A stretch of 64,000 nucleotides of DNA from Microcella pacifica (GTDB lineage: Bacteria > Actinomycetota > Actinomycetes > Actinomycetales > Microbacteriaceae), in NCBI RefSeq assembly GCF_009371975.2, contig NZ_VIKT02000001.1, positions 535 to 64,534 of the forward strand, given 5' to 3'. The notes beneath the pieces are model-generated. The model had not been told where the DNA came from and did not search any database. It worked only from the letters and a program-made list of their open reading frames with translations. The position numbers and the translations under genes were made by a program. This document shows, piece after piece, positions 1-64,000 of this stretch (within the stretch, counting starts at the first letter, position 1; each line of letters opens with the position of its first letter).

Positions 1-903
1 GAGTGCGGGCTCGCGCACCTCCTCGATCCCCGCCGAGTCCCACATGATGGGCGCCGGGATGACGAACTCCACCTCGCCATAGCGGTTGAGGAACACAATG
101 TCCCCGAACTCATCTGTCTCCATGGTCAACGCGTTCGCCGTCACAAACCACGTCCACGAGTCTTCACCGGCAGCCGGCGGCTGGCTCAGTTCGAGGATCT
201 CCTTGATCGAGTTGCCCGAGACCGTGTACGACAGGTCGACGTTCTCGAACACGTCCGGGTAACGGACCTCATCACGCGGCCCCTGGAACCACGGGAACCA
301 CGGGGACTCGATCTGGGCGTTCCGAGCCCCCACAAGAGTGAAGCCGACCTCGTAACCCACCATGCTGAAGCGCACGACATCCTCATCGGATGCTGAACCG
401 GCGAAGCTCGGCGACATCGGGTGGGGATCCACTACCCAGCGACCATCCGCGTACGACGCCGACGTCGCAATGTCGACGAACTCACCCGCGTCGTTGCGAA
501 TGTGGACCTGCTCCTGGCTGATCACCTCGGCCAGCACTCCGTCGCCGCGGTCGTACGTCGTGGAGAACTCGCCCTTCTCCACCACCGGCAGACCCTCCAA
601 CTCCTCCGCGTCGAGCTCGGGAGCAGCCTTGTCACCACCGCCGACGAACTTAACCGGCTCCGACGGTGCCACTGGCGCGGCAGCATCGAACTCACCCTCG
701 GGGAACTCGGTCGCAGGCACCTCGAAATCGGGCGTCTCCAGCTCCGGCGCTGGCCGTTCAGGGTCCAGGAGCAGACTCGGGGCCGGCGACGATTCCTCGG
801 CTGCAGCCATCGCCTCCGTCCCCGGCAAGACCGACAGACCGACAACGAGAGAGATTCCCGTCGCCACACCAATGAAGCGCATCCACGACAGCCGACCAAC
901 CAC
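1..903 (-). CDS. Exported protein, N-terminal part; RHS/LamG-repeat-like leader region (partial at window edge)
   Basis: Open frame of 301 codons starting at GTG 903 and running off the left edge, so the C-terminus is unseen. An AGGAG Shine-Dalgarno site (911-915) lies 7 nt upstream. Residues 1-33 form a signal peptide: Arg 4 and 9, a hydrophobic run, then AMA before the cleavage point. Residues 35-110 are rich in Pro and Glu. The block YPDVFENVDLSYTV (215-228) and PAPIMWDS (283-290) resemble the N-terminal region of very large secreted actinobacterial RHS/YD-repeat or LamG proteins, as I remember them. Codons ending in T (GGT, GTT, ATT, GAT) are more frequent than in neighbouring genes, which suggests an accessory or transferred gene. 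The repeat and any toxin or immunity part would lie to the left. Confidence 0.7.
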   Translation of the reverse strand, partial: MVGRLSWMRFIGVATGISLVVGLSVLPGTEAMAAAEESSPAPSLLLDPERPAPELETPDFEVPATEFPEGEFDAAAPVAPSEPVKFVGGGDKAAPELDAEELEGLPVVEKGEFSTTYDRGDGVLAEVISQEQVHIRNDAGEFVDIATSASYADGRWVVDPHPMSPSFAGSASDEDVVRFSMVGYEVGFTLVGARNAQIESPWFPWFQGPRDEVRYPDVFENVDLSYTVSGNSIKEILELSQPPAAGEDSWTWFVTANALTMETDEFGDIVFLNRYGEVEFVIPAPIMWDSAGIEEVREPAL

Positions 904-1160
904 GGCGGAGCTCCTGAACTGAAGAAGGGGTGAAGTGAGCTACCCGCAGAGGTGAGGGTGGATCAGGCTTGACTCTAGGGTTCCTGAGCGAACATCGCCT
1001 GTCAGCATTTAGGAGGACCGGCTGTAGCCCACCACGTTGCGTCCCGCGCCCTACCCCCGCACGCGTGCTCCGCGCCAATATCGCGTGTGGCCTCCCGGGC
1101 TCGCGCACGCTCCAGTGTCAGACTGAGGGCGATGAGCTACGTCACGAGGGCGAGTCCGCG

Positions 1161-2318
1161 ATGATCGAGCGCGAGCGCAAGCTGCTGCTGCAGCGCGCGG
1201 CGCGCGCCTTTGGGCTGTGCGGCGTGCTGCTCGCAGGGCTGTGCCTTTCGCTGCCGGGCGTCGTCGACGCCGACGTGCTGCCGAGCGTGCTCATCCTGCT
1301 CATCGCCCAGGCCGCCGCGCTCGTCATGGTGGGGCGCAGCTCGCACCTCGGCTGGGTCGTGCTCACGATCGTGCTCGGCTTCGGCGCGCTCGCGCTTGCG
1401 CAGCTGCCCTGGGGGCAGGGCTCCTCCCTCGCGCTGCCGCTCTCGCTCGCGCCGCTCGGCGCCGCGGGGCTCGCGGGCCTCGGCATGGTGCTGAGCGAGG
1501 GCACGGTGCGCTGGCTCGTGTGGGCGGTCGGAACCCTCGGCAGCAGCCTGCTCGTCGCGACCGCGGGCCCGACGGGCGGGCTCATCTCGACGCCCGCGAT
1601 CGCGACGCTCGCCTCGTGGGTCATCATGCTCATCATCGGCACGTGGGTCACCGTGGGCGTCGAGCGCGCCCTGCGCCGCATCGACGGCATCGGCCGCGCG
1701 CACACCGTCGAGCGCCAGGCGAGCGAGACTGAGGCCCAACGGCGCCAGAGCGCGCGACTACTGCACGACACCGTGCTCGCCACCCTCACCCTGCTCGCCC
1801 ACTCGGGCGTCGGCGTCAGCGAGGAGGCCCTGCGCGAGCAGGCGGCCGAGGACGCACGGCTGCTGCGCCAGCTGCGGCTCGGCTCGACCCCGATGCCCCG
1901 GTTCTCCGGCTCCTACAGCCTCGAGCCCGTCGCCGAGACGCCGCTGGGCACGACCCTCGAGTCGGTCAAGAACCGCTTCGGCCGTATGGGTCTCGACGTG
2001 CGCTGGCACGGCACCGGCCAGGTGCTGCTGCCGAGCGACGTGCTCGACGCCTTCCTGCTCGCCCTCACCGAGTCGCTCGAGAACGTGCGACGCCACGCGG
2101 GTGTCGACCACGCCGACGTCACGATCACGCAGACCGCCGACTCGCTGCGCGCCGTCATCACCGACGCGGGAGTCGGCTTCTCGCCGGAGGAGATCGCCGC
2201 CTCGAGCCTGGGCTTCACCGAGTCGATCGTGGCCCGGCTACGCGACGTCGGCGGCTCGGCCCGCGTGTTCTCCACCCCAGGGGCCGGCACGACCGTGATT
2301 CTGGAGGTGCCCCGATGA
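1161..2318 (+). CDS. Membrane sensor histidine kinase
   Basis: 385-residue kinase. Residues 15-165 hold about five membrane segments. A cytoplasmic linker leads to the phosphoacceptor block RLLHDTVLATL (His 202), followed by an HATPase domain with N box ESLENVRRHAG, G1 DAGVGFSPEE and a C-terminal glycine-rich GGSARVFSTPGAGTTV. This is the short-DHp, NarL-partner type of kinase. The ATG at 1161 is chosen because GAGGGCGAG lies just upstream and the N-terminus then flows straight into the first membrane segment; an in-frame upstream extension to 969 is possible but looks non-coding. The stop overlaps the next start (ATGA). It probably phosphorylates the regulator encoded at 3596. The signal sensed is unknown. 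Confidence 0.85.
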   Translation: MIERERKLLLQRAARAFGLCGVLLAGLCLSLPGVVDADVLPSVLILLIAQAAALVMVGRSSHLGWVVLTIVLGFGALALAQLPWGQGSSLALPLSLAPLGAAGLAGLGMVLSEGTVRWLVWAVGTLGSSLLVATAGPTGGLISTPAIATLASWVIMLIIGTWVTVGVERALRRIDGIGRAHTVERQASETEAQRRQSARLLHDTVLATLTLLAHSGVGVSEEALREQAAEDARLLRQLRLGSTPMPRFSGSYSLEPVAETPLGTTLESVKNRFGRMGLDVRWHGTGQVLLPSDVLDAFLLALTESLENVRRHAGVDHADVTITQTADSLRAVITDAGVGFSPEEIAASSLGFTESIVARLRDVGGSARVFSTPGAGTTVILEVPR

Positions 2319-3577
2319 ACGCGCACCAGCTGCCCGAGGAGTCCACGCTCGGCGGCTCGGTGCGCCCCGCCGGTGCCCGCTCCTCGAACCGCCGCGGCTC
2401 CCCCACTTCGACTCACGCCTCGGCCCTCGGCTCGGGTTTCCTCGGCATCGGCGTCGCGATCATCGCGGCCCTGCAGTCGATGCTCGGCATCGCGCTGTTC
2501 ATGTCGCGCGCCGGCGACTACCCGACGCTGCTGCCGATCGTGGGTGCCTGGCTGCTGCTCATGGTCACGTTCCTCGGCCTCACGATCACGATCTCGGCGA
2601 CCGGCGAGCGCCTGCCCGACTGGCTCTACTTCTTCTTCCTCGCCGCGCTCGGCGCCGTCGTGTGGCTCGACTTCGTCGCGATCGCGCCACTGCAGAACGT
2701 CGGCACCTACGCGACTGCCTCGATCTCGGCGGGCTTCGTGCTGCTCATCATCGTCACGCTGCGAGCGCAGTGGGAGGTGCTGCTGGCCACGGGCGCTCTC
2801 GCGGCGGCCTTCATCGTCGCGATCCTGCTCACGACTCCGCTCACCCCCACGACGCTCCCCGCCCAGATGGTCGTCGTCGCGCTCGCGGTCGGCCCCGGAC
2901 TCACGGGCGTGCTGCTCGTGAGCGGCTTCGAGAGGATGCTCAAGCGCGAGCTCGACCGTGTGCTCGTCCAGTCCACCGTGACCGCACCGCGTCTCGCCGT
3001 GGGCATGCTCGCCTCCGAGGAGCTCGCGCGACTCGACCAGGATGCCGAAGAGCTGCTCGAGTCGGTCGCCACGGGCGAGGCCGCCCTGCCCCTGCCGCCC
3101 GCTCTGGCCTCGCGCGCCTCGGGGCTCGCGACCGAGCTGCGGCTGCACCTCATCGAGGGTCGACGCGAGACGTGGTTGTTCCACGCCGTCACCGAGTCGG
3201 AGCATCTGGGCCGCCGCGTCACGGTGAGCGACCCCGCCGCGCTCGCCGGTCTGCTCGACAGCACGCAACGCGATGCGCTGCTCGCCGCGATCTGGCTGCT
3301 CGCCTCCGACCCCGCCTCGGGCGCACCGCCTCGCCTCATCGACGTCGCTCTGGGCCCCCTCGCCTCACCCGACCCGGATCGCACCTCCGAGCTGCAGGAG
3401 ACGATCATCCCGATCGCGCTCTCCGTAGCGGGCGTCAAACGAAATCGCGTCGACCCCGGTGTGTGGGAGGCCCTCGACCGGGTCGGGCGATACAGTGACA
3501 GCACGGCGAACGGCAGGTTCCGCATCGAGCTCGACTGCTCGGTCGAGAACCCGGTCGACGTAGCGCGACCCAGCTGA
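2315..3577 (+). CDS. Membrane protein with degenerate histidine-kinase-like cytoplasmic half
   Basis: 420 residues, translationally coupled to the kinase gene by an ATGA overlap. After a Ser-rich N-terminus (1-35) come five to six membrane segments (about 45-210), then a soluble half. That half has the layout of a kinase DHp/ATPase region (helical ELARLDQDAEELLESVATG, later SDPAALAGLLDSTQRDALLAAIWLL), but I see no phosphoacceptor His box, N box or glycine box. I infer a pseudokinase-like partner that modulates the neighbouring kinase. It could instead be an independent membrane protein of no known family. Confidence 0.7.
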   Translation: MNAHQLPEESTLGGSVRPAGARSSNRRGSPTSTHASALGSGFLGIGVAIIAALQSMLGIALFMSRAGDYPTLLPIVGAWLLLMVTFLGLTITISATGERLPDWLYFFFLAALGAVVWLDFVAIAPLQNVGTYATASISAGFVLLIIVTLRAQWEVLLATGALAAAFIVAILLTTPLTPTTLPAQMVVVALAVGPGLTGVLLVSGFERMLKRELDRVLVQSTVTAPRLAVGMLASEELARLDQDAEELLESVATGEAALPLPPALASRASGLATELRLHLIEGRRETWLFHAVTESEHLGRRVTVSDPAALAGLLDSTQRDALLAAIWLLASDPASGAPPRLIDVALGPLASPDPDRTSELQETIIPIALSVAGVKRNRVDPGVWEALDRVGRYSDSTANGRFRIELDCSVENPVDVARPS

Positions 3578-3595
3578 GCTATGCAGGAGGAACCG

Positions 3596-4270
3596 ATGGC
3601 AGCGACGGACACCCCCATTCGACTGGCTCTGGTCGACGACCACCGTATGCTGCTCGGGGCACTCACCGAGTGGATTCGCCAGGCAGCGGACGACATCGAC
3701 ATGGTCGCCGCGGTCGCCACCTGGCCCGACCTGCTCTCGCACCCAGCCTTCCCCGTCGATGTCGTGCTGCTCGACCTCGACCTCAAAGACAACATCCCCG
3801 TCTCGCTCAAGATTCAGACCCTCAAGTCGACCGGCGTGCGCGTCGTGCTCATGAGCACCTACAGCGAGCCCAACGTCGTGCGCGAGGCCCTCAACGCCGG
3901 CGCGCTCGGCTACCTCGTCAAGAGCGAGGACGCGGGCATGATCGTTGAGGCGATCCGCGCCGCCCATGCGGGCGAGTCGTTCATCTCCGCCGAGCTCGAC
4001 CTCGCGCTCAACGCCGCCGATGTCGGCGGGTCACCCCGCCTGAGCGCGCAGGAGCGCCGCGTCATGGCCCTCTACGGCGCCGGAGAGCCGGTCAAGTCGG
4101 TCGCGTACCAGCTCGGCATCTCGGAGGAGACGGCGAAGAGCTACCTCAAGCGCATCCGCGAGAAGTACCGCATCGCGGGCATCGACGTCGGCACCAAGGT
4201 GGGCTTGCGCAAGCAGGCGATCAACGACGGCATCCTCGTCGACGCCCCGGGCGGAGGCGGCGGGCTCTAG
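3596..4270 (+). CDS. LuxR/NarL-family response regulator
   Basis: 224 residues. The receiver domain (8-125) has the acidic pair DD (14-15), phosphoacceptor Asp 60 in VVLLDLDL and Lys in GYLVKSED. The C-terminal LuxR-type HTH (about 150-205) contains LSAQERRVMALYGAGEPVK and ISEETAKSYLKRIREKY. The start is set at 3596, not the in-frame ATG at 3581, because AGGAGG (3585-3590) lies immediately upstream of 3596. It ends in a Gly-rich tail. It is the output of the upstream kinase operon; its target genes are unknown. Confidence 0.9.
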   Translation: MAATDTPIRLALVDDHRMLLGALTEWIRQAADDIDMVAAVATWPDLLSHPAFPVDVVLLDLDLKDNIPVSLKIQTLKSTGVRVVLMSTYSEPNVVREALNAGALGYLVKSEDAGMIVEAIRAAHAGESFISAELDLALNAADVGGSPRLSAQERRVMALYGAGEPVKSVAYQLGISEETAKSYLKRIREKYRIAGIDVGTKVGLRKQAINDGILVDAPGGGGGL

Positions 4271-4293
4271 CCGTCGCTCTCGCTCTAGCCCGC
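4260..4293 (+). terminator. Possible terminator hairpin after the response regulator
   Basis: GCGGGCT (4260-4266) and AGCCCGC (4287-4293) form a 7-bp stem with a 20-nt loop that includes the stop codon. There is no T-run, so this is weak. Confidence 0.25.
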
Positions 4294-4537
4294 AGCATTG
4301 CGCGAGCGGGGTCGCGCGTCGTGGCCGGCGAGACGTGGTCGGTCTCTCTATCCGCACACGTGACGTGTCCCGCGGTCGAGAGCCGCGATGTCCGCCAGAC
4401 CGACACAGTGCAACGACACGCCGAAGTGCGAACGGGAAACGCCGCACCTCTCAGCGCGCTGTCGGTCTCGCAGACACCCCCACCCCGTGACCAGCACCAC
4501 AACGCCGAGGCTGCGGCCCCACTCCGGGGCTAGAGGG

Positions 4538-4855
4538 TCACGCGCGCGACTCGCCCTGCGCGTCGAGCGCGGCCTCGAGCCGCTGCACCTTGCCGTCGAG
4601 CTCGCCGGTGTGCCCCGGCCGGTAGTCGGCCTTGAGTACCAGCGAGACCCGCGTGCCGTGCTCCGCCACGGCGAGGGTCGCGCGCTTAACGACCTCCATG
4701 ACCTCGTCCCACTCCCCCTCGATCTCGGTGAACATCGAGGAGGTGCGGTTGGGCAGACCGGAGTCGCGCACGATGCGCACGGCCGCCGCGACGGCGTCGT
4801 GCACCGAATCCGACGACGTACCGCCCGAGGGGGCGACCGAGAACGCGACGATCAT
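4538..4855 (-). CDS. Thiamine-binding protein, MTH1187/YkoF-type (DUF77)
   Basis: 105 residues starting MIVAFSVAPSGG. The family is a small ferredoxin-like fold protein that binds thiamine or hydroxymethylpyrimidine-type ligands in the cytoplasm. Typical features present are SVHDAVAAAVRIVRDSGLPN, the SSMFTEIEGEWDEV block and a C-terminal helix. The start at 4855 has AAGGAG six to seven nt upstream and overlaps the stop of the upstream glycosyltransferase gene (ATGA), so the two are cotranscribed. A longer open frame in this phase extends upstream to 6460 but is only a shadow of the glycosyltransferase. Confidence 0.8.
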   Translation of the reverse strand: MIVAFSVAPSGGTSSDSVHDAVAAAVRIVRDSGLPNRTSSMFTEIEGEWDEVMEVVKRATLAVAEHGTRVSLVLKADYRPGHTGELDGKVQRLEAALDAQGESRA

Positions 4856-6132
4856 GAGGATGCTCCTTCCGTGAGCTTGTGGGAATCGTACGCGCCCGAC
4901 CGGCGCGGGTCGCGCAGCAGGCCCGCCAGACGCGAGACGGCCCACGCCCACAAGGCCAGGTAGAGCAGGTTGCGCACGGTGAGCACGAGCACGAGCACCG
5001 GGTCGAGCGCGAGCAGCCGCTCGTAGAGCACGGGGTACACGACCTGGGTCGAGGCCGCGATCGCCAGTGCGAGGACAGCGGGCACGACGAACGACTCGCC
5101 CCCTCGCCGCTGCAGCAGGAGACCCAGGATGACCGGCACGACGACCCACGAGGCGAGCTGCGGCGACCCCACCTTGTTGACGAGCACGAGCGACATGACG
5201 AGGGCGAGTGCGAGCACGGGCAGCAGCCTCGCCTCGGAGACCCCGCGTCGCACCGCGAGCACCCCGAGCACGGCGACCGCGATCACGACCAGGGCCAGGA
5301 CGGGCGTCGTGAGCGCCGCGGTGAGATCGGTGCCAGCGCCGAGGACCTGGAAGGTCAGCAGCGCCGGATCGTACGCGACCTGCGCACCGCCCTGCCCCGC
5401 GACAGCGGCCCACAGCCACGGCGTCGCGACGGGCGATTCGACCTGCAGCCCGCGCGCACTCTGCTCGGTGACCGCGCTGAACAGCGCGGCTCCCGCGCCC
5501 AGCACGAGCCCCACGCCCACGACGGCGAGACTCACGACGACCGCTCCCACGAGCACCGAGACCCGTCTCCGCACGGCGATAAGCGCTGCAACGAGCAGTG
5601 CCGCGGGCCACACCTTCACCCAGGCGCCGACCGCGAGCAGGGCACCCGCCCAGCGGGGGTGGTCGGGCAGCAGCACCACGGCCACGATCCCGAGCGCGAC
5701 CGTCACGGCGTCGATGCGGCCGAGCGCGATGGGCCCGAGCAGCAGGAGGAAGATCATCCAGCCCGCGGCGATCGCGGCACGCGACGCGGGCACGATCGCC
5801 CGAGCGCCCAGAAGGGCGAGGAATGCCGCGGCGTGGAGAGCCGTCACCATGCCGAGCCACACCGTGCCGTACCACTCGGGCCCCGCCGCGTAGGCGGCAA
5901 GCATCGGCACGAGTGCGAGCAGCGGGTAGACCCACGAGGTGTCGATGCCCACCCACTGGCCGTCGAGAAGGCCCCGCTCGACCCAGAACGGGTAGACGTA
6001 CAGGACGTCGCCGAACGGCTGGCCGGGCCCGATCAGATTCAGGATGCCCAGCCAGGCATGTACGAGGGCGAACAGCACCCACAGCACGAGAGCGCGCCGC
6101 CCGAGCGCGAGGAATCGTGCGGTGGGCGGCAT
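4852..6132 (-). CDS. GT-C membrane glycosyltransferase, GT87/DUF2029-like
   Basis: 426 residues with roughly ten hydrophobic segments. The first periplasmic loop (GDVLYVYPFWVERGLLDGQW) resembles the acidic first loop of polyprenyl-phosphate-mannose-dependent mannosyltransferases, with Asp 42 and Glu 52 as candidate catalytic residues. It probably transfers a sugar from a polyprenyl carrier to a cell-envelope glycan on the outer face of the membrane. A -10 box TACGCT ends 7 nt before the ATG, supporting a leaderless transcript that begins at this start. It overlaps the thiamine-binding gene by 4 nt. The acceptor cannot be inferred. Confidence 0.75.
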   Translation of the reverse strand: MPPTARFLALGRRALVLWVLFALVHAWLGILNLIGPGQPFGDVLYVYPFWVERGLLDGQWVGIDTSWVYPLLALVPMLAAYAAGPEWYGTVWLGMVTALHAAAFLALLGARAIVPASRAAIAAGWMIFLLLLGPIALGRIDAVTVALGIVAVVLLPDHPRWAGALLAVGAWVKVWPAALLVAALIAVRRRVSVLVGAVVVSLAVVGVGLVLGAGAALFSAVTEQSARGLQVESPVATPWLWAAVAGQGGAQVAYDPALLTFQVLGAGTDLTAALTTPVLALVVIAVAVLGVLAVRRGVSEARLLPVLALALVMSLVLVNKVGSPQLASWVVVPVILGLLLQRRGGESFVVPAVLALAIAASTQVVYPVLYERLLALDPVLVLVLTVRNLLYLALWAWAVSRLAGLLRDPRRSGAYDSHKLTEGASS

Positions 6133-6139
6133 GCTCGCC

Positions 6140-6145
6140 AGCGTA
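6140..6145 (-). promoter_or_regulatory. -10 box TACGCT of the GT87-like gene
   Basis: Seven nt separate this hexamer from the ATG at 6132, which places transcription initiation at or next to the start codon (leaderless). No clear -35 box. Confidence 0.55.
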
Positions 6146-6222
6146 GTGCCGGTCTCGGAGCGACGGCGCTCGTGCGCTCAGACCGGCAGGACGCAGGTGC
6201 TCGGGTCCGCAGCCCCCAGGCG

Positions 6223-7107
6223 CTATGCGCGCAGCACGAGCAGTTCGGCGATCACCAGGCCCAGACGGCCGCACAGGTCGAGCACCGTGAAGGGGCCACC
6301 TCCGGAGGCGGCTCGCGCGGCGCGACCGTGCAGCACCGCGGCGGTTGCCGCGAGCGGGCCGAGCAGGCTCGGGTCGTCGAGCACGGCGCGGGAGTGAGTC
6401 GCGAGGAGCGCCCCGAGGATGCCCGCAAGAGCGTCGCCGGCCCCCGCGGTCGCCAGCCATGCGGGCGCCTGCTCCACGTGCATTGGCGCACCGGTCGGCC
6501 CCACGACCGTCGTGCGGTAGCCCTTGAGCAGCACCGTCGCGCCGTAACGCTGCGCGGCCGTGCGCGCACTGGCGAGCGGATCAGCCTCGACGCTCGCCCG
6601 GTCGACCCCGAGCAGCCGCGCGAGCTCGCCCGCGTGGGGCGTGAGCACCATGGGGCCGGCGCGGCCCTCCGCCTGTGCGAGCGCTCCCGCGTCGAGCACG
6701 AGCGGCAGTCCGCTGCTCAGCGCCCGCTCGACGTGCTCGGTCACCTCGGGGTCTGCCCCGCCGTCCTCGTCGGGCCTCGGCATGCCCGACCCGAGCAGCC
6801 ACGCCTGCACGCGACCGGGCGCGGTGACGACCTCGGGCCGACGGTGCAGCACGAACTCGGCGGCCCGGGTCGGGCCCAGGTAGCGCAGCATGCCGACGCC
6901 CGTGCGCAGCGCCGCCTCGACGGTGAGCGCGGCGGCACCGGGATACACGGCGCTGCCGCTGACGACCCCGAGAACGCCGCGGGAGTACTTGTCGTCGGTC
7001 GGCCCCGGCTCGGCGAGGTGATCGGCGGCCTCGCGCAACCCGAACTCGACGCTGTCCACGCTCGCCGCGCCCTGCTCAGCTGTGCTCATCGAGCCCTCCG
7101 TGGTCAT
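6223..7107 (-). CDS. nnrD: ADP/ATP-dependent NAD(P)H-hydrate dehydratase (CARKD/NnrD C-terminal type)
   Basis: 294 residues. The enzyme dehydrates damaged NAD(P)HX back to NAD(P)H in the cytoplasm. Family motifs are visible: KYSRGVLGVVSGSAVYPGAA near the N-terminus, LTPHAGELARLLG in the middle and the anion-hole/catalytic GAGDALAGILGALLA near the C-terminus. The NAD(P)HX epimerase domain, often fused at the N-terminus, is absent. Start 7107 is preferred over the in-frame ATG 7089 because TAGGGT lies exactly 6 nt upstream. It is divergent from an Old Yellow Enzyme gene, another NADPH-linked protein. Confidence 0.85.
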   Translation of the reverse strand: MTTEGSMSTAEQGAASVDSVEFGLREAADHLAEPGPTDDKYSRGVLGVVSGSAVYPGAAALTVEAALRTGVGMLRYLGPTRAAEFVLHRRPEVVTAPGRVQAWLLGSGMPRPDEDGGADPEVTEHVERALSSGLPLVLDAGALAQAEGRAGPMVLTPHAGELARLLGVDRASVEADPLASARTAAQRYGATVLLKGYRTTVVGPTGAPMHVEQAPAWLATAGAGDALAGILGALLATHSRAVLDDPSLLGPLAATAAVLHGRAARAASGGGPFTVLDLCGRLGLVIAELLVLRA

Positions 7108-7113
7108 CGCGCC

Positions 7114-7119
7114 ACCCTA
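7114..7119 (-). promoter_or_regulatory. -10 box TAGGGT of nnrD
   Basis: Spacer of 6 nt to the ATG at 7107; predicts a leaderless mRNA and supports that start. Confidence 0.55.
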
Positions 7120-7180
7120 TCGAGCACGCGCGGGGCGCTGCGCGGGAATGCACCCCCTCTCCGTGCGCTTGGATGAGAGT

Positions 7181-8290
7181 GTGACCTCCGCTCTCTTCAA
7201 CCCCATGACCCTCCGCTCGCTCACGATGCGCAACCGACTCTGGGTGGCCCCGCTCTGCCAGTACTCCGTCACCGAGGCCGATGGCGTGCCGACCGACTGG
7301 CACCTCGCCCACCTGGGTTCCTTCGCACGCGGCGGCGCGGGCCTCGTCATGGCGGAGGCCACCGCTGTGACGCCCGAGGGCCGCATCAGCCCGCACGACA
7401 CGGGCATCTGGGCCGACGACCAGCGCGAGGCCTGGCGCCGCATCGTGCAGTTCGTGCACTCGCAGGGCGCCGCCGCGGGCCTGCAGCTCGCGCACGCGGG
7501 GCGCAAGGCCTCCGTGTACCCCGAGTGGGGCGAGACCACGGAGGGGCACTCCGGCAGCGGCACCATGCCGGTCGAGCAGGGCGGCTGGCAGACCGTCTCG
7601 GCCTCGCCGATCGCCTTCGAGGGCTATGAACCGCCGGTCTCGTTGGACGCGCAAGGCATCGAGGATGTTCGGCTCGCCTTCATCGCGGCCGCCCGCCGCG
7701 CCGTCGACGCTGGCTTCGACCTCGTCGAGGTGCACGCCGCCCACGGGTACCTCCTGCACCAGTTCCTCTCCCCCCTCTCCAACGAGCGCGCCGACGAGTG
7801 GGGCGGCAGCCTCGAGAACCGTGCGCGGCTGCTGCTCGACATCGTGCGCGGCGTGCGCGCCGAGGTCGGCCCCGACCTGCCCGTCCTCGTGCGCTTCTCG
7901 GGCACCGACTGGACGGAGGGCGGCTGGGACGAGCAGCAGACCGCAACGGTCGCCGCGTGGGCGCTCGAGGCGGGCGCGGACCTGTTCGACATCTCGAGCG
8001 GCGGCCTCGTGCGGGCCCGCATTCCCGTCGGCCCCGGCTACCAGGTTCCCCTCGCCGAGCACGTGCGCACCGCGGGCGGAGTGCTCGTGAACGCCGTGGG
8101 GCTCATCACCGACGCCGAGCAGGCCGAGCACATCGTGGCGAGCGGCCAGGCTGACGCGGTCATGATGGGGCGCGAGTGGATGCGCGACCCGCACGCGGGC
8201 ATGCGCTTCGCGCAGCAGCTCGGCGTCGAGGACGCCCTGGCGCCCTGGCCGCCGCAGTACGAGCGCGCGCGGCCCTACCCGGCCGACTAG
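7181..8290 (+). CDS. namA: NADPH-dependent flavin ene-reductase, Old Yellow Enzyme family (YqjM/NamA type)
   Basis: 369 residues with GTG start. An FMN TIM-barrel enzyme that reduces activated C=C bonds. YqjM-subclass signatures: the redox-tuning Cys in VAPLCQYS, LGSFARGGAGLVMAEATAV, QLAHAGRKAS, the His pair in EVHAAHGYLLHQFLSP, the FMN-contact block NERADEWGGSLENR and the C-terminal GREWMRDP. The start is chosen so the protein opens with TSALFNPMTLRSL as in relatives; ATG 7148 and GTG 7082 are in-frame alternatives. It is transcribed away from nnrD. Confidence 0.85.
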   Translation: MTSALFNPMTLRSLTMRNRLWVAPLCQYSVTEADGVPTDWHLAHLGSFARGGAGLVMAEATAVTPEGRISPHDTGIWADDQREAWRRIVQFVHSQGAAAGLQLAHAGRKASVYPEWGETTEGHSGSGTMPVEQGGWQTVSASPIAFEGYEPPVSLDAQGIEDVRLAFIAAARRAVDAGFDLVEVHAAHGYLLHQFLSPLSNERADEWGGSLENRARLLLDIVRGVRAEVGPDLPVLVRFSGTDWTEGGWDEQQTATVAAWALEAGADLFDISSGGLVRARIPVGPGYQVPLAEHVRTAGGVLVNAVGLITDAEQAEHIVASGQADAVMMGREWMRDPHAGMRFAQQLGVEDALAPWPPQYERARPYPAD

Positions 8291-8327
8291 CGGCCGTACC
8301 TAGCGAGGACGCGTAGCGAGCAGTGCC

Positions 8328-9371
8328 TCAGCGACGCCTCGTGGCGTCCTGCACCTCGCCGACGAGCTCCTCGATGATGTCCTCGAGGAAGAGGACGCCG
8401 CTGGTGCGGCCCTCGGCGTCGACGGCGCGCGCGAGGTGGGCACCCGAGCGCCGCATGATCGCGAGGGCATCTTCGAGGTCGGCCGTCGCGAGGATCGAGA
8501 CCAGACGACGGATGCGCTTGGGCGGCACCGGGTCGTCCTGCTCGTCCTCGGGCAGATCGATGACGTCCTTGAGGTGCAGGTAGCCGGTCGGCTCGCCGCG
8601 CTCGTCGACGAGCGGGTACCGGCTGAAGCCGCGCTGCGCGACCGCGCGTTCCAGGTCAATCGCCGAGGCGTCCTCCGGCAGGGCCACGAGCGTGTCGAGC
8701 GGCAGCGCGACGTCGTCGACGATCTTCGTCGTGAACTCGAACGCCGCCGAGAGGGCGCCCGAGGTATCCATGAGCAGCCCTTCCCGCGTGGACTGCTGCA
8801 CGATCGTCTCGACCTCCTCGAGCGTGAACGCGCTCGTGGCCTCGTCCTTCGGCTCGACCCCGAACAACCGCAGCACGCCGTTGGCGATGCCGTTGAGGCT
8901 CCAGATGATGGGGGCGAAGATGCGCGCGACGGTCACGAGGGGCGGCGCGAGGATGAGCACCGCGCGCGTCGGCAGCGAGAAGGAGAGGTTCTTGGGCACC
9001 ATCTCGCCGAGCACGACGTGCAGGTAGGAGACGAAGAGCAGCGCGATCGTGAAGGCGATGCCCGCGATCCACTCGGGGCCCAGCCCCGTGAGCTCGAGCG
9101 GAACCTCCAGGAGGTGCTTGATGGCCGGCTCCGAGACGTTGAGGATGAGGAGCGAGCACACCGTGATGCCCAGCTGGCTCGTCGCGAGCATGAGCGTCGC
9201 GTGCTCCATGGCCCACAGGGCCGTCTTCGCAGCCCGGGAGCCCTTCTCGGCGCGCGGCTCGATCTGGGAGCGCTTCGCCGAGATGACGGCGAACTCGGCG
9301 CCGACGAAGAAGGCGTTGCCCGCGAGCAGGATCACGAGCCACGCGATGCCCCACCAGTCAGATTCGCTCAT
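8328..9371 (-). CDS. CNNM/DUF21 membrane protein with CBS pair (hemolysin-C-like)
   Basis: 347 residues: a DUF21 transmembrane domain of three to four helices (1-190), then two CBS repeats (about 215-340) that contain SRYPLVDERGEPTGYLHLKDV and TSGVLFLEDIIEELVGE. The family is linked to divalent cation, mainly Mg2+, export or homeostasis. The C-terminal CorC/HlyC domain is missing, unlike its upstream partner. The start overlaps the stop of that partner (ATGA), so the two form one transcription unit and may form a heteromer. Confidence 0.85.
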   Translation of the reverse strand: MSESDWWGIAWLVILLAGNAFFVGAEFAVISAKRSQIEPRAEKGSRAAKTALWAMEHATLMLATSQLGITVCSLLILNVSEPAIKHLLEVPLELTGLGPEWIAGIAFTIALLFVSYLHVVLGEMVPKNLSFSLPTRAVLILAPPLVTVARIFAPIIWSLNGIANGVLRLFGVEPKDEATSAFTLEEVETIVQQSTREGLLMDTSGALSAAFEFTTKIVDDVALPLDTLVALPEDASAIDLERAVAQRGFSRYPLVDERGEPTGYLHLKDVIDLPEDEQDDPVPPKRIRRLVSILATADLEDALAIMRRSGAHLARAVDAEGRTSGVLFLEDIIEELVGEVQDATRRR

Positions 9372-10747
9372 CGCAGCTCACCCGCCTCGACGGTCTCGAC
9401 CTCGTCGCGGGCTCGCGGCGTGAAGCGCACGCGGTCGATGCGCCGCCCGTCGAGCCGCTCGATGCGGAAGGTCCCCTCAGGGATCTCGATCGTGTCGGCC
9501 ACCCGGGGCAGGCGCCCCAGTTCGGCCATGAGGTAGCCGCCCACGGTCTCCCACGGCCCGTCGTCGGGCACCGTGACGCCGGCGCGGTCGCGCAGCTCGT
9601 CAGGCCGGAGGATGCCGGGGAAGGTCAGCCAGTCGCGCGAGCGCACGACATCGACGATCGCGCGATCGTGCTCGTCGCTCACCTCGCCCACGAGCTCCTC
9701 GACGAGGTCTTCGAGCGTCGCGACGCCCGCCGTGCCGCCGTACTCGTCGACGACGATCGCCATCTGGTAGCCCTGGGCGCGCAGCTCACCGAGCAGGGTG
9801 TCGAGCTTCATGGTCTCGGGCACGCGCAGAGCATCCGACTGCAGGGCGCTCGCGGGAACATCCGCGCGCCGCTCCCGCGGCACGGCGACCGCCTGCTTGA
9901 CGTGCACGATGCCCACGATGTCGTCGATCGAGTCGTCGACGACGGGGAACCGGGAGTGCCCCGTGCGGCGCGCGAGGTCGATGACGTCCTGCGCAGAGTC
10001 TCCGCGCTCGACCGCCGCGACGCGGGGGCGGGGCGTCATGACGTCTTGCGCGGAGTGCTGCGAGAACGCGAGAGTGCGCGAGAGCAGCGTGGCCGTGTCG
10101 GCCTCCAGACTGCCCTGGCTCGCCGAGCGGCGCACGAGCGAGGCGAGCTCCTCGGCCGTGCGCGCACCGCTCAGCTCCTCCTTCGGGTCGACGCCCATCG
10201 CCCGCAGGAGCGTGTTCGCCGAGTTGTTGAGGAAGACGATCGCGGGGCGGAAGACGGTGGTGAACGCCCACTGGAACGGGATGACAAGCTTCGCAGTCTG
10301 CCGGGGCAGCGAGAGCGCGAAGTTCTTCGGCACAAGCTCACCGACGATCATCGACAGGAGCGTCGCGGCGACGATCGCGGTGACGGAGCCGACGGGTCGC
10401 ACGGCGGCCTCGGGCAGGCCCAGCGCCGTCAGCGGCCCGGCGAGCAAGCTCGAGATCGCGGGCTCCATCGTGTACCCCGTGAGGAGCGTCGTGAGCGTGA
10501 TGCCCAGCTGCGCGCTCGAGAGGTGCGTCGAGGTGATCTTGAGCGCCGAGATCGTCGGCCCGAGCCGCTTCTCACCCCGCGCTTGACGTGCCTCGAGCTC
10601 GGAGCGGTCGAGGTTGACGAGCGCGAACTCGCTCGCCACGAAAAGTCCGGTGCCGATCGTCAGCAGCACACCGAATCCGAGGAGAAGCCATTCGCCCCCT
10701 GGAAGGGCGCCGCCGGCGAGGGCGGCGCCGAAGACCTCAGCGCCCAC
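9368..10747 (-). CDS. CNNM/DUF21 membrane protein with CBS pair and CorC_HlyC domain
   Basis: 459 residues: DUF21 transmembrane region (15-200), CBS pair (about 220-340; [21 protein letters not shown] and the [21 protein letters not shown] block), then a CorC/HlyC-type C-terminal domain (about 360-440; [16 protein letters not shown]). This is the full-length paralogue of the downstream protein, to which it is translationally coupled. Likely role is Mg2+ or Co2+ transport at the cytoplasmic membrane. No obvious promoter box is seen just upstream of 10747. Confidence 0.85.
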
Positions 10748-10867
10748 GGGCGGGACCCATCGCGCATCGGGCAGAAATCAGAGAGTGCGGACTATGAGGA
10801 GGCTCCGCAGGGGCTGACGGGGGTTCCATTATCGCGCCAGTATAGGGCCCCGCACGGGCTCCCCTCC

Positions 10868-10896
10868 TGCGAGTTCGCCTCCGTGCGAGTTCGCCT
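10868..10896. repeat. 13-bp direct repeat at the guaB1 3' end
   Basis: TGCGAGTTCGCCT occurs at 10868-10880 and again at 10884-10896 (period 16). The second copy reaches into the guaB1 stop codon. No function evident. Confidence 0.6.
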
Positions 10897-12334
10897 ACCA
10901 GGAGACCGACAGCGCCTTGCCCTCGTCGTACCCCGCAGCCGACTGCGTGCCCACCACGGCGCGGTCTCGGAACTGCTCGAGGGTCGAAGCGCCCGCATAC
11001 GTCATCGAGCTGCGCAGGCCCGACGTGATCATGTCGAGCAGGTCGTCGAGTGAGGGGCGCTCGGGGTCGAGGTAGATGCGCGAGCTGGAGATGCCCTCCG
11101 CGAAGAGAGTCTTGCGGGCGCGCTCGAAGGCGTCCAAGCGCCGGAACCGCTGCTCGACCGCTTTCGTCGAAGCCATACCCCAGCTGCTCTTGAACGCGCG
11201 CCCCGTGTCGTCGAGCTCGATGTCGCCGGGCGACTCGAGAGTGCCCGCGAACCACGAGCCGATCATGACGGCCGAGGCTCCCGCCGCGAGCGCCAGCGCC
11301 ACGTCGCGCGGGTACCGCACTCCCCCGTCGGCCCACACCCGTGCGCCGTGCTCACGAGCCGCCTCCGCCGTCTCGAGCACCGCCGAGAACTGCGGGCGCC
11401 CGACCGCGGTCATCATGCGCGTCGTGCACATCGCCCCCGGCCCCACGCCGACCTTCAGGACGTCTGCCCCCGCCTGTGCGAGCTCGACGGCCGCCTCCGC
11501 GGTGACGACATTGCCCGCGACGATCGGTACGCCGAGGTTGCGCGCGCTTACCTCGCGAATGGCCTGCACCATCTGCTCCTGGTGGCCGTGCGCCGTGTCG
11601 AGCACGAGCACGTCGACACCCGCCTCGACGAGGGCCGCGGCCCGCTCGGCGGGCTCACGCGTGATGCCGACCGCTGCGGCGACGCGCAGCCGGCCGTGAG
11701 CATCCAGAGCAGGAGGGTAGATCGTCGACCGCACGGCGCTGCGGGCGCTCAGCGTCGCGATGATCTCGCCGTGGTGCCGCACCGCGACCGCCTCGACGCC
11801 CGCGGCCTCGATGAGGGCGAACGCCGCACGGGAGTCGGTGACATCCTCATCGTCGATGGCGGGAATTGCATCGGCCACGACGTCGGTGATCGGCGCGTCG
11901 GGCAGCCAGTGGCGCAGCGCCGACACCGGGAGGCACCGAGACGGACGCCCCTCGGCGTCGAGAATCGTCACGACCGCCCCCGGGGAGTCGTAGGCGCGCG
12001 CGAGGGCCTGCCCGACCGTCGCGTCAGCGGGGATGCGCACGAGCGGGTCGTACAGGGTGGGGGCACCCTTGACGTGCTGGATCGCCGCATCGAGATCCTG
12101 CAGGGCGAGGTCCTGCGGCAGAACGCCCAGACCACCGCGGCGCGCCATCGCGGCCGCGAGCCGCGGCCCCGTGACCGAGGTCATGTTGGCGGCGACGAGC
12201 GGCATGCGCAGGCCGCACGCATCCGCGACCGTGAGATCGACGGAGAGCCTGCTGCCGACGCTCGAGCGCTGCGGCACGAGGAATACGTCAGAGTAGGTCA
12301 GGTCGTGGGAGGGACGCTCGCTAAGGAATCGCAC
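10895..12334 (-). CDS. guaB1: GuaB1-family IMP dehydrogenase paralogue, likely GMP reductase
   Basis: 479 residues, GTG start. IMPDH/GMPR TIM barrel with a CBS pair inserted (about 95-205). Visible are the substrate region MPLVAANMTSVTG, the CBS-like ITDVVADAIPAIDDEDVTDS, the NAD and phosphate loop VDVLVLDTAHGH, and the catalytic loop VGVGPGAMCTTRMMT with its Cys. Mycobacterial GuaB1 proteins are reported to act as GMP reductases, returning GMP to IMP, and not as IMPDH. The start is fixed by TAGCGT lying 6 nt upstream; an ATG two bases further upstream is out of frame. Divergent from kgd. Confidence 0.85.
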   Translation of the reverse strand: MRFLSERPSHDLTYSDVFLVPQRSSVGSRLSVDLTVADACGLRMPLVAANMTSVTGPRLAAAMARRGGLGVLPQDLALQDLDAAIQHVKGAPTLYDPLVRIPADATVGQALARAYDSPGAVVTILDAEGRPSRCLPVSALRHWLPDAPITDVVADAIPAIDDEDVTDSRAAFALIEAAGVEAVAVRHHGEIIATLSARSAVRSTIYPPALDAHGRLRVAAAVGITREPAERAAALVEAGVDVLVLDTAHGHQEQMVQAIREVSARNLGVPIVAGNVVTAEAAVELAQAGADVLKVGVGPGAMCTTRMMTAVGRPQFSAVLETAEAAREHGARVWADGGVRYPRDVALALAAGASAVMIGSWFAGTLESPGDIELDDTGRAFKSSWGMASTKAVEQRFRRLDAFERARKTLFAEGISSSRIYLDPERPSLDDLLDMITSGLRSSMTYAGASTLEQFRDRAVVGTQSAAGYDEGKALSVSW

Positions 12335-12340
12335 ATATTA

Positions 12341-12346
12341 ACGCTA
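12341..12346 (-). promoter_or_regulatory. -10 box TAGCGT of guaB1
   Basis: Six nt (taatat in mRNA sense) separate it from the GTG start; predicts a leaderless mRNA. Confidence 0.55.
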
Positions 12347-12401
12347 CCGGCACGGCCTGCACGGCTCGGACGCAGCCTGCGAGCGGTTAAGCTAGTGACC
12401 A

Positions 12402-12426
12402 CTGCGGTTCAGCGGGTGAACCGCAG
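12402..12426 (+). promoter_or_regulatory. Inverted repeat in the kgd leader
   Basis: CTGCGGTTC and GAACCGCAG form a perfect 9-bp dyad with a 7-nt loop, ending 39 nt before the kgd start. It could be an operator or an RNA hairpin in the 5' leader. Confidence 0.45.
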
Positions 12427-12465
12427 CGCGACAACAACTAGCGAAGCGAAAGTGGGCGGTCGGCC

Positions 12466-15400
12466 GTGTCAAGCCAAGTGACCGGATCGAGCTCCGACGG
12501 CACAGCCTCGGGCGAGTTCGGTGCCAACGAATGGCTCGTGGACGAGCTGTACGAGCAGTACAAGGACGACAAGAACGCCGTAGACCCCTCCTGGTGGCCC
12601 ATTCTGGAGCGCTACCACCAGTCGGCGACCACCGACTCGCAGCCGGCGCCGACCACGACAGTGACGATTCCCGACGTGCCGGTGCCCGCCTCGACGCCCA
12701 CCGCGGCGCCCGCCTCCGTGCCCGCGGCCTCCGTGCCCGCGGCCTCCGTGCCCATCACGGGCAGCCAGCCCATCGCGCGCACCACCTCGATCGCTCCGCA
12801 GCCGCAGCCGATCCCCGCCCAGGCGCCCTCGACGGCGTCGGTCCCCGTCGCGGCGGAGGACCAGGAGGCGCCCACGGAGGACATCGTGACGCCGCTCAAG
12901 GGCATGGCGAAGGCCCTCGCGACGAACATGGACGCGAGCCTCACCGTCCCGACCGCGACGAGTGTGCGCACCATTCCCGCGAAGCTCCTCATCGACAACC
13001 GCATCGTCATCAACAACCACCTCATGCGCGCGCGCGGCGGCAAAGTGTCGTTCACCCACCTCATCGCGTGGGCCATGATCCAGGCGCTCAAGGAGTTCCC
13101 GAGCCAGAACGTCTACTACGACGAGGTCGACGGCAAGCCCGTCGTCGTGACGCCCGGGCACCTCAACCTCGGCATCGCGATCGACCTCCCCAAGCCGGAC
13201 GGCACGCGCGCCCTCATGGTGCCCGGCATCAAGAAGTGCGAGTCGCTCTCCTTCCACGAATTCCTCACCGCCTATGAGGACGTCGTCAAGCGGGCCCGCG
13301 ACAACAAGCTCGCCGCCGAGGACTTCCAGGGCAACACGATCTCCCTCACCAACCCGGGCGGCATCGGCACCGTGCACTCCGTGCCGCGGCTCATGCGCGG
13401 CCAGGGCGCGATCATCGGCGCCGGTGCGCTCGAGTACCCGGCCGAGTTCCAGGGCATGTCGGCCGCGACGCTCGCCGAGCTCGGCGTGGGCAAGACCATC
13501 ACGCTCACGAGCACGTACGACCACCGCGTCATCCAGGGCGCGGGCAGCGGCGAGTTCCTCAAGAAGGTGCACGAGTTGCTCATCGGCGACCGCCACTTCT
13601 ACGAGGGCATCTTCGCCGACCTGAGAATCCCCTACGACCCGATCCACTGGGCCCAGGACATCCATGTCGACCTCGCCGACGACGTCAACAAGACGGCGCG
13701 CGTGCAGGAGCTCATCAACTCGTACCGCGTGCGCGGCCACATGATGGCCGACGTCGACCCGCTCGAGTACCGCCAGCGCTCGCACCCCGACCTCGACATC
13801 GCGAGCCACGGGCTCACCTTCTGGGATCTCGACCGCGAGTTCGTCGCGGGCGGATTCGGCGGCCGGCGCAATGCGCTGCTTCGCGAGATTCTCGGCGTTC
13901 TGCGCGACACCTACTGCCGCACCGTGGGCGTCGAGTACATGCACATTCAGGAGCCGCAGCAGCGCCGCTGGTTCCAGTCCCACCTCGAGAAGCCCTACGA
14001 GAAGCCGACGCACGACGAGCAGATGCGCATCCTCGGCAAGCTCAACCAGGCCGAGGCTTTCGAGACCTTCCTGCAGACGAAGTTCGTCGGCCAGAAGCGG
14101 TTCAGCCTCGAGGGCGGCGAGAGCGTCATCCCGCTCCTCGACGAGATCCTCCAAGGGGCCGCCGAGCAGGGCCTCGACGAGGTCGCGATCGGCATGGCCC
14201 ACCGCGGCCGCCTCAACGTGCTCGCGAACATCGCCGGCAAGACCTACGGTCAGATCTTCCGCGAGTTCGAGGGCACGCAGGACCCGAAGTCGGTGCAGGG
14301 CTCCGGCGACGTCAAGTACCACCTCGGCACCGAGGGCGTCTTCACCTCGGCGAGCGGCCAGCAGATCGAGGTCTCTCTCGCCGCGAACCCCTCCCACCTC
14401 GAGGCCGTCGACGGCGTGCTCGAGGGCATCGTGCGGGCGAAGCAGGACCGCAAGGGCGATGGCGCCTTCAGCACCCTCCCCGTGCTCATCCACGGCGACG
14501 CGGCCATGGCCGGCCAGGGCGTCGTGCTCGAGACCCTGCAGCTCAGCCAGCTGCGTGGCTACCGCACGGGCGGCACGATCCACGTCGTCGTCAACAACCA
14601 GGTGGGCTTCACGACGCCCCCCGGCGAGGGCCGCTCCTCGATCTACTCGACCGACGTCGCGAAGACCATCCAGGCCCCGATCCTGCACGTCAACGGCGAC
14701 GACCCCGAGGCCGTCGTGCGCGTCGCGGCGCTCGCCTTCGCGTATCGGCAGGAGTTCAAGCGCGACATCGTCATCGACCTCGTGTGCTACCGCCGTCGCG
14801 GCCACAACGAGGGCGACGACCCCTCGATGACGCAGCCGCTCATGTACAACCTCATCGAGGCCAAGCGCAGCGTGCGCACCCTCTACACGGAGGCCCTCGT
14901 CGGTCGCGGCGACATCACCGAGGAAGAGTTCGAGAACGCCCACAAAGACTTCCAGGAGCGCCTCGAGGTCGCCTTCGCCGAGACCCACGCCGCGCAGACC
15001 GGCACGATTCCCGTGGTGGGCGGCACGGCGGGGCGTGAGGATGCGGGCTCGCCCGCCGGCGAGCCCGAGTCGACCGGGGTCGACGCCGCCGTCATCGCCC
15101 ACATCGGCGAGGCGCACGACAACCCGCCCGCGGGCTTCACCGTGCACTCCAAGCTGCAGGCCATGCTCAAGAAGCGCGTCGAGATGAGCCGCAACGGCGG
15201 CATCGACTGGGGCTTCGGCGAGCTACTCGCCCTCGGGTCGGTGCTCATGGAGGGCACGCCCGTGCGTCTCTCGGGCCAGGACGCCCGGCGCGGCACCTTC
15301 GTGCAGCGCCACGCCGTCCTGCACGACCGGGTCAACGGTCAGGAGTGGCTGCCGCTCGCGAACCTCAGCGAGAACCAGGCGAAGTTCTGGATCTACGACT

Positions 15401-16221
15401 CTCTCCTGAGCGAGTACGCCGCGATGGGCTTCGAGTACGGCTACTCCGTCGAGCGCCCCGATGCGCTCGTGCTGTGGGAGGCGCAGTTCGGCGACTTCGC
15501 CAACGGTGCGCAGACCATCATCGACGAGTTCATCTCCTCCGCCGAGCAGAAGTGGGCGCAGCGCTCGAGCGTCGTGCTCCTCCTGCCGCACGGCTACGAG
15601 GGCCAGGGGCCCGACCACTCCTCGGCCCGCATCGAGCGGTTCCTGCAGCTCGCCGCCGAGAACAACATGGTGATCGCCCGGCCGTCCACGCCGGCCTCGT
15701 ACTTCCACCTCTTGCGCCGCCAGGCCTACGCGCGCCCGCGCCGCCCCCTCATCGTCTTCACGCCGAAGGCGATGCTGCGCCTGCGGGGTGCGACGAGCGA
15801 GGTCGCCGACTTCACGTCCGGTCGCTTCGAGCCCGTGATCGACGACGCGACGATCAGCGACCCGGGCTCGGTGCGGCGCGTACTGCTGCACGCGGGCAAG
15901 ATCCACTACGACCTCAAGGGCGAGATCGAGAAGCGCGGCACGAAGGGCGTCGCCCTCGTGCGGCTCGAGCAGTTCTACCCTCTGCCCGAGGACGCCCTGC
16001 GCGAGGTCATCGAGCGCTACTCGAACGCCGAGCTCGTGTGGGTGCAGGACGAGCCCGAGAACCAGGGAGCGTGGCCGTTCTTCACGATCGAGCTCGCCAA
16101 GCGCGGCATGAAGTCGGTGCGCGTCGTCTCGCGGCACGCCTCCGCGTCACCCGCGACGGGCTCGAGCAAGCGCAGCGCGCAGGAGCACGCCGACATCATG
16201 GACGCGGCGCTGGCTGACTGA
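12466..16221 (+). CDS. kgd: Multifunctional 2-oxoglutarate decarboxylase/dehydrogenase E1 with fused E2 succinyltransferase domain
   Basis: 1251 residues. It supplies the E1 and E2 functions of the actinobacterial 2-oxoglutarate dehydrogenase complex in the TCA cycle. Order: short N-terminal helix ([15 protein letters not shown], 21-35), an Ala/Pro/Val linker (60-140) containing tandem ASVPA units, an E2-type catalytic domain without lipoyl domain (145-390; catalytic [17 protein letters not shown]), then the ThDP-dependent E1 region ([24 protein letters not shown], the ThDP/Mg block [26 protein letters not shown]) and the transketolase C-terminal domain. Length and architecture match mycobacterial Kgd and corynebacterial OdhA. 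GTG start with no strong ribosome-binding site. The activity is usually controlled by an FHA protein (GarA/OdhI), not visible here. Confidence 0.95.
12712..12753 (+). repeat. 15-bp tandem repeat in the kgd linker
   Basis: The unit GCCTCCGTGCCCGCG is repeated 2.8 times and encodes ASVPA repeats in the flexible linker before the E2 domain. Length variation between strains is likely. Confidence 0.8.
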
Positions 16222-16229
16222 GCAGTGCT

Positions 16230-16454
16230 TTAGCTCAAGCGCGCCACGATCATCGCCTTGAGGTCGTCGGGGGCGGTCTCCTGACACGCCTCCTTGACCT
16301 TGCTGCTGAGGGTGAGCCCCACGAGGTGCTCGGCCGAGCAGTCGTCGCAGTTCGCGAGGTGCTCGCGAATGTCGGCGCACTCGGCGGCACTCAACTCGTT
16401 GTGCAGAAACTCCTCGAGCTCTGCCTTGGCCTTGTCGCAACCGCAGTCCGTCAT
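16230..16454 (-). CDS. rsrA: Zinc-binding anti-sigma factor of the RsrA family
   Basis: 74 residues. RsrA-type anti-sigma factors hold SigR inactive until disulfide stress oxidises their zinc thiolates. The ZAS signature H-x3-C-x2-C is present as His 32, Cys 36, Cys 39, and the N-terminal Cys 4/Cys 6 supply the fourth ligand. The start overlaps the sigR stop (ATGA), the usual coupled arrangement. The 3' end converges on kgd with 8 nt between the stops. Confidence 0.9.
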
Positions 16455-17116
16455 GTCGTGCCCTTTCTCGCGGTGCTCGCCGGAATGGTCGACGCGGTCA
16501 TGCCGCGCTCGCGGGCATAGTCGGCGAGCAGCTCCCTCAGCAACCGTCGGCCGCGGTGGAGGCGGCTCATGACGGTTCCGACGGGAGTCTTCATGATGTC
16601 GGCGATCTCCTGGTACGCGAACCCCTCCACGTCGGCGAGGTACACCGCGAGGCGGAAGTCTTCGGGGATCGATTGCAGAGCATCCTTGACGGCGCTCGAC
16701 GGCATGCGGTCGATCGCCTCGGCCTCCGCTGATCGCGTGACCGTCGTGGTCGCCGACTCGGCGCCACCGAGCTGCCAGTCCTCAAGCTCGTCGATCGTGC
16801 CCTGATAGGGGTCGCGCTGCTTCTTGCGATAGATGTTGATGTAGGTGTTGGTGAGGATCCGGTAGAGCCACGCCTTGATGTTCGTGCCCTGCTCGAACTG
16901 CCCGAAAGCAGCGAACGCCTTCACGAAGGTCTCCTGCACGAGGTCGGCCGCATCCGCCGGATTCCGCGTCATACGCATGGCCGCACCGTAGAGCTGATCC
17001 ATGAGAGGCAGAGCCTGGTCGTGGAACAGCCGTCGTCTCTCGCTCAACTCGTCGCTCATCAGGGCCCACTCTACTGTCGAGGGCCGTGCGGGTGCCTCGA
17101 GAAGGCTCGTCGCCAT
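16451..17116 (-). CDS. sigR: ECF sigma factor SigR/SigH (thiol-oxidative stress)
   Basis: 221 residues. Sigma region 2 spans about 30-110 ([43 protein letters not shown]), and region 4 spans about 150-205 ([39 protein letters not shown]). Start 17116 is chosen because AAGGGAG lies 8 nt upstream. The gene lies directly upstream of and overlaps rsrA, and diverges from aroA as in other actinobacteria. It probably drives thioredoxin and mycothiol-recycling genes. I did not find a convincing SigR-type autopromoter (GGAAT-GTT) in the 51-nt gap to aroA. Confidence 0.92.
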
Positions 17117-17152
17117 AGAGTGCTCCCTTCGGTGAGTGATCGTGCGGGCCGA

Positions 17153-17158
17153 TACTGT
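17153..17158 (+). promoter_or_regulatory. -10 box TACTGT of aroA
   Basis: The spacer to the ATG is 9 nt, so the leader would be at most a few nt. Confidence 0.45.
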
Positions 17159-17167
17159 AGGTAACCG

Positions 17168-18577
17168 ATGCAGGTCTTCACCTATTCCAGCCCGCGATTC
17201 TCTCCCTACGGCGACGAGGATCGATCCGAGGCCTCCGACGCTCCCCCCGCGGGCGGAGCCTGGCGCGCACCGCGCGCGAGCCACCCCCTGCAGGCGCGAC
17301 TGAGCCTGCCCGGCTCGAAGAGCCTCACGAATCGCGAGCTCGTGCTCGCCGCCCTCGCCGACGGCACCTCGGTGCTGCGGCGGCCGCTCATCTCGCGCGA
17401 CTCCGAGCTCATGATCGAGGCACTGCGCTCTCTCGGCGTCGAGATCGAGCGCATCGACGGGGACGGCGGGTTCGGCCCCGACCTGCGCATCACCCCGCCC
17501 GACGAGCTGTCGGGCAGCACGACGATCGACTGCGGGCTCGCGGGCACGGTCATGCGCTTCCTCCCCCCTCTCGCCGCGCTGGCGCTCGGCCCCGTGGCCT
17601 TCGACGGCGACGAGGCTGCGCGGCGTCGACCCATGCGCGCGACGATCGAGGCCCTGCGGGCTCTCGGAGTCGACGTCAACGACGACGGTCGCGGAGCCCT
17701 TCCGTTCAGCCTGTGGGGGTCGGGATCCGTGCAGGGCGGCGAGCTCTCCATCGACGCCTCCGCGTCGAGCCAGTTCGTGTCGGGGCTCCTGCTCGCGGCA
17801 CCCCGGTTCGAGCGCGGCCTCGTTCTGCGGCACACCGGTGAGCGCCTGCCTTCCCTCCCGCACATCGCCATGACGATCGAGACCCTGCGGCGGCGGGGCG
17901 TGCAGGTCGACAACCCTGAGCCGGGGCTGTGGGCCGTGCATCCCGGCCCCATCGCGGCGACCGAGACCGACATCGAACCCGACCTCTCCAACGCCGCGCC
18001 CTTCCTCGTCGCCGCCATCGTCGCGGGCGGCACCGTCGCGATCGAGGACTGGCCCGAGTCGACGACCCAGGTGGGCGCCGACCTCGAGCACCTCCTACCC
18101 CGATTCGGCGCGCGCGTGCACCGCGAGGGCGGCACTCTCGTGGTCGACGGAGGCGACGGTGTGTGCGGCGGAGCCTCGTTCCCCGGCGTCGACCTCGATC
18201 TCTCCACGGGGGGCGAGCTCGCACCCGCGCTCATCGCGCTCGCCGCGCTCGCCTCGAGCCCGAGCACCTTCCGCGGCATCGAGCACCTGCGAGGCCACGA
18301 GACGAATCGGCTCGCCGCCCTCGTCGCCGAGATCTCCGCCGTCGGCGGGGAGGCTGTGGAACTCGAGGACGGCGTGGCGGTGACCCCGGCGACCCTGCAC
18401 GGTGGCCCCTGGCGCGCGTACGAGGATCACCGCATGGCGACGGCGGGTGCCATCGTCGGGCTCGCGGTCGACGACGTCGAGATCGACGACATCGGGACGA
18501 CGGCGAAGACGCTGCCGCAGTTTCCCGAACTGTGGCAGCGCATGCTGGCCACCAACGGGGGCGATTCCACGCCGTGA
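17168..18577 (+). CDS. aroA: 3-phosphoshikimate 1-carboxyvinyltransferase (EPSP synthase)
   Basis: 469 residues. Catalyses EPSP formation from shikimate-3-phosphate and PEP in aromatic amino acid synthesis. Motifs: [17 protein letters not shown] (PEP/S3P site, about 40-57), [54 protein letters not shown] and [14 protein letters not shown]. The first 30-40 residues form a non-conserved, Ala/Pro-rich extension, so a later start cannot be excluded. First gene of the overlapping aroA-rsgA-hisN cluster conserved next to sigR in actinobacteria. Confidence 0.93.
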
Positions 18578-19641
18578 GCTGGCTGCCGCCCGACACTGAG
18601 GAGCCGTACGAGGAGTACGACGACGTCGACTACCGCGCTCGGCCGAACCCCAAGGCGAACCGGCCGCGCTCGAAGCAGCGGCCCGCCCACGACGACGCCG
18701 TCGTCGCGCGCGTCACGACGGTCGACCGAGGCCGCTACACCGTGCTCGTCGACGAGGGCGAGGACGCCGAGCGCACGGTGACCGCGACCCGAGCCCGTGA
18801 GCTGCGCAAGCAGTCGATCGTGACGGGAGACCGCGTCGACCTCGTCGGCGACGTCACAGGAGATGAGGGCTCGCTCGCCCGCATCGTGCGCGTGCACGAG
18901 CGCCGCACCCTGCTGCGGCGCAGTGCCGACGACACCGACGCCGTCGAGCGCATCATCGTCGCCAACGCCGACCAGCTGCTCATCGTCGTCGCTGCCGCCG
19001 ACCCGGCGCCGCGACCTCGGCTCGTCGACCGGTACCTCGTCGCGGCCTTCGACGCGGGCATCACGCCGTTGCTCGTCATCACGAAGGTCGACCTCGCCGA
19101 CCCGAGCGCCTTCCTCGCGCACTTCACCGGCCTCGACCTGCAGGTCGTCACCAGTACCCCCGAGCATCCGCCCGTCGCTGCTCTGCTCGAGAGACTGCGG
19201 GGGCGCACGACCGTGGCGGTCGGGCACTCCGGCGTCGGCAAGTCGACGCTCGTCAACGCCCTCGTGCCCGGCGCCGACCGGGCCGTCGGAGTCGTCAACG
19301 CCGTCACCGGTCGGGGGCGGCACACGTCCTCCTCGACCGTGTCGCTGCGCCTGCCCGAGGGCGGCTGGATCATCGACACCCCCGGCGTGCGCTCCTTCGG
19401 CCTCGGGCACGTCGACCCGGAGAACATCCTGCGCGCGTTCGGCGACCTCGCCGACGTCGCCGCCGCCTGCCCGCGCGGGTGCACGCACCTTCCGGACGCC
19501 CCCGACTGCGAGCTCGTCGAGCGAGCCGCGCGCGGGGAGCTCGGTGAGCTCGGGCCGCAACGGCTCGACTCGCTGCAGCGGCTGCTGACGACCCTGCGCT
19601 CGCCGCGCGGACGCGGCACCGCCGATAGCCTGGGCGAGTGA
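18574..19641 (+). CDS. rsgA: Ribosome small-subunit-dependent GTPase RsgA
   Basis: 355 residues, GTG start overlapping the aroA stop (GTGA). A circularly permuted GTPase that tests 30S subunit maturation. Order: acidic N-terminal tail, OB fold (about 45-105), then G4 ITKVDLADP, G1 GHSGVGKSTLVNAL, the RsgA loop GRGRHTSSSTV, G3 DTPGVRSFGL, and a C-terminal zinc-binding knuckle (CPRGCTHLPDAPDC). hisN follows with a 4-nt overlap. Confidence 0.92.
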   Translation: MSWLPPDTEEPYEEYDDVDYRARPNPKANRPRSKQRPAHDDAVVARVTTVDRGRYTVLVDEGEDAERTVTATRARELRKQSIVTGDRVDLVGDVTGDEGSLARIVRVHERRTLLRRSADDTDAVERIIVANADQLLIVVAAADPAPRPRLVDRYLVAAFDAGITPLLVITKVDLADPSAFLAHFTGLDLQVVTSTPEHPPVAALLERLRGRTTVAVGHSGVGKSTLVNALVPGADRAVGVVNAVTGRGRHTSSSTVSLRLPEGGWIIDTPGVRSFGLGHVDPENILRAFGDLADVAAACPRGCTHLPDAPDCELVERAARGELGELGPQRLDSLQRLLTTLRSPRGRGTADSLGE

Positions 19642-20474
19642 CCGACACCACTGCACCGCACGACCCCGCACCGAACGACACCGCCGCCGACGACCTCGCC
19701 CTCGCCCTGCGCCTCGCCGACGCCGCCGACGCGATCTCGCTGCCGCGCTTCCGCTCCCTCGACCTCGTCGTCTCGACGAAGCCCGACCGCACGCCCGTCA
19801 CCGACGCCGACCAGGCGGTCGAGAAGGCCATTCGCGACGGGCTCGCCGCGAGCCGCGCCGACGACGGCATCCTGGGTGAGGAGTACGGCACCCACGAGGG
19901 ACACGGGGCCGGCGCGCACCGCCAGTGGATCATCGACCCCATCGACGGCACGGCGAACTTTCTGCGCGGTGTGCCCATCTGGGGCACGCTCATCGGGCTC
20001 GCGATCGACGGCGTGCCCGCCGTCGGCGTCGTGAGCGCACCCGCGCTCGGGCGGCGCTGGTGGGGCGCGCGCGGGCAGGGCGCCTGGGCGCGCGACGCGG
20101 CGGATGCGGAGCCCCGGCGCCTGCAGGTCAGCGGCGTGAGCGAGCTCGCCGATGCGCGCTTGAGCTACAACAGCCTGCGCGGCTGGGATGACGAGGGGCG
20201 CCTGGATCAGCTGCTCGACCTCACGAGGACGGTGTGGCGGGCGAGCGCCATCGGCGACATGTGGTCGTACATGCTCGTTGCCGAGGGCGCGATCGACATC
20301 GCGGGCGAATTCGACCTGCAGCCCTACGACATGGCGGCCCTACAGCCGATCGTCGAGGAGGCGGGCGGCCGCTTCACCTCCCTCGACGGCGAGACCGGCC
20401 CGTGGCACGGTAGTGCGCTCGCGACCAACGGCGTGCTGCACGACGACGTGCTCGCGCGCGTGCGTTCTCGGTAG
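19638..20474 (+). CDS. hisN: Inositol-monophosphatase-family histidinol-phosphatase
   Basis: 278 residues, start overlapping the rsgA stop. Mg2+-dependent phosphatase; in actinobacteria this neighbour of rsgA is HisN, the histidinol-phosphate phosphatase of histidine synthesis. Metal site: ILGEEYG (Glu pair, about 76-82) and DPIDGTANFLRGVP (about 96-109), plus the C-terminal DMAALQPIVEEAGGRF. Substrate identity rests on synteny; a general inositol-phosphate phosphatase is possible. Confidence 0.88.
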   Translation: MTDTTAPHDPAPNDTAADDLALALRLADAADAISLPRFRSLDLVVSTKPDRTPVTDADQAVEKAIRDGLAASRADDGILGEEYGTHEGHGAGAHRQWIIDPIDGTANFLRGVPIWGTLIGLAIDGVPAVGVVSAPALGRRWWGARGQGAWARDAADAEPRRLQVSGVSELADARLSYNSLRGWDDEGRLDQLLDLTRTVWRASAIGDMWSYMLVAEGAIDIAGEFDLQPYDMAALQPIVEEAGGRFTSLDGETGPWHGSALATNGVLHDDVLARVRSR

Positions 20475-20477
20475 GAT
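20472..20477 (+). promoter_or_regulatory. -10 box TAGGAT of the lipoprotein gene
   Basis: Six nt before ATG 20484 and overlapping the hisN stop codon. This implies a separate leaderless transcript for the lipoprotein. Confidence 0.45.
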
Positions 20478-20483
20478 CCAGGC

Positions 20484-21008
20484 ATGTCTGCTCAGCGCAC
20501 GCGCCCTGCCAGCCGCCGACTCCTCGCCGTCGTCCTCGCCCTCACGGCCGGGCTGGCCCTGAGCGGATGCAGCCTGCTCGACGTCTTCACGGCGGGCAAC
20601 CAGGCCGTGCGCGACAGTGACGGCCAGGTCATCGAGGGCAATGACGAGACCGACGTCTTCTCGCTGCAGGTCGGCGACTGCCTCAACGACGGCGAGATCG
20701 GCGACACCGTCACCGCCGTGCCGACCGTGCCGTGCGCCGACCCGCACGACAGCGAGATCTACGCCTCCTACATCCTGGGCGACACCGACTTCCCCGGCAT
20801 CGACACGATCGTGCAGGAGGCCGACGCGGCCTGCCTCGCGGGCTACACCGAGTTCATCGGCATCGACTATCTCGAGTCGCGCTACGACTTCAGCTACTAC
20901 CACCCGACGGAGAGCAGCTGGGCGGGCGGCGACCGCGAGATCCTGTGCCTCGTCTACGACCCCTCGGGCGAGCCCCTCACGGGCACCCTCGAGGGGGCAG
21001 GCGAGTAG
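20484..21008 (+). CDS. Lipoprotein, septum-formation-family domain
   Basis: 174 residues. A lipoprotein signal peptide ends with lipobox LSGC (Cys at about 29), so it is anchored on the outer membrane face. The mature part carries the actinobacterial septum-formation family pattern: VGDCLND near residue 72, VPCADPHDSEIYA near 92, and later Cys residues in ACLAGYTEF and EILCLVYD that could make disulfides. The family name comes from a weak association with septation; the molecular role is unknown. Confidence 0.8.
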   Translation: MSAQRTRPASRRLLAVVLALTAGLALSGCSLLDVFTAGNQAVRDSDGQVIEGNDETDVFSLQVGDCLNDGEIGDTVTAVPTVPCADPHDSEIYASYILGDTDFPGIDTIVQEADAACLAGYTEFIGIDYLESRYDFSYYHPTESSWAGGDREILCLVYDPSGEPLTGTLEGAGE

Positions 21009-21047
21009 CGTCCCGGTAGCCACAGAACCCACCGGTAGCCGCGGCCG

Positions 21048-22019
21048 CTAGACCGTCAGGACGAGCTTGCCGGCCACGGCGCGCTCGGCCATGAGCCGCA
21101 GAGCCTCGGGCGCATCCTCGAGGGTGAGCACGCGGTCGACGGGCGCGCGGAGGCGACCGCTCGCAAGGTCGTCGAGCAGCACGGCGATGTCTGGCCCGTT
21201 CTCGCGCTGCACGACGCTCGTGAGCCGGTGCCGCACCCAGGGGCTCTGCAGCGAGGCGAACAGCTGACGCTGGAGCCCGTCCAGCATGGGCCCGCCCGCC
21301 CCGTCGGCGCCCACGATCACGAGAGTGCCGCGCGGCGACAGCGCGCGACGCAGCACCGAGAGCGGGCGGCCGTCGGCCGTGTCGATGACGACGTCATGCG
21401 CGCCCCACTGCGCGGGGTCGGGCGTCACGCGGTAGTCGATCGTGCGCTCGGCGCCGAGCTCGCGAGCGAGGGCAGACTTCGCGGGGCTCACGACCGCCGT
21501 CACGTGCGCTCCCCTCATCGTGGCGAGCTGGGTGAGGAACGACCCCACTCCCCCGCCGGCGCCGATCACGAGCACGCGCTGGCCGGCCTCGACGCGCGCG
21601 ACGTCGCGCACGGTCTGCAGCGCGGTGCTCGCCGAGATCGGCAGCGTCGCGGCATCGATGCTCGAGACAGAATCCGGGATGCGCGCCACGCGGTCGGCGC
21701 GCGCGACCACGAGTTCGGCGAACGCCGCGGAGGCCGCGCCGGCCACACGGTCGCCGACCGCGAGCCCCTCGACGCCCTCGCCGAGGTGCTCGACGACTCC
21801 CGCGAAAGCGAGGCCGATGACGGGCTGCCGCGGGGTGCGCTGGCCGACGACGGGGCGCAGCACTCGCGGCTCTCCAGTCAGGATGTGCAGCGTTCCCGAG
21901 TCCGGGCTCACCGCCTCGACGCGCACGCGCACCTGGCCGCGACCGGGGTCGGGCACGGGCCGCTGCTCGACGCTCAGGCGCTCGGGGCCCCCGTAGCCGC
22001 GCTGGACGACCGCCCTCAT
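21048..22019 (-). CDS. Quinone-reductase-like medium-chain dehydrogenase (zinc-free MDR)
   Basis: 323 residues. GroES-like N-terminal domain, then a Rossmann fold with [16 protein letters not shown] (about 150-165) for NADPH. The catalytic-zinc Cys and structural-zinc Cys cluster of alcohol dehydrogenases are absent, so an NADPH:quinone or enone reductase is more likely than an alcohol dehydrogenase. The start overlaps the stop of the HTH gene (ATGA), making it the third gene of a regulated three-gene operon. Confidence 0.85.
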
Positions 22020-22264
22020 CGTGCACCCCCCGAGGCGGAAGCCGCCGACTCGGCGGGGTACTGGAAGACCTCGTCGAGCGGCACACCGAAGACGTTCGCG
22101 ATCTGGAAGGCGAGCTCGAGCGAGGGCGAGTACTTGCCCTGCTCGATCGCGATGATCGTCTGCCGCGTGACGCCCACGGCCTCGGCGAGCTGCGCTTGCG
22201 TGAGCTCGCCGTGCGCGAACCGCAAGGCGCGGATGGCGTTGGTCACCTTCGTGGGCTTCACCAT
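22016..22264 (-). CDS. Small Xre-family HTH repressor (YozG-like)
   Basis: 82 residues that are almost all helix-turn-helix: [32 protein letters not shown] in sense order at about 21-52. Such proteins are transcription regulators that often control their own operon. It overlaps the membrane gene upstream and the reductase gene downstream. The TGTCAAG-type palindromes in front of the operon (22712-22776) are its most likely binding sites (inference). Confidence 0.88.
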
Positions 22265-22686
22265 GCGGGCACGCCCCCGCGGTAGAGCGCGACCTTCGTG
22301 ACGCCCTCGAGAATGCCGGCGAGGATGAACCCCAGGAAGATCGCGTGGGCGATCCAGAAGTAGTCGGCCTCGAGCATGGCGAGCACGAGCGCGGCGAGCG
22401 CCCCCAGGATGAGGAGGCCGCGGGAGGTGAACTCGGCACGTGCGCTGATCTGCTTGTCACGGATATCGGTCTGCGTGCCGTCGCGATGCGTGGCGATCGA
22501 GACGAGGATCGTCACGATGATGACCGCGACGATCCCGGCGCCGATGCTCCACAGCATCGCGTCGACGTAGGGGGTCTGCTCGAGCGGACCGCCCGCGGCG
22601 CGCGTGAGCAGCACCGAGAGGTACACGATGAACGTGATGATGCCGACGATGAGGCCGACCCACGCTCCCTTTTCTTCGTACGCCAT
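22258..22686 (-). CDS. Four-helix membrane protein of unknown function
   Basis: 142 residues with four hydrophobic segments (about 9-28, 42-63, 86-104, 108-130) and a short polar loop [13 protein letters not shown]. Small membrane proteins coded beside YozG-like HTH regulators are common, but no activity is known to me. ATG 22686 is the start because AAGGAG (22693-22698) sits 6 nt upstream; the longer in-frame ATG 22701 would place the ribosome-binding site inside the gene. First gene of the operon. Confidence 0.75.
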
Positions 22687-22711
22687 GAGGCGCTCCTTCA
22701 CTGAGGGGGAA

Positions 22712-22776
22712 TGTCAGGTTTTCTTGACACTCCGACAGTAAAGGATGTTCGACACCGTGTCAAGGTTTCTTGACAC
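22712..22776 (-). promoter_or_regulatory. Promoter with two palindromic operators for the HTH operon
   Basis: Read on the minus strand, operator 1 is TGTCAAGAAACCTTGACA (22775-22758), part of a perfect 8-bp dyad with a 4-nt centre. Operator 2 is TGTCAAGAAAACCTGACA (22729-22712). A -35 box TTGACA (22763-22758) is embedded in operator 1, followed after exactly 17 nt by -10 TACTGT (22740-22735). The predicted transcription start falls in operator 2. Binding at either site would block polymerase, which is the classic autorepression layout. Confidence 0.8.
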
Positions 22777-22814
22777 GCGCCGGGCTTTCGTGATGCAGCT
22801 CGCCAGCTCGAAGC

Positions 22815-23195
22815 TCAGTCGATGTCGACGATGCGCTTGCCGAGGGGCAGCAGCGCCACGGGCACCATCTTGATGTTCGCGATCGCGAAGGGAATGCCGA
22901 TGATCGTGATCGCGAGCGGGATAGCCGTGATGATGTGGCCCAGCGCGACCCACCAGCCGGCGAGCACCACCCAGATGATGTTGCCGATGAGCGCCCAGAA
23001 GCCTGAGGTCGGGGTCTCGACGACGCGCTTGCCGAACGGCCACAGCGAGTAGACGCCGATGCGGGCGGCGGCGATACCCCACGGGATCGTGACGATGAGC
23101 ACGAACATGATGACCGCCGCGAGCATCCAGCCGAGGAACAACCAGAAGCCGGAGAGTACGAGCCAGATGACGTTGAGAAGGGTGCGCATGCGCAC
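22815..23195 (-). CDS. YccF-domain inner membrane protein
   Basis: 126 residues built from two similar YccF units: WLVLSGFWLFLGW...IPWGIAAARIG...LWPFGKRVV, then IIWVVLAGWWVALGH...IGIPFAIANIK...LLPLGKRIV. Each unit carries two membrane segments. Function unknown; the family occurs widely in bacteria. ATG 23189 is an alternative start. Confidence 0.85.
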   Translation of the reverse strand: MRMRTLLNVIWLVLSGFWLFLGWMLAAVIMFVLIVTIPWGIAAARIGVYSLWPFGKRVVETPTSGFWALIGNIIWVVLAGWWVALGHIITAIPLAITIIGIPFAIANIKMVPVALLPLGKRIVDID

Positions 23196-23249
23196 AGTCT
23201 GACATCGCGCGGCGCGAGCAGAGCATCCTCAGCGCGTGACAGCGGCCGG

Positions 23250-23621
23250 TGGTGGAGATGGGGGGAATTGAACCCCCGTCCACTGCTGTGATTCGAAGTC
23301 TTCTACGGGCGTAGTCTGCGGAAAGCGTTCTACTCGGCTCCGACCTTTGTCGCAGACACCTAGGTCGACGAGCCCAGCCTCAGTGAAAGTCCCACGTGCT
23401 CCTGAGACGCAGGCACGCAGCAAGTCTCCTCAATGACGCCAGCGACCGGGGCGGAGACGTACCCGGGCTGACGGACTATCTACTCTGCCTTAGGCGGCGA
23501 GAGCGAAGTCGGTGCGCTTGGAATCGGCACCTGTTGGTTACAGAGATCGTTAACGAGATAACTCTGCATCCTCGACCCGCTTCTCTTCGTCTCGCAGGCA
23601 ATGTCGAAACCGATCATCCCC
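23250..23621 (-). ncRNA. ssrA: tmRNA (ssrA)
   Basis: The minus strand reads GGGGATGATCGGTTTCGACA at the 5' end and ends in a T-arm (GGGTTCAATTCCC) and CCATCTCCACCA with the CCA encoded. This is the standard one-piece tmRNA of about 372 nt. It rescues stalled ribosomes with SmpB, whose gene lies about 1.7 kb upstream. Pseudoknot regions lie on either side of the tag frame. Confidence 0.95.
23490..23528 (-). other. tmRNA tag reading frame (proteolysis tag ADSKRTDFALAA)
   Basis: Twelve sense codons then TAA within ssrA. The ALAA end is the ClpXP-type degradation signal. The middle KRT differs from the common actinobacterial tag that I recall as ADSNQRDFALAA. Confidence 0.85.
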
Positions 23622-23739
23622 GTGCGTCACTCCGAGCACCCGAGGGTGCCGAGAGAGGGTCGCTGTCACGCGCTGTGGAGTTGAGAACGTGCGGCCGGTC
23701 ACCCGGCGCACTCGAACGCCGTTGCCGACGTAGCCCTTC

Positions 23740-23745
23740 AGTATA
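23740..23745 (-). promoter_or_regulatory. Candidate -10 box TATACT of ssrA
   Basis: A near-consensus hexamer in the 177-nt gap between the MFS stop and tmRNA. Initiation about 7 nt downstream would give a precursor with about 110 extra 5' nt for RNase P to remove. No strong -35 box. Confidence 0.35.
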
Positions 23746-23798
23746 CGGGATGCTCGGGGCAGGAGCCAGACTGGTGCGTCGACTCTGCCCCGCGCCGG

Positions 23799-25289
23799 CT
23801 AGGTCGTGCGCGCGTCCTGGAGCGTGTGCATGGCACCCACGCTCCGCGCGCGCAGGTCGGCCAGGGCGAATGCGAGCGCGATGGCGATGAAGCCGAGGAT
23901 GACGAGAGCGGCGTGCAGGTAGGCGTCCTGGTAGACGACGATCTCGGTCTCGGTTCCCGTCTCGGCGTAGACCGTCACGTAGAAGGCCGCGGTCGCCGCC
24001 GCGAGGCCGACAGCCGTGCCGACCCTCTGCCCCACCTGCTGAATCGAGCCCGCGACACCGCCCGACGTGACCGGAATGTCGGCGAGGGCCAGTGTCTGGT
24101 TCGGTGCGATGACGGCGCCGCCGCCCGTGCCCGCGATGCCCATGGCGATCGCGACCGCCCACGGCACGGCGGCGGCCGGCAGGACGAGAACGGAGACGAG
24201 CACGAGGCCGAAGCCGACGAAGACGATGGCGAGGCCCGTGACGACGAGCCCGCGACCGTAACGCTCGACGACGCGGCCAGAGTAGAACGAGCTGAGCGCC
24301 ATCATGAGCGCGAAGGGGATCGTCACCATGCCCGCGAAGACCGCGGCAAGACCCTGCCCGAGCTGCAGGAAGAGGGTCAGGGTGAGGAACATCGCCGGCA
24401 TAGCAGCGAAGTACGCGACAGCGAGGAGGGTGCCGTTGCGGTAGCTCGTCACGCGGAAGAGGGCGAAATCGACGATGGCCGAGCGGCCGGATCGCGCGTA
24501 GCGCCGCTCCCACCACACGAAGGCGGCACCCGAGAGGGCGAAGACGGCCAGCCATGCCCACCGGGCGGGATCGTCGTCGGGGCCGCCGGTCGTCAGCACG
24601 AACGGCAGCATGAGGCTGAGCACGGCGACGCCCAGAAGGGCCGTGCCGACGAGGTCGAGGTCGCGCGAGCCGCTGCTCGCCGGCTGCGTGCGCGGCAGGA
24701 GCTTGTAGGCGAAGGGGAAGAGCCCGATGACGAGCGGCACGTTCATCCAGAAGATGAGCCGCCACCCGAGGTCGTCACCGCCGAGGTCGACGAAGAGCCC
24801 GCCCAGGGTCGGCCCGAAAGCCGTCGAGAGCCCGATGACGGCCCCGAAGACACCGAAGGCTCGCCCGCGCGCCGGCCCCTGGAAGAGCTGCTGGATGAGG
24901 CCGAGCACCTGCGGCATGAGGAGACCGGCGGCGACGCCCTGCAGGATGCGCGAGCCCGCGAGCACCTCCACGGTGGGCGCGACCGCGCACAGGAGGCTCG
25001 CGATGAGGAAGACGACGAGGCCGAAGAGGAACATGCGGCGACGCGAATGCTGATCGCCGTAGCGGCCTGCTGGCACGAGGACGACGCCGAACGCGAGGAT
25101 GTACCCGGCGATGATGATCTGGATCTCGGTCGGGCCCGCGCCGAAGGCATCCTCGATCGCCGGCACCCCCACGTTGACCTTCGAGAGGTCGAGGATCGTG
25201 AGAGAGGCGACCGACACCGCGACGGCGAAGGCCCTCCAGCGAGTGCGATCATCCATCTGGGGTTCTGCTGCGCGCGCGTCGTTCGTCAC
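23799..25289 (-). CDS. MFS drug-efflux transporter, DHA2 (14-TM) type
   Basis: 496 residues with about 14 membrane segments. Motif A-like GRYGDQHSRRRMFLFGL follows the second helix, and LDLSKVNVGVPAIEDAF lies in the first; motif C-like GPTLGGLFVD is also present. Likely proton-coupled export of drugs or organic cations. GTG start with TAGGCT 8 nt upstream. It separates ssrA from smpB, which are usually adjacent, so it looks like an insertion into the conserved cluster. Confidence 0.85.
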   Translation of the reverse strand: MTNDARAAEPQMDDRTRWRAFAVAVSVASLTILDLSKVNVGVPAIEDAFGAGPTEIQIIIAGYILAFGVVLVPAGRYGDQHSRRRMFLFGLVVFLIASLLCAVAPTVEVLAGSRILQGVAAGLLMPQVLGLIQQLFQGPARGRAFGVFGAVIGLSTAFGPTLGGLFVDLGGDDLGWRLIFWMNVPLVIGLFPFAYKLLPRTQPASSGSRDLDLVGTALLGVAVLSLMLPFVLTTGGPDDDPARWAWLAVFALSGAAFVWWERRYARSGRSAIVDFALFRVTSYRNGTLLAVAYFAAMPAMFLTLTLFLQLGQGLAAVFAGMVTIPFALMMALSSFYSGRVVERYGRGLVVTGLAIVFVGFGLVLVSVLVLPAAAVPWAVAIAMGIAGTGGGAVIAPNQTLALADIPVTSGGVAGSIQQVGQRVGTAVGLAAATAAFYVTVYAETGTETEIVVYQDAYLHAALVILGFIAIALAFALADLRARSVGAMHTLQDARTT

Positions 25290-25297
25290 GAGGGTTC

Positions 25298-25303
25298 AGC
25301 CTA
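25298..25303 (-). promoter_or_regulatory. -10 box TAGGCT of the MFS gene
   Basis: Eight nt before the GTG start; suggests a leaderless or near-leaderless mRNA. Confidence 0.45.
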
Positions 25304-25340
25304 CGCTCGCCCGACTGGAAGCCGGTGCCAGCGCGGTGCG

Positions 25341-25817
25341 CTACTCGCCGCGAATGTTGCGCAGTCGCATGGCGCGCTCGGCCTCGCGCTTGTCCTGCTT
25401 CTCGCGCAGCGCATGCCGCTTGTCGTACTCGCGCTTGCCCTTGGCCACCGCGAGCTCGACCTTCGCGCGGCCGTCGCTGAAGTAGATGCTCAGCGGCACG
25501 AGCGTATAGCCGCCCTCCTGCGTCTTCTGGCTGATCTTGATGATCTGCGCCTTGTGCAGCAGCATCTTGCGCTTGCGGCGGGGCGGGTGGTTGGTCCACG
25601 TGCCCTGCGTGTACTCGGGAATGTGCACGGCGTCGAGCCACGCCTCACCGCCGTCGATGAAGCCGTAGCCGTCGACGAGGCTCGCGCGGCCCATGCGCAA
25701 GGACTTGACCTCGGTGCCGCTCAGCACGAGACCGGCCTCGTAGGTGTCCTCGATCGTGTAGTCGTGGCGCGCCTTGCGGTTGGTCGCGACAACCTTCCTG
25801 CCCTCTTCCTTCGGCAC
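25341..25817 (-). CDS. smpB: SsrA-binding protein SmpB
   Basis: 158 residues. Binds tmRNA and delivers it to stalled ribosomes. Family landmarks: [51 protein letters not shown], and the basic C-terminal tail [23 protein letters not shown] that enters the mRNA channel. GTG 25817 is chosen over 25856 because GGGAGG lies a few nt upstream and the length then matches the family. Same strand and cluster as prfB-ftsE-ftsX. Confidence 0.93.
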
Positions 25818-25879
25818 GTCGCTCACCTCCCGTTCACGCCCGATGCGGATGCTCACCGCGCGTATCGCGGCAGCCCTCC

Positions 25880-25885
25880 AGCATA
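25880..25885 (-). promoter_or_regulatory. -10 box TATGCT of smpB
   Basis: In the gap after ftsX. Initiation about 7 nt downstream would give a leader of about 55 nt, consistent with the clear ribosome-binding site of smpB. Confidence 0.4.
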
Positions 25886-25906
25886 CCCGCGCCGGTGCGG
25901 ATTCGA

Positions 25907-26817
25907 TCAGACGCGCAAGTATCGCGTGATCGCGACGTTCGCCGAGACCGCGGCAAGCAGCGCTCCGGCCACGAGCAGCACGGGCGCGACGAGCAGCGCC
26001 TCATCGAGACCGACGAGCGAGGTGAGCGGCAGCGCCTCCGTCAGGTAGCCCTGCACGAAGAACTCCACGATCGCGATGATCGCGACCCCCGCGAGCGCCG
26101 AGCCGATGAGCGCGGCGACGACGCCCTCGAGGATGAACGGCGTCTGGATGAAGCGGTTGGAGGCGCCGACGAGTCGCATGATGCCGAGTTCCCGGCGGCG
26201 CGAGAACGCGCTGAGCCGGATCGTCGTGGCGATGAGCAGAACGGCGGCGACGAGCATGAGCGCCGCGATGCCGACCGCCGTGATGCTCGAGGCGTTGAGC
26301 ATGTCGAAGACGCCGTCGAGGTACGCCCGCTCGTCCTCGATGCTCTCGACGCCCGCGAGGCCGCCCAGGGCATCGACGAGAATCTGGCTCTGGTCGACAT
26401 CGACGAGGTCGACCCAGAAGGCGGGGGGCAGGAACTCCGGCGAGACGAGCTCGGCGGCGGCGGTGCCCGCGAACTGGTCCTGGAAGTTGGCGTACGCCTC
26501 CTCCTGCGTCTCGAAGTAGTAGGTGTCGATGAACGGCGCGAGCGTCGCGGACTCCAGCTGCGCCTCCACCTGGGCGATCTGCTCGGGCGTCGCGGCCTGC
26601 TGCTCGCACCCGCCGATCGTCGCGAACTCCGTGCACAGGTATACGGCGACCTGAGCGCGGTCGAACCAGTACGACTTCATCTCGGTGATCTGCATCTGCA
26701 GCAGCATCGCCGCGCCGACGAAGGTGAGCGAGATGAACGTCACGAGCACGACGGAGACGACCATGGAGAGGTTGCGGCGCAACCCCTGGCCGACCTCGCT
26801 GAGAACGAGACCGAGCC

Positions 26818-26821
<4 letters not shown>
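25907..26821 (-). CDS. ftsX: Cell-division permease FtsX
   Basis: 304 residues. Four-helix permease that with FtsE controls peptidoglycan hydrolases (RipC-type in actinobacteria). An N-terminal helix (about 20-45), a large extracellular loop (45-170) with Cys pair [10 protein letters not shown] and YLCTEF, then three C-terminal helices with [24 protein letters not shown], the FtsX/MacB coupling segment. Its ATG overlaps the ftsE stop (ATGA). Confidence 0.93.
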
Positions 26822-27600
<779 letters not shown>

Positions 27601-27607
27601 CGCGATC

Positions 27608-27613
27608 AGAGTA
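27608..27613 (-). promoter_or_regulatory. -10 box TACTCT of ftsE
   Basis: Seven-nt spacer to the ATG; ftsEX therefore seems to have its own leaderless promoter, separate from prfB. Confidence 0.55.
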
Positions 27614-27675
27614 TGCGGGCGCCCCAGCGACGCCGCGGTGCGACACCCTGCCGCGTTGCTTTTCTCAGCCGGTGC

Positions 27676-28785
27676 TTACTCCACGGGCGCGCGCTTGCGC
27701 CACTTGATGCCGGCCGCGATGAAGCCGTCGAGATCGCCGTCGAAGACCGCCGAGGGGTTGTTGACCTCGTACTCCGTGCGCAGATCTTTGACCATCTGGT
27801 ACGGCGCGAGCACGTAGGAGCGCATCTGGTCGCCCCAGCTCGCCGTGATCGTGCCGGCCAGCTCCTTCTTCGTGGCCGCCTCCTGCTCCTTCTGCAGGAT
27901 GAGCAGGCGCGACTGCAGCACGCGCATGGCCGCGGCACGGTTCTGGATCTGGCTCTTCTCGTTCTGCATCGAGACGACGAGACCGGTCGGCAAGTGGGTG
28001 ATACGCACGGCCGAGTCGGTCGTGTTGACCGACTGCCCTCCCGGGCCGGAGGAGCGGAACACGTCGACCCGGATGTCCGTCTCGGGCACCTCGATCGCCG
28101 CACTCTCCTCGAGCAGCGGAATGACCTCGACCGCGGCGAAGCTCGTCTGCCGCTTGCCCGCCGCGCCGAAGGGCGACATGCGCACGAGGCGGTGCGTACC
28201 CGCCTCGACACTGAGGGTGCCGAAGGCGTGGGGCGCATCCACCTCGAAGGTTGCGGACTTGATGCCCGCCTCCTCCGCGTAGGAGATATCCATGACGGTC
28301 GTCGAGTAGTCGTGCTGCTCGGCCCAGCGCAGGTACATGCGCAGCAGCATGTCGGCGAAGTCTGCGGCGTCGACGCCGCCCGCCCCCGCGCGGATCGTGA
28401 CGACGGCCGGGCGCGCGTCGTACTCGCCGTCAAGGAGGGTGCGCACCTCCATCTCGCCGAGGGTCTTCTCGATCGCCGTGAGCTCGGCGGCGCACTCGGC
28501 CGCGGCGTCCTCGTCGTCGGCCTCCTTCGCCATCTCGATGAGCACGTCGAGGTCGTCGAGGCGCTGCTGCAGGGCCTCGATGCGCTCGAGCTCGGTCTGG
28601 CGGTGGCTGAGGTCGCTCGTGACTTTCTGCGCGTGCGACGTGTCGTCCCAGAGGTCGGGGGCAGAGGCCTGCTCGCTCAGCGCGGCGATCTCTGACTGCA
28701 GCCGGTCGACGTCGACGACGGCACGGATGTCGGCAAAGGTGCTGCGGGCGGCGCCGATGCGCTCAGAGAAGTCAACGTCGATCAT
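27676..28785 (-). CDS. prfB: Peptide chain release factor 2
   Basis: 369 residues in one uninterrupted frame, so the programmed +1 frameshift found in many bacteria is absent, as is usual in high-GC actinobacteria. The catalytic GGQ motif is present in [18 protein letters not shown], and the SPF stop-codon recognition tripeptide in [21 protein letters not shown] lies 9 nt upstream of the ATG. Heads the prfB-ftsE-ftsX-smpB cluster. Confidence 0.95.
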
Positions 28786-28794
28786 GTCTGCCCC

Positions 28795-28800
28795 AGCCTA
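28795..28800 (-). promoter_or_regulatory. -10 box TAGGCT of prfB
   Basis: Nine-nt spacer to the ATG; short or no leader. Confidence 0.4.
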
Positions 28801-28832
28801 TCGCCGAGCTGGTGAGCCCCGTGCGGCGGCCT

Positions 28833-29714
28833 CTATCGCGACCCGCTATGCGTGGTGGCCGCCGTCGGGGCCGAGCCGCCCTCCGCCGCCGAGCCGGCGG
28901 CCGGCGCCGACTCGGCCGTCTCGAGCGGCATCTGCGCGGCCATCGCGACGGCCGGGTGAGCACCCGTCGGCGGCGTGGCCTCATCGGCCTTGACCATCTG
29001 ACTGCTCGCGGCAGGCACCTCGCTGAACGCCGTCGACGGCAGATCCTTCTCGTCTCCCACGATCGCCTCGACGATGCGCTGCGCGACGGCCGCCGGCTCC
29101 AGGCCGGTCGGGAACTTCGGCGTCTCGCCCGCGATCGGGTGGCGCGAGAGCTCGGTCTCCGTGTGGCCGGGGCGCGCATCGATGACGCGGATGCCCGACC
29201 GGCGCACCTCGCGGGCGGCGACCTGCACGTACGCGGCGAGGGCAGACTTGACGGCCGAGTAGGCGCCGATGCCGTTGGTGGGGTGCTCGCTCACCACTCC
29301 GCTGAGCGTGAGCACGAAGGGCTCGCGGCCCTGCTCGGCACTGTCGCGCAGGGAGGGGAGGGCGGCCCTGAGCATCCTCATAGGGGCGAGGGCGTTGATC
29401 TCCCACAGCGCCTCGATCGTGTCGTCGGCCGTATCGGCGAGCGCGCCGAAGGCGACCGCGCCCGCGGCGTTGACGATGCCGTCGAGCTGGCCGTGCGCCG
29501 TGACGGCCGTCGCCACGAGGGTGCGTGCGGCGCCCGGGTCGGTGAGGTCGGCGGGCACGAGCTGGCCGGGAATGCCGAGCGCTTCGAGGTCGGTCATCGA
29601 GCGCGCACTGAGGGTGAGGTGCGCGCCGGCGTCGGCGAGCTGGCGGGCCAGGTGGCGTCCGAGGCCGCCCGTCGCTCCGACGACGAGGATGGAGGATCCC
29701 TGCAGAGTGGTCAT
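28833..29714 (-). CDS. Short-chain dehydrogenase/reductase with disordered tail
   Basis: 293 residues. Classical SDR: cofactor loop VVGATGGLGRHLARQLA (about 11-27), NAAG-type VNAAGAVAFG, catalytic Ser in TLSGVVS and Y-x3-K in GAYSAVKSALAAY, then RVIDARPGHTETELS. Residues 235-293 form an Ala/Pro/Ser-rich extension that SDRs normally lack. Substrate unknown. TACCCT sits 6 nt before the ATG. It may be transcribed alone. Confidence 0.85.
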   Translation of the reverse strand: MTTLQGSSILVVGATGGLGRHLARQLADAGAHLTLSARSMTDLEALGIPGQLVPADLTDPGAARTLVATAVTAHGQLDGIVNAAGAVAFGALADTADDTIEALWEINALAPMRMLRAALPSLRDSAEQGREPFVLTLSGVVSEHPTNGIGAYSAVKSALAAYVQVAAREVRRSGIRVIDARPGHTETELSRHPIAGETPKFPTGLEPAAVAQRIVEAIVGDEKDLPSTAFSEVPAASSQMVKADEATPPTGAHPAVAMAAQMPLETAESAPAAGSAAEGGSAPTAATTHSGSR

Positions 29715-29720
29715 AGTCGA

Positions 29721-29726
29721 AGGGTA
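29721..29726 (-). promoter_or_regulatory. -10 box TACCCT of the SDR gene
   Basis: Six-nt spacer to ATG 29714; predicts a leaderless mRNA. Confidence 0.5.
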
Positions 29727-29803
29727 TGGCGACTCACTGGGAGCACGCAGACAACACTCAGACAGTGCGGTGAGTGCGGGGCAGGCTCAGTGTTCTTGAG
29801 ATA

Positions 29804-31171
29804 TCAGTGCTGCTGCATCTGCTCGATGTACTCGCGGATCGTCGGGACGCCTTCGAGCTTGGCGCGAAAGAACGTGTTGACGAGGTTGATGACGTGCGCG
29901 CGCGCGGCCTCGAGGTCGCTCGAGCGCCGCTCGCCCGCATCCTGGTCTTCGAGCGTTCGGCGCAGGGTCATGAGGGCAGCGACGATCTCCGCCTCTTCCT
30001 CGCCTTCGAGCTCGGCGATGACCTGCATGATGAGGGCGTCGGCCTGGTCGCGCACGGCATCGATGGGGATGCTCGTACCCGGCTGGGTGGCGTTGTCGAG
30101 CGTCGAGAGGAGCGACCAGACCTGATAGAGGATCGTCGCCGGCTCGTCGAAGAGCTCGCGCACGTAGGCGGCATCCACGTGGCGGCCGGAGAGCCGGAAG
30201 ATGTTGTACATGCGCTTGGCGGCCTTGCCGTAGTTGACCTGCTTCGTGAGGTACTTGCGCACCTCGCTCTCGAGCCGCTCGACGTACTCGTCGAGCGCGT
30301 CGTCGCTCACGAACTTCGCGACCTTCGCGAAGGTCGGCATGGCGTCGGCGTCGAGGTAGACCTCCTGGAAGTAGGCATCGAGGTAGCCGTCGAGGGGCAC
30401 GATCTCGCCGTCGGGCGCCTCCCACGTGACGTCGATGACATTGCTCGCGTTGGAGAGCGCCTTGCGCTCGGGGTCGGCCACGACCCAATCGAGCTTGCAC
30501 CAGCCGGGGTCGAGCGCGGCCTCGTGCCAGGTGAGCGTGCGGGTCGTGCCGTCGGCGAGGTCGAGCTGGATGCTCTGCGCCTCCACCTCCACGGGAGTCC
30601 ACGTGATCGGCGTGCCCTTCTTGCGCGACTGGCCGCCGTGCTCGCAGTTCTCGGGGTAGTTGCCGAGCTTGGCTTCGAGGAACTGGAAGGGGTCGCCGGT
30701 CGCCGTGCGGCGAGCAGCGTCGCGCATGAGGTCGGCCATGATGCGGCACGCCTCCTCGCGCGTGTCTGCCTTGATGTTGAGCCGCTGGAAGTAGTCGCAA
30801 TCGCCGGGGAAGGACTGGATCTTCGACTGCGCGGCCGAGCCGCTCAGGGCAAGGGCGCTCTCGGCGACCGCGGGCGGGCCCGTGACCTCGACGATCGCGC
30901 CGATGCGGCGGAACCGTTCGAGGTCGCGCGGCGTGAAGTCGAGCATGCTCACGCGGTGGCCGAAGGTGCCGCTCTCGTGAGAGACGATGTGGTCGTCGCT
31001 CGCGGCGTCGGCGGCGATGGCGGCGAGCCACTGCAGCGCGCCCTCTTCGTCGAGCTGAACACCGAGGCGCTGGGCCGACTCGATGATGCTGGCCAGGTCG
31101 TCGTCAGGCGCGTTGCCGGGGTACTGACCGGTGTCGGGAGTGGGGGCGTCGGCGGGGGCTGCGGAGCTCAT
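29804..31171 (-). CDS. Uncharacterised protein with nucleotidyltransferase-like motif pattern
   Basis: 455 residues; I do not recognise the family. It has a pattern that fits the polymerase-beta nucleotidyltransferase fold: ALSGS (Gly 111, Ser 112), then FPGDCDYFQRL with Asp 124 and Asp 126, and a later candidate third carboxylate in GWCKLDWVV (Asp 228). The C-terminal 200 residues are helical and charged. The N-terminal 25 residues are low complexity. Start 31171 is preferred over 31210 because GAGAGGT lies upstream. It follows a DEDDh exonuclease gene by 42 nt in one unit, so an RNA- or DNA-end role is a reasonable guess. The transferase call is inference only. Confidence 0.5.
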   Translation of the reverse strand: MSSAAPADAPTPDTGQYPGNAPDDDLASIIESAQRLGVQLDEEGALQWLAAIAADAASDDHIVSHESGTFGHRVSMLDFTPRDLERFRRIGAIVEVTGPPAVAESALALSGSAAQSKIQSFPGDCDYFQRLNIKADTREEACRIMADLMRDAARRTATGDPFQFLEAKLGNYPENCEHGGQSRKKGTPITWTPVEVEAQSIQLDLADGTTRTLTWHEAALDPGWCKLDWVVADPERKALSNASNVIDVTWEAPDGEIVPLDGYLDAYFQEVYLDADAMPTFAKVAKFVSDDALDEYVERLESEVRKYLTKQVNYGKAAKRMYNIFRLSGRHVDAAYVRELFDEPATILYQVWSLLSTLDNATQPGTSIPIDAVRDQADALIMQVIAELEGEEEAEIVAALMTLRRTLEDQDAGERRSSDLEAARAHVINLVNTFFRAKLEGVPTIREYIEQMQQH

Positions 31172-31213
31172 CGGTGAGACCTCTCGGGTAGCGCGCGCGG
31201 CGGCCCGCACGCT

Positions 31214-31780
31214 TCAGGCGCCCGCGGAGCGCTCCTGCTGCTCGGCCCGGATGGCCCGGAACAGGGTCGCCTGATCGCGTGCGTCGTCGAGTGCATTATG
31301 CGTCAGGACCATCTTCAGGCGATAGTGCTCGGCCACGCGGTGCAGGCTCGTCTCGCCCCACGGCGCGCCCGTCACGCCTGCGAAGAAGGCCTTGACGTCG
31401 AGCGCCGCGTGCCCGAGCGGGTTGCGGCCGAGGTAGCGGTGGAAGTAGTCGGCGACGAACATCCAGTCGAAGGGGGCGTTGAAGCCGACCAGGAGCGGCT
31501 GAGTGTGGGGCGGGGTCACGGCGCCGATCCAGTCGGCGAACGCGGTCATCGCCTCGCGGGGCGGGGTTCCGGATGCTCGGAGCCCGTCGAGCGTGAAGCC
31601 GCCGATGCTCATCGCCGCGTCGTCCACCTTCTCGCGGTCGGGCTGCAGCTCGACGTAGAACGCCTGCTCGGGGTCGTCGACGAGGCACGCGCCGAGCGAG
31701 AGCATCGCGTAGTCGCTCGGGCTCGGCCCCGCGGCCTCGATGTCGACGGAGATGAGGGTGACGGGTCGAGGGTCGGGCAT
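31214..31780 (-). CDS. DEDDh-family 3'-5' exonuclease
   Basis: 188 residues. All DEDDh elements are visible: Exo I SVDIEAAG (Asp 13, Glu 15), Exo II VGFNAPFDWMFV (Asp 105), Exo III HNALDDARDQA (His 161, Asp 166). Compact size like RNase T or oligoribonuclease-type enzymes, with no extra domain. TAGCGT lies 6 nt before the ATG. First gene of a two-gene unit with the uncharacterised protein downstream. DNA versus RNA substrate cannot be told. Confidence 0.85.
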   Translation of the reverse strand: MPDPRPVTLISVDIEAAGPSPSDYAMLSLGACLVDDPEQAFYVELQPDREKVDDAAMSIGGFTLDGLRASGTPPREAMTAFADWIGAVTPPHTQPLLVGFNAPFDWMFVADYFHRYLGRNPLGHAALDVKAFFAGVTGAPWGETSLHRVAEHYRLKMVLTHNALDDARDQATLFRAIRAEQQERSAGA

Positions 31781-31786
31781 GGTTCC

Positions 31787-31792
31787 ACGCTA
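31787..31792 (-). promoter_or_regulatory. -10 box TAGCGT of the exonuclease operon
   Basis: Six-nt spacer to ATG 31780; leaderless start. Confidence 0.55.
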
Positions 31793-31801
31793 GACCGTGC
31801 G

Positions 31802-31832
31802 GCGCCTTCCACAACTTCGGAGTGGAAGGCGC
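31802..31832 (-). terminator. Strong hairpin between the Tad minor-protein operon and the exonuclease gene
   Basis: GCGCCTTCCAC (31802-31812) and GTGGAAGGCGC (31822-31832) form a perfect 11-bp stem with a 9-nt loop, about 50 nt past the TadG-like stop. There is no T-run, so it may act as an actinobacterial-type terminator or an RNA stabiliser. Confidence 0.55.
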
Positions 31833-31882
31833 GCGGGGGCAAGGCCGGCCGGCAGCCTCAAGCTTGCGTCGACGAGCGTCCG

Positions 31883-32359
31883 TCAGCCGAAGACGCTGCG
31901 CGCCGTCGCCGTGACCTCGAGACGCAGGCCCTCCGGCACGAAGAGGGTGAGCGCGGGCGGGCGCCAGTAGCTCGAGAGCGTTACGCGCGCGCTCAGCCCG
32001 TCGGGGGTCGTCGCTGACTCGAGCTCGAGGCCCTCGAACGAGCTCGTCGGGGCGGCCGAGAGATAGGCGACCACGTCGGCGCGGACGCGAGAGTCGGTGA
32101 GGCGGGGTCGCAGCACCTCCCCCTCGCGCACGGTCACGTCGTCGAGGTCGAACGACTCGGCTCCGACGAGCGCTGCGCCGTCGGCGAGCGTGAACAGGCG
32201 CGTGCGCTCGAGGTACAGCGCCGTCGCCGCCGTGACGAGCAGCACGACGACGAGCGCGAGGCCCGCGTAGCCGATGACGAGCGGCAACGTCGAGCCGCGA
32301 TCGTCGTGCAGGTCACGTCGCGAGCGTCGCGAGGTCGCACGCCACCCCACGCCGGTCAC
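31883..32359 (-). CDS. TadG-like/secretion-associated pilus protein (Rv3660c-region type)
   Basis: 158 residues, GTG start overlapping the upstream TadE stop (GTGA). A basic N-terminus and DDRGSTLPLVIGYAGLALVVVLL, a prepilin-like membrane segment with VERT-type LYLERTRLFTLADGAAL, are typical of the helicase/secretion neighbourhood TadE-TadE-TadG triplet. The rest is an exported beta-rich domain. Last gene of the minor pilin-like operon. Confidence 0.7.
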   Translation of the reverse strand: MTGVGWRATSRRSRRDLHDDRGSTLPLVIGYAGLALVVVLLVTAATALYLERTRLFTLADGAALVGAESFDLDDVTVREGEVLRPRLTDSRVRADVVAYLSAAPTSSFEGLELESATTPDGLSARVTLSSYWRPPALTLFVPEGLRLEVTATARSVFG

Positions 32360-32856
32360 CGCGCGCCCCAGAACCGCGAGACCTGCTGCGTCGCGCTCGC
32401 GTCGATAGGCACCGAGAGCGGCCCGCCGAACTCGACGACGGGCGGCAGGAGCGGCAGCGGAACGCGAACGCTCACCTCCACGGTCACCCACCCCCGGCGC
32501 GTGTGGCACTGCGTGGGCACGGGCGAGCACCGGATGCTCAGGGCCACGTCGCTCGCCTGCACTCCGTGGTCGGCCAGGGCCAGGGCGAGGGCTCGCTCGG
32601 CCGCCGCGCTGCCCGCGGGCGTCGACTCGGCCTGCACGAACACGCGCGCCGCCTGCCGCGCGGCTCCCTCCGCGGCGAGCGCCGCCGACTGGATGGCGCC
32701 GAGCGCGAGCACCAGGTAGATGAGCGGCACGAGCAGCAGCATTCCGGCGGTGAGGAACTCGAGGGACGCCGATCCGCGGTCGTCGGCGGCGCGCGTGCCT
32801 CTCAGGCGCGACTGCGCCGGGCGACGACGCTCAGCGCAGCGGTTCGAGCGCGGCAC
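32356..32856 (-). CDS. TadE-family pilus assembly protein
   Basis: 166 residues. DDRGSASLEFLTAGMLLLVPL (about 26-46) is the TadE-type pseudopilin segment with the conserved Glu five residues after Gly. A Cys pair in SIRCSPVPTQCH may form a disulfide outside. GTG start with GGAGG upstream; it overlaps the previous gene by 26 nt. Confidence 0.75.
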   Translation of the reverse strand: MPRSNRCAERRRPAQSRLRGTRAADDRGSASLEFLTAGMLLLVPLIYLVLALGAIQSAALAAEGAARQAARVFVQAESTPAGSAAAERALALALADHGVQASDVALSIRCSPVPTQCHTRRGWVTVEVSVRVPLPLLPPVVEFGGPLSVPIDASATQQVSRFWGAR

Positions 32857-33241
32857 GCCCGCTCACCTCCAACCCGCGGTCGAGCCCCGCGAGCCCGAGG
32901 AGGGGCAGCGGGGAGCGCACCGTCACGACGACGACCGAGTGGCCCTCGTAGCTGCCGAAGCCGGCCGAGATGTCAGCTGCATAGGACTCCCCGACGGCCG
33001 TCGCGATGAGGTCGCGACTGCGCTCCACCCCGGCAGCGAGGCTGCTGTCGGCGAGCGCCGCGTGCCGGGCGCCCTCCGCCGCCGCATCGATGAGAGTCGA
33101 CCGCACGTGGAGGGCGAGAGCGAGCTGCAGCACCGAGACGGTCACGAGGGTGAGCAGGGCGCCGACGAGGACGAACTCGACGGGCGCCGAACCTCGGTCG
33201 TGCGGGTATCGGCGAGTGACACGTCGGCAGAGCATCCTCAT
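32831..33241 (-). CDS. TadE-family pilus assembly protein
   Basis: 136 residues. HDRGSAPVEFVLVGALLTLVTV (about 14-35) is the TadE segment with Gly-Ser and Glu in prepilin-like spacing; the remainder is a small extracellular domain. First of three overlapping minor pilus genes. The four-codon-earlier or two-codon-later ATG (33235) cannot be separated. Confidence 0.75.
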   Translation of the reverse strand: MRMLCRRVTRRYPHDRGSAPVEFVLVGALLTLVTVSVLQLALALHVRSTLIDAAAEGARHAALADSSLAAGVERSRDLIATAVGESYAADISAGFGSYEGHSVVVVTVRSPLPLLGLAGLDRGLEVSGRAALEPLR

Positions 33242-33253
33242 GCGGCACCCCGG

Positions 33254-33259
33254 TACTCT
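33254..33259 (+). promoter_or_regulatory. -10 box TACTCT of the GNAT gene
   Basis: Initiation about 7 nt downstream would leave a leader of about 30 nt before ATG 33295. It lies in the short divergent gap with TadE. Confidence 0.35.
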
Positions 33260-33294
33260 GGAGTGTCCTCCCCCGCACGCACTGAACGGAACTG

Positions 33295-33807
33295 ATGATG
33301 ACTGAGCCCACTTTTACGATCCGCGGAGCCACCGAGGACGACTACGAGGGCGTGCACGCGATCCTCACCAGCCCCCACATCATGCAGGGGACCCTGCGGG
33401 TGCCCCTCGCGAGCACGGACTACTCGAAGGCCCGCCTCTCGCCGCGCAACGGCGTGCACCAGATCGTCGCGGTCGACAACGAGACGGAGGAGATCGTCGG
33501 ATTCGGCGAACTCATCACCACCCCCGACGAGCCGCGCGCCCGTCACGCCGGCGAGATCGACCTCGTCGCGGTGAGCGAGGACTCGCAGAGCCAGGGAGTC
33601 GGCTCGGCGCTCATGGACTCCATGATCGATCTTGCCGACAACTGGCTCGACCTCAAGCGCCTCTCCCTCATCGCCTTCGTCGGCAACGACCGCGCGATCG
33701 CCCTCTACGAGCGCCTCGGCTTCGAGCGCGAAGGCATCATGCGCCGCGTCGGCTACGGCGACGGCGACTGGATGGACGCCGTCATGATGGCGCGCTTGCG
33801 CGACTGA
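33295..33807 (+). CDS. GNAT-family N-acetyltransferase
   Basis: 170 residues. Acetyl-CoA loop motif A reads VSEDSQSQGVGSALMDSMIDLA (about 99-120), followed by LSLIAFVGNDRAIALYERLGFEREG, the RimJ/RimL-like C-terminal strand-helix. Acceptor unknown. It is a plus-strand gene lying between Tad genes of the opposite strand. Confidence 0.85.
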   Translation: MMTEPTFTIRGATEDDYEGVHAILTSPHIMQGTLRVPLASTDYSKARLSPRNGVHQIVAVDNETEEIVGFGELITTPDEPRARHAGEIDLVAVSEDSQSQGVGSALMDSMIDLADNWLDLKRLSLIAFVGNDRAIALYERLGFEREGIMRRVGYGDGDWMDAVMMARLRD

Positions 33808-33833
33808 CGCGCCCGCGACCCACCACGGGCGCG
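33808..33833. terminator. Bidirectional hairpin between the GNAT gene and the pilin gene
   Basis: CGCGCCCG and CGGGCGCG form a perfect 8-bp GC stem with a 10-nt loop directly after the GNAT stop, between convergent genes. Confidence 0.5.
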
Positions 33834-33865
33834 CGGCGCTCCGCGCCGAAGGGCCGGCGTACACG

Positions 33866-34060
33866 CTAGAACGCGGTGACCCGGTCGATCGCCTGCTGGA
33901 ACACTCCCTGCAGCGCCGGCCCCGCAAGGGCCCAGATGAGGATGACGAGCCCCGCTGTCATGAGGGTGATGAGCACCCAGCCGGGCACATCCCCCCGCTC
34001 CTCGAAGCGGAATCGCCGAGCAGTGCGGCGCGCGAGCTGGCGCAGTGTCGAAGACGTCAT
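33866..34060 (-). CDS. Flp/Tad-type pilin-like small membrane protein
   Basis: 64 residues: a basic N-terminus (RQLARRTARRFRFEERG) then one hydrophobic helix VPGWVLITLMTAGLVILIWALAG. Size, charge and position beside Tad genes fit an Flp-type IVb pilin. The usual Glu at position +5 after the cleavage Gly is not present (Trp instead), so processing by a prepilin peptidase is uncertain. It is the only pilin candidate in the window. Confidence 0.6.
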   Translation of the reverse strand: MTSSTLRQLARRTARRFRFEERGDVPGWVLITLMTAGLVILIWALAGPALQGVFQQAIDRVTAF

Positions 34061-34176
34061 GCCGCGATTGTGCCGCCCACTCGCGCCGCGCCGCAGTCAT
34101 CATCCACAGGCCCCCACACCTGGCAACTCGGCGCGGCGGGCTTGCGCTTCGCGCGCCGCTGGGTGAGCGTTGGCTC

Positions 34177-35049
34177 ATGAGCAAGAAGAGCCACGAGCAG
34201 CACCAGAAGGAGCAGCAGGAGCGCCTCGCCGAGCTCGGGGACAACGACGAGCCCGTCGAGGAGGAGATCGAGGCGACGTTCGACGCGACCGTCGAGGAGG
34301 GCGCCCAGAGGCTGCAGCGCACCTTCCCCGACATGCTCATCACGGGCTTCTTCGGAGGCCTCGAGGTGGGGCTCGGCGTCATGGCCTACCTGCTCGTGCT
34401 GCACGAGACCGGCAACCACCTGCTCGCCGGCCTCGCCTTCAGCATCGGGTTCATCGCCCTGCTGCTCGCCCACAGCGAGCTGTTCACCGAGAACTTCCTC
34501 ATGCCCATCGCGGCGGTCATCGCCCGAGAGGCGTCCGTCAAGCGCCTGCTCATGCTGTGGGGCGGCACCCTCCTCGCCAACCTCGCGGGCGGCTGGCTGT
34601 TCATGGGGCTCCTCACCCTGGCCTTCCCTGCCTGGCACACCCTCCTCATCGACACGGCGCGCGAGTTCGTCGAGTCGCCACTGAGCCTCGAGACGGCCGC
34701 GCTCGCCATTCTCGGCGGCAGCACCATCACGCTCATGACCCGCATGCACCAGGGCACCGACTCCGACGTCGCCAAGATCATCGCCTCGGTCGGCGCGGCC
34801 TTCCTCCTCGCGGGCATCCCGCTGTACCACTCGGTGCTCGACTCGCTCCTCATCTTCGGCGCCATCCAGGCGGGAGCCGACTTCGGCTACCTCGACTGGC
34901 TCGCCTGGTTCTGGTACACGCTGCTGCTCAACGTGCTCGGCGGGGTTCTCCTGGTGACCGCTCTGCGCCTGCTGCGCACGAAACCCCTCGTCGAGAAGCG
35001 GCGCGCGCAGTCACCGGAGGATCCCGATGAACCGCACGGCGACCACTGA
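34177..35049 (+). CDS. Formate/nitrite transporter (FNT) family channel
   Basis: 290 residues. Six membrane segments typical of FNT pentameric anion channels: FFGGLEVGLGVMAYLLVL, IALLLAHSELFTENF, WGGTLLANLAGGWLFMGLL, TLMTRMHQGTDSDVAKIIA, LYHSVLDSLLIFGA and a last helix near the C-terminus. A charged, mostly acidic N-terminal extension of about 45 residues is unusual. Start 34177 fits the N-terminus of relatives; the longer frame to 34045 has no ribosome-binding site. Substrate could be formate, nitrite or another small anion. Confidence 0.82.
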   Translation: MSKKSHEQHQKEQQERLAELGDNDEPVEEEIEATFDATVEEGAQRLQRTFPDMLITGFFGGLEVGLGVMAYLLVLHETGNHLLAGLAFSIGFIALLLAHSELFTENFLMPIAAVIAREASVKRLLMLWGGTLLANLAGGWLFMGLLTLAFPAWHTLLIDTAREFVESPLSLETAALAILGGSTITLMTRMHQGTDSDVAKIIASVGAAFLLAGIPLYHSVLDSLLIFGAIQAGADFGYLDWLAWFWYTLLLNVLGGVLLVTALRLLRTKPLVEKRRAQSPEDPDEPHGDH

Positions 35050-35121
35050 CCGGGCGAGAATCGAGAGGATGCTGAGCACGAGCTGGTCGCGGGCACGCGC
35101 CGCGCGCGGCATGCTGGAGGA

Positions 35122-36879
35122 GTGACCGACACTCGAGCCCCCGCGACCGTGTCGCTCGAGCGCCTGCGCGCCTCGCTCGCCGACGCGGGCCTCACCCTGC
35201 CGCTCGAGGGGGTCACCGAGCAGCGGGAGGCCGCGGCCGCGGCGGTGCGGCAGATCGACGACTACATCCGGCCGCGGCTCGCCGACCTCGATGCGCCGCT
35301 GCTCGCGGTCGTCGGCGGCTCGACCGGCTCGGGCAAGTCGACGATCGTCAACGCGCTGCTCGGGGTGGCGACGACCCGCGTCGGCGTCATTCGCCCGACG
35401 ACGCGGCAGCCGATCCTCGTGCACTCCCCCGTCGATGCCGGCTGGTTCGCGAGCGACCGCATCCTTCCCGGGCTCGCGCGCGTGCGCGGTCGGGTGAGCG
35501 CGCCCGGCACCGCCGCGAGCGCCGCGGGCGACACGCCCGAGGCCGCGCGCATCAGCGAGCTCATGCTGCTCGAGCACGAAGCCGTGCCGCGCTCGCTCGC
35601 GATCATCGACGCGCCCGACATCGACTCAGTCGCCGACGAGAACCGCGCCCTCGCCGCGCAGCTGCTTGCCGCCGCCGACCTGTGGCTCTTCGTCACGACC
35701 GCCAACCGCTACGCCGACGCTGTGCCGTGGCGCCTGCTCGAGGGCGCCGCCGCGCGCAGCATCACGGTCGGCGTCGTGCTCAACCGCGTGCCGCCGGGAG
35801 CGGCCGACGAGGTGCTGCCCGACCTGCAGTCGATGCTCGCCGAGCGCGGCCTCGCCGACGCACCCGTCTTCACGATCGAGGAGCAGCGGCTCGACGAGCT
35901 CGGCATGCTGCCCGCGACTGCGGTCGCCGGCCCGCGCGACTGGCTAGAGGGCATTGCGGGAGACCGCGCATCCCGAGCCCGCATCGCCGCACGCACGCTG
36001 GGCGGCGCCATCACCGACCTCGACCGTCGCGTGGCCCACATCGCGGATGCCCGGCAACAGCAGCTCGACTGGCTCGACGGTGCCGAAGCCGCCGTCGACG
36101 CGCACTACCAGGCGGCGATCGACGCGGTCGACGCCGCGACGCAGGACGGCGCACTGCTGCGCGGCGAGGTGCTCGCGCGCTGGCAAGACTTTGTCGGCAC
36201 CTCCGACGTGTTCCGCAAGATCGAGTCGTGGTACTCCCGCACCCGCGACAGTGTCACGGCGTGGATCAGCGGCAAGCCGAGCCCCGTCGTCGAGGTCGAG
36301 ACGAAGATCGAGAGCGGCCTGCAGGCGGTCATCCTCGACCAGGCGGGGCGCGCCGCCGCGGCGGCGTGGGCCGACCTCGAACGCACAGGACCCGGCCGCG
36401 GCATCGCCGAGCAGAACCCGCACCTCGCCGCCGAAAGCCCCGAGCTGCGCGCGAAGGCTTCTGCGATGATCCGCGAGTGGCAGGGCGCCCTCATGCAGCT
36501 CATCCACGACAACGCGGGCAACAAGCGCATCCGCGCCCGCGTGCTCTCCCTCGGGCTCAACGTCGTAACCGTCGCCCTCATGATCGTCGTGTTCGCCTCG
36601 ACCGGCGGGCTCACGGGTGGCGAGCTCGCCATCGCGGGCGGCTCGGCCGTGCTCGGCCAGAAACTGCTCGAGACGATTTTCGGCGAGGATGCCGTGCGCC
36701 GCCTCGCCGCCGAGGCTCGGCTCGACCTTCAGAAGCGACTCGAGGCCCTCTTCGACTCCGAGGCCGACCGGCTGAGCACCGCGCTCGAACCGCTGCGCTT
36801 CGGGTCGGCGCCCGGCGCCCTGCGCCGCGAGTCTCAGGCGCTCCTCGACGACGTGGCGCGCGCGGCGGTCGAGGCGTGA
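35122..36879 (+). CDS. Dynamin-like GTPase, first of a pair
   Basis: 585 residues. P-loop AVVGGSTGSGKSTIVNALLG (about 57-76), switch region RPTTRQP, G3-like DAPDIDSV and G4-like NRVPPG. A helical stalk follows, with a hydrophobic hairpin VVTVALMIVVFASTGG...GGSAVLGQKLLE near 475-515, and a coiled C-terminus. Bacterial dynamin-like proteins remodel membranes; in Streptomyces a pair (DynA/DynB) works at sporulation septa. GTG start: GGAGGA directly abuts it, closer than normal. Often mislabelled as ABC transporter. Confidence 0.8.
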   Translation: MTDTRAPATVSLERLRASLADAGLTLPLEGVTEQREAAAAAVRQIDDYIRPRLADLDAPLLAVVGGSTGSGKSTIVNALLGVATTRVGVIRPTTRQPILVHSPVDAGWFASDRILPGLARVRGRVSAPGTAASAAGDTPEAARISELMLLEHEAVPRSLAIIDAPDIDSVADENRALAAQLLAAADLWLFVTTANRYADAVPWRLLEGAAARSITVGVVLNRVPPGAADEVLPDLQSMLAERGLADAPVFTIEEQRLDELGMLPATAVAGPRDWLEGIAGDRASRARIAARTLGGAITDLDRRVAHIADARQQQLDWLDGAEAAVDAHYQAAIDAVDAATQDGALLRGEVLARWQDFVGTSDVFRKIESWYSRTRDSVTAWISGKPSPVVEVETKIESGLQAVILDQAGRAAAAAWADLERTGPGRGIAEQNPHLAAESPELRAKASAMIREWQGALMQLIHDNAGNKRIRARVLSLGLNVVTVALMIVVFASTGGLTGGELAIAGGSAVLGQKLLETIFGEDAVRRLAAEARLDLQKRLEALFDSEADRLSTALEPLRFGSAPGALRRESQALLDDVARAAVEA

Positions 36880-36907
36880 GCGCCTCGCTGAACGACGGGG
36901 CCGCGTC

Positions 36908-38524
36908 GTGAGCCCCGCGAAGGCGACCCTCGACGCGTCGCTCGCCGCTCTGCGCACCGTCGTGGATGAGGGAGCCGGGCGCATCCCGAGTTCCCTCGCC
37001 GACGAGGCGGAAGCCTTGCTGCGGCAGGCGGAGGCGCGGCGGGCACGCTCCCCCGAGCACACCGTCGTCGGCGTGTTCGGCGCGACCGGGTCGGGCAAGT
37101 CGAGCCTCGTCAACGCACTCGTCGGCGACGAGGTCGCGAAGGCGCACGTGCGGCGCCCCACCACGTCGCAGGCCCTCGCCGTCACGTGGGATGCGCCCGG
37201 CGCCGCCGACCTGCTCGACTGGCTGCAGATTCGCGAACGCGTCGAGCGCACCGAGCCGATCGACCCGCGCGCGGGCAAGCTCGTGCTCGTCGACCTTCCT
37301 GACATCGACTCGGTGGAGGCCGGCAACCGCGCGATCGCCGAGCGGCTCGCCGGCCAGGTGGATGCTCTGCTCTGGGTCGTCGACCCGCAGAAGTATGCCG
37401 ACGACGTGCTGCACGCCCAGTTCATCGCCCCGCACGCACGCCACGCGGCCGTCACGATCGTCGCCCTCAACCAGGTGGACCTGCTGAGCCCCGCCGACCG
37501 CCGACCCGTGGTGGCGTCGCTGCAGGGCATCATCGAGCGTGACGGGCTGCCCCGCGCGCGCGTGCTGCCCGTGAGCGCCCGCACCGGCGAGGGCGTGGAG
37601 GCGCTGCGCATCGCCATCGGCGACCTGGCCGCCTCGAAGGCGGTGCGGGATGCTCGGCTCGCCGCCGACGTGCAGACCCTCGCCGCGCGCCTCGACGACC
37701 CGGGCTCGGCCCCGAAGCTCGACTCTCGTGCCGCGCAGCGCGTTCGCGACGAGGTGGGTGCCGCGGCGGGCGTCGATGTCGTCGCCGCCGCCGTCGCGAG
37801 CTCGTACCGCAAGCGCGCCGCGCAGGTCACCGGCTGGCCGCTCGTCTCCTGGATCGGCCGCCTGCGCGCCGACCCGCTCACCCGCTTGGGGCTGGGGCCT
37901 CGGCGCCGCGGCGCCGGGGCGGAGGACGACCCCGACGTGCACCGCACGAGCATGCCGCTGCTGAGCGCGGGAGCCCGGGCGCGCCTGTCTCTCGCCGTGC
38001 GGTCGTTCGCCGACACCGCGGGCTCGGGCCTCGGGGCGCCGTGGCGCGCGGCGGTTCGCACCGCCGCCGAGGGCGCCCTCGACCGGCTGCCGGCAGACCT
38101 GGACCTCGCGATCGCCCGCACGAGCCTGCCCGCGCGCGGCTCTTGGTGGTGGGCAGTTGTCGGCGTCGTGCAGTGGGTAGCACTCGTCGCCGGAATCGGC
38201 GGGGCGCTGTGGCTGCTGGGCGCATCCCTGCTGCCGACGTTCGGGATGCCCGCTCCTCTCATTCCGCGCGTCGAGGAGGGCCCGCTCAAGGGCTGGGCGG
38301 TACCCGTGCTCCTGATCGTCGCCGCGGTACTGCTCGGCGTGCTGCTCGGGCTGCTGTCGGCCGCGCTGAGCGCCCTCACCGCCGCCGGGCGCCGGCGCCG
38401 CACGCGGCGACGCCTGCTCGCCGCGGTCGACGAGGTCGTGCAGCGCGAGGTCGTCGCGCCCGTCGCCGCCGAGCTCGACCGGGCTCGATCGGTGTCGGCG
38501 GCTCTCGCCGTGGCGCGCCGCTGA
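36908..38524 (+). CDS. Dynamin-like GTPase, second of a pair (YfjP-like)
   Basis: 538 residues, GTG start 28 nt after the first GTPase. GTPase motifs: G1 GVFGATGSGKSSLVNALVG (about 55-73), RRPTTSQALAV, G3 DLPDIDSVEAGN, G4 ALNQVDLLS, G5-like PVSARTGEG. Two C-terminal membrane segments (about 410-440 and 470-495) anchor it, so the pair has one soluble or peripheral and one integral member, as in DynA/DynB systems. Likely role is membrane fusion or division-site remodelling (inference). Confidence 0.82.
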   Translation: MSPAKATLDASLAALRTVVDEGAGRIPSSLADEAEALLRQAEARRARSPEHTVVGVFGATGSGKSSLVNALVGDEVAKAHVRRPTTSQALAVTWDAPGAADLLDWLQIRERVERTEPIDPRAGKLVLVDLPDIDSVEAGNRAIAERLAGQVDALLWVVDPQKYADDVLHAQFIAPHARHAAVTIVALNQVDLLSPADRRPVVASLQGIIERDGLPRARVLPVSARTGEGVEALRIAIGDLAASKAVRDARLAADVQTLAARLDDPGSAPKLDSRAAQRVRDEVGAAAGVDVVAAAVASSYRKRAAQVTGWPLVSWIGRLRADPLTRLGLGPRRRGAGAEDDPDVHRTSMPLLSAGARARLSLAVRSFADTAGSGLGAPWRAAVRTAAEGALDRLPADLDLAIARTSLPARGSWWWAVVGVVQWVALVAGIGGALWLLGASLLPTFGMPAPLIPRVEEGPLKGWAVPVLLIVAAVLLGVLLGLLSAALSALTAAGRRRRTRRRLLAAVDEVVQREVVAPVAAELDRARSVSAALAVARR

Positions 38525-38624
38525 GGGTGGTGTCTGCCGTGGGTGCGGTTCTCGCCCGATAACCCACTCGACCCTCTCGCGCAAGCCCCTCGCGATTCGG
38601 GCGCGTCAGCGAGACAGTGGAGTC

Positions 38625-38834
38625 ATGAGCGACACGTCAGAACCGAAGCAGCCCACCGACCACCTGCCGCCGAAGGACGAGCGCGAGCCCGACGACGAGC
38701 GCACGACCGCCGAGTCGTACCCGGGCGACGAGCATGGGCCGGGTGACGACTCGGGAGTCAGCGAAGACACCGCGGCCGAGCCCGGCAAGCCCGCCCGCCA
38801 CGGCGTCGACAAGCTCCCGCCCGGGCCGCACTGA
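38625..38834 (+). CDS. Small acidic disordered protein
   Basis: 69 residues, almost wholly Asp/Glu/Pro/Lys/Gly, with no hydrophobic core. It begins MSDTSEPKQP and ends DKLPPGPH. GTGGAG lies 3 nt before the ATG and the third codon positions are GC-rich, supporting real coding. Similar short disordered proteins are common in Microbacteriaceae; function unknown. Confidence 0.55.
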   Translation: MSDTSEPKQPTDHLPPKDEREPDDERTTAESYPGDEHGPGDDSGVSEDTAAEPGKPARHGVDKLPPGPH

Positions 38835-38862
38835 TCCGCACAGCAGCACGGCTGCGGCACGG

Positions 38863-39825
38863 CTAGAACCCGAGCTGCAGCACCATGAGGCCCGGCCACA
38901 CGGCGAACAGCACGGTGACGGGCAGGATGAGGAACACGAGCGGGATCAGCATTGCGACCTCGCGCGTGCCCGCGGCCTCGAGCAGGGCGCGCTTGGACTC
39001 CTCGCGGGCGTCGAGCGCGTGGGCGCGCAGCACCTCGGCGAGCGGCGACCCGCGGTCGAGAGCCGCGAGCACTTGGTCGACGAGGCGCGTGATGGGGGGC
39101 ATCCCGAGGTCGTCGCGCAGCTCTGCGAGACAGGCCGCCACCGGCTGACCGGTCGCGGCGCGCGTCACGACGCGGTCGAACTCCGTCGCGAGCTCACCAG
39201 AGCCCGTGCGGGCGACGCGGCGGACGGCGTCGAGGATCGACTCGCCCGCCGAGACGCTCAGGGCGAGGAACTCGACGATGGTCGGGAATTCGTCGGCGAT
39301 ACGGGCGACACGACGCTTCGCCGCCCGGGCGAGCAGCTGGTCGACGAGAGCGAGCCCGGCGATCGAGCCCGCGAGTACTCCCCCGACCGCGGCGAGCACG
39401 ATCGTGCCCGCGTCGCGCACCGCGAGGCTCGCGCCCGCGACGCCCGCTGCGGCTCCCAGCGCTGCGCCGGCGAGCTGCCGCGTGCGGTGCCCCGCGATCG
39501 TCGTCGACGCGCCCGACTGCCGCAGGCGCGTGCGGATCGTCTCCTCACCGCCGAGCACGCTCTCCAGCACGCGACTCGCGCCCTCCACGAGCGGGGCGAG
39601 CAGCGCCGAGGCGACCGGCAGCGGATCGCTGCGCTGCCCCGATGTCATCGCGTGCGCAGCGGGCGAGACATCGACGAGGTACGGGGCGAGGCGGTGCACG
39701 AGCCTCGGGCGGCCGAGCCGAGGCACGAGGCTCACGAGCAGCCAGAGCCCCGCACCGAGCCCCACGCCGCACAGCAGCGCCCAGCCGAGCAGCGGGCTCA
39801 CGAGCGCGCCGCTCACCGGAACCAC
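38863..39825 (-). CDS. tadC: Tad pilus inner-membrane protein TadC
   Basis: 320 residues, type II secretion F-family. Membrane helices near the N-terminus (5-28), middle (about 115-155) and C-terminus (about 285-315). The cytoplasmic GspF-like domain has FLALSVSAGESILDAVRRVAR and MPPITRLVDQVLAALDRGSPLAEVLRAHA. With TadB it forms the assembly platform of the Tad pilus. Four nt after the tadB stop. Confidence 0.85.
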   Translation of the reverse strand: MVPVSGALVSPLLGWALLCGVGLGAGLWLLVSLVPRLGRPRLVHRLAPYLVDVSPAAHAMTSGQRSDPLPVASALLAPLVEGASRVLESVLGGEETIRTRLRQSGASTTIAGHRTRQLAGAALGAAAGVAGASLAVRDAGTIVLAAVGGVLAGSIAGLALVDQLLARAAKRRVARIADEFPTIVEFLALSVSAGESILDAVRRVARTGSGELATEFDRVVTRAATGQPVAACLAELRDDLGMPPITRLVDQVLAALDRGSPLAEVLRAHALDAREESKRALLEAAGTREVAMLIPLVFLILPVTVLFAVWPGLMVLQLGF

Positions 39826-39829
39826 CGCT

Positions 39830-40696
39830 TCATCGGAACCACCGACCTTCCTCGGGCAGGCGCCCGAGCGCGATCATGATGCGGTAGGCGACGAGAGTCA
39901 CCGCGAGGCCCGCCACGACGAGCACTGCGCCGCCGACCGAGTTGTAGGCAGCCGCGGCCTCCGGCCTCGTGCCGAGCAGCACGAGCACGACCCAGGGCGC
40001 GACGACGCCCAGGCGGGCGGCGGCGCGCACCCACGATTGCCGGGCATCCACCTCGCCTCGCACGGCCGCGTCGGCGCGCAAGTACTGCGAGAGCGACCGC
40101 AGCACCGTCGGCAGCTCGGTGCCGCCCACCTCGCGCGCCATGCGCAGCGTCTCGATGATGCGGTCGGCGACCGGGTCGGCGAGGTTCGCCTTGAGGGTGT
40201 CGAGCGACTCCTCGAAGCGCGCCGTGCGCACGTAGTCGCGGCGGAACTGGCGGAACGGCTCCTGCACGCTGCTCGGCGCCGACTCGGCGAGAGTCACGAT
40301 CGCCTGCGGCAGGCCCAGCCCCGACCGGATGCCCGACAGCAGGTGATCGACCACGTCGGGCCACACCGCTCGCAGTGCGCGCCGCCGCGCCGCCGCCCTC
40401 GCCCGTAGCGCGACGACGGGCAGCGCCGCTGCGACCACTCCCGCCACGGGGGCGAGCGCGACGACGGGCACGAGGATGAGCGTGAGGGCGGCACCGACAA
40501 GACCGACGAGGATGTCCAGGGCCACGAACGTCGCCGGCGCGACCCCCGTCACGCCCGCGCGCGCGAGCAGGTCGGCGACGGCGCCCATCGTTCGACTGCG
40601 CTCGGCGGGCCGGCGTTCGGGGTCGCGCGGCCACAGCCACGGGGAGACGACGAGCAGCACGCCCGCCGCGAGCACCAGCCCGAGCGCGACACTCAC
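39830..40696 (-). CDS. tadB: Tad pilus inner-membrane protein TadB
   Basis: 288 residues, type II secretion F-family. Two N-terminal helices (about 1-20 and 45-95), the GspF domain with LLSGIRSGLGLPQAIVTLAESAP and REVGGTELPTVLRSLSQYLRAD, and C-terminal helices. The ATG overlaps the cpaF stop (ATGA). Confidence 0.85.
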   Translation of the reverse strand: MSVALGLVLAAGVLLVVSPWLWPRDPERRPAERSRTMGAVADLLARAGVTGVAPATFVALDILVGLVGAALTLILVPVVALAPVAGVVAAALPVVALRARAAARRRALRAVWPDVVDHLLSGIRSGLGLPQAIVTLAESAPSSVQEPFRQFRRDYVRTARFEESLDTLKANLADPVADRIIETLRMAREVGGTELPTVLRSLSQYLRADAAVRGEVDARQSWVRAAARLGVVAPWVVLVLLGTRPEAAAAYNSVGGAVLVVAGLAVTLVAYRIMIALGRLPEEGRWFR

Positions 40697-42015
40697 GCGG
40701 GCACCGCTCGTGGGCCGGCGGACGGGTGGACGGCTGGGTTGACGGCTGGGGTGACGGCTGGGGTGACAGCGGTGTTGACGGCAGAGCGCAACAGCGGGCG
40801 CGGGTCGAGGCCCGCTCGAGCGAACACCTGCTCACGTGCGGGCAGCGTGCCCGTCGCCGCGAGCTCCTCCCCGCGCAGGGTGAAGATCGACTGCGCTTCG
40901 ATCGACCCCTCGACGACGTCGCCCGTCGGCGCGACGATCTCGGCCACGCGGCGGCGCCCGCCGCGCACGAGTTCGCAATGCACCACGAGGTCGATCGCGC
41001 CCGCCACCGTCGGCACCACGAACGACGAGTCGATGTTGCGCCCCGCCAGGAGTGGCAGGGTGGCGAGCTTGACGAGAGCATCCCGAGCGCTGTTCGCGTG
41101 AATCGAGCACATGCCGGGCAGTCCGCTGTTGAGGGCGATGAGGAGGTCGAGGGATTCCGCCTCGCGCACCTCCCCCACGACGAGACGGTCGGGGCGCATG
41201 CGCAGGGCCTCCTTGATGAGGCGGCGCAGGCTGATCTCGCCCGAGCCCTCCAGGTTGGCGCTGCGGCATTGCATCGCGACGACGTCGGGCGCGCTGAGGT
41301 CGAGCTCGAAGGTCTCCTCGACCGTGACGATGCGCTCGCTCGGGCGCGCGCCGGCAAGCATCGCACCCATGAGGGTCGTCTTGCCGGAGTGCGTTGCGCC
41401 GCTCACGAGGATGTTCGCCCCCGCGAGGACGCTCATGCGCAGGAACTCGGCGGCCGGCGGTGGCAGGGAGCCGAGCTCGACGAGGCGGGACAGATCGCGG
41501 ATGCGCTGCGAGAACTTGCGCACATTGACCGACCAGTGGCGGCGCGTGACGTCGGGGATGACGACGTGCAGGCGTGAGCCGTCGGGCAGGCTCGCGTCGA
41601 CGAACGGGCTGCTCAGGTCGACGCGCCGGCCGGTGGACTGCAGCATGCGCTCGACGAGCGTGCGCACCTCCTCGTCGGTCAGCTCGAGGGCGGTGCGCTC
41701 ACTGACCCCGCCGCGCGCGATGAAGACCGCGTCGGGCGAGTTGATCCAAATCTCCTCCACCTCGGGGTCGTCGAAGTAGGGCTGCAGGGGGCCGTAGCCG
41801 ATCAGGCCAGCGAGCACCTCGCCGAGCGTCTGAGCCTCGTCGTCGATGACGGGCAGCGTGCCGCCGCCGAGCGAGCGCTCGGCGTAGCGCCGCAGCTCCT
41901 CGCGGGCCAGCCGGTCGGCGGCGGCCGGGTCACGGTGCAGGTCGAGCCGCTCGGCGCGCACCCGGTCGCGCACCCTGGCGGTGATGAGCGAGGCGGCGGA
42001 GGGCATGGCCGCCAT
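40693..42015 (-). CDS. cpaF: Tad pilus assembly ATPase CpaF/TadA
   Basis: 440 residues. Hexameric secretion ATPase powering pilus assembly. N-terminal helical domain, then EIWINSPDAVFIARGG, Walker A SGATHSGKTTLMGAML, Asp box VTVEETFELDL, Walker B RPDRLVVGEVREAESLD and His box GMCSIHANSARDAL. The C-terminal 30 residues (after about 410) are a low-complexity Pro/Ala/Val tail. Start 42015 or ATG 42006; no ribosome-binding site separates them. No CpaE/Ssd partner, often upstream, is seen. Confidence 0.9.
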   Translation of the reverse strand: MAAMPSAASLITARVRDRVRAERLDLHRDPAAADRLAREELRRYAERSLGGGTLPVIDDEAQTLGEVLAGLIGYGPLQPYFDDPEVEEIWINSPDAVFIARGGVSERTALELTDEEVRTLVERMLQSTGRRVDLSSPFVDASLPDGSRLHVVIPDVTRRHWSVNVRKFSQRIRDLSRLVELGSLPPPAAEFLRMSVLAGANILVSGATHSGKTTLMGAMLAGARPSERIVTVEETFELDLSAPDVVAMQCRSANLEGSGEISLRRLIKEALRMRPDRLVVGEVREAESLDLLIALNSGLPGMCSIHANSARDALVKLATLPLLAGRNIDSSFVVPTVAGAIDLVVHCELVRGGRRRVAEIVAPTGDVVEGSIEAQSIFTLRGEELAATGTLPAREQVFARAGLDPRPLLRSAVNTAVTPAVTPAVNPAVHPSAGPRAVPA

Positions 42016-42060
42016 TCTGCAAAGGCGACCCCGAGCATCCCGCCTGTTCTCCACAGCCCG

Positions 42061-42150
42061 GCGCCCTCGCGCGCCCCAGATTCGCCCCAAATGGGTCCAT
42101 AGCCACGCATCAAGCGCCCTTTCGTGCCAGATCTGGCACGAAAGGGCGCT
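42061..42150 (-). repeat. Intergenic palindromic element, copy A
   Basis: Contains a perfect 38-bp palindrome (42113-42150) centred on AGATCT, then CCCATTTGGGGCGAATCTGGG 14 nt after its GCTTGA edge on the minus strand. The same two modules and spacing recur at 46.45 kb. It lies between gabD and cpaF, both minus strand. Confidence 0.85.
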
Positions 42151-42252
42151 GGGGCGCCAGGGCATCCGCGGCCGGGCGGCCACCACAGCGCCCGGCCGCG
42201 GAAGTCTGGGGTATGGGATGCCGTCGGGCTGCGCCCGACGAGCATGCCGCAC

Positions 42253-43713
42253 TCACGTCTTGGGGATGAACGTGTACTTCGTGGTGAGGTACTCGTCGAT
42301 GCCCTCGAGCGAGCCCTCGCGGCCGATGCCGGACTGCTTGACGCCGCCGAACGGCGCCGCGGCGTTGGAGATGACGCCCGCGTTGAGGCCCATCATCCCC
42401 GTCTCGAGACGGTCGATCATGCGCATGCCGCGGTTCAGATCCTGCGTGTAGACGTAGGAGACAAGGCCGTACTCGGTCGCGTTGGCGAGCTCGACCGCCT
42501 CGTCCTCCGTGTCGAACGGCACGATCGCGAGCACGGGGCCGAAGATCTCCTCCGACAGCAGGCGCGTGCCGGCAGTCACGCCCGTGAGCACCGTCGCGGG
42601 GTAGAAGGAGCCCGCACGGTCGGGAATCTGCCCGCCCGTGGTGACGGTCGCGCCGCGCGCGACCGCATCCTCGACAAGCTCATGAGAGCCTGCCACGGCC
42701 TTGTCGTCGACGAGCGGACCGATCTGCACGCCCTCCTCGGTGCCGCGGCCCATCTTCATGGCGGCGACGCGTTCGGTCACGCGACGGCTGAACTCGTCGA
42801 CGACGTCGCTCTGCACGAGGATGCGGTTGGCCGCGGTGCACGCCTGCCCGATGTTGCGGAACTTCGCCAGCATCACGCCGTCGATCGCCTTGTCGAGGTC
42901 GGCGTCACCGAACACGACGAAGGGGGCGTTGCCGCCGAGCTCCATCGAGGTGCGCAGAATGCCGTCAGCGGCCTGCTTCATGAGCACGCGACCCACCTCG
43001 GTCGAACCGGTGAAGCTGAGCTTGCGCAGGCGCGGGTCGGCGATGATCTCGGCCGAGAGCGCGCCCGACTTCGCGGTCGTGACCACGTTCACCACGCCGG
43101 CCGGCAGGCCCGCGTCTTCGAGCGTCTTGACGAAGTACATCGTCGTGAGCGGGGTCAGCGCGGCGGGCTTGATGGTCGAAGTGCACCCAGCGGCGATCGC
43201 GGGCGCGATCTTGCGGGTCGCCATGGCGAGCGGGAAGTTCCAGGGCGTGATCAAGAACGACGGCCCGACGGGAGCGTGCGAGACCACGATGTGGCCCGTA
43301 CCCTCGGGGTTCTCGCCGAAGCGGCCGTTAATGCGCACGGCCTCTTCGCTGAACCAGCGCAAGAACTCGGCACCGTAGGTGACCTCGCCGCGCGACTCGG
43401 CAAGCGGCTTGCCCATCTCGAGCGTCATGAGCAGGGCGAACTCGTCGGCCCGCTCGATGACGAGCTCCCACGCCTTGCGCAGCAGCTCGGCGCGCACGCG
43501 GGGGGCCGTGGCGGCCCAGCTCGCCTGCGCGTTCGCGGCAGCATCCATCGCCTTCTTGCCGTCGGCGACCGACGCGCTCGCGATCTCGGCGAGAACGTTT
43601 CCGTTCGACGGGTCGGTGACGGTCATGGTCGCGCCGCCCTCGGCGTCGATCCAGGCGCCGTCGATGTAAAGGCCGCGGGGAACCTTCGCGAGCAGGTCTG
43701 CTTCGGTGATCAT
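42253..43713 (-). CDS. gabD: NAD(P)-dependent succinate-semialdehyde dehydrogenase
   Basis: 486 residues, aldehyde dehydrogenase superfamily. Oxidises succinate semialdehyde from GABA to succinate. Catalytic Glu in SMELGGNAPFVVF and catalytic Cys in NIGQACTAANRIL; cofactor loop FTGSTEVGRVL; NFPLAMATRKIAPAIAAGC. The start has AGAAGAGAG upstream. It follows gabT by 15 nt, so the two are one operon. Confidence 0.9.
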   Translation of the reverse strand: MITEADLLAKVPRGLYIDGAWIDAEGGATMTVTDPSNGNVLAEIASASVADGKKAMDAAANAQASWAATAPRVRAELLRKAWELVIERADEFALLMTLEMGKPLAESRGEVTYGAEFLRWFSEEAVRINGRFGENPEGTGHIVVSHAPVGPSFLITPWNFPLAMATRKIAPAIAAGCTSTIKPAALTPLTTMYFVKTLEDAGLPAGVVNVVTTAKSGALSAEIIADPRLRKLSFTGSTEVGRVLMKQAADGILRTSMELGGNAPFVVFGDADLDKAIDGVMLAKFRNIGQACTAANRILVQSDVVDEFSRRVTERVAAMKMGRGTEEGVQIGPLVDDKAVAGSHELVEDAVARGATVTTGGQIPDRAGSFYPATVLTGVTAGTRLLSEEIFGPVLAIVPFDTEDEAVELANATEYGLVSYVYTQDLNRGMRMIDRLETGMMGLNAGVISNAAAPFGGVKQSGIGREGSLEGIDEYLTTKYTFIPKT

Positions 43714-43728
43714 GGTGGCTTCTCTCTT

Positions 43729-45096
43729 CTAGTTCGCTTCGAGGGCTTCGCCGATGACGCGGATGCCCTCTCGCAGCAGCTCGTCGCTGATCGACAGCGG
43801 CGGCAGCAGCCTGATCACGTTGCCGTCGGTGCCGCAGGTGAGCACCACGACCCCGTTCACGTGGCAGTGCTTGGCGACGCGGTTCGTGAGCGCAGCATCC
43901 GGAGCCCCGTGCTCGTCGACGAGCTCGATCGCCATCATGGCGCCGCGTCCGCGGATGTCGCCGATGCGGCCGTCGCGCGCCTGCAGCGTGGTGAGCTCGT
44001 CGAGGATGATCGCCTCGAGCTCGCGGGCCCGCCCGAGCAGATCGTGCTCGTCGTAGACCTTCAGGGCACCGAGAGCCGCGGCGGTCGCGATGGGGTTGCC
44101 GCCGTAGGTGCCGCCGAGGCCGCCCGCGTGGGGAGCATCCATGATCTCGGCCTTGCCGGTGACCGCTGCGAGCGGAAGTCCGCCCGCGATGCCCTTGGCG
44201 AGGGTGATCATGTCGGGAACGATGCCTTCGTGCTCGCTCGCGAACATCTGGCCGGTGCGGGCGAAACCGGTCTGCACCTCGTCGGCAATGAAGACGACGT
44301 TGTTTTCGTTGGCCCATTTCTGAAGGGCAGGGAGGAATCCGGGCGCGGGCACGACGAAGCCGCCCTCACCCTGGATGGGCTCGATGATGATCGCGGCGAG
44401 GCGGTCGGCGCCGATCTGCTTCTCCATCGTGTGGATGGCGCGCGCGGCCGCCTCGGCCCCGCTGAGGCCGTCGCGGTAGGGGTACGACATGGGCGCGCGG
44501 TAGACGTCGGGCGCGAAGGGTCCGAAGCCGGCCTTGTAGGGCATCGCCTTGGCGGTGAGCGCCATCGTGAGGTTGGTGCGGCCGTGGTAACCGTGATCGA
44601 ACGCGACGACGGCCGACTTGCCGGTGTAGTAGCGGGCGATCTTGATGGCGTTCTCGACCGCTTCGGCGCCCGAGTTGAAGAGGGCGGTGCGCTTGGCGTG
44701 GCCACCCGGGGTCAGGCGGTTGAGCGCCTCGGCCACCTCGACGTAGCCGTCGTAGGGAGTGATCGTGAAGCACGTGTGCGTGAAGCGCTGCACCTGCTCG
44801 ATGACGGCGGCGGTCACATGAGGGTCGGCGTTGCCGACGTTCGTCACGGCGATTCCCGAGCCGAGGTCGATGAGCGAGTTGCCGTCGACGTCGATGATCA
44901 CGCCGCCGCCCGCGGCGACCGCGTAGACGGGCATCATGGTGCCGACGCCGGCCGAGACGGCGGCCTGCTTGCGGGCGATCCAGGCTTCGCTCTTCGGGCC
45001 CGGGATGCTCGTCACGAGCTCGCGCTTCTGCGGCAGGCTCGGGCCCCCGGTGACGGGTGGGCGGTCGGCTGCGGGGGCATCCATCGTCATGCTCAT
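43729..45096 (-). CDS. gabT: 4-aminobutyrate aminotransferase
   Basis: 455 residues, class III PLP aminotransferase. Transfers the GABA amino group to 2-oxoglutarate, giving succinate semialdehyde. NSGAEAVENAIKIAR, DHGYHGRTNLTMALT, VFIADEVQTGFARTG and the PLP Lys in TLAKGIAGGLPLAAV are visible. TACGCT lies 6 nt before ATG 45096, so the transcript is probably leaderless from this codon. Divergent from its probable regulator. Confidence 0.9.
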   Translation of the reverse strand: MSMTMDAPAADRPPVTGGPSLPQKRELVTSIPGPKSEAWIARKQAAVSAGVGTMMPVYAVAAGGGVIIDVDGNSLIDLGSGIAVTNVGNADPHVTAAVIEQVQRFTHTCFTITPYDGYVEVAEALNRLTPGGHAKRTALFNSGAEAVENAIKIARYYTGKSAVVAFDHGYHGRTNLTMALTAKAMPYKAGFGPFAPDVYRAPMSYPYRDGLSGAEAAARAIHTMEKQIGADRLAAIIIEPIQGEGGFVVPAPGFLPALQKWANENNVVFIADEVQTGFARTGQMFASEHEGIVPDMITLAKGIAGGLPLAAVTGKAEIMDAPHAGGLGGTYGGNPIATAAALGALKVYDEHDLLGRARELEAIILDELTTLQARDGRIGDIRGRGAMMAIELVDEHGAPDAALTNRVAKHCHVNGVVVLTCGTDGNVIRLLPPLSISDELLREGIRVIGEALEAN

Positions 45097-45102
45097 GCGG
45101 CC

Positions 45103-45108
45103 AGCGTA
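45103..45108 (-). promoter_or_regulatory. -10 box TACGCT of gabT
   Basis: Six-nt spacer to the ATG. A -35-like CTGACG lies 17 nt upstream (45131-45126), touching the first operator dyad. Confidence 0.55.
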
Positions 45109-45130
45109 GGTGCGTGACCGCGCCTCGTCA

Positions 45131-45178
45131 GTGTCCACGGCGTACACTCTCAATCGCGCCTATGTACATTGCGTACAC
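45131..45178. promoter_or_regulatory. Divergent operator region between gabT and the PucR regulator
   Basis: Two dyads share the half-site GCGTACAC: GTGTCCACGGCGTACAC (45131-45147, imperfect) and TGTACATTGCGTACA (45163-45177, a perfect TGTAC/GTACA dyad with a 5-nt centre). The two GCGTACAC copies (45140 and 45171) are 31 bp apart, three helical turns, so a regulator would bind both on the same face of the DNA. Confidence 0.65.
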
Positions 45179-45199
45179 CTCCTTCGAGCCGGGAGCCTC

Positions 45200-46324
45200 A
45201 TGCCCATCACCGTCGCCGACCTCACCGCGCACGCGCAGCTCGGGCTGCGCGTCGTGTGGGCCGACGAGCAGGCCGCCGCACGCCCCTGGAGCTGGGTGCA
45301 CTCGAGCGACCTCGCCGACCCCACGCCCTTCCTCGGCGAGGGCGACGCCCTGCTGACCACCGGCACGCAGTGGAGCAGCGACGACGAGATCGAGCCGTGG
45401 GTTGCGCGCCTCGCGGCTGCCGGCGTTCCCGGAATCGGGTTCGGCACGGAGGTGATTCGCGACGGCACGCCCGACGCTCTCGTGGCGGCGTGCGAGCGAC
45501 ACGGCATCGCCCTGCTCGAGGTGCCGTACCGCACCCCCTTCATCGCGGTCACCCGGGCCGTCGCCGACGCCGATGCTCGAGAGCGGTACGCGCGCGTGCG
45601 GTGGACGCTCGAGACCCAGCGCGCGCTCGCGCTCGCGGCCTTGCGGCCCGAGGGCGTAGCAGCCGTGCTCGCCGAGTTGGCCCGCCGCATCGAGGCGCCC
45701 GTCGCGCTCGTCTCGCTCGTCGAGGCCGAGAGCGCGCACGGCGAGGCTCCCGAGACGGTCGCCGAAGCAGCGCGGCGGATGCTCACCGCGGGTCGCCGCG
45801 CCGCCCGCACGGTCGACGGCTGGAGCCTGCAGACCGTCGGTGCGCCCGGGTCGCTCGCGGGCGTGCTCGCCGTCGGCCCGATGTCGCCCGACGACGACGC
45901 CGTGCGCGCCGTCGTCACGAGCGTCGTCGCCATGGCGGGGCTCGCGCCGCGCGAAGCTCCCCGGTCAGAGGGCGGTGATGCTCGTGAGCGGCTCGAGCGC
46001 CTGCGCACGCAGCTGGCTCGACTGCTCGCCGAGAGCGACCCCGCTCCGCTGCGCCCCGCGGAGCAGGACGGCGAGACGGGCGCCGAGCTGCTCGCGACGC
46101 TGCGCGTGCACGACGCCGGGACGGGCGAAGAACTCGAGGCGACCCTCACCGCCTGGCTGCAGGAGGACGCCGTGGCAGAGGCGGCGGCGCTGCGGCTGGG
46201 CATCCATCGTCATACCGTGCGCGCCCGCGTGCGCCGCGCCGGCGACGTGCTCGACCGCGACCTGTCGTCGTTCGCGGCGCGCGCCGAGCTGTGGGCCGTG
46301 CTGCACGCGCACGGCCGTCTCTGA
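45200..46324 (+). CDS. PucR-family transcriptional regulator, probable regulator of the gab operon
   Basis: 374 residues. N-terminal purine-catabolism regulator-like domain (1-130; WVHSSDLADPTPFLGEGDALLTTG), a middle region, and the C-terminal PucR HTH (about 310-374; LRLGIHRHTVRARVRRAGDVLDRDLSS). PucR-type GabR proteins in other actinobacteria activate gabT-gabD in response to GABA. Start 45200 has GGGAG upstream and matches the family N-terminus. Divergent from gabT with shared dyads. Confidence 0.85.
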   Translation: MPITVADLTAHAQLGLRVVWADEQAAARPWSWVHSSDLADPTPFLGEGDALLTTGTQWSSDDEIEPWVARLAAAGVPGIGFGTEVIRDGTPDALVAACERHGIALLEVPYRTPFIAVTRAVADADARERYARVRWTLETQRALALAALRPEGVAAVLAELARRIEAPVALVSLVEAESAHGEAPETVAEAARRMLTAGRRAARTVDGWSLQTVGAPGSLAGVLAVGPMSPDDDAVRAVVTSVVAMAGLAPREAPRSEGGDARERLERLRTQLARLLAESDPAPLRPAEQDGETGAELLATLRVHDAGTGEELEATLTAWLQEDAVAEAAALRLGIHRHTVRARVRRAGDVLDRDLSSFAARAELWAVLHAHGRL

Positions 46325-46355
46325 GGCGAGCGCCGCCGATACACTGGCCCCACCA

Positions 46356-46437
46356 GCGGGAGTGGTGGAATTGGCAGACACGCAGGATTTAGGTTCCTGT
46401 GCCTTCGGGCGTGAGGGTTCAAGTCCCTCCTTCCGCA
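46356..46437 (+). tRNA. tRNA-Leu (anticodon TAG)
   Basis: 82 nt. Acceptor GCGGGAG pairs with CTTCCGC. The anticodon stem CAGGA/TCCTG carries loop TTTAGGT (anticodon TAG), there is a long variable arm as in leucine tRNAs, and the T-arm is GGGTTCAAGTCCC. CCA is not encoded. Confidence 0.93.
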
Positions 46438-46452
46438 CGGTGCGTGCCGCAC

Positions 46453-46525
46453 TTCGGGCCAGATCTGGCGCGAAAGGGCGCTTGACCAGAGGCCAAGGCC
46501 CCATTTGGGGCAAATCTGGGAGCGC
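46453..46525 (+). repeat. Intergenic palindromic element, copy B
   Basis: Core GCCAGATCTGGC (46458-46469), then CGAAAGGGCGCTTGA, a 14-nt spacer and CCCATTTGGGGCAAATCTGGG. It matches copy A in module order and spacing, in the opposite orientation. Lies between tRNA-Leu and the 3' end of the lactate permease. Confidence 0.85.
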
Positions 46526-46601
46526 GGGCTCGCGCGGGACGGGCACGAGCTCGTGTGGGGCGCGCGGCGCCACGCGACGCGCGGCGCCGCACCACGCGCG
46601 A

Positions 46602-48218
46602 CTACAGCACGAAGAGCAGCGCGAGCACGCCGCCGAGCACGAGGTAGGCGAGCGCGGTCGGCACGGTCGTGCGCAGCACCTTCCCCTCCTGCCCGGTGAG
46701 CCCGACCGTGGCGACTGCCGCCACGATGTTGTGCGGCGCGATGATGTTGCCGACCGCGGCGCCGAATCCCTGCGCGCCGAGCAGCGGCAGCTCGGGCAGG
46801 GCGAGCGCGCGCGCCGTAGAGCTCTGCAGGTCGGTGAACAGCAGGTTCGACGCGGTCGCCGACCCGGTGATGAACGTTCCGAATGCGCCCACGAGCGGTG
46901 CGAAGACTGGCCACGCGAGCCCGAGCCCGGCGGCGGCGAGCGCGAGCTGCTCGGTCATGCCCGAGGCGGTCATGGTGCGCGCGATCGTGATCATCGCCAC
47001 GAGCGCCACGAGGACCGGGCCGAGCTGCAGTGTGGCCGTGACGAAAGCCACGCGGATGCGCCGCCACGATGCCCGCTGCAGCAGCGCGCCCGCGAGGAAC
47101 GCGATCGTGAGCAGCATCGTCGGGTGGTAGAGCGGCTGCACGCTGCCCGAGAAGCCACCGGGCAGCTCCCACGCGAGAGTGACCGACTGCAGAGCCTCCC
47201 GCAGCGGGCCGATGAGCCTCGTCAGCAGGACGACGCCGACGAGCACGAGGTACGGGGCCGCGGCGCGCAGAACGGTGATGTCTGCGGTGACGACGTCGCG
47301 AGCATCCGGATGCGGGTGGGTGGTGACCACCTCGTCGGGCACCCCGGACTCGCCGCGCGCGTGGACGCGCCGCCGATGCCGCACGAGAACGAAGGAGAAC
47401 ACGAGCACGCCGACGAGGGCTCCGCCGAGGGTAGGCAGCTCGGGCCCGAGGAACCACGCGATGAGCCCGTACGGCACGAAGAAGCACACGGCGGCGAGCG
47501 CCCCCCACCACCACAGGCCGCGGAAGTGCCCGTACGCGCGCCCGATGATGACCACCATGACGGCGACGGGCACGGCCCCGAGGGCGAGGTGGTACACGAC
47601 CGTCGACTGCGCGAGCTCGGCACCGGTCGCGTCGACGAGGGCGCTCTGAGCGAGCACGGGCGTGCCGATCGCGCCGAACGAGACTCCCGCCGCGTGACCG
47701 ACGAGCGCCGCGGCGACGGCGGGCAGGGCGGGCATGCCCGCCGCGACGAGGAAGGGGGCCGCGAGGGCGACGGGTGTGCCGAAGCCCGCCGCGCCCTCGA
47801 GGAAGAGGGCGAAGAACCACGCGACGAGGATCGCGCCGAGGCGAGGGTCGGGGTGCAGCATCGCGAGGGCTTGCCGCAGTCGGGCGGCGGCGCCCGTGCT
47901 GCGCTGCAGATAGTGGATGCCCAGGGCCGGCCCGATGATGCCGATCACGGTGAGCGCGATGAAGCCGGCTTCCGCGAGCACCCCGGCGAGGCTCGCGGCG
48001 ACACCGACCCGGGCGTCCTCACCGCCGAAGCCGAACACGGTGAGCGCGAGCACGAGCGTCACGGCGGCGGTGACAAGGCCAGCACGCGCCGCCGACCAGC
48101 CCAGCACAGTCATGAGAACGAGCACGAGCAGCACGGGGGCGAGCGCGACGACGGTCAGCACGAGCGAAACCTCGGGCAGCGGAGTGACGAGCGACGAGTG
48201 GGCACCATGATCCCCCAC
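46602..48218 (-). CDS. L-lactate permease (LctP family)
   Basis: 538 residues with about 13 membrane segments. LctP hallmarks: [56 protein letters not shown] and GNIIAPHNIVAAVATVG. Imports lactate or glycolate with protons. Start uncertain: GTG 48218 directly abuts a TACGCT box, so translation may really start at a later GTG near residue 20. Confidence 0.88.
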   Translation of the reverse strand: MGDHGAHSSLVTPLPEVSLVLTVVALAPVLLVLVLMTVLGWSAARAGLVTAAVTLVLALTVFGFGGEDARVGVAASLAGVLAEAGFIALTVIGIIGPALGIHYLQRSTGAAARLRQALAMLHPDPRLGAILVAWFFALFLEGAAGFGTPVALAAPFLVAAGMPALPAVAAALVGHAAGVSFGAIGTPVLAQSALVDATGAELAQSTVVYHLALGAVPVAVMVVIIGRAYGHFRGLWWWGALAAVCFFVPYGLIAWFLGPELPTLGGALVGVLVFSFVLVRHRRRVHARGESGVPDEVVTTHPHPDARDVVTADITVLRAAAPYLVLVGVVLLTRLIGPLREALQSVTLAWELPGGFSGSVQPLYHPTMLLTIAFLAGALLQRASWRRIRVAFVTATLQLGPVLVALVAMITIARTMTASGMTEQLALAAAGLGLAWPVFAPLVGAFGTFITGSATASNLLFTDLQSSTARALALPELPLLGAQGFGAAVGNIIAPHNIVAAVATVGLTGQEGKVLRTTVPTALAYLVLGGVLALLFVL

Positions 48219-48241
48219 AGCGTAGAGGCCTCGGCGCGCGG

Positions 48242-48247
48242 TACTCT
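48242..48247 (+). promoter_or_regulatory. -10 box TACTCT of the DedA-DUF368 operon
   Basis: Gives a leader of about 45 nt before ATG 48300, which has GGAG 6 nt upstream. Confidence 0.4.
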
Positions 48248-48299
48248 AACGCTGACCGCCCCGCGGGGCATCCCGCTCGCTGACTAGACCGGAGTCGCC

Positions 48300-49106
48300 A
48301 TGCTGCCGATGGACATCGGTCTCTTCGACGTGGAAGGCATCATCACCGGCGCGGGGCCCTGGGCTCTCGCTGTGGTGTGCCTCATCGTCTTCGTCGAGAC
48401 CGGCCTCCTCGTCGGCTTCCTCCTGCCGGGCGACACGCTCCTCATCCTCACGGGCGTGCTCACCTTCACCGGGGTCATCCCGCAGCCCATCTGGCTCGTG
48501 GCGCTGTGCATAATGCTCGCGACGATGGCGGGCGACAATCTCGGGTACCTCATCGGCCGCAAGGTCGGGCCGCCCATCTTCGAGCGCAAGTCGGCGGGGT
48601 TCTTCAGCCGTCGCAGCGTGGCCCGCACCGAGGCCTTCTTCGCCAAGTACGGCGGCTGGGCGGTCACGATCGCGCGCTTCATCGCCGTCGTGCGCACCAT
48701 CTCGCCCGTCGCCGCGGGCGTCGGCAAGATGCAGTACCGCAAGTTCTTCCTCTTCGACACCCTCGGCGCCGTGCTGTGGGGCGTGGGGCTGCCCGCACTC
48801 GGCTACGGCATTGCGCAGATTCCCGGCGTGGCCGAATGGGTCGTGGAGTACATCGATGTCGTACTGCTCATCCTCATCGGCCTCGTGATCATCGGCATCG
48901 CGTACCACTGGTTCCACGAGCGCCACCAGCAGCGCAAGGAGGACGAGCTCGAGAGGCAGGGCGTCGAGCTGCCTCCCGTGGAGATCTGGCAGGACGAGCC
49001 CGAGCACGACGGCAAGCACGAGGCGAAGGAGCCCACGTCGAGCCGCCGCACGTACGGCATCGGCCCGCACGACGGCAAGCACGAGAAGGACGACGAGCTG
49101 CCGTGA
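48300..49106 (+). CDS. DedA-family membrane protein, candidate undecaprenyl-phosphate translocase (UptA-like)
   Basis: 268 residues. DedA/VTT fold: FVETGLLVGFLLPGDTLLIL (Glu in the re-entrant loop, about 40-58), GDNLGYLIGRKVG, then ARFIAVVRTISPVAAGVGKMQYRKF with the conserved Arg and Pro. DedA proteins have been shown to flip undecaprenyl phosphate back across the membrane. A hydrophilic C-terminal tail (about 200-268) holds a twice-repeated HDGKHE. Its stop overlaps the start of a DUF368 gene, a second family with the same role. Confidence 0.85.
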   Translation: MLPMDIGLFDVEGIITGAGPWALAVVCLIVFVETGLLVGFLLPGDTLLILTGVLTFTGVIPQPIWLVALCIMLATMAGDNLGYLIGRKVGPPIFERKSAGFFSRRSVARTEAFFAKYGGWAVTIARFIAVVRTISPVAAGVGKMQYRKFFLFDTLGAVLWGVGLPALGYGIAQIPGVAEWVVEYIDVVLLILIGLVIIGIAYHWFHERHQQRKEDELERQGVELPPVEIWQDEPEHDGKHEAKEPTSSRRTYGIGPHDGKHEKDDELP

Positions 49107-50146
49107 GCGCCTCCCGCACGCGCCGTCTGATGCGCACAGCGCTCGACGCCGTCCGCGGCGCCCTCATCGGTCTCGCCGAGATCGTGCCGGGTGTGAGCGG
49201 CGGCACGATCGCCCTCATCGTCGGCGTGTACGACGCGCTCATCGACGGGGCCGGCCACCTCGCGCGCGGGGTCGCGCGTCTCGTGGCCGACGGGCTCCGG
49301 GGCCGGGGCATCGCCCCCGCGGTCGGCCATTTCCGTTCGGTGCGCTGGGCGGTCGTCCTGCCAATCGGCATCGGGATGCTCGCCGCCATCGTCGCGGGAG
49401 CCGCTGTTCTCGCCCCCCTCGTCGAGGGCTACCCGACGGCGACCCGCGCGGTCTTCGCGGGCCTCATCGCCGCCTCCCTCATCGTTCCTGCGCGCATGGT
49501 CGGCGGCCGCTGGAGCACGCGCGAGTACGCGCTCGGGCTGATCGCCGCCGTCGCCACCTTCCTGCTCACGGGGCTGCCGCAGGCGCCGGACCAGGACCCG
49601 GCACTGTGGGTCGTCGCGATCGCCGCCGCGATCGCCGTGTGCGCGCTCGTTCTGCCGGGCGTCTCCGGCTCCTACCTGCTCCTCACCGTCGGCATGTACG
49701 CGCCGACCCTCGCCGCCGTCAACGACCGCGACTTCGCCTACCTGGGCGTCTTCGTGCTCGGCGCGATCCTCGGGCTCGGCGTCTTCGTCTCGGGCCTGCA
49801 GTGGCTGCTCGCCCACCGGCGCAGGGTCACACTCGTCATCATGACCGGCCTCATGGTCGGCTCCCTGCGTGCCCTGTGGCCGTGGCAGGACGACACGGGC
49901 GGCGTGCTCGCGCCCGGGGACGACCTTCCGCTCGCCCTCGTGCTCGCGATCGCGGGCGCTGCCTTCGTGCTCGGCCTCATCGCCCTCGAGGCTTTCCTGC
50001 TGCGCCGCCGCCTGCTCTCCGCCGACATCGGCGCCGACCCAGCGCTGAGCGTGGTCGACGAGTCCCGCGCGCTCGACGAGACGCAGGCGCAGGATGCCGC
50101 TGCCGGAGTGGAACGCGACGCAGACGCCGACGGGCGCCAGCACTAG
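49103..50146 (+). CDS. DUF368 membrane protein, candidate undecaprenyl-phosphate translocase (PopT-like)
   Basis: 347 residues, GTG start overlapping the DedA stop (GTGA). About eight membrane segments arranged as two halves with the mirrored motifs IVPGVSGGTIALIVGVYDALI (about 25-45) and LVLPGVSGSYLLLTVGMYAPTL (about 180-201), the DUF368 signature. Family members recycle C55-phosphate. A charged C-terminal tail follows residue 300. Coupled to DedA in one operon. Confidence 0.88.
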   Translation: MSASRTRRLMRTALDAVRGALIGLAEIVPGVSGGTIALIVGVYDALIDGAGHLARGVARLVADGLRGRGIAPAVGHFRSVRWAVVLPIGIGMLAAIVAGAAVLAPLVEGYPTATRAVFAGLIAASLIVPARMVGGRWSTREYALGLIAAVATFLLTGLPQAPDQDPALWVVAIAAAIAVCALVLPGVSGSYLLLTVGMYAPTLAAVNDRDFAYLGVFVLGAILGLGVFVSGLQWLLAHRRRVTLVIMTGLMVGSLRALWPWQDDTGGVLAPGDDLPLALVLAIAGAAFVLGLIALEAFLLRRRLLSADIGADPALSVVDESRALDETQAQDAAAGVERDADADGRQH

Positions 50147-50149
50147 GAC

Positions 50150-50845
50150 CTAGCGCGACCGCGCCGGGGTCGCGTTGTGCGGAGCGATCCACAGCGCTCC
50201 CGCCACGGCGGGTGCGAGCACGACGACCGAGCCTCCCCGGCGGCGCACGCCGACACCGGCCCCGACGCCGTCAGCCGGCTCCACCGTCACGGCATCGTCG
50301 AGCGCGAGCCCCAAGCGGTCGACGACACGCAGCACGTCAGGGTCGCGGTCGCTGATGCGCACGATGACTCCCTCGAAACCGTGAGGCGCCTCGTCGAGGC
50401 GCACGGCGGCGGGCCGACGCAGCGTGCCGTCCGCAGCGGGGATGACGTCGCCGTGCGGGTCGCGCCCGGGGTACCCGAGCTGGGCGTCGATCGCGTCGAG
50501 CAGTCGGTCGCTCAGCGCGTGCTCGAGCACTTCGGCTTCGTCGTGCACTTCATCCCAGCCGTAGTCGAACACGCGCACGAGCCAGGTCTCGATGAGCCGA
50601 TGCCGCCGCACCATGGCGACCGCCCGCTCCTCCCCCTGCTCGGTGAGCCGGATGGCGCTGTAGGGCCGGTGGTCGACGAGCCCGGCGGCCGCGAGCTTCT
50701 TGACCATCTCGGTGACGCTCGACGGCGCGAGCCCGAGCCGCACGGCGAGCTGGCTGGGCGTGATGGACTCGGCCTGCCACTCGGTGTGCGAGTAGATGAC
50801 CTTGAGGTAGTCGTCGATCGCGATCGAGGTCGAGGTGCCGTTCAC
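50150..50845 (-). CDS. DtxR/MntR-family metal-dependent regulator
   Basis: 231 residues, GTG start overlapping the CDF exporter stop (GTGA). N-terminal winged HTH (1-70; ITPSQLAVRLGLAPSSVTEMVKKLAAAGLV), metal-binding and dimerisation domain (75-140; WDEVHDEAEVLEHALSD) and an SH3/FeoA-like C-terminal domain. Where iron-responsive DtxR has Cys 102 (HDEAC), this protein has Glu (HDEAE), which hints at Mn2+ sensing, as in MntR. It probably controls metal genes, perhaps the linked exporter. Confidence 0.85.
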   Translation of the reverse strand: MNGTSTSIAIDDYLKVIYSHTEWQAESITPSQLAVRLGLAPSSVTEMVKKLAAAGLVDHRPYSAIRLTEQGEERAVAMVRRHRLIETWLVRVFDYGWDEVHDEAEVLEHALSDRLLDAIDAQLGYPGRDPHGDVIPAADGTLRRPAAVRLDEAPHGFEGVIVRISDRDPDVLRVVDRLGLALDDAVTVEPADGVGAGVGVRRRGGSVVVLAPAVAGALWIAPHNATPARSR

Positions 50846-51786
50846 GGGTGCACGCTCTCGCGGCGCTCGTGCCCCTGCGGCTCGAGCTGGAAGGTCGAGT
50901 GCGCCACATCGAAGTGCTCGTCGAGGCACTCGTCGAGGTGGGCGAGGAGCGCGCTCGCCCGGTCGCCATCGAAGACGTCGTCGCGCACGACGACGTGGGC
51001 GCTGAACACGGATGCTCCGCTCGTGATCGACCACACGTGCACGTCGTGCACGCCGACGACGCCGGGGGCGGCGAGCACGTGCTCGCGTATCTCGGCGATG
51101 CTCGTCTCCGGCGGTGCAGCCTGGCTGAGCACGCGCAGCACGTCCCGCAGCAGCACGAGCGCACGCGGCACGATCATTGCGACGATGACGAGGGAGGCGA
51201 CCGCGTCCGCGGGCGCCCATCCCGTGAGGAGGATGACGCCGGCGGCGGCGATGACCGCGAGTGAGCCGAGCAGGTCGCCGAGCACTTCGAGGTAGGCACC
51301 GCGCATGTTGAGCGAGTGCTGGGCCTCGCCGCGCAACAGGAGGGCCCCGGCGATGTTGCCGAGCAGGCCCGCGACGGCGACGAGCAGCATGGGCAGGCTC
51401 TGCACCTCGCCGGCCTCGGGCGCGAGCAGGCGCGAGGTCGCCTCGACGGCGACGAGGGCGGCGACAGCGAGCAGGATTCCGGCGTTGAGGGCGGCGCCGA
51501 AGACTTCCGCCCGGCGGTAGCCGTAGGTCTGCCGCTCGGTCGCGGGGCGGCGCGCGACGGTCAGCGCGATGAGCGCGACGATGAGCCCCACGAGGTCGCT
51601 CGCGACGTGCCCCGAGTCGGCCGCGAGGGCGAGCGAGCCGGTGAGCACGGCGCCGACGAGCTGCACGACGAGCACGACCGCGACGATCGCCATGGCCGCG
51701 AGCAGCCGCGAGCGCGACGCGGAGTGGGCATGGTCGTGGCCCCGTCGGCGCGGCGGCGGGGTTGAGGATGCGGGGTGCTCGGCCAT
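50842..51786 (-). CDS. Cation diffusion facilitator (CzcD/ZitB-type) metal exporter
   Basis: 314 residues. His-rich N-terminus (RRRGHDHAHS), six membrane helices, and a C-terminal cytoplasmic domain (VGVHDVHVWSITSG). Transport site: ADSGHVASD in helix 2 (HxxxD) and RGAYLEVLGD in helix 5 (ExxxD). Exports Zn2+, Cd2+, Co2+ or Mn2+ against protons. Start 51786 is supported by TACGCT 8 nt upstream. Cotranscribed with the DtxR-type regulator. Confidence 0.87.
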   Translation of the reverse strand: MAEHPASSTPPPRRRGHDHAHSASRSRLLAAMAIVAVVLVVQLVGAVLTGSLALAADSGHVASDLVGLIVALIALTVARRPATERQTYGYRRAEVFGAALNAGILLAVAALVAVEATSRLLAPEAGEVQSLPMLLVAVAGLLGNIAGALLLRGEAQHSLNMRGAYLEVLGDLLGSLAVIAAAGVILLTGWAPADAVASLVIVAMIVPRALVLLRDVLRVLSQAAPPETSIAEIREHVLAAPGVVGVHDVHVWSITSGASVFSAHVVVRDDVFDGDRASALLAHLDECLDEHFDVAHSTFQLEPQGHERRESVHP

Positions 51787-51794
51787 CACGTTCC

Positions 51795-51800
51795 AGCGTA
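51795..51800 (-). promoter_or_regulatory. -10 box TACGCT of the CDF-DtxR operon
   Basis: Eight-nt spacer to ATG 51786. Confidence 0.5.
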
Positions 51801-51823
51801 GGCGGCGACCGCCCGCCGTGCGC

Positions 51824-52411
51824 TCAGCGGTAGCGGTTGCGCAGCACCGCGGCGAGCGCCGTGAAGGCCCGCGCACGGTGGCTGATCGCGTTCTTCTCGT
51901 CCGCGGTGAGCTCGGCGCTCGTCACCTCGTGACCCTCGGGAACGAAGATCGGGTCGTAGCCGAAACCGCCGACCCCCGCCTCCGCGCGCGCGATCGTGCC
52001 CGGCCACACGCCGAGCTCGACGTGCTCGAACACCGGGTCGTCCCCCGGGTCGACGAGTGCAGCGGCGCACGTGAACGCGGCGACGCGGTGCTTCTCGTCG
52101 GCGAGATTCGTGAGCACGAGCCGCAGGTTGGCGCGGTCGTCGCGACGCCCCGAGTAGTGCGCCGAGTCGACGCCCGGCTCGCCGCCGAGCGCCTCGACGC
52201 TCACGCCGGAGTCGTCGGCGATCGCCGGCAGCCCCGTGTGGGCGGCCGCGGCACGCGCCTTGATGAGCGCGTTGGCGGCGAAGGTGCCGCCATCCTCGAC
52301 CGGGGCGGGGCCGTCGTACGCCTCCAGCTGGATGCCCGGCAGCTGCTGCTCGAGAATCCGCTGCAGCTCGGCCACCTTGTGGGCGTTGTGCGTCGCGACG
52401 ACGACCCTCAC
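51824..52411 (-). CDS. rdgB: RdgB/HAM1-family XTP/dITP pyrophosphatase
   Basis: 195 residues, GTG start overlapping the rph stop. Removes non-canonical purine triphosphates (XTP, dITP, ITP). [15 protein letters not shown] at the N-terminus, [34 protein letters not shown] and the C-terminal [34 protein letters not shown] block are all present. Last gene of murI-rph-rdgB. Confidence 0.93.
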
Positions 52412-53160
52412 GAGGCGAGCGCCTCGCGCTGCAGGCGTGTGAGGTCCACGCCGCCGGCGAGACCCAGGTCGAGGAGGGCGTTGAGCTCGTCGCGGTCGAA
52501 CGGAGCGCCCTCGGCCGTGCCCTGCACCTCGACGAAGCTGCCCGAGCCGGTGACGACGATGTTCATGTCGGTCTCCGCCCGCACGTCCTCCACGTAGGCG
52601 AGGTCGAGCATGGGAGTGCCGTCGATGATGCCGACGCTCACGGCGGCGACCGAGTCGGTGAGCGCGACGGCCTTCTTGGCGATGAAGCCCTTCTCGCGGC
52701 CCCACTCGACGGCGTCGGCGAGCGCGACGTACGCGCCCGTGATCGCCGCGGTGCGCGTGCCGCCGTCGGCCTGCAGCACATCGCAGTCGATCTTGATGGT
52801 GTTCTCGCCGAGCGACCGAGTGTCGATGACGGCACGCAGGCTGCGGCCGATGAGCCGCGAGATCTCGTGCGTACGCCCCCCTACCTTGCCCTTGACGCTC
52901 TCGCGGTCCATGCGCTCGTTCGTCGAGCGCGGCAGCATGCCGTACTCGGCGGTCACCCAGCCGGAGCCCTTGCCCATGAGCCAGCGCGGCACGCCGTTGG
53001 TGAAGCTCGCCGTGCACAGCACCTTCGTGCTGCCGAAGCTGATGAGCGCGCTGCCTTCCGCCTGGGCGCTCCAGTTTCGTTCGATCGTGACGGGGCGCAG
53101 CTGCGACTCGGTGCGTCCGTCGGCGCGCAGGCCGCTCGAGTCGGCGATGGTGGCGTTCAT
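52408..53160 (-). CDS. rph: Ribonuclease PH
   Basis: 250 residues. Phosphorolytic 3' exoribonuclease that trims tRNA ends. [39 protein letters not shown] and [21 protein letters not shown] are family landmarks. The ATG overlaps the murI stop (ATGA), and its own stop overlaps rdgB. Confidence 0.94.
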
Positions 53161-53996
53161 GGTGTGCCTTTCGGAAGGGGGATGGTGCCGGTCGGGAAGG
53201 CCTCGACGTGGCCGATCTCGGGCCCGAGGAACCGCGCGGCCAGCGCGCGGAAGCGCGCGGTGTCAGAACCTGTGGCCTCGAAGACGTGGCCCGGAGCATC
53301 CTGTCGGGTGGTTTCGAGGCCGTGGTCGACGAGCCGGCGGTAGACGTCGTAGGCAGTCTCCTCCGCGCTCGAGACGAGGGAGACCTCGGGGCCGAGCACG
53401 AACTGGATCGCGCCGGCCAGGAGCGGGTAATGGGTGCAGCCGAGCACGAGCGTGTCGATGTCGGCGGCCTTCATCGGGGCGAGGTACTCCTCGGCGAGCG
53501 CGAGCACCTCGGGGCCTGTCGTGACGCCCGCCTCGACGAACTCGACGAAGCGCGGGGCAGCGGCGAGGGTCAGCTCGATCTGCGGGTCGGCGACGAACGC
53601 CTCGGCATAGGCGCCCGAGCGGATCGTGCCCTCCGTGCCGATCACGCCGATGCGCTTCGACCGCGTGCGGCGCACCGCCTGCCTCACGGCCGGCTGGATG
53701 ACCTCGACCACGGGAATGCCGTGGCCCTGCTCGAAGCGTTCGCGAGCATCGCGGAACATGGCCGCACTCGCGGTGTTGCACGCGATCACCAGGAGCTTCA
53801 CGCCCTGCTCGACGAGCTCGTCGAGCACGGCGAGCGAGTGCTCGCGCACCTGCGCGATCGGGCGCGGGCCGTAGGGGCCGTTCGCGGTGTCGCCGAGGTA
53901 GAGCAACTGTTCGCGCGGCAGCTGGTCGATGATCGCGCGAGCCACCGTGAGCCCACCGACCCCCGAGTCGAAGACCCCAATCGGCGCATTGCTCAC
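53157..53996 (-). CDS. murI: Glutamate racemase
   Basis: 279 residues. Makes D-glutamate for peptidoglycan. The two catalytic Cys are in [12 protein letters not shown] and [25 protein letters not shown] lies at the N-terminus. GTG 53996 is fixed as the start by TAGACT lying 6 nt upstream. First gene of a three-gene overlapping operon common in bacteria. Confidence 0.94.
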
Positions 53997-54002
53997 GCCC
54001 CG

Positions 54003-54008
54003 AGTCTA
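54003..54008 (-). promoter_or_regulatory. -10 box TAGACT of murI
   Basis: Six-nt spacer to the GTG start; leaderless. Confidence 0.55.
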
Positions 54009-54022
54009 GGCCCCGTCCCCTT

Positions 54023-54098
54023 TGTGCCAGATCTGGCACATAAGGGCGCTTGCGGCGAGGACGAGCGCCCATTCGTGCCAGATCTGGCCCACAGTGGG
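54023..54098 (+). repeat. Intergenic palindromic element, copy C
   Basis: First core TGTGCCAGATCTGGCACA (54023-54040), a perfect 18-bp palindrome, then TAAGGGCGCTTG. A second core GCCAGATCTGGC follows at 54077-54088 within GCGCCCATTCG...CAGTGGGCG. Same module order as copies A and B, with the second module closer to the core sequence. Lies between murI and the photolyase gene. Confidence 0.8.
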
Positions 54099-54122
54099 CG
54101 GGGCGCGCCGCGGCGCGGCGGG

Positions 54123-55622
54123 TCAGTAGCGAGTGCGGGCGCGCTCTTGGGCGACGAGCTGGTCGCGGTCGGCGAGGCGGCGCAGTCCCGCGAGCGGTTG
54201 CGCCATGCGGTGATTGCCGCGGATGCTCGGCTCGACCCGATCGAGAAACGCCCAGTACCCCGCGGTGAAGGGGCAGGCATCCTCACCGACACGCTTTTTC
54301 GGGTCGAAGCGGCACGAGCCGCAGTAGTCGGACATGCGCTGAATGTAGGCGCCGCCGCTCGCGTACGGCTTGGTCGCCACGACTCCCCCGTCGGCCCACT
54401 GGCTCATGCCGACGACGTTGGCCGGCATGACCCACGGCGTGCCGTCGACGAAGGCGCCCTGGAACCAGCGGGTGAGCTCGACCGGGTCATAGCCGCGCTG
54501 CAGGGCGTGGTTGCCGAGCACCATGAGGCGCGGAATGTGGTGGGCCCAGCCGCGCTGCGCGACATCGGTGAGCACACTGCTCAAGCACGCGGCCTCGACC
54601 TCGTCGGCGATCACGGCGCTGTCGAACGCCCACCAGGATGCGGGCAACGGGGTGCGAGCATCCAGAGCGTTGTTCGAGGTCGTGTAGTCGGGGCCGAGAT
54701 GCCAATACAGGTGCCACACCCACTCGCGCCAGCCGATGAGCTGCCGCACCAGCCCCTCGACGCTGTTCAGCGGCGCGCGCCCCGCCGCGTACTCGGCGAC
54801 GACGCGCTCGACGACCTCGAGGGGGTGCAGCAGACCCAGGTTGAGGGGAACACTCAGCCGCGAGTGCGCCATGACCGAGTCGCCCGCGAGCATCGCATCC
54901 TCGAAGGGCCCGAAGTCGCCCAGCCGCACCTCGATGAAGTCGTCGAGTGCGGCGAGCGCCTCCTCGCGCGTTGCCGCGAACTGCCGCGGGCCGTCCGACC
55001 CGAGAAACCGCACGCCGTCGGCCTCGAGCGCGTCGAGCGTCGCGCGCACCTCGGCGTCGATGTCGTCCTCCTCTGGTGCCCACGGCGCGGGAAGCCCGAG
55101 CGTGGCCGCACCCTTCGGCGGTCGCTCGCGATTGTCAGCGTCGAAGCTGAACTGTCCGCCGGCTGGCGCCGATCCCTCCATGAGGATGCCCGACTCCTCC
55201 CGCACGAAGCGGTAGAAGCGGTCCATGACCAACTGCGAGGGTTTCCGACCCTCCGCCCACGCCGCGAAGTCGTCGCGCGACGTCACGAATCCGCGGTCGG
55301 GCAGCACGGTCGCGCCGAGCCGTTCCACGAGTGCGCGCATCGCCCACGACGTTGCGCCGACGACCTCGAGACGATCGCCCCTCAGGCCCCGCGCACCCAG
55401 CGCGTCGGCGTAGGAGGACGACTCGACGAGCTCGACGCGATCGTCGAGCTGCCGGGCTCGATGCCGCAGCGCACTCACGTACAGGTGCGCCTTCTGCCGG
55501 TGAGTCGGCCTGCGGCGGAACACCTCGTGGCTCTCGATCAGCACGACCGGCCCGCCGTCATCGAAGTGCGGGCCGAGTTGCTCGGCCGTGAGCCAGCGGG
55601 TCGCGACGGGCTCTGCGGTCAT
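54123..55622 (-). CDS. Fe-S cluster photolyase/cryptochrome (FeS-BCP, PhrB-type)
   Basis: 499 residues. Residues 1-150 form the antenna Rossmann domain (VVLIESHEVFRRRPTHRQKAH), 170-500 the FAD-binding helical domain with WVWHLYW, NNALDARTPLP, the ligand Cys in AACLSSVLT, HHIPRLMVLGNHALQ, PANVVGMSQWADGG and the C-terminal Cys cluster CGSCRFDPKKRVGEDACPF. Together these give the four cluster Cys. PhrB-type enzymes repair (6-4) photoproducts in DNA. TAGCCT lies 7 nt before ATG 55622. Confidence 0.9.
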   Translation of the reverse strand: MTAEPVATRWLTAEQLGPHFDDGGPVVLIESHEVFRRRPTHRQKAHLYVSALRHRARQLDDRVELVESSSYADALGARGLRGDRLEVVGATSWAMRALVERLGATVLPDRGFVTSRDDFAAWAEGRKPSQLVMDRFYRFVREESGILMEGSAPAGGQFSFDADNRERPPKGAATLGLPAPWAPEEDDIDAEVRATLDALEADGVRFLGSDGPRQFAATREEALAALDDFIEVRLGDFGPFEDAMLAGDSVMAHSRLSVPLNLGLLHPLEVVERVVAEYAAGRAPLNSVEGLVRQLIGWREWVWHLYWHLGPDYTTSNNALDARTPLPASWWAFDSAVIADEVEAACLSSVLTDVAQRGWAHHIPRLMVLGNHALQRGYDPVELTRWFQGAFVDGTPWVMPANVVGMSQWADGGVVATKPYASGGAYIQRMSDYCGSCRFDPKKRVGEDACPFTAGYWAFLDRVEPSIRGNHRMAQPLAGLRRLADRDQLVAQERARTRY

Positions 55623-55629
55623 GGCGCCG

Positions 55630-55635
55630 AGGCTA
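55630..55635 (-). promoter_or_regulatory. -10 box TAGCCT of the photolyase gene
   Basis: Seven-nt spacer to the ATG; it overlaps the stop codon region of the upstream PCD-VOC gene. Confidence 0.5.
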
Positions 55636-56322
55636 GACGTCCAGCCTGGGCGCGGGCTCGTCGGTGGACGGCGTCGGCATGCGCGTCGCGCCGTCGGGCC
55701 ACGCGCACACCTTGTTGCCGGCCGAATCGGCGAGGATCCAGTACTCGGGCGCGTCCCCGTCCTCGACGATCCGCCCGCCCGCGGCGAGCGCCGCCGCGAG
55801 TACCTCTTCAATGTGGTCCTTCGCCACGGAGACATCGATGTGCATGGCGTGGCGCAGCTCGCGCTCGGGGTCGAGCTCCTGCATCCACACGGTCGATCCG
55901 ATGCCAAGCGGGTCGACGGCGTTGTCGTCGGCGCAGGGCGCGTAGCCGAGCACCGCGCGCCAGAACGCCAGATCGACGTCAGCAGGGCGCGCCGATACCG
56001 CGACCTGCACTTCGCGCACTCGCGATCGATCGGCGGGCGCACCGTGCGCGCGTGCCACCGACGACACGGCCCGGGCGAGCTCGATGTGCACCTCGTCGAC
56101 GAGCCAGACGTCCCGTGTGAGGCGCACCACGACCCCGGTCTCGGTGAGGGTCAGCAGAGGTTGCGGACTCGCGCCGCGCGCCGCCTCGGCCACGCGGGCG
56201 GCGAGCGCCGCCGCATCGGCGAGGGTCGAGCACCGGAAGAACGCCGTGGCGCCACCGTGCAGCACGACCCAGTCCTCCACGCCCTCCGCGGCGAGGAACT
56301 GCCGCCACCCGGCCTCGCTCAT
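55633..56322 (-). CDS. PCD-like and VOC (glyoxalase-like) two-domain protein
   Basis: 229 residues. Residues 1-100 follow the pterin-4a-carbinolamine dehydratase pattern (VEDWVVLHGGATAFFRCSTLADAAALAARVAEAARG ... LTETGVVVRL ... DEVHIELARAVSSVA in order). The catalytic His-His-Pro is replaced by Pro-Gln-Pro (SPQPLL), so dehydratase activity is unlikely. Residues 105-220 form a VOC/glyoxalase-like domain (AFWRAVLGYAPCADD, HIDVSVAKDHIEEVL, WILADSAGNKVCAWPDG). Substrate unknown. It lies just upstream of the photolyase on the same strand. Confidence 0.75.
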   Translation of the reverse strand: MSEAGWRQFLAAEGVEDWVVLHGGATAFFRCSTLADAAALAARVAEAARGASPQPLLTLTETGVVVRLTRDVWLVDEVHIELARAVSSVARAHGAPADRSRVREVQVAVSARPADVDLAFWRAVLGYAPCADDNAVDPLGIGSTVWMQELDPERELRHAMHIDVSVAKDHIEEVLAAALAAGGRIVEDGDAPEYWILADSAGNKVCAWPDGATRMPTPSTDEPAPRLDV

Positions 56323-56431
56323 GCTCGACTCCCCACGCTCCGCGGCGACGATGCAGGCATGCCCCGTCGGTGGCGCCGAGCGTAGCGAGCGCCGGCGACA
56401 TCCGTCATGCCGACGAGCAGCGGAGCGCGCG

Positions 56432-56437
56432 TAGTCT
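56432..56437 (+). promoter_or_regulatory. -10 box TAGTCT of pncB
   Basis: Six-nt spacer to GTG 56444; leaderless. Confidence 0.5.
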
Positions 56438-56443
56438 GGGCGC

Positions 56444-57787
56444 GTGACGACCTCGCTGCTGACCGACCGCTACGAACTCACCATGATCGATGCGGCCCTG
56501 CACTCGGGCCGCGGTCTGCGCCCGTGCGTCTTCGAGGTCTTCGCGCGCCGACTGCCCGCAGGGCGCCGATTCGGCGTCGTCGCCGGGCAGGGGCGACTGC
56601 TGGATGCTCTCGCCGACTTTCGCTTCGACGAGGACGACCTCGCGTGGCTGGCCCGCGAGCGGGTCGTGAGCGAGACCACGCTCGAGTGGCTCGCCGACTA
56701 CCGCTTCGCCGGATCCATCACGGGGTACCGCGAAGGCGAGGTGTACGTGCCCGGCTCGCCCCTGCTGACCGTCACGGGCACTTTCGCCGAGGCGGTCGTG
56801 CTCGAGACTCTCGTGCTCAGCACGCTCAACTACGACAGCGCGGTGGCGAGCGCGGCCGCACGCATGGTCGCGGCCTCCGACGGCCGGCCGCTCGCCGAGA
56901 TGGGCTCACGCCGCACGAGCGAGGCCTCCGCCGTCGCCGCCGCGCGGGCCGCCCACATCGCGGGATTCGACGCGAGCTCGAACCTCGAGGCCGGGCGTCG
57001 CTGGGGCGTGCCGACGATGGGCACGGCCGCGCACTCGTTCACGCTCCTGCACGACAGCGAGGAGGATGCGTTCCGCGCCCAGGTGGAGACCCTCGGCACG
57101 GGCACGACGCTGCTCATCGACACCTTCGACGTCGAGCGCGGCGTCGAGACCGCCGTGCGCGTCGCCGGCCGCGAGCTCGGCGCCGTGCGCCTCGACTCGG
57201 GCGACCTGCCCTCGCTCGTGCGGGAGGTGCGCGCCCAGCTCGACTCCCTCGGGGCGACGGGCACGCGCATCACCGTCACGAGCGACCTCACCGAGCACAC
57301 CATCGCGGGTCTGCGCGGCGCCCCCGTCGACAGTTTCGGCGTCGGCACCTCCGTCGTGACCGGCTCGGGCGCTCCCGCCGCGGGCCTTGTCTACAAGCTC
57401 GTCGCGCACCAGGCGCCCGAGGGCGGCGACTGGCAGCCCGTCGCGAAGACCTCCCCGGGCAAGGTCTCGCGCGGCGGCACGAAGCGCGGTGAGCGCCTCA
57501 TCGACGGCCGCGGTCGCGCGGTCGCCGAGCACGTCATCATCGACGACACGCGAGACGGCCGGCCCGACGGCGGCGCCACGGGCAGCGGGGTCGGCAGTGA
57601 GGGTGAGCCGAGCATCCGCTCATTGACCGTTCCGCTCGTGACCGACGGCGAGGCGGATGCCCGCTGGATGGGCCCGGAGGGGGTGCAGCTCGCGCGCGCC
57701 CACTGCGCCGCCGCCGTGGCCGAGCTGCCCGCAGAGGCGATGCGCCTGGGCGACGGCGACCCGGCGCTGCCGACCGTCTACAAGTAG
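56444..57787 (+). CDS. pncB: Nicotinate phosphoribosyltransferase
   Basis: 447 residues. Converts nicotinate and PRPP to nicotinate mononucleotide in NAD salvage. LTDRYELTMIDAALHSG at the N-terminus, EMGSRRTSEASAVAAARAAHIAGFDASSN, GTAAHSFTLLHD (catalytic His), LIDTFDVERGVETAV, VRLDSGDLPSLVREVRAQLD and FGVGTSVVTG are all seen. GTG start. Converges on the PDZ protease gene with 22 nt between stops. Confidence 0.93.
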   Translation: MTTSLLTDRYELTMIDAALHSGRGLRPCVFEVFARRLPAGRRFGVVAGQGRLLDALADFRFDEDDLAWLARERVVSETTLEWLADYRFAGSITGYREGEVYVPGSPLLTVTGTFAEAVVLETLVLSTLNYDSAVASAAARMVAASDGRPLAEMGSRRTSEASAVAAARAAHIAGFDASSNLEAGRRWGVPTMGTAAHSFTLLHDSEEDAFRAQVETLGTGTTLLIDTFDVERGVETAVRVAGRELGAVRLDSGDLPSLVREVRAQLDSLGATGTRITVTSDLTEHTIAGLRGAPVDSFGVGTSVVTGSGAPAAGLVYKLVAHQAPEGGDWQPVAKTSPGKVSRGGTKRGERLIDGRGRAVAEHVIIDDTRDGRPDGGATGSGVGSEGEPSIRSLTVPLVTDGEADARWMGPEGVQLARAHCAAAVAELPAEAMRLGDGDPALPTVYK

Positions 57788-57809
57788 GGGCGTCTACACG
57801 GAGGGGCGG

Positions 57810-58922
57810 TCAGGCGTCGCAGCGCGGCAGAGCATCGAGATCGCCCTCGTCGGCGATCGTCTGCAGCACCACGATCGCCTCGTCGAGCGTCGCGACCGAG
57901 AACACCTCGAGCCCGTCGGGCACCGCGCCCACGACCTCGCCGCAGTTCGCCGCGGGAGCGAGGAACCAGTCGGCGCCGAAGTCGACAGCGCCGTGCATCT
58001 TCTGCTGGATGCCGCCGATGGGGCCGACCGCGCCATCCGCCGCGATCGTGCCCGTGCCCGCGACCTCGGCGCCGCCCGCGAGCGAACCCGGCGTGAGCTT
58101 GTCGACGATACCGAGGGCGAACATCATGCCCGCGCTCGGGCCACCCACGTTGCTGAGCTCGATCTCCACCTCGAAGGGGAACTCGTACTCGCCCGCGACG
58201 AGCACGCCGATGATCGGCACGCGATCCTGGCCGTCGCTGAGGACGGGTGTGATGAGCGCCGTCTGCTCGGCTCCCCCGCGCACGATGAGGAATTCCGCGG
58301 GGCCGCCCGTGCCGTTCACGCTGATGAGCTCGCGCAGAGCCGTGACATCGCGCACAGCCGTGCCGTTGACCGACACGATCACGTCGTCGGGCTCAAGCAC
58401 GCCCTCCGCCGGCCCGGCCTGCATCGACTCGACGACGACGAGGGAGCTCTCGTACGGCTCCCCGAGGGCACGCAATGCGGCGGCCACGGCCTCGCGCTGA
58501 GAGTTCTGCATGTCGACCCGGGACTGCTCACGGCGATCCTCCGTCGACACGCCCTCGGGAAAGACCGAGTCGACCGGCACGACGGCCTGCGTCGGGTCGA
58601 TCCACGCCTGCAGCACGTCGAACCAGGAGGGGCGGCTGTCGCGATTGCCGACGACGTTGACCGTGAGGAGGGCGAGCGAGCCAGGAGTGTCGTAGGTGGG
58701 CTCGGTGGGAATGTCGATGAGCGGTACATCCTCGCCATCGACCGAGACGGCATCGAGCGTGTCGAACACCGGCCCCGGCCGTTCGATCACGTACGGCGAG
58801 GGCAGGATCGCGAGGGCGACGACGCCGAACAGCGTGAGAGCCAGGAGGGTCCAACCGACCCGGCGGTCTCGCGACCGCGCCTCGAGCTCGGCGGTTGCCG
58901 CATCCTCACTGAACAGACTCAC
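57810..58922 (-). CDS. Membrane-anchored PDZ/Lon-like serine protease (YlbL/Rv3194c family)
   Basis: 370 residues. N-terminal membrane helix (about 22-43), exported region, a PDZ domain (about 160-235; SMQAGPAEGVLEPDDVIVSVNGTAV) and a Lon-type proteolytic domain with Ser in VGGPSAGMMFALG and Lys in GGIQQKMHGAVDFGAD, forming the Ser-Lys dyad. No ATPase domain. Start GTG 58922 has GAGGG upstream; an in-frame ATG 58970 is possible. Neighbour order (this gene, DUF2342, ThiF-like, uvrD2, nudC) matches mycobacteria. Confidence 0.88.
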   Translation of the reverse strand: MSLFSEDAATAELEARSRDRRVGWTLLALTLFGVVALAILPSPYVIERPGPVFDTLDAVSVDGEDVPLIDIPTEPTYDTPGSLALLTVNVVGNRDSRPSWFDVLQAWIDPTQAVVPVDSVFPEGVSTEDRREQSRVDMQNSQREAVAAALRALGEPYESSLVVVESMQAGPAEGVLEPDDVIVSVNGTAVRDVTALRELISVNGTGGPAEFLIVRGGAEQTALITPVLSDGQDRVPIIGVLVAGEYEFPFEVEIELSNVGGPSAGMMFALGIVDKLTPGSLAGGAEVAGTGTIAADGAVGPIGGIQQKMHGAVDFGADWFLAPAANCGEVVGAVPDGLEVFSVATLDEAIVVLQTIADEGDLDALPRCDA

Positions 58923-59014
58923 CCGCACCCTCTTCTCGCCGTGCCGATCCACGGCAGACTGCCGGGTCATTCCGCCCGGCGCGAACCTGATCGGTCGGCG
59001 CCAGACACTCGCAC

Positions 59015-59020
59015 TAGCGT
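59015..59020 (+). promoter_or_regulatory. -10 box TAGCGT of the DUF2342 gene
   Basis: Seven-nt spacer to ATG 59028; leaderless. Confidence 0.5.
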
Positions 59021-59027
59021 AGGGGCC

Positions 59028-60446
59028 ATGGCTGAGGATCCCCTAGGCGGTGCGGAGGACGAGTTCCGCGAGATGATGCGCAAATTCCTCGCGGGCGAGG
59101 GCGATATCGACCCGTCGAAGCTCGCGGGTGCCGCAGGGCTACCGACCGACCCGCTCATGGTCGCGCGCCTCATGGGCCAGCTGCAGCAGGCCATGAACTC
59201 GACCGGCGAGGGCATCAACTGGCAGCTCGCGCGCGACGAGGCCGGCCGCATCGCCGCCGAGGGCTCGCTGCGGCCCAACCAGACCCAGCTCGACGAGCTG
59301 CGCCAAGCGCTGCACCTCGCCGCGCTGTGGCTCGACGAAGCGACGAGCATCACGCAGCTCACGAGCGAGCCGAGCCTCACGACGCGCGCCGACTGGGCTC
59401 GGTTGACCCTGCCGGTGTGGACGCAGCTCGCCGAGCCCGTCGCGCTCTCCATCGCCGACTCGCTCACCGAGGTGCTCGATGATCAGGTGCCGGAGGAGCT
59501 CAAGAGCATGGTCGAGAACGCGGGCCAGATGATGCGCTCGCTCGGCGGCACGCTCTTCGCCCTCCAGCTCGGGCACGTCGTCGGCCAGCTGTCGGCCGAG
59601 GTCGTCTCGGGCGGCGACATCGGCATCCCCCTTCTCCCGGGGCGCGAGGAGCACGACGTGCAAGCCTCCCTCCTGCCGCAGAACGTCGCCGCGTTCGGCG
59701 CCGACCTCGACATTCCGCACGACCAGGTGCAGCTCTACCTCGCGGTGCGCGAACTCGCGCACGCCCGCCTCTTCCGCCACGCCCGATGGCTGCGGCAGCA
59801 CCTCATCAGCGCGATCACCGAGTATGCCCGGGGCATCCGCATCGACACCGAGCGCATCGAGTCGCTCGCGGCCGAATTCGACCCCGCGAACCCGGAGAGC
59901 CTGCGCGAGGCGCTCACGAGCGGCGCGCTCATCCCCCCGAAGTCGGATGCTCAGCTCGCCGCCCTCGCCCGCCTCGAGTCCACTCTGGCCCTCATCGAAG
60001 GCTGGGTCGACGTCGTGACCGCGCACGCGACGACCCGCATCCCCCGCGCCGATGCGGTCGCTGAGACCGTACGACGCCGCCGAGCCTCCGGTGGACCGGC
60101 CGAGCGCGCCTTCGCGACCCTCGTGGGCCTCGAGCTGCGCCCGCGCCGACTGCGGGAGGCCGCGGCCTTCTGGCAGGCGATCACCGACGCGGTGGGCGCG
60201 ACGCGCCGCGATGAGCTGTGGGCGCACCCGGATCTGCTGCCCTCGAGCGACGACATCGACGACCCGCAACGCGTCATCGCGAGCCTCACGGGCGAGAGCG
60301 CCGAGCCCGACGACGTCGACCGCGCGCTGAGCGACCTGCTCGCCGACGACAGCGGCGACCGCCCCATTGAGGGCAATCCCGGCGAAGGCGCCCCCGGCGA
60401 GGAGCCGAGCGGCCCCGACGATGACGAGGACTCCCCCCGGGCGTAG
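59028..60446 (+). CDS. DUF2342 zinc-dependent metalloprotease-like protein (Rv3195 family)
   Basis: 472 residues. The N-terminal region is acidic (FREMMRKFLAGEGDIDPSKL), followed by helices. The family motif VRELAHARLFRHARWLRQH (about 240-258) contains the paired His of the proposed zinc site; GLELRPRRLREAAAFWQAITDAVG lies near 365. The last 60 residues are a disordered Asp/Glu/Pro tail. Proteolytic activity is assumed from fold similarity and has not been shown as far as I know. Divergent from the Lon-like protease. Confidence 0.85.
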   Translation: MAEDPLGGAEDEFREMMRKFLAGEGDIDPSKLAGAAGLPTDPLMVARLMGQLQQAMNSTGEGINWQLARDEAGRIAAEGSLRPNQTQLDELRQALHLAALWLDEATSITQLTSEPSLTTRADWARLTLPVWTQLAEPVALSIADSLTEVLDDQVPEELKSMVENAGQMMRSLGGTLFALQLGHVVGQLSAEVVSGGDIGIPLLPGREEHDVQASLLPQNVAAFGADLDIPHDQVQLYLAVRELAHARLFRHARWLRQHLISAITEYARGIRIDTERIESLAAEFDPANPESLREALTSGALIPPKSDAQLAALARLESTLALIEGWVDVVTAHATTRIPRADAVAETVRRRRASGGPAERAFATLVGLELRPRRLREAAAFWQAITDAVGATRRDELWAHPDLLPSSDDIDDPQRVIASLTGESAEPDDVDRALSDLLADDSGDRPIEGNPGEGAPGEEPSGPDDDEDSPRA

Positions 60447-60514
60447 CTGGTCCGCGTGCAGAGGCTGTGCAGAGTTGCCGCAGCGCGGTCAGCCGCGCGC
60501 GCATCATGTGCGGC

Positions 60515-61336
60515 ATGATTCTGCGACTCGACCCCTCCCGACCCCTCGTGTGGCGCTCGCCCTTCAGCCTGCAGATCGGCGTCGACCCCGTCGCCGTCGT
60601 GCTCGAGGAGGTCGACGACGGGGATGCCCGCGTGATCGCGACGCTCGCCACGGGAGCCACGCGCGCGGCGCTCGACCGCTCCGCCACGGCCGCGGGAGTG
60701 CGCCGTGCCCGCGTGGACGAGTTGCTGCAGCGCCTCGAGCCCGCACTCCTTCGCGGCTCACGCGCGATCACCGCGCCTCCGGCCCGCGTCGCCGTGCGCG
60801 GCACGGTCGACGGTCGAGCAAGCATCAGCCGCGTGCTCGCCGAGGCTGGGTGCACGATCGTCGGCGGCCCCGCGAGCGGTGCAGCGCGCGAGCCCGCGGC
60901 GCAGGCCGCCGTGCTCGTGAGCCACCACGTCGCCGACCCGCTCGAGCACCTGACGTGGCTGCGGCGCGACATTCCCCACCTTCCCGTCGTGTTCGGCGAG
61001 CGCGCCGTCACGATCGGCCCGCTCGTCGTGCCCGGCGAGAGCCCGTGCCTCGCGTGCCTCGAGCAGCAGCGCGCCGACGCCGACCCCGCGTGGCTCGCGA
61101 TCGGCAGTCAGCTGTGGGGTCGTCGGGCGGCGGCGGAGTCGGGCCTCACCGCGACGCTCGCGGCGCTCGAGACCCTCACGATGCTGCGCGAGCTCGCGGC
61201 GGGGCGGGGCGGCAGCGGAACGAGCATCCGCCTCGATGTCGTCGACGACACGCGCACCGTCACGCGGTGGGCCGCTTCGGAGCGATGCGGATGCCGCGGG
61301 CTCGAATTCAGCGCGCCCGCGAGCGAGACGCGCTGA
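60515..61336 (+). CDS. ThiF/TOMM-cyclodehydratase-like protein (Rv3196 family)
   Basis: 273 residues. N-terminal RRE-like region (LRLDPSRPLVWRSPFSLQIGVDP), a middle domain with a degraded Rossmann-like pattern, and four Cys placed as in E1-like/TOMM cyclodehydratase C proteins: SPCLACLEQQRADADP (Cys 178, 181) and CGC (Cys 258, 260). No ATP-binding GxGxxG is visible. No YcaO partner or precursor peptide is in the window, so a classic TOMM role is unsupported. Its 3' end overlaps uvrD2 antiparallel by 29 nt. Confidence 0.7.
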   Translation: MILRLDPSRPLVWRSPFSLQIGVDPVAVVLEEVDDGDARVIATLATGATRAALDRSATAAGVRRARVDELLQRLEPALLRGSRAITAPPARVAVRGTVDGRASISRVLAEAGCTIVGGPASGAAREPAAQAAVLVSHHVADPLEHLTWLRRDIPHLPVVFGERAVTIGPLVVPGESPCLACLEQQRADADPAWLAIGSQLWGRRAAAESGLTATLAALETLTMLRELAAGRGGSGTSIRLDVVDDTRTVTRWAASERCGCRGLEFSAPASETR

Positions 61337-63044
61337 CGCCGGCGCCGCTCGGCGCCGCGGGAGCCCGCACCTCGTCGAGGAAGCGGCTCGGGGCGCGCTC
61401 GGCTCGGGCGCTCGACGCGCGCTTGCTCCACGAGAGCTCGAGGGCCCGCCGGGCGCGCGTGATGCCCACGTACAGGAGTCGGCGCTCCTCGTCGACCGCC
61501 TCGAGCCCCTGCGCGAAGGTGATCGGCACGAGCCCTTCGCTGAGCCCGGCGATGTACACGGCGTCCCACTCGAGGCCCTTCGCCGCGTGCAGCGTCGACA
61601 GGGTCACCGCCTGACGGGTCGGCTCGTGCTGCTGCTGCTGACGGCGCTGCAGCTCGCGCACGAAGTCGGCGAGGCTCGTGCCCGGCGGCGCCTCCTCCGC
61701 AAGACCGAGAAGGGCGTTGAGGCTCTCCCACGCGACCCGCTCGGCGCCGCCGCCCTCCGGCGGGTCCTGCCGCCAGCCGAGACCGCGCAGCACGTCGCTC
61801 ACGCTCTTGAACAGGGGCTCGTCGACGATCGAGATCGATGCGCCGCGCAGCAGGAGAATCGCCTGCTTGACCTCCTGCTGGTCGAAGAACCGACTGTTGG
61901 CGCGCGACTGCACGGGCACCTCGAAGCGCCGCAGAGCCGCCTCGAGCGCGATCGACTGCGTGTTGATGCGGTACAGCACGGCGATCGACTCGGGCGGCGT
62001 GCCGTCGGCGATGCGCTGCGCGATCGACTGCGCGATGCTCGCCGCCTCCGCCGCGTCGTCGACGTGGGCGCTCACGCGCGGCGTCGGGCCCGACTGCGCG
62101 CCCTCCGTCGCGGCGTGCAGGGTGAGTGCTCCGGGGCGGCCTCGCATGAGCCGGTTGGCGAGCGTCACGATGGGCGCGCTCGAGCGGTAGTTGTCTTCGA
62201 GCCGCACGACGCGCGCCTCGGGGTACTCGCTGCCGAAGCGCACGAGGTAGTCGCTCGTCGCGCCCGCGAACGAGTAGATGGTCTGCGAGGCGTCGCCGAC
62301 GACGCACAGCTCACGCCGCCCGCCGAGCCACAGCGCGAGCAGGTCGTGCTGCAGCGGCGAGACATCCTGGTACTCGTCGACGACGAAGAAGCGGTACTGC
62401 TCGCGCACCTGCTCGGCGACGCGCGGCTCATTCTCGATCATGCCCGCCGTCGCCAGCAGCACATCCTCGAAGTCGATCTGCTTGCGCTCGTCCTTGAGAT
62501 CCTCGTAGCGCTGGTGCAGCGCGACCATCGCGTCGACGCTCAGTTGCGCGGGCAGCGTGCGCGAGTGGGCGACGCGCGCGTACTCCTCGAGCCGCAGCCG
62601 CGAGACTTTGCGCCACTCGATCTCGGCGGCGGTGTCACGCAGCGCCGCCGTATCCAGGCGCAGCTTGAGCGCACTCGCGGCATGGCCGATGAGCGCCCCC
62701 TTGCCGTCGAGGATGCGCGGCGGGTGGCCGCCCGCCACGACGGGCCAGAAGTAGTGCAGTTGACGCAGGGCCGCGGAGTGGAAGGTGCGTGCTTGCACGC
62801 CATCCGCCCCCAAGGCGCGCAGGCGGCCCAGCAGCTCGCCCGCCGCGCGCGTCGTGAAGGTGAGCGCCATGACGCGCTGCGGGTCGTACGTGCCCGTCGC
62901 AACGCCGTAGGCGATGCGGTGCGTGATGGCGCGCGTCTTGCCCGTGCCCGCACCGGCGAGCACGCACAGCGGGCCGCGCAGCGTCTCGGCGACCTCCTTC
63001 TGCCGCTCGTCGAGACCTGCGAGCAGGCGGTCGGGATCGCTCAC
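61308..63044 (-). CDS. uvrD2: UvrD2-like superfamily 1 DNA helicase, short form
   Basis: 578 residues, GTG start overlapping the nudC stop (GTGA). 3'-5' helicase motifs: Q motif DERQKEVAE, I LAGAGTGKTRAI, Ia LTFTTRAAGE, II FVVDEYQDVSPLQ, III LCVVGDASQTIYSFAGA, IV-V TLSTLHAAKGLEWDAVYIAG, VI LLYVGITRARRALEL. It ends about 50 residues after motif VI, so the HRDC domain and four-Cys module of mycobacterial UvrD2 (about 700 residues) are missing. Confidence 0.9.
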   Translation of the reverse strand: MSDPDRLLAGLDERQKEVAETLRGPLCVLAGAGTGKTRAITHRIAYGVATGTYDPQRVMALTFTTRAAGELLGRLRALGADGVQARTFHSAALRQLHYFWPVVAGGHPPRILDGKGALIGHAASALKLRLDTAALRDTAAEIEWRKVSRLRLEEYARVAHSRTLPAQLSVDAMVALHQRYEDLKDERKQIDFEDVLLATAGMIENEPRVAEQVREQYRFFVVDEYQDVSPLQHDLLALWLGGRRELCVVGDASQTIYSFAGATSDYLVRFGSEYPEARVVRLEDNYRSSAPIVTLANRLMRGRPGALTLHAATEGAQSGPTPRVSAHVDDAAEAASIAQSIAQRIADGTPPESIAVLYRINTQSIALEAALRRFEVPVQSRANSRFFDQQEVKQAILLLRGASISIVDEPLFKSVSDVLRGLGWRQDPPEGGGAERVAWESLNALLGLAEEAPPGTSLADFVRELQRRQQQQHEPTRQAVTLSTLHAAKGLEWDAVYIAGLSEGLVPITFAQGLEAVDEERRLLYVGITRARRALELSWSKRASSARAERAPSRFLDEVRAPAAPSGAGVSASRSRAR

Positions 63045-63985
63045 GAATCCTCGAGCGGGCCGCCGAACCAGTCCTCGATGATCGCGCGCGCGATCGAGGT
63101 GCGGCCCGGCAGCAGGATCGAGTCGAGATTGTCGGCGAGGTCGTCGCGGCTGAACCAGCGCAGGTCGAGAATCTCGGTGCCGTCGGGGCGCAGGAGGTTG
63201 TCGGCGTCCGCGTCGAGCGTCGCGCGAAACCCGAGCATGAGGGAGGCGGGGAACGGCCACGGCTGCGAGCCGACGTACTGCGGGTCGATGATGCGCAGGC
63301 CCGTCTCCTCGAACACCTCGCGCACGACGGCGGCCTCGAGCGACTCCCCCGGCTCGACGAAGCCGGCCAGGAGCGAGAACCGGTTCGACTCCCACAGCGC
63401 GTTGCTGCCGAGGACGAGACGATCCTGCGCGTCGGTGATACCCACGATGATCGCCGCATCGGTGCGCGGGAACATCTCCTGGCCGTCCTCGTCGTCGATG
63501 CGCACCCAGCCGCCCTTCGCCGGGGTGGTCGAGTGGCCGGTGCGCGGGGAGAATCGGTGCGTCTCGTGCCAGTTGGCGATGCCGAGCGCCTCGATCGCGA
63601 GGCCGGCGTCACGGTCGCCGAGACGGTGGCCGAGGGTGCGCGGGCTGCGCCAGCGAGCGATGTCGACGTCGAGCGCCTTCGCGGCCTCGTCGTCGAACAC
63701 CGCGGCGACGATGGGCGAGCCGGCGGGCAGTGCCGGGTCGACGTCGAGTGCGCGACCCAGGTAGATGCGCAGCAGTCCCTCGGGCACGGTATCGGTCACG
63801 AGGTACTCCAGCGCGGGCGCCTCGTCGTCCTCGGCGATGAGCACCTCACCGCGCCACAGCGCGATGACGCGCGTGCGGGGGTCCTCCGCGAGCTCCTCGA
63901 ACAGACGCGGCCGCTCCCGCGTCAGGTGGTCGCGGTCGATGCGGTAGCGCGACAGCGGCAACTGAGCGGTGAGTGATCGATGCAT
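63041..63985 (-). CDS. nudC: NAD+/NADH pyrophosphatase NudC
   Basis: 314 residues. Nudix box GFVEPGESLEAAVVREVFEETGL (208-230) followed by the NudC signature SQPWPFPASLM (240-250). The family hydrolyses NAD(H) and can remove NAD caps from RNA. The zinc ribbon is degenerate: HRFSPRTG has Ser 146 and Thr 149 where Cys is normal, and the second Cys pair is absent too. AGAAGAGGG lies upstream of the ATG. Heads the nudC-uvrD2 operon. Confidence 0.92.
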   Translation of the reverse strand: MHRSLTAQLPLSRYRIDRDHLTRERPRLFEELAEDPRTRVIALWRGEVLIAEDDEAPALEYLVTDTVPEGLLRIYLGRALDVDPALPAGSPIVAAVFDDEAAKALDVDIARWRSPRTLGHRLGDRDAGLAIEALGIANWHETHRFSPRTGHSTTPAKGGWVRIDDEDGQEMFPRTDAAIIVGITDAQDRLVLGSNALWESNRFSLLAGFVEPGESLEAAVVREVFEETGLRIIDPQYVGSQPWPFPASLMLGFRATLDADADNLLRPDGTEILDLRWFSRDDLADNLDSILLPGRTSIARAIIEDWFGGPLEDS

Positions 63986-64000
63986 GGTGAGCCCTCTTCT

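Follow-up and report, generated by a model that had tools for sequence, protein, structure and literature searches.

A recurrent bacterial gene pair of a Cap18-like exonuclease and a protein with a predicted giant-virus-type nucleotidyltransferase fold

The gene pair and its conserved residues

The window analysed here, a 64,000-nucleotide stretch of the Microcella pacifica genome, contains two adjoining genes that an earlier note had described as an unrecognised unit of an exonuclease and a possible nucleotidyltransferase (NTase). Both open reading frames lie at the coordinates and on the minus strand given in that description, as the list of reading frames confirms, and we regard the following anatomy of the two-gene unit as nearly certain.

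31214 to 31780, minus strand: DEDDh 3'-5' exonuclease, Cap18-like, first gene of the unit (ORF of 188 aa; Pfam RNase_T; PADLOC)
31172 to 31213, minus strand: intergenic gap of 42 bases, from the exonuclease stop to the NTase ATG (ORF coordinates)
29804 to 31171, minus strand: predicted NTase-fold protein of 455 aa, the second of the two genes (ATG start at 31171; AlphaFold2, Foldseek, VIA)
30836 to 30841, minus strand: GS motif, G111-S112, after the first core strand, 103-109 (invariant in 95/95 rows)
30794 to 30802, minus strand: candidate metal-binding DxD, D124-C-D126, at the start of strand 124-134 (Asp invariant in 95/95)
30488 to 30490, minus strand: candidate third catalytic Asp, D228, in GWCKLDW on strand 225-233 (invariant in 95/95)
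30191 to 30235, minus strand: conserved basic helix NYGKAAKRMYNIFRL, residues 313-327 (alignment of 95 rows)
29807 to 30349, minus strand: predicted C-terminal helical domain, residues 275-455 (AlphaFold2 model, with helices only from 275 onward)

At its longest, the NTase frame would use a GTG at 31210 as an alternative start and encode 468 aa. The 42-base gap is consistent with a single transcript for the exonuclease and the NTase; over 68 loci, with the ATG picked by script, the median gap is 35 bases and nine loci have a gap of -4. The genes that flank the pair in the window, which we named by eye, look ordinary, as had been noted: a TadE-like gene upstream and, downstream, genes for a short-chain dehydrogenase and for release factor 2. 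Most direct neighbours of the relatives look ordinary as well.

In Pfam, the exonuclease exceeds the cut-offs of both RNase_T (2.8e-09) and Rv2179c-like, while its scores for the 16 NCBIfam families listed all stay below the respective cut-offs. Its residues 9-179 match PDB 7t2s (phmmer E 5.6e-42), and the protein also matches the PADLOC Effector/Exonuclease model PDLC00753 (1.6e-64). The complete DEDDh set reported for it is present and conserved, with D13, E15, D105, H161 and D166 kept in 69, 69, 70, 70 and 70 of 70 rows, the rest being gaps. PDB 7T2S is named as Cap18 in the accessible text of PMC11981726, and the available portion of a review (PMC10419184) states that Cap18 degrades ssDNA or ssRNA. 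Similarly, the accessible part of PMC9122588 describes a CD-NTase encoded together with Cap18.

For the second protein the earlier note had proposed, in ATG numbering, a GS at 111-112, a DxD at 124-126 and a third Asp at 228, and had tied its reading to the conservation of the three Asp. All of these residues are invariant in 95/95 rows of the family alignment, as are W224, K226 and W229 around D228. In Pol-beta-type NTases a GS is followed about 12 residues later by a DxD, and here the DxD lies ~12 residues beyond the GS, with D228 on a later core strand. Since the signature residues are invariant in all 95 rows and the DEDDh residues of the exonuclease are likewise kept, the motif match is not due to chance. 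Within the basic helix K316, R320, Y322, N323 and R326 are also invariant (95/95), position 319 being K in 92 rows and R in 3, and we infer for this helix a candidate role as a triphosphate or nucleic-acid contact.

Sequence searches and predicted fold of the NTase

The window NTase has no Pfam or NCBIfam match up to E = 5 and no PADLOC match, and sequence profiles of its family do not retrieve the Megaviridae entries 4ams, 4amq and 4xul at E up to 10. Among 25 of the 31 Pfam families matched by 63 members there is no known toxin-NTase family. Several stray matches were taken as chance. One, to YicI glucosidase (PDB, E 0.008), vanishes when the family profile is used; the others are rows from phages of E. 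coli and Campylobacter that cover the same part of the protein (E 0.1-0.9), profile rows to Sestrin-2 and haloacid dehalogenase, and a pair of PHROGs matches to the window NTase (E 0.084 and 0.3). The NTase cores of 8 of the 63 members have PHROGs matches (best 0.0047), with an integrase family matched in 2 of the 63 (best 0.0004). Three tblastn scans of viral contigs found no NTase relative, and phage and plasmid records gave chance-level NTase rows only; identity to the viral fold relatives is 7-16%, so tblastn would not be expected to detect them and its negative outcome does not speak against a viral link.

A comparison of the predicted fold with the PDB had been suggested, with an unrelated fold named as the outcome that would speak against an NTase, and the AlphaFold2 model of the full protein (pLDDT 85.7, pTM 0.84) matched NTase folds. 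VIA aligned it with Mg662 (4xul) over 303 residues at Z 20.0 (rmsd 3.6 A, 11% identity), and the Z scores of 20.0 and 19.9 to Mg662/L544 entries cover the NTase core and the C-terminal helical domain, which are arranged alike in both; the best row beyond the Megaviridae entries reached Z 10.2. Foldseek matched the full model to 4ams at E 3.8e-07, with TM-scores to Mg662 that were moderate (0.45-0.48 by query length). The helical C-terminal domain that had been claimed appears in the model, which has helices only past residue 275, and this domain falls within the Mg662 match (model 78-455).

Similar results were obtained when the NTase core was folded alone (pLDDT 84.5). The three Megaviridae entries were at the top of its VIA list (Z 10.9-11.5). 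Below them, at Z 5-6, came Pol mu, TdT, Pol lambda, CD-NTase, cGAS, TUTases and Rel, and NTase-type folds made up 50/50 among the VIA matches listed, Rel being another protein with this fold. Foldseek with the core returned three clear rows, all Megaviridae, the rest being mostly unrelated (kinesins and immunoglobulin-like domains, E of 0.029 or more). The loop after the GS is poorly predicted, with a pLDDT of 66 for block 111-120 in the full model and below 50 for 113-120 in the core model. The predicted folds of full model and core, by AlphaFold2, Foldseek and VIA, thus agree with the claim of a polymerase-beta-type NTase, and the partner has a predicted core of this type together with the helical domain of Mg662. 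The claim that it fits no known family holds for Pfam, NCBIfam and PADLOC, but its predicted fold is that of the Megaviridae L544/Mg662 NTases.

Distribution, pairing and neighbourhood

We found 218 NTase relatives in genome contigs, distributed patchily over Actinomycetota, Chloroflexota and Armatimonadota. Co-occurrence of the pair across Actinobacteria had been proposed as a check, and the pair proved to be a recurrent unit there and also outside that group: a Cap18-like exonuclease lies directly upstream of the NTase in 73 of 95 rows, with none in 20 and two cut by contig ends. This count excludes L102 (a weak 53-residue match), L114 (partial), L104 and L105 (duplicate entries for the L048 and L062 loci, each carrying the exonuclease) and, apart from the window, the genus loci L001-L015; L145-L147 also lie outside it. 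L095 has an in-frame stop, which is entered as X in the tree, and solo status for L098-L113 refers to ~1.5 kb of flank at a tblastn limit of 1e-3. Several phyla have members in which the two genes adjoin and run in the same direction, and named carriers of the pair include Salinibacterium soli, Terrimesophilobacter mesophilus, Bellilinea caldifistulae and Nocardioides halotolerans.

The best 80 of the 218 relatives, which are the nearest ones, were kept for locus analysis, and the exonuclease adjoins the NTase in 70 of them. This figure overstates the partnership, since 12 of 14 further rows from sampled whole genomes have no adjacent exonuclease. Moreover, of 14 genomes in which no adjacent exonuclease was detected, 9 have no exonuclease match anywhere, some of these genomes being incomplete; together with the 20 solo rows, this indicates that trimming by an exonuclease partner is not obligatory. 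Since roughly one row in five has the NTase without this exonuclease, the NTase would be the central component and the exonuclease an accessory to it. At one locus without the usual partner (L046), a divergent exonuclease, 31% identical, adjoins the NTase convergently. Exonuclease and NTase distances correlate (Mantel r 0.575, 58 loci, 0/1000 permutations as high), a correlation that shared descent alone may explain. Within the window's genus the two genes are present or absent jointly, with clean empty sites in a check that covered 16 of the 25 other genus genomes and thereby 6 of the 11 unit-less genomes. Indeed, exonuclease matches above 200 bits occur in 15 of 60 relatives, exactly those with the NTase. 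One genome (G007) holds the unit at a separate location.

The neighbourhood was surveyed through 85 of 111 direct neighbours, from 61 of 80 loci; these ORFs were picked by length and GC3, so some will be wrong. A fixed third partner was rejected, as the immediate neighbours vary and their orientation relative to the unit is mixed over the 61 loci (upstream 31 same and 25 opposite, downstream 20 same and 35 opposite). By Pfam the 85 neighbours are mostly ordinary genes (best 25 of 120 families), and among the families listed the repair-type ones were the exonuclease VII large subunit, beside four, and an AlkZ-like glycosylase, beside one. Prophage or plasmid cargo was rejected, there being no mobile gene family among the best 25 of 120 and only chance-level phage and plasmid rows. 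PADLOC found one CBASS-type exonuclease, that of L046, and no complete system among the 85 neighbours, with mad2/mad6, PD-T4-6, RT-Protease_XI, pVip and three PDC families at one neighbour each. Six reverse-transcriptase-type matches are read as misassigned DnaG primases, of which Pfam counts the same number (6). A defence island is therefore unsupported by the PADLOC scan of these direct neighbours.

Possible roles and comparison with known systems

As the likeliest mechanism, though at somewhat less than an even chance, we infer that the pair would write and erase 3'-terminal nucleotides, a proposal that covers its activity, substrate and role alike. D124, D126 and D228 of the NTase would hold two metals, and the enzyme would transfer NMP from NTP, template-free, to a 3' terminus, either of RNA, perhaps tRNA, or of single-stranded DNA. 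The exonuclease, which probably shares a transcript with the NTase, would remove added or damaged nucleotides, and the pair would thereby set end length or repair ends.

An unlikely alternative is that a MenT-like NTase extends tRNA 3' ends and stops translation, with the exonuclease acting as an enzymatic antitoxin that removes the additions. The order of the genes, exonuclease first and tightly spaced, is what such a toxin and detoxifier might show, and so is gain or loss of the unit as a whole (15 of 60 relatives hold both), although joint presence is already expected from adjacency. A precedent exists in E. coli, where the co-overexpressed exonuclease RNase PH counteracts MenT3 and gives resistance, according to the accessible text of PMC11541572. 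The 20/95 solo NTases and the 9/14 genomes without an exonuclease are awkward for an obligate antitoxin, and no known toxin-NTase family is among the Pfam matches listed.

Ranking next, and likewise unlikely, is modification of a protein or small molecule by the NTase (AMPylation or nucleotidylation), the exonuclease being an operon passenger or reversing the modification. The aminoglycoside-modifying ANT-3,9 does appear among the NTase folds, as a weak Foldseek match (7uy4, E 0.093), but the NTase recurs next to an exonuclease of nucleic acids in several phyla, which favours a nucleic-acid substrate, as does the divergent exonuclease beside L046.

The earlier note had also raised a defence module, a suggestion for which Cap18 kinship and patchy distribution speak and against which stand mostly ordinary direct neighbours and the lack of a complete system among them. 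In its CBASS-like or signalling form, with the NTase making a nucleotide signal or tagging phage nucleic acid and the exonuclease as accessory, we consider it improbable. The exonuclease is nearest to E. coli Cap18 (7t2s), the unit is patchy and sits at a separate location in G007, and CD-NTases and cGAS are among the core fold matches, but CD-NTase likeness is limited to the general fold, PADLOC found no complete system among the 85 direct neighbours, tblastn found no relative in viral contigs, and phage and plasmid rows are at chance level. Moreover, catalytic-dead Cap18 leaves CBASS protection unchanged, as the accessible part of PMC9122588 reports.

More improbable still is DNA end repair, in which the NTase extends DNA 3' ends and the exonuclease resects them: Pol mu, TdT and Pol lambda come next after Mg662 in the core VIA list and Cap18 degrades ssDNA or ssRNA (PMC10419184, in the portion available), but Pol mu and TdT at Z 5-6 tie with cGAS, TUTase and CD-NTase, so that those rows do not discriminate, and no repair family is a regular neighbour among the families listed for the 85 neighbours.

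Returning to 3'-end writing and erasing, it is conceivable, if doubtful, that a bacterial cellular branch of the L544/Mg662 NTases forms with its dedicated exonuclease an unrecognised system of this kind, possibly a tRNA toxin/detoxifier or phage-responsive. If so, a gene that was deposited as a Megaviridae ORFan might have come from bacteria. The family is highly conserved, spans at least three bacterial phyla and has no model in the curated libraries searched, yet its predicted fold is that of a solved giant-virus enzyme. Within the literature searched, largely outside subscription journals and in part as partial text, we found no paper on the activity, substrate or function of a bacterial member or of Mg662/L544. 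The bacterial set adds what the viral one lacks, namely more than 200 sequences (218 relatives), invariant residues, a recurrent partner and named strains, which opens the function of the entire fold family, with its viral members, to experiment.

Among known systems, RNase T/DnaQ-type DEDDh exonucleases share the RNase_T and Rv2179c-like Pfam matches with the window exonuclease, which differs in reaching no NCBIfam family cut-off. Cap18 of CBASS resembles it in sequence (7t2s, E 5.6e-42) and in the DEDDh residues, whereas the window partner is not recognised as a CD-NTase by PADLOC, and a CBASS set (CD-NTase, effector and ancillary genes) was not found by PADLOC in the window NTase and 85 of the 111 direct neighbours. 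CD-NTases and cGAS match the predicted core at the level of the general fold (Z ~5-6), and a GS and DxD signature is typical of CD-NTases; their match is far weaker than that of Mg662 (CdnG Z 6.1 and CdnB Z 5.4 by VIA), and no PADLOC model fits the window NTase. MenT/AbiEii-type NTase toxins share the predicted fold, and for the window NTase, which is larger than MenT, we propose the same chemistry, addition to 3' ends without a template. Unlike them, it has no family match and its relatives are sometimes partnerless; an obligate exonuclease antitoxin as in MenAT/MNT is not borne out by the 20 solo rows among 95 and the 9 of 14 genomes without any match.

The closest likeness is to Megaviridae Mg662, whose PDB record calls it an ORFan nucleotidyl transferase, and mimivirus L544 (4ams, 4amq and 4xul, the last a GTP complex per its PDB title), which share the predicted arrangement of NTase core and C-terminal helical domain; virophage and giant-virus proteins are predicted relatives, the NTase model matching Zamilon virus V6BPH6 at Foldseek E 3.7e-13. 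In contrast to Mg662/L544, the window NTase stands at 11% identity without retrieval by sequence profile. Compared with Mg662 it has ~77 extra N-terminal residues, and the NTase family described here is bacterial, not viral, and often has an exonuclease partner.

Conserved residues of the two genes

The unit lies on one strand of the window, with 42 bases separating its ORFs:
31214-31780, minus strand, exonuclease ORF, 188 aa
29804-31171, minus strand, ORF of the nucleotidyltransferase-fold protein (NTase), 455 aa from its ATG; a GTG upstream at 31210 would give 468 aa

The exonuclease scores above the Pfam cut-offs for both RNase_T and Rv2179c-like, and none of the 16 NCBIfam families listed for it reaches cut-off. 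In PADLOC it is best matched by PDLC00753 ('Effector, Exonuclease'; E 1.6e-64), which we take to be a CBASS model. Its closest solved relative in the PDB is 7t2s (E 5.6e-42), identified in a passage of PMC11981726 as E. coli Cap18, a CBASS-associated 3'-5' exonuclease. The NTase of the window matched nothing in Pfam or NCBIfam up to E 5 and nothing in PADLOC up to E 1; when 63 members of its family were run against Pfam, the families shown (25 of 31) each matched at most four members, the best shown at E 0.014.

The NTase alignment has 95 rows: the 80 retained loci, 14 further rows taken from sampled genomes, and the window itself. The GS, DxD and third Asp to which the earlier note drew attention (G111, S112, D124, D126 and D228) are invariant throughout, as are W224, K226, W229, D247, D261 and D265 and, among others, K316, R320, Y322, N323 and R326. 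In polymerase-beta-type nucleotidyltransferases the two Asp of the DxD and the third Asp hold two metals for nucleotidyl transfer. The complete DEDDh set ascribed to the exonuclease was borne out as well, with D13, E15, D105, H161 and D166 invariant wherever the position is present (69-70 of 70 rows). DEDDh enzymes hydrolyse 3' ends.

Predicted fold of the NTase

The full-length NTase model (AlphaFold2, 63 sequences) has pLDDT 85.7 and pTM 0.84. It places GS just after strand 103-109, DxD at the start of strand 124-134 and D228 on strand 225-233, and it is helical from residue 275 onward, in keeping with the helical C-terminal domain proposed earlier. The stretch after GS is of low confidence (pLDDT 66 for block 111-120, and below 50 for 113-120 in a core-only model). 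In Foldseek the top PDB matches were 4ams, 4xul and 4amq (E 3.8e-07 to 2.8e-06; TM by query length 0.45-0.48), all entries of the Megaviridae nucleotidyltransferase family Mg662/L544; their PDB titles speak of an ORFan nucleotidyl transferase or of its complex with GTP. VIA superposed these entries on model residues 78-455 (Z 20.0, 19.9 and 17.9; 294-303 residues; rmsd 3.6-4.2 A; identity 10-11%); the rows that followed were unrelated proteins with Z of at most 10.2, and at about Z 6 came poly(A) polymerase from yeast and mammals together with CdnG, a TUTase, cGAS and DncV. Among viral predicted structures there were 16 matches with E below 0.001, the best being Zamilon V6BPH6 (E 3.7e-13). Each of the 11 with an organism name belongs to a virophage or a giant virus, while five are nameless in the tables, and the 16 include one labelled nucleotidyl transferase (Pithovirus), one 'L544-like helical domain' and one 'V21 virophage-like'.

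Because chance matches gather on helical bundles, the core (residues 74-288) was refolded alone, giving pLDDT 84.5. The three Megaviridae entries led again, both in Foldseek (E 1.4e-04 to 1.5e-03), where the remaining matches had E of at least 0.029 and were mostly unrelated (kinesins, immunoglobulin-like), and in VIA (Z 10.9-11.5). Next in VIA, at Z 5-6, came Pol mu, TdT, Pol lambda, CdnB, cGAS, Tut1, TUTase 1 and Rel; NTase-type folds, of which Rel is one, made up 50 of the 50 rows listed. For the predicted core, the guess of a polymerase-beta-type nucleotidyltransferase looks to have been a good one. The earlier note also recognised no family for the partner, which holds for Pfam, NCBIfam and PADLOC but not at the level of predicted fold. 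Profile searches detected no sequence-level link between the NTase family and Mg662. The bacterial family is predicted to share the fold of Mg662, and many of its members have an exonuclease partner.

We found no report of this bacterial family in the literature searched. The title of a 2011 paper, listed among the references of PMC6031395, presented mimivirus L544 as a possible transcription factor, and 4xul is among the GTP sites surveyed in PMC11594714. A term search found none of the three PDB entries in a giant-virus mRNA maturation paper (PMC4402537) or in an NTase-fold review (PMC11646218).

Distribution and pairing

A species-genome collection yielded 242 stretches with the conserved pattern, 218 of which encode an NTase relative; the best 80 of these 218, retained for locus analysis, are by their record titles Microbacteriaceae, Nocardioides, many Anaerolineae, Armatimonadetes and WS1. 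Counts in sampled genomes were low: 7/396 in the phylum sample (including the window's own and one weak 53-residue match), 12/201 in the Chloroflexota set (one partial; two, G452 and G453, seeds of the search) and 3/101 in the Armatimonadota-seed sample (two of them seeds). Therefore, the distribution of the NTase is patchy. One locus, L095, has an in-frame stop near the NTase N-terminus, reflecting either a pseudogene or a sequencing error. Two Campylobacter phage records (MG065691.1, MG065686.1) match, at chance level, the same region of the NTase query as E. coli records (YicI-like, PDB search), perhaps as bacterial DNA in phage records.

The pair described in the earlier note is a recurrent one. 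Of the best 80 of 218 loci, 70 have the exonuclease immediately upstream of the NTase and in the same orientation (8 have none, 2 are cut by a contig end) and directly upstream in 73 of all 95 rows (20 absent, 2 cut). The intergenic gap has a median of 35 bases over 68 loci, nine of which, in both phyla, are 4-base ATG-stop overlaps. Solo NTases account for 12 of the 14 sampled-genome rows, and therefore pairing is densest among the window's near relatives. Of 14 whole genomes in which no adjacent exonuclease was detected (two being contig-end cases), nine had no match anywhere and five had weaker matches elsewhere (E 5e-18 to 9e-4); four positive-control genomes gave E 1.9e-56 or better in the same search. 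On the NTase tree exonuclease presence requires 7 changes, as compared to 18.4 with shuffled labels; well-supported branches of the quick tree force only 3, with 26/92 inner branches open. One of the five weaker matches is a divergent exonuclease of the same family (L046:11465-12025, minus strand, 31% identical) that directly follows a solo NTase in convergent orientation, apparently an independent pairing. The pairwise distances of NTase and exonuclease are correlated (r 0.575, 58 loci, 0/1000 permutations as high), as expected of co-inherited genes. By eye, among solo NTases of one actinomycete family, L101 has a prs-like gene upstream and L099 a ribosomal L25-like gene nearby, and in L107 and L108 the NTase is upstream of an arginyl-tRNA-synthetase-like gene.

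Of 60 relatives, 15 have the NTase; all belong to the window's genus, namely G000 and 14 of its 25 other genomes. Exonuclease matches above 200 bits fall in the same 15, which is no independent proof because the genes are adjacent; 12 further genomes have weaker matches only, and G006 has a second exonuclease copy (G006:C24:1023-1559, 42% identical) away from its NTase match. In 14/15 genomes the unit is upstream of the same dehydrogenase gene. Five of six unit-less genomes examined have a clean empty site there, with a TadE-like gene 75-132 bases from the dehydrogenase (aligned ends), and the sixth, G001, has a different ORF at the junction (L120, about 748-1434; peptidase E-like by eye). G007 has an empty site too; its unit, which is more divergent, lies on that contig at a distance of about 12 kb, and G007 sits beside unit-less G001 on the dehydrogenase tree. 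Presence at the site takes 2 changes on that tree, although in 36% of 200 bootstrap trees one change is enough. We infer that the pair either arrived twice in the genus or arrived once and then moved, always as a whole; the junction may be favoured for insertion.

Neighbours of the pair are of mixed orientation (61 loci). Pfam families among 85 direct neighbours include DNA primase (6), glycyl-tRNA synthetase beta (4), class-III aminotransferase (4) and exonuclease VII (4), the remainder occurring 1-3 times each (25 of 120 families shown). With neighbours so mixed and ordinary, the pair seems to stand by itself, as the earlier note had described it. In several Anaerolineae, L041 and L059 among them, the unit is near primase and glycyl-tRNA synthetase genes.

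Possible work of the pair

The NTase would add nucleotides to 3' ends and the exonuclease would trim them. We tentatively regard such addition and trimming as the pair's likeliest function, because the two genes recur together, because no other partner is constant and because the predicted fold is akin to that of template-free enzymes. A toxin-detoxifier version of addition and trimming has, by analogy, a precedent in MenT3, which is relieved by RNase PH (PMC11541572); NTases standing solo argue against an obligate antitoxin. A defence module had also been suggested, and for a CBASS-like role there are just the exonuclease's kinship to Cap18 and the patchy distribution. Against it, PADLOC found no complete defence system among the 85 direct neighbours, where matches were to primases, the L046 exonuclease and, singly, mad2/mad6, PD-T4-6, RT-Protease_XI, pVip and three PDC families. 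Moreover, catalytically dead Cap18 was dispensable for protection according to a passage of PMC9122588. Cap18 is described in a review (PMC10419184) as a homodimer that degrades ssDNA or ssRNA.
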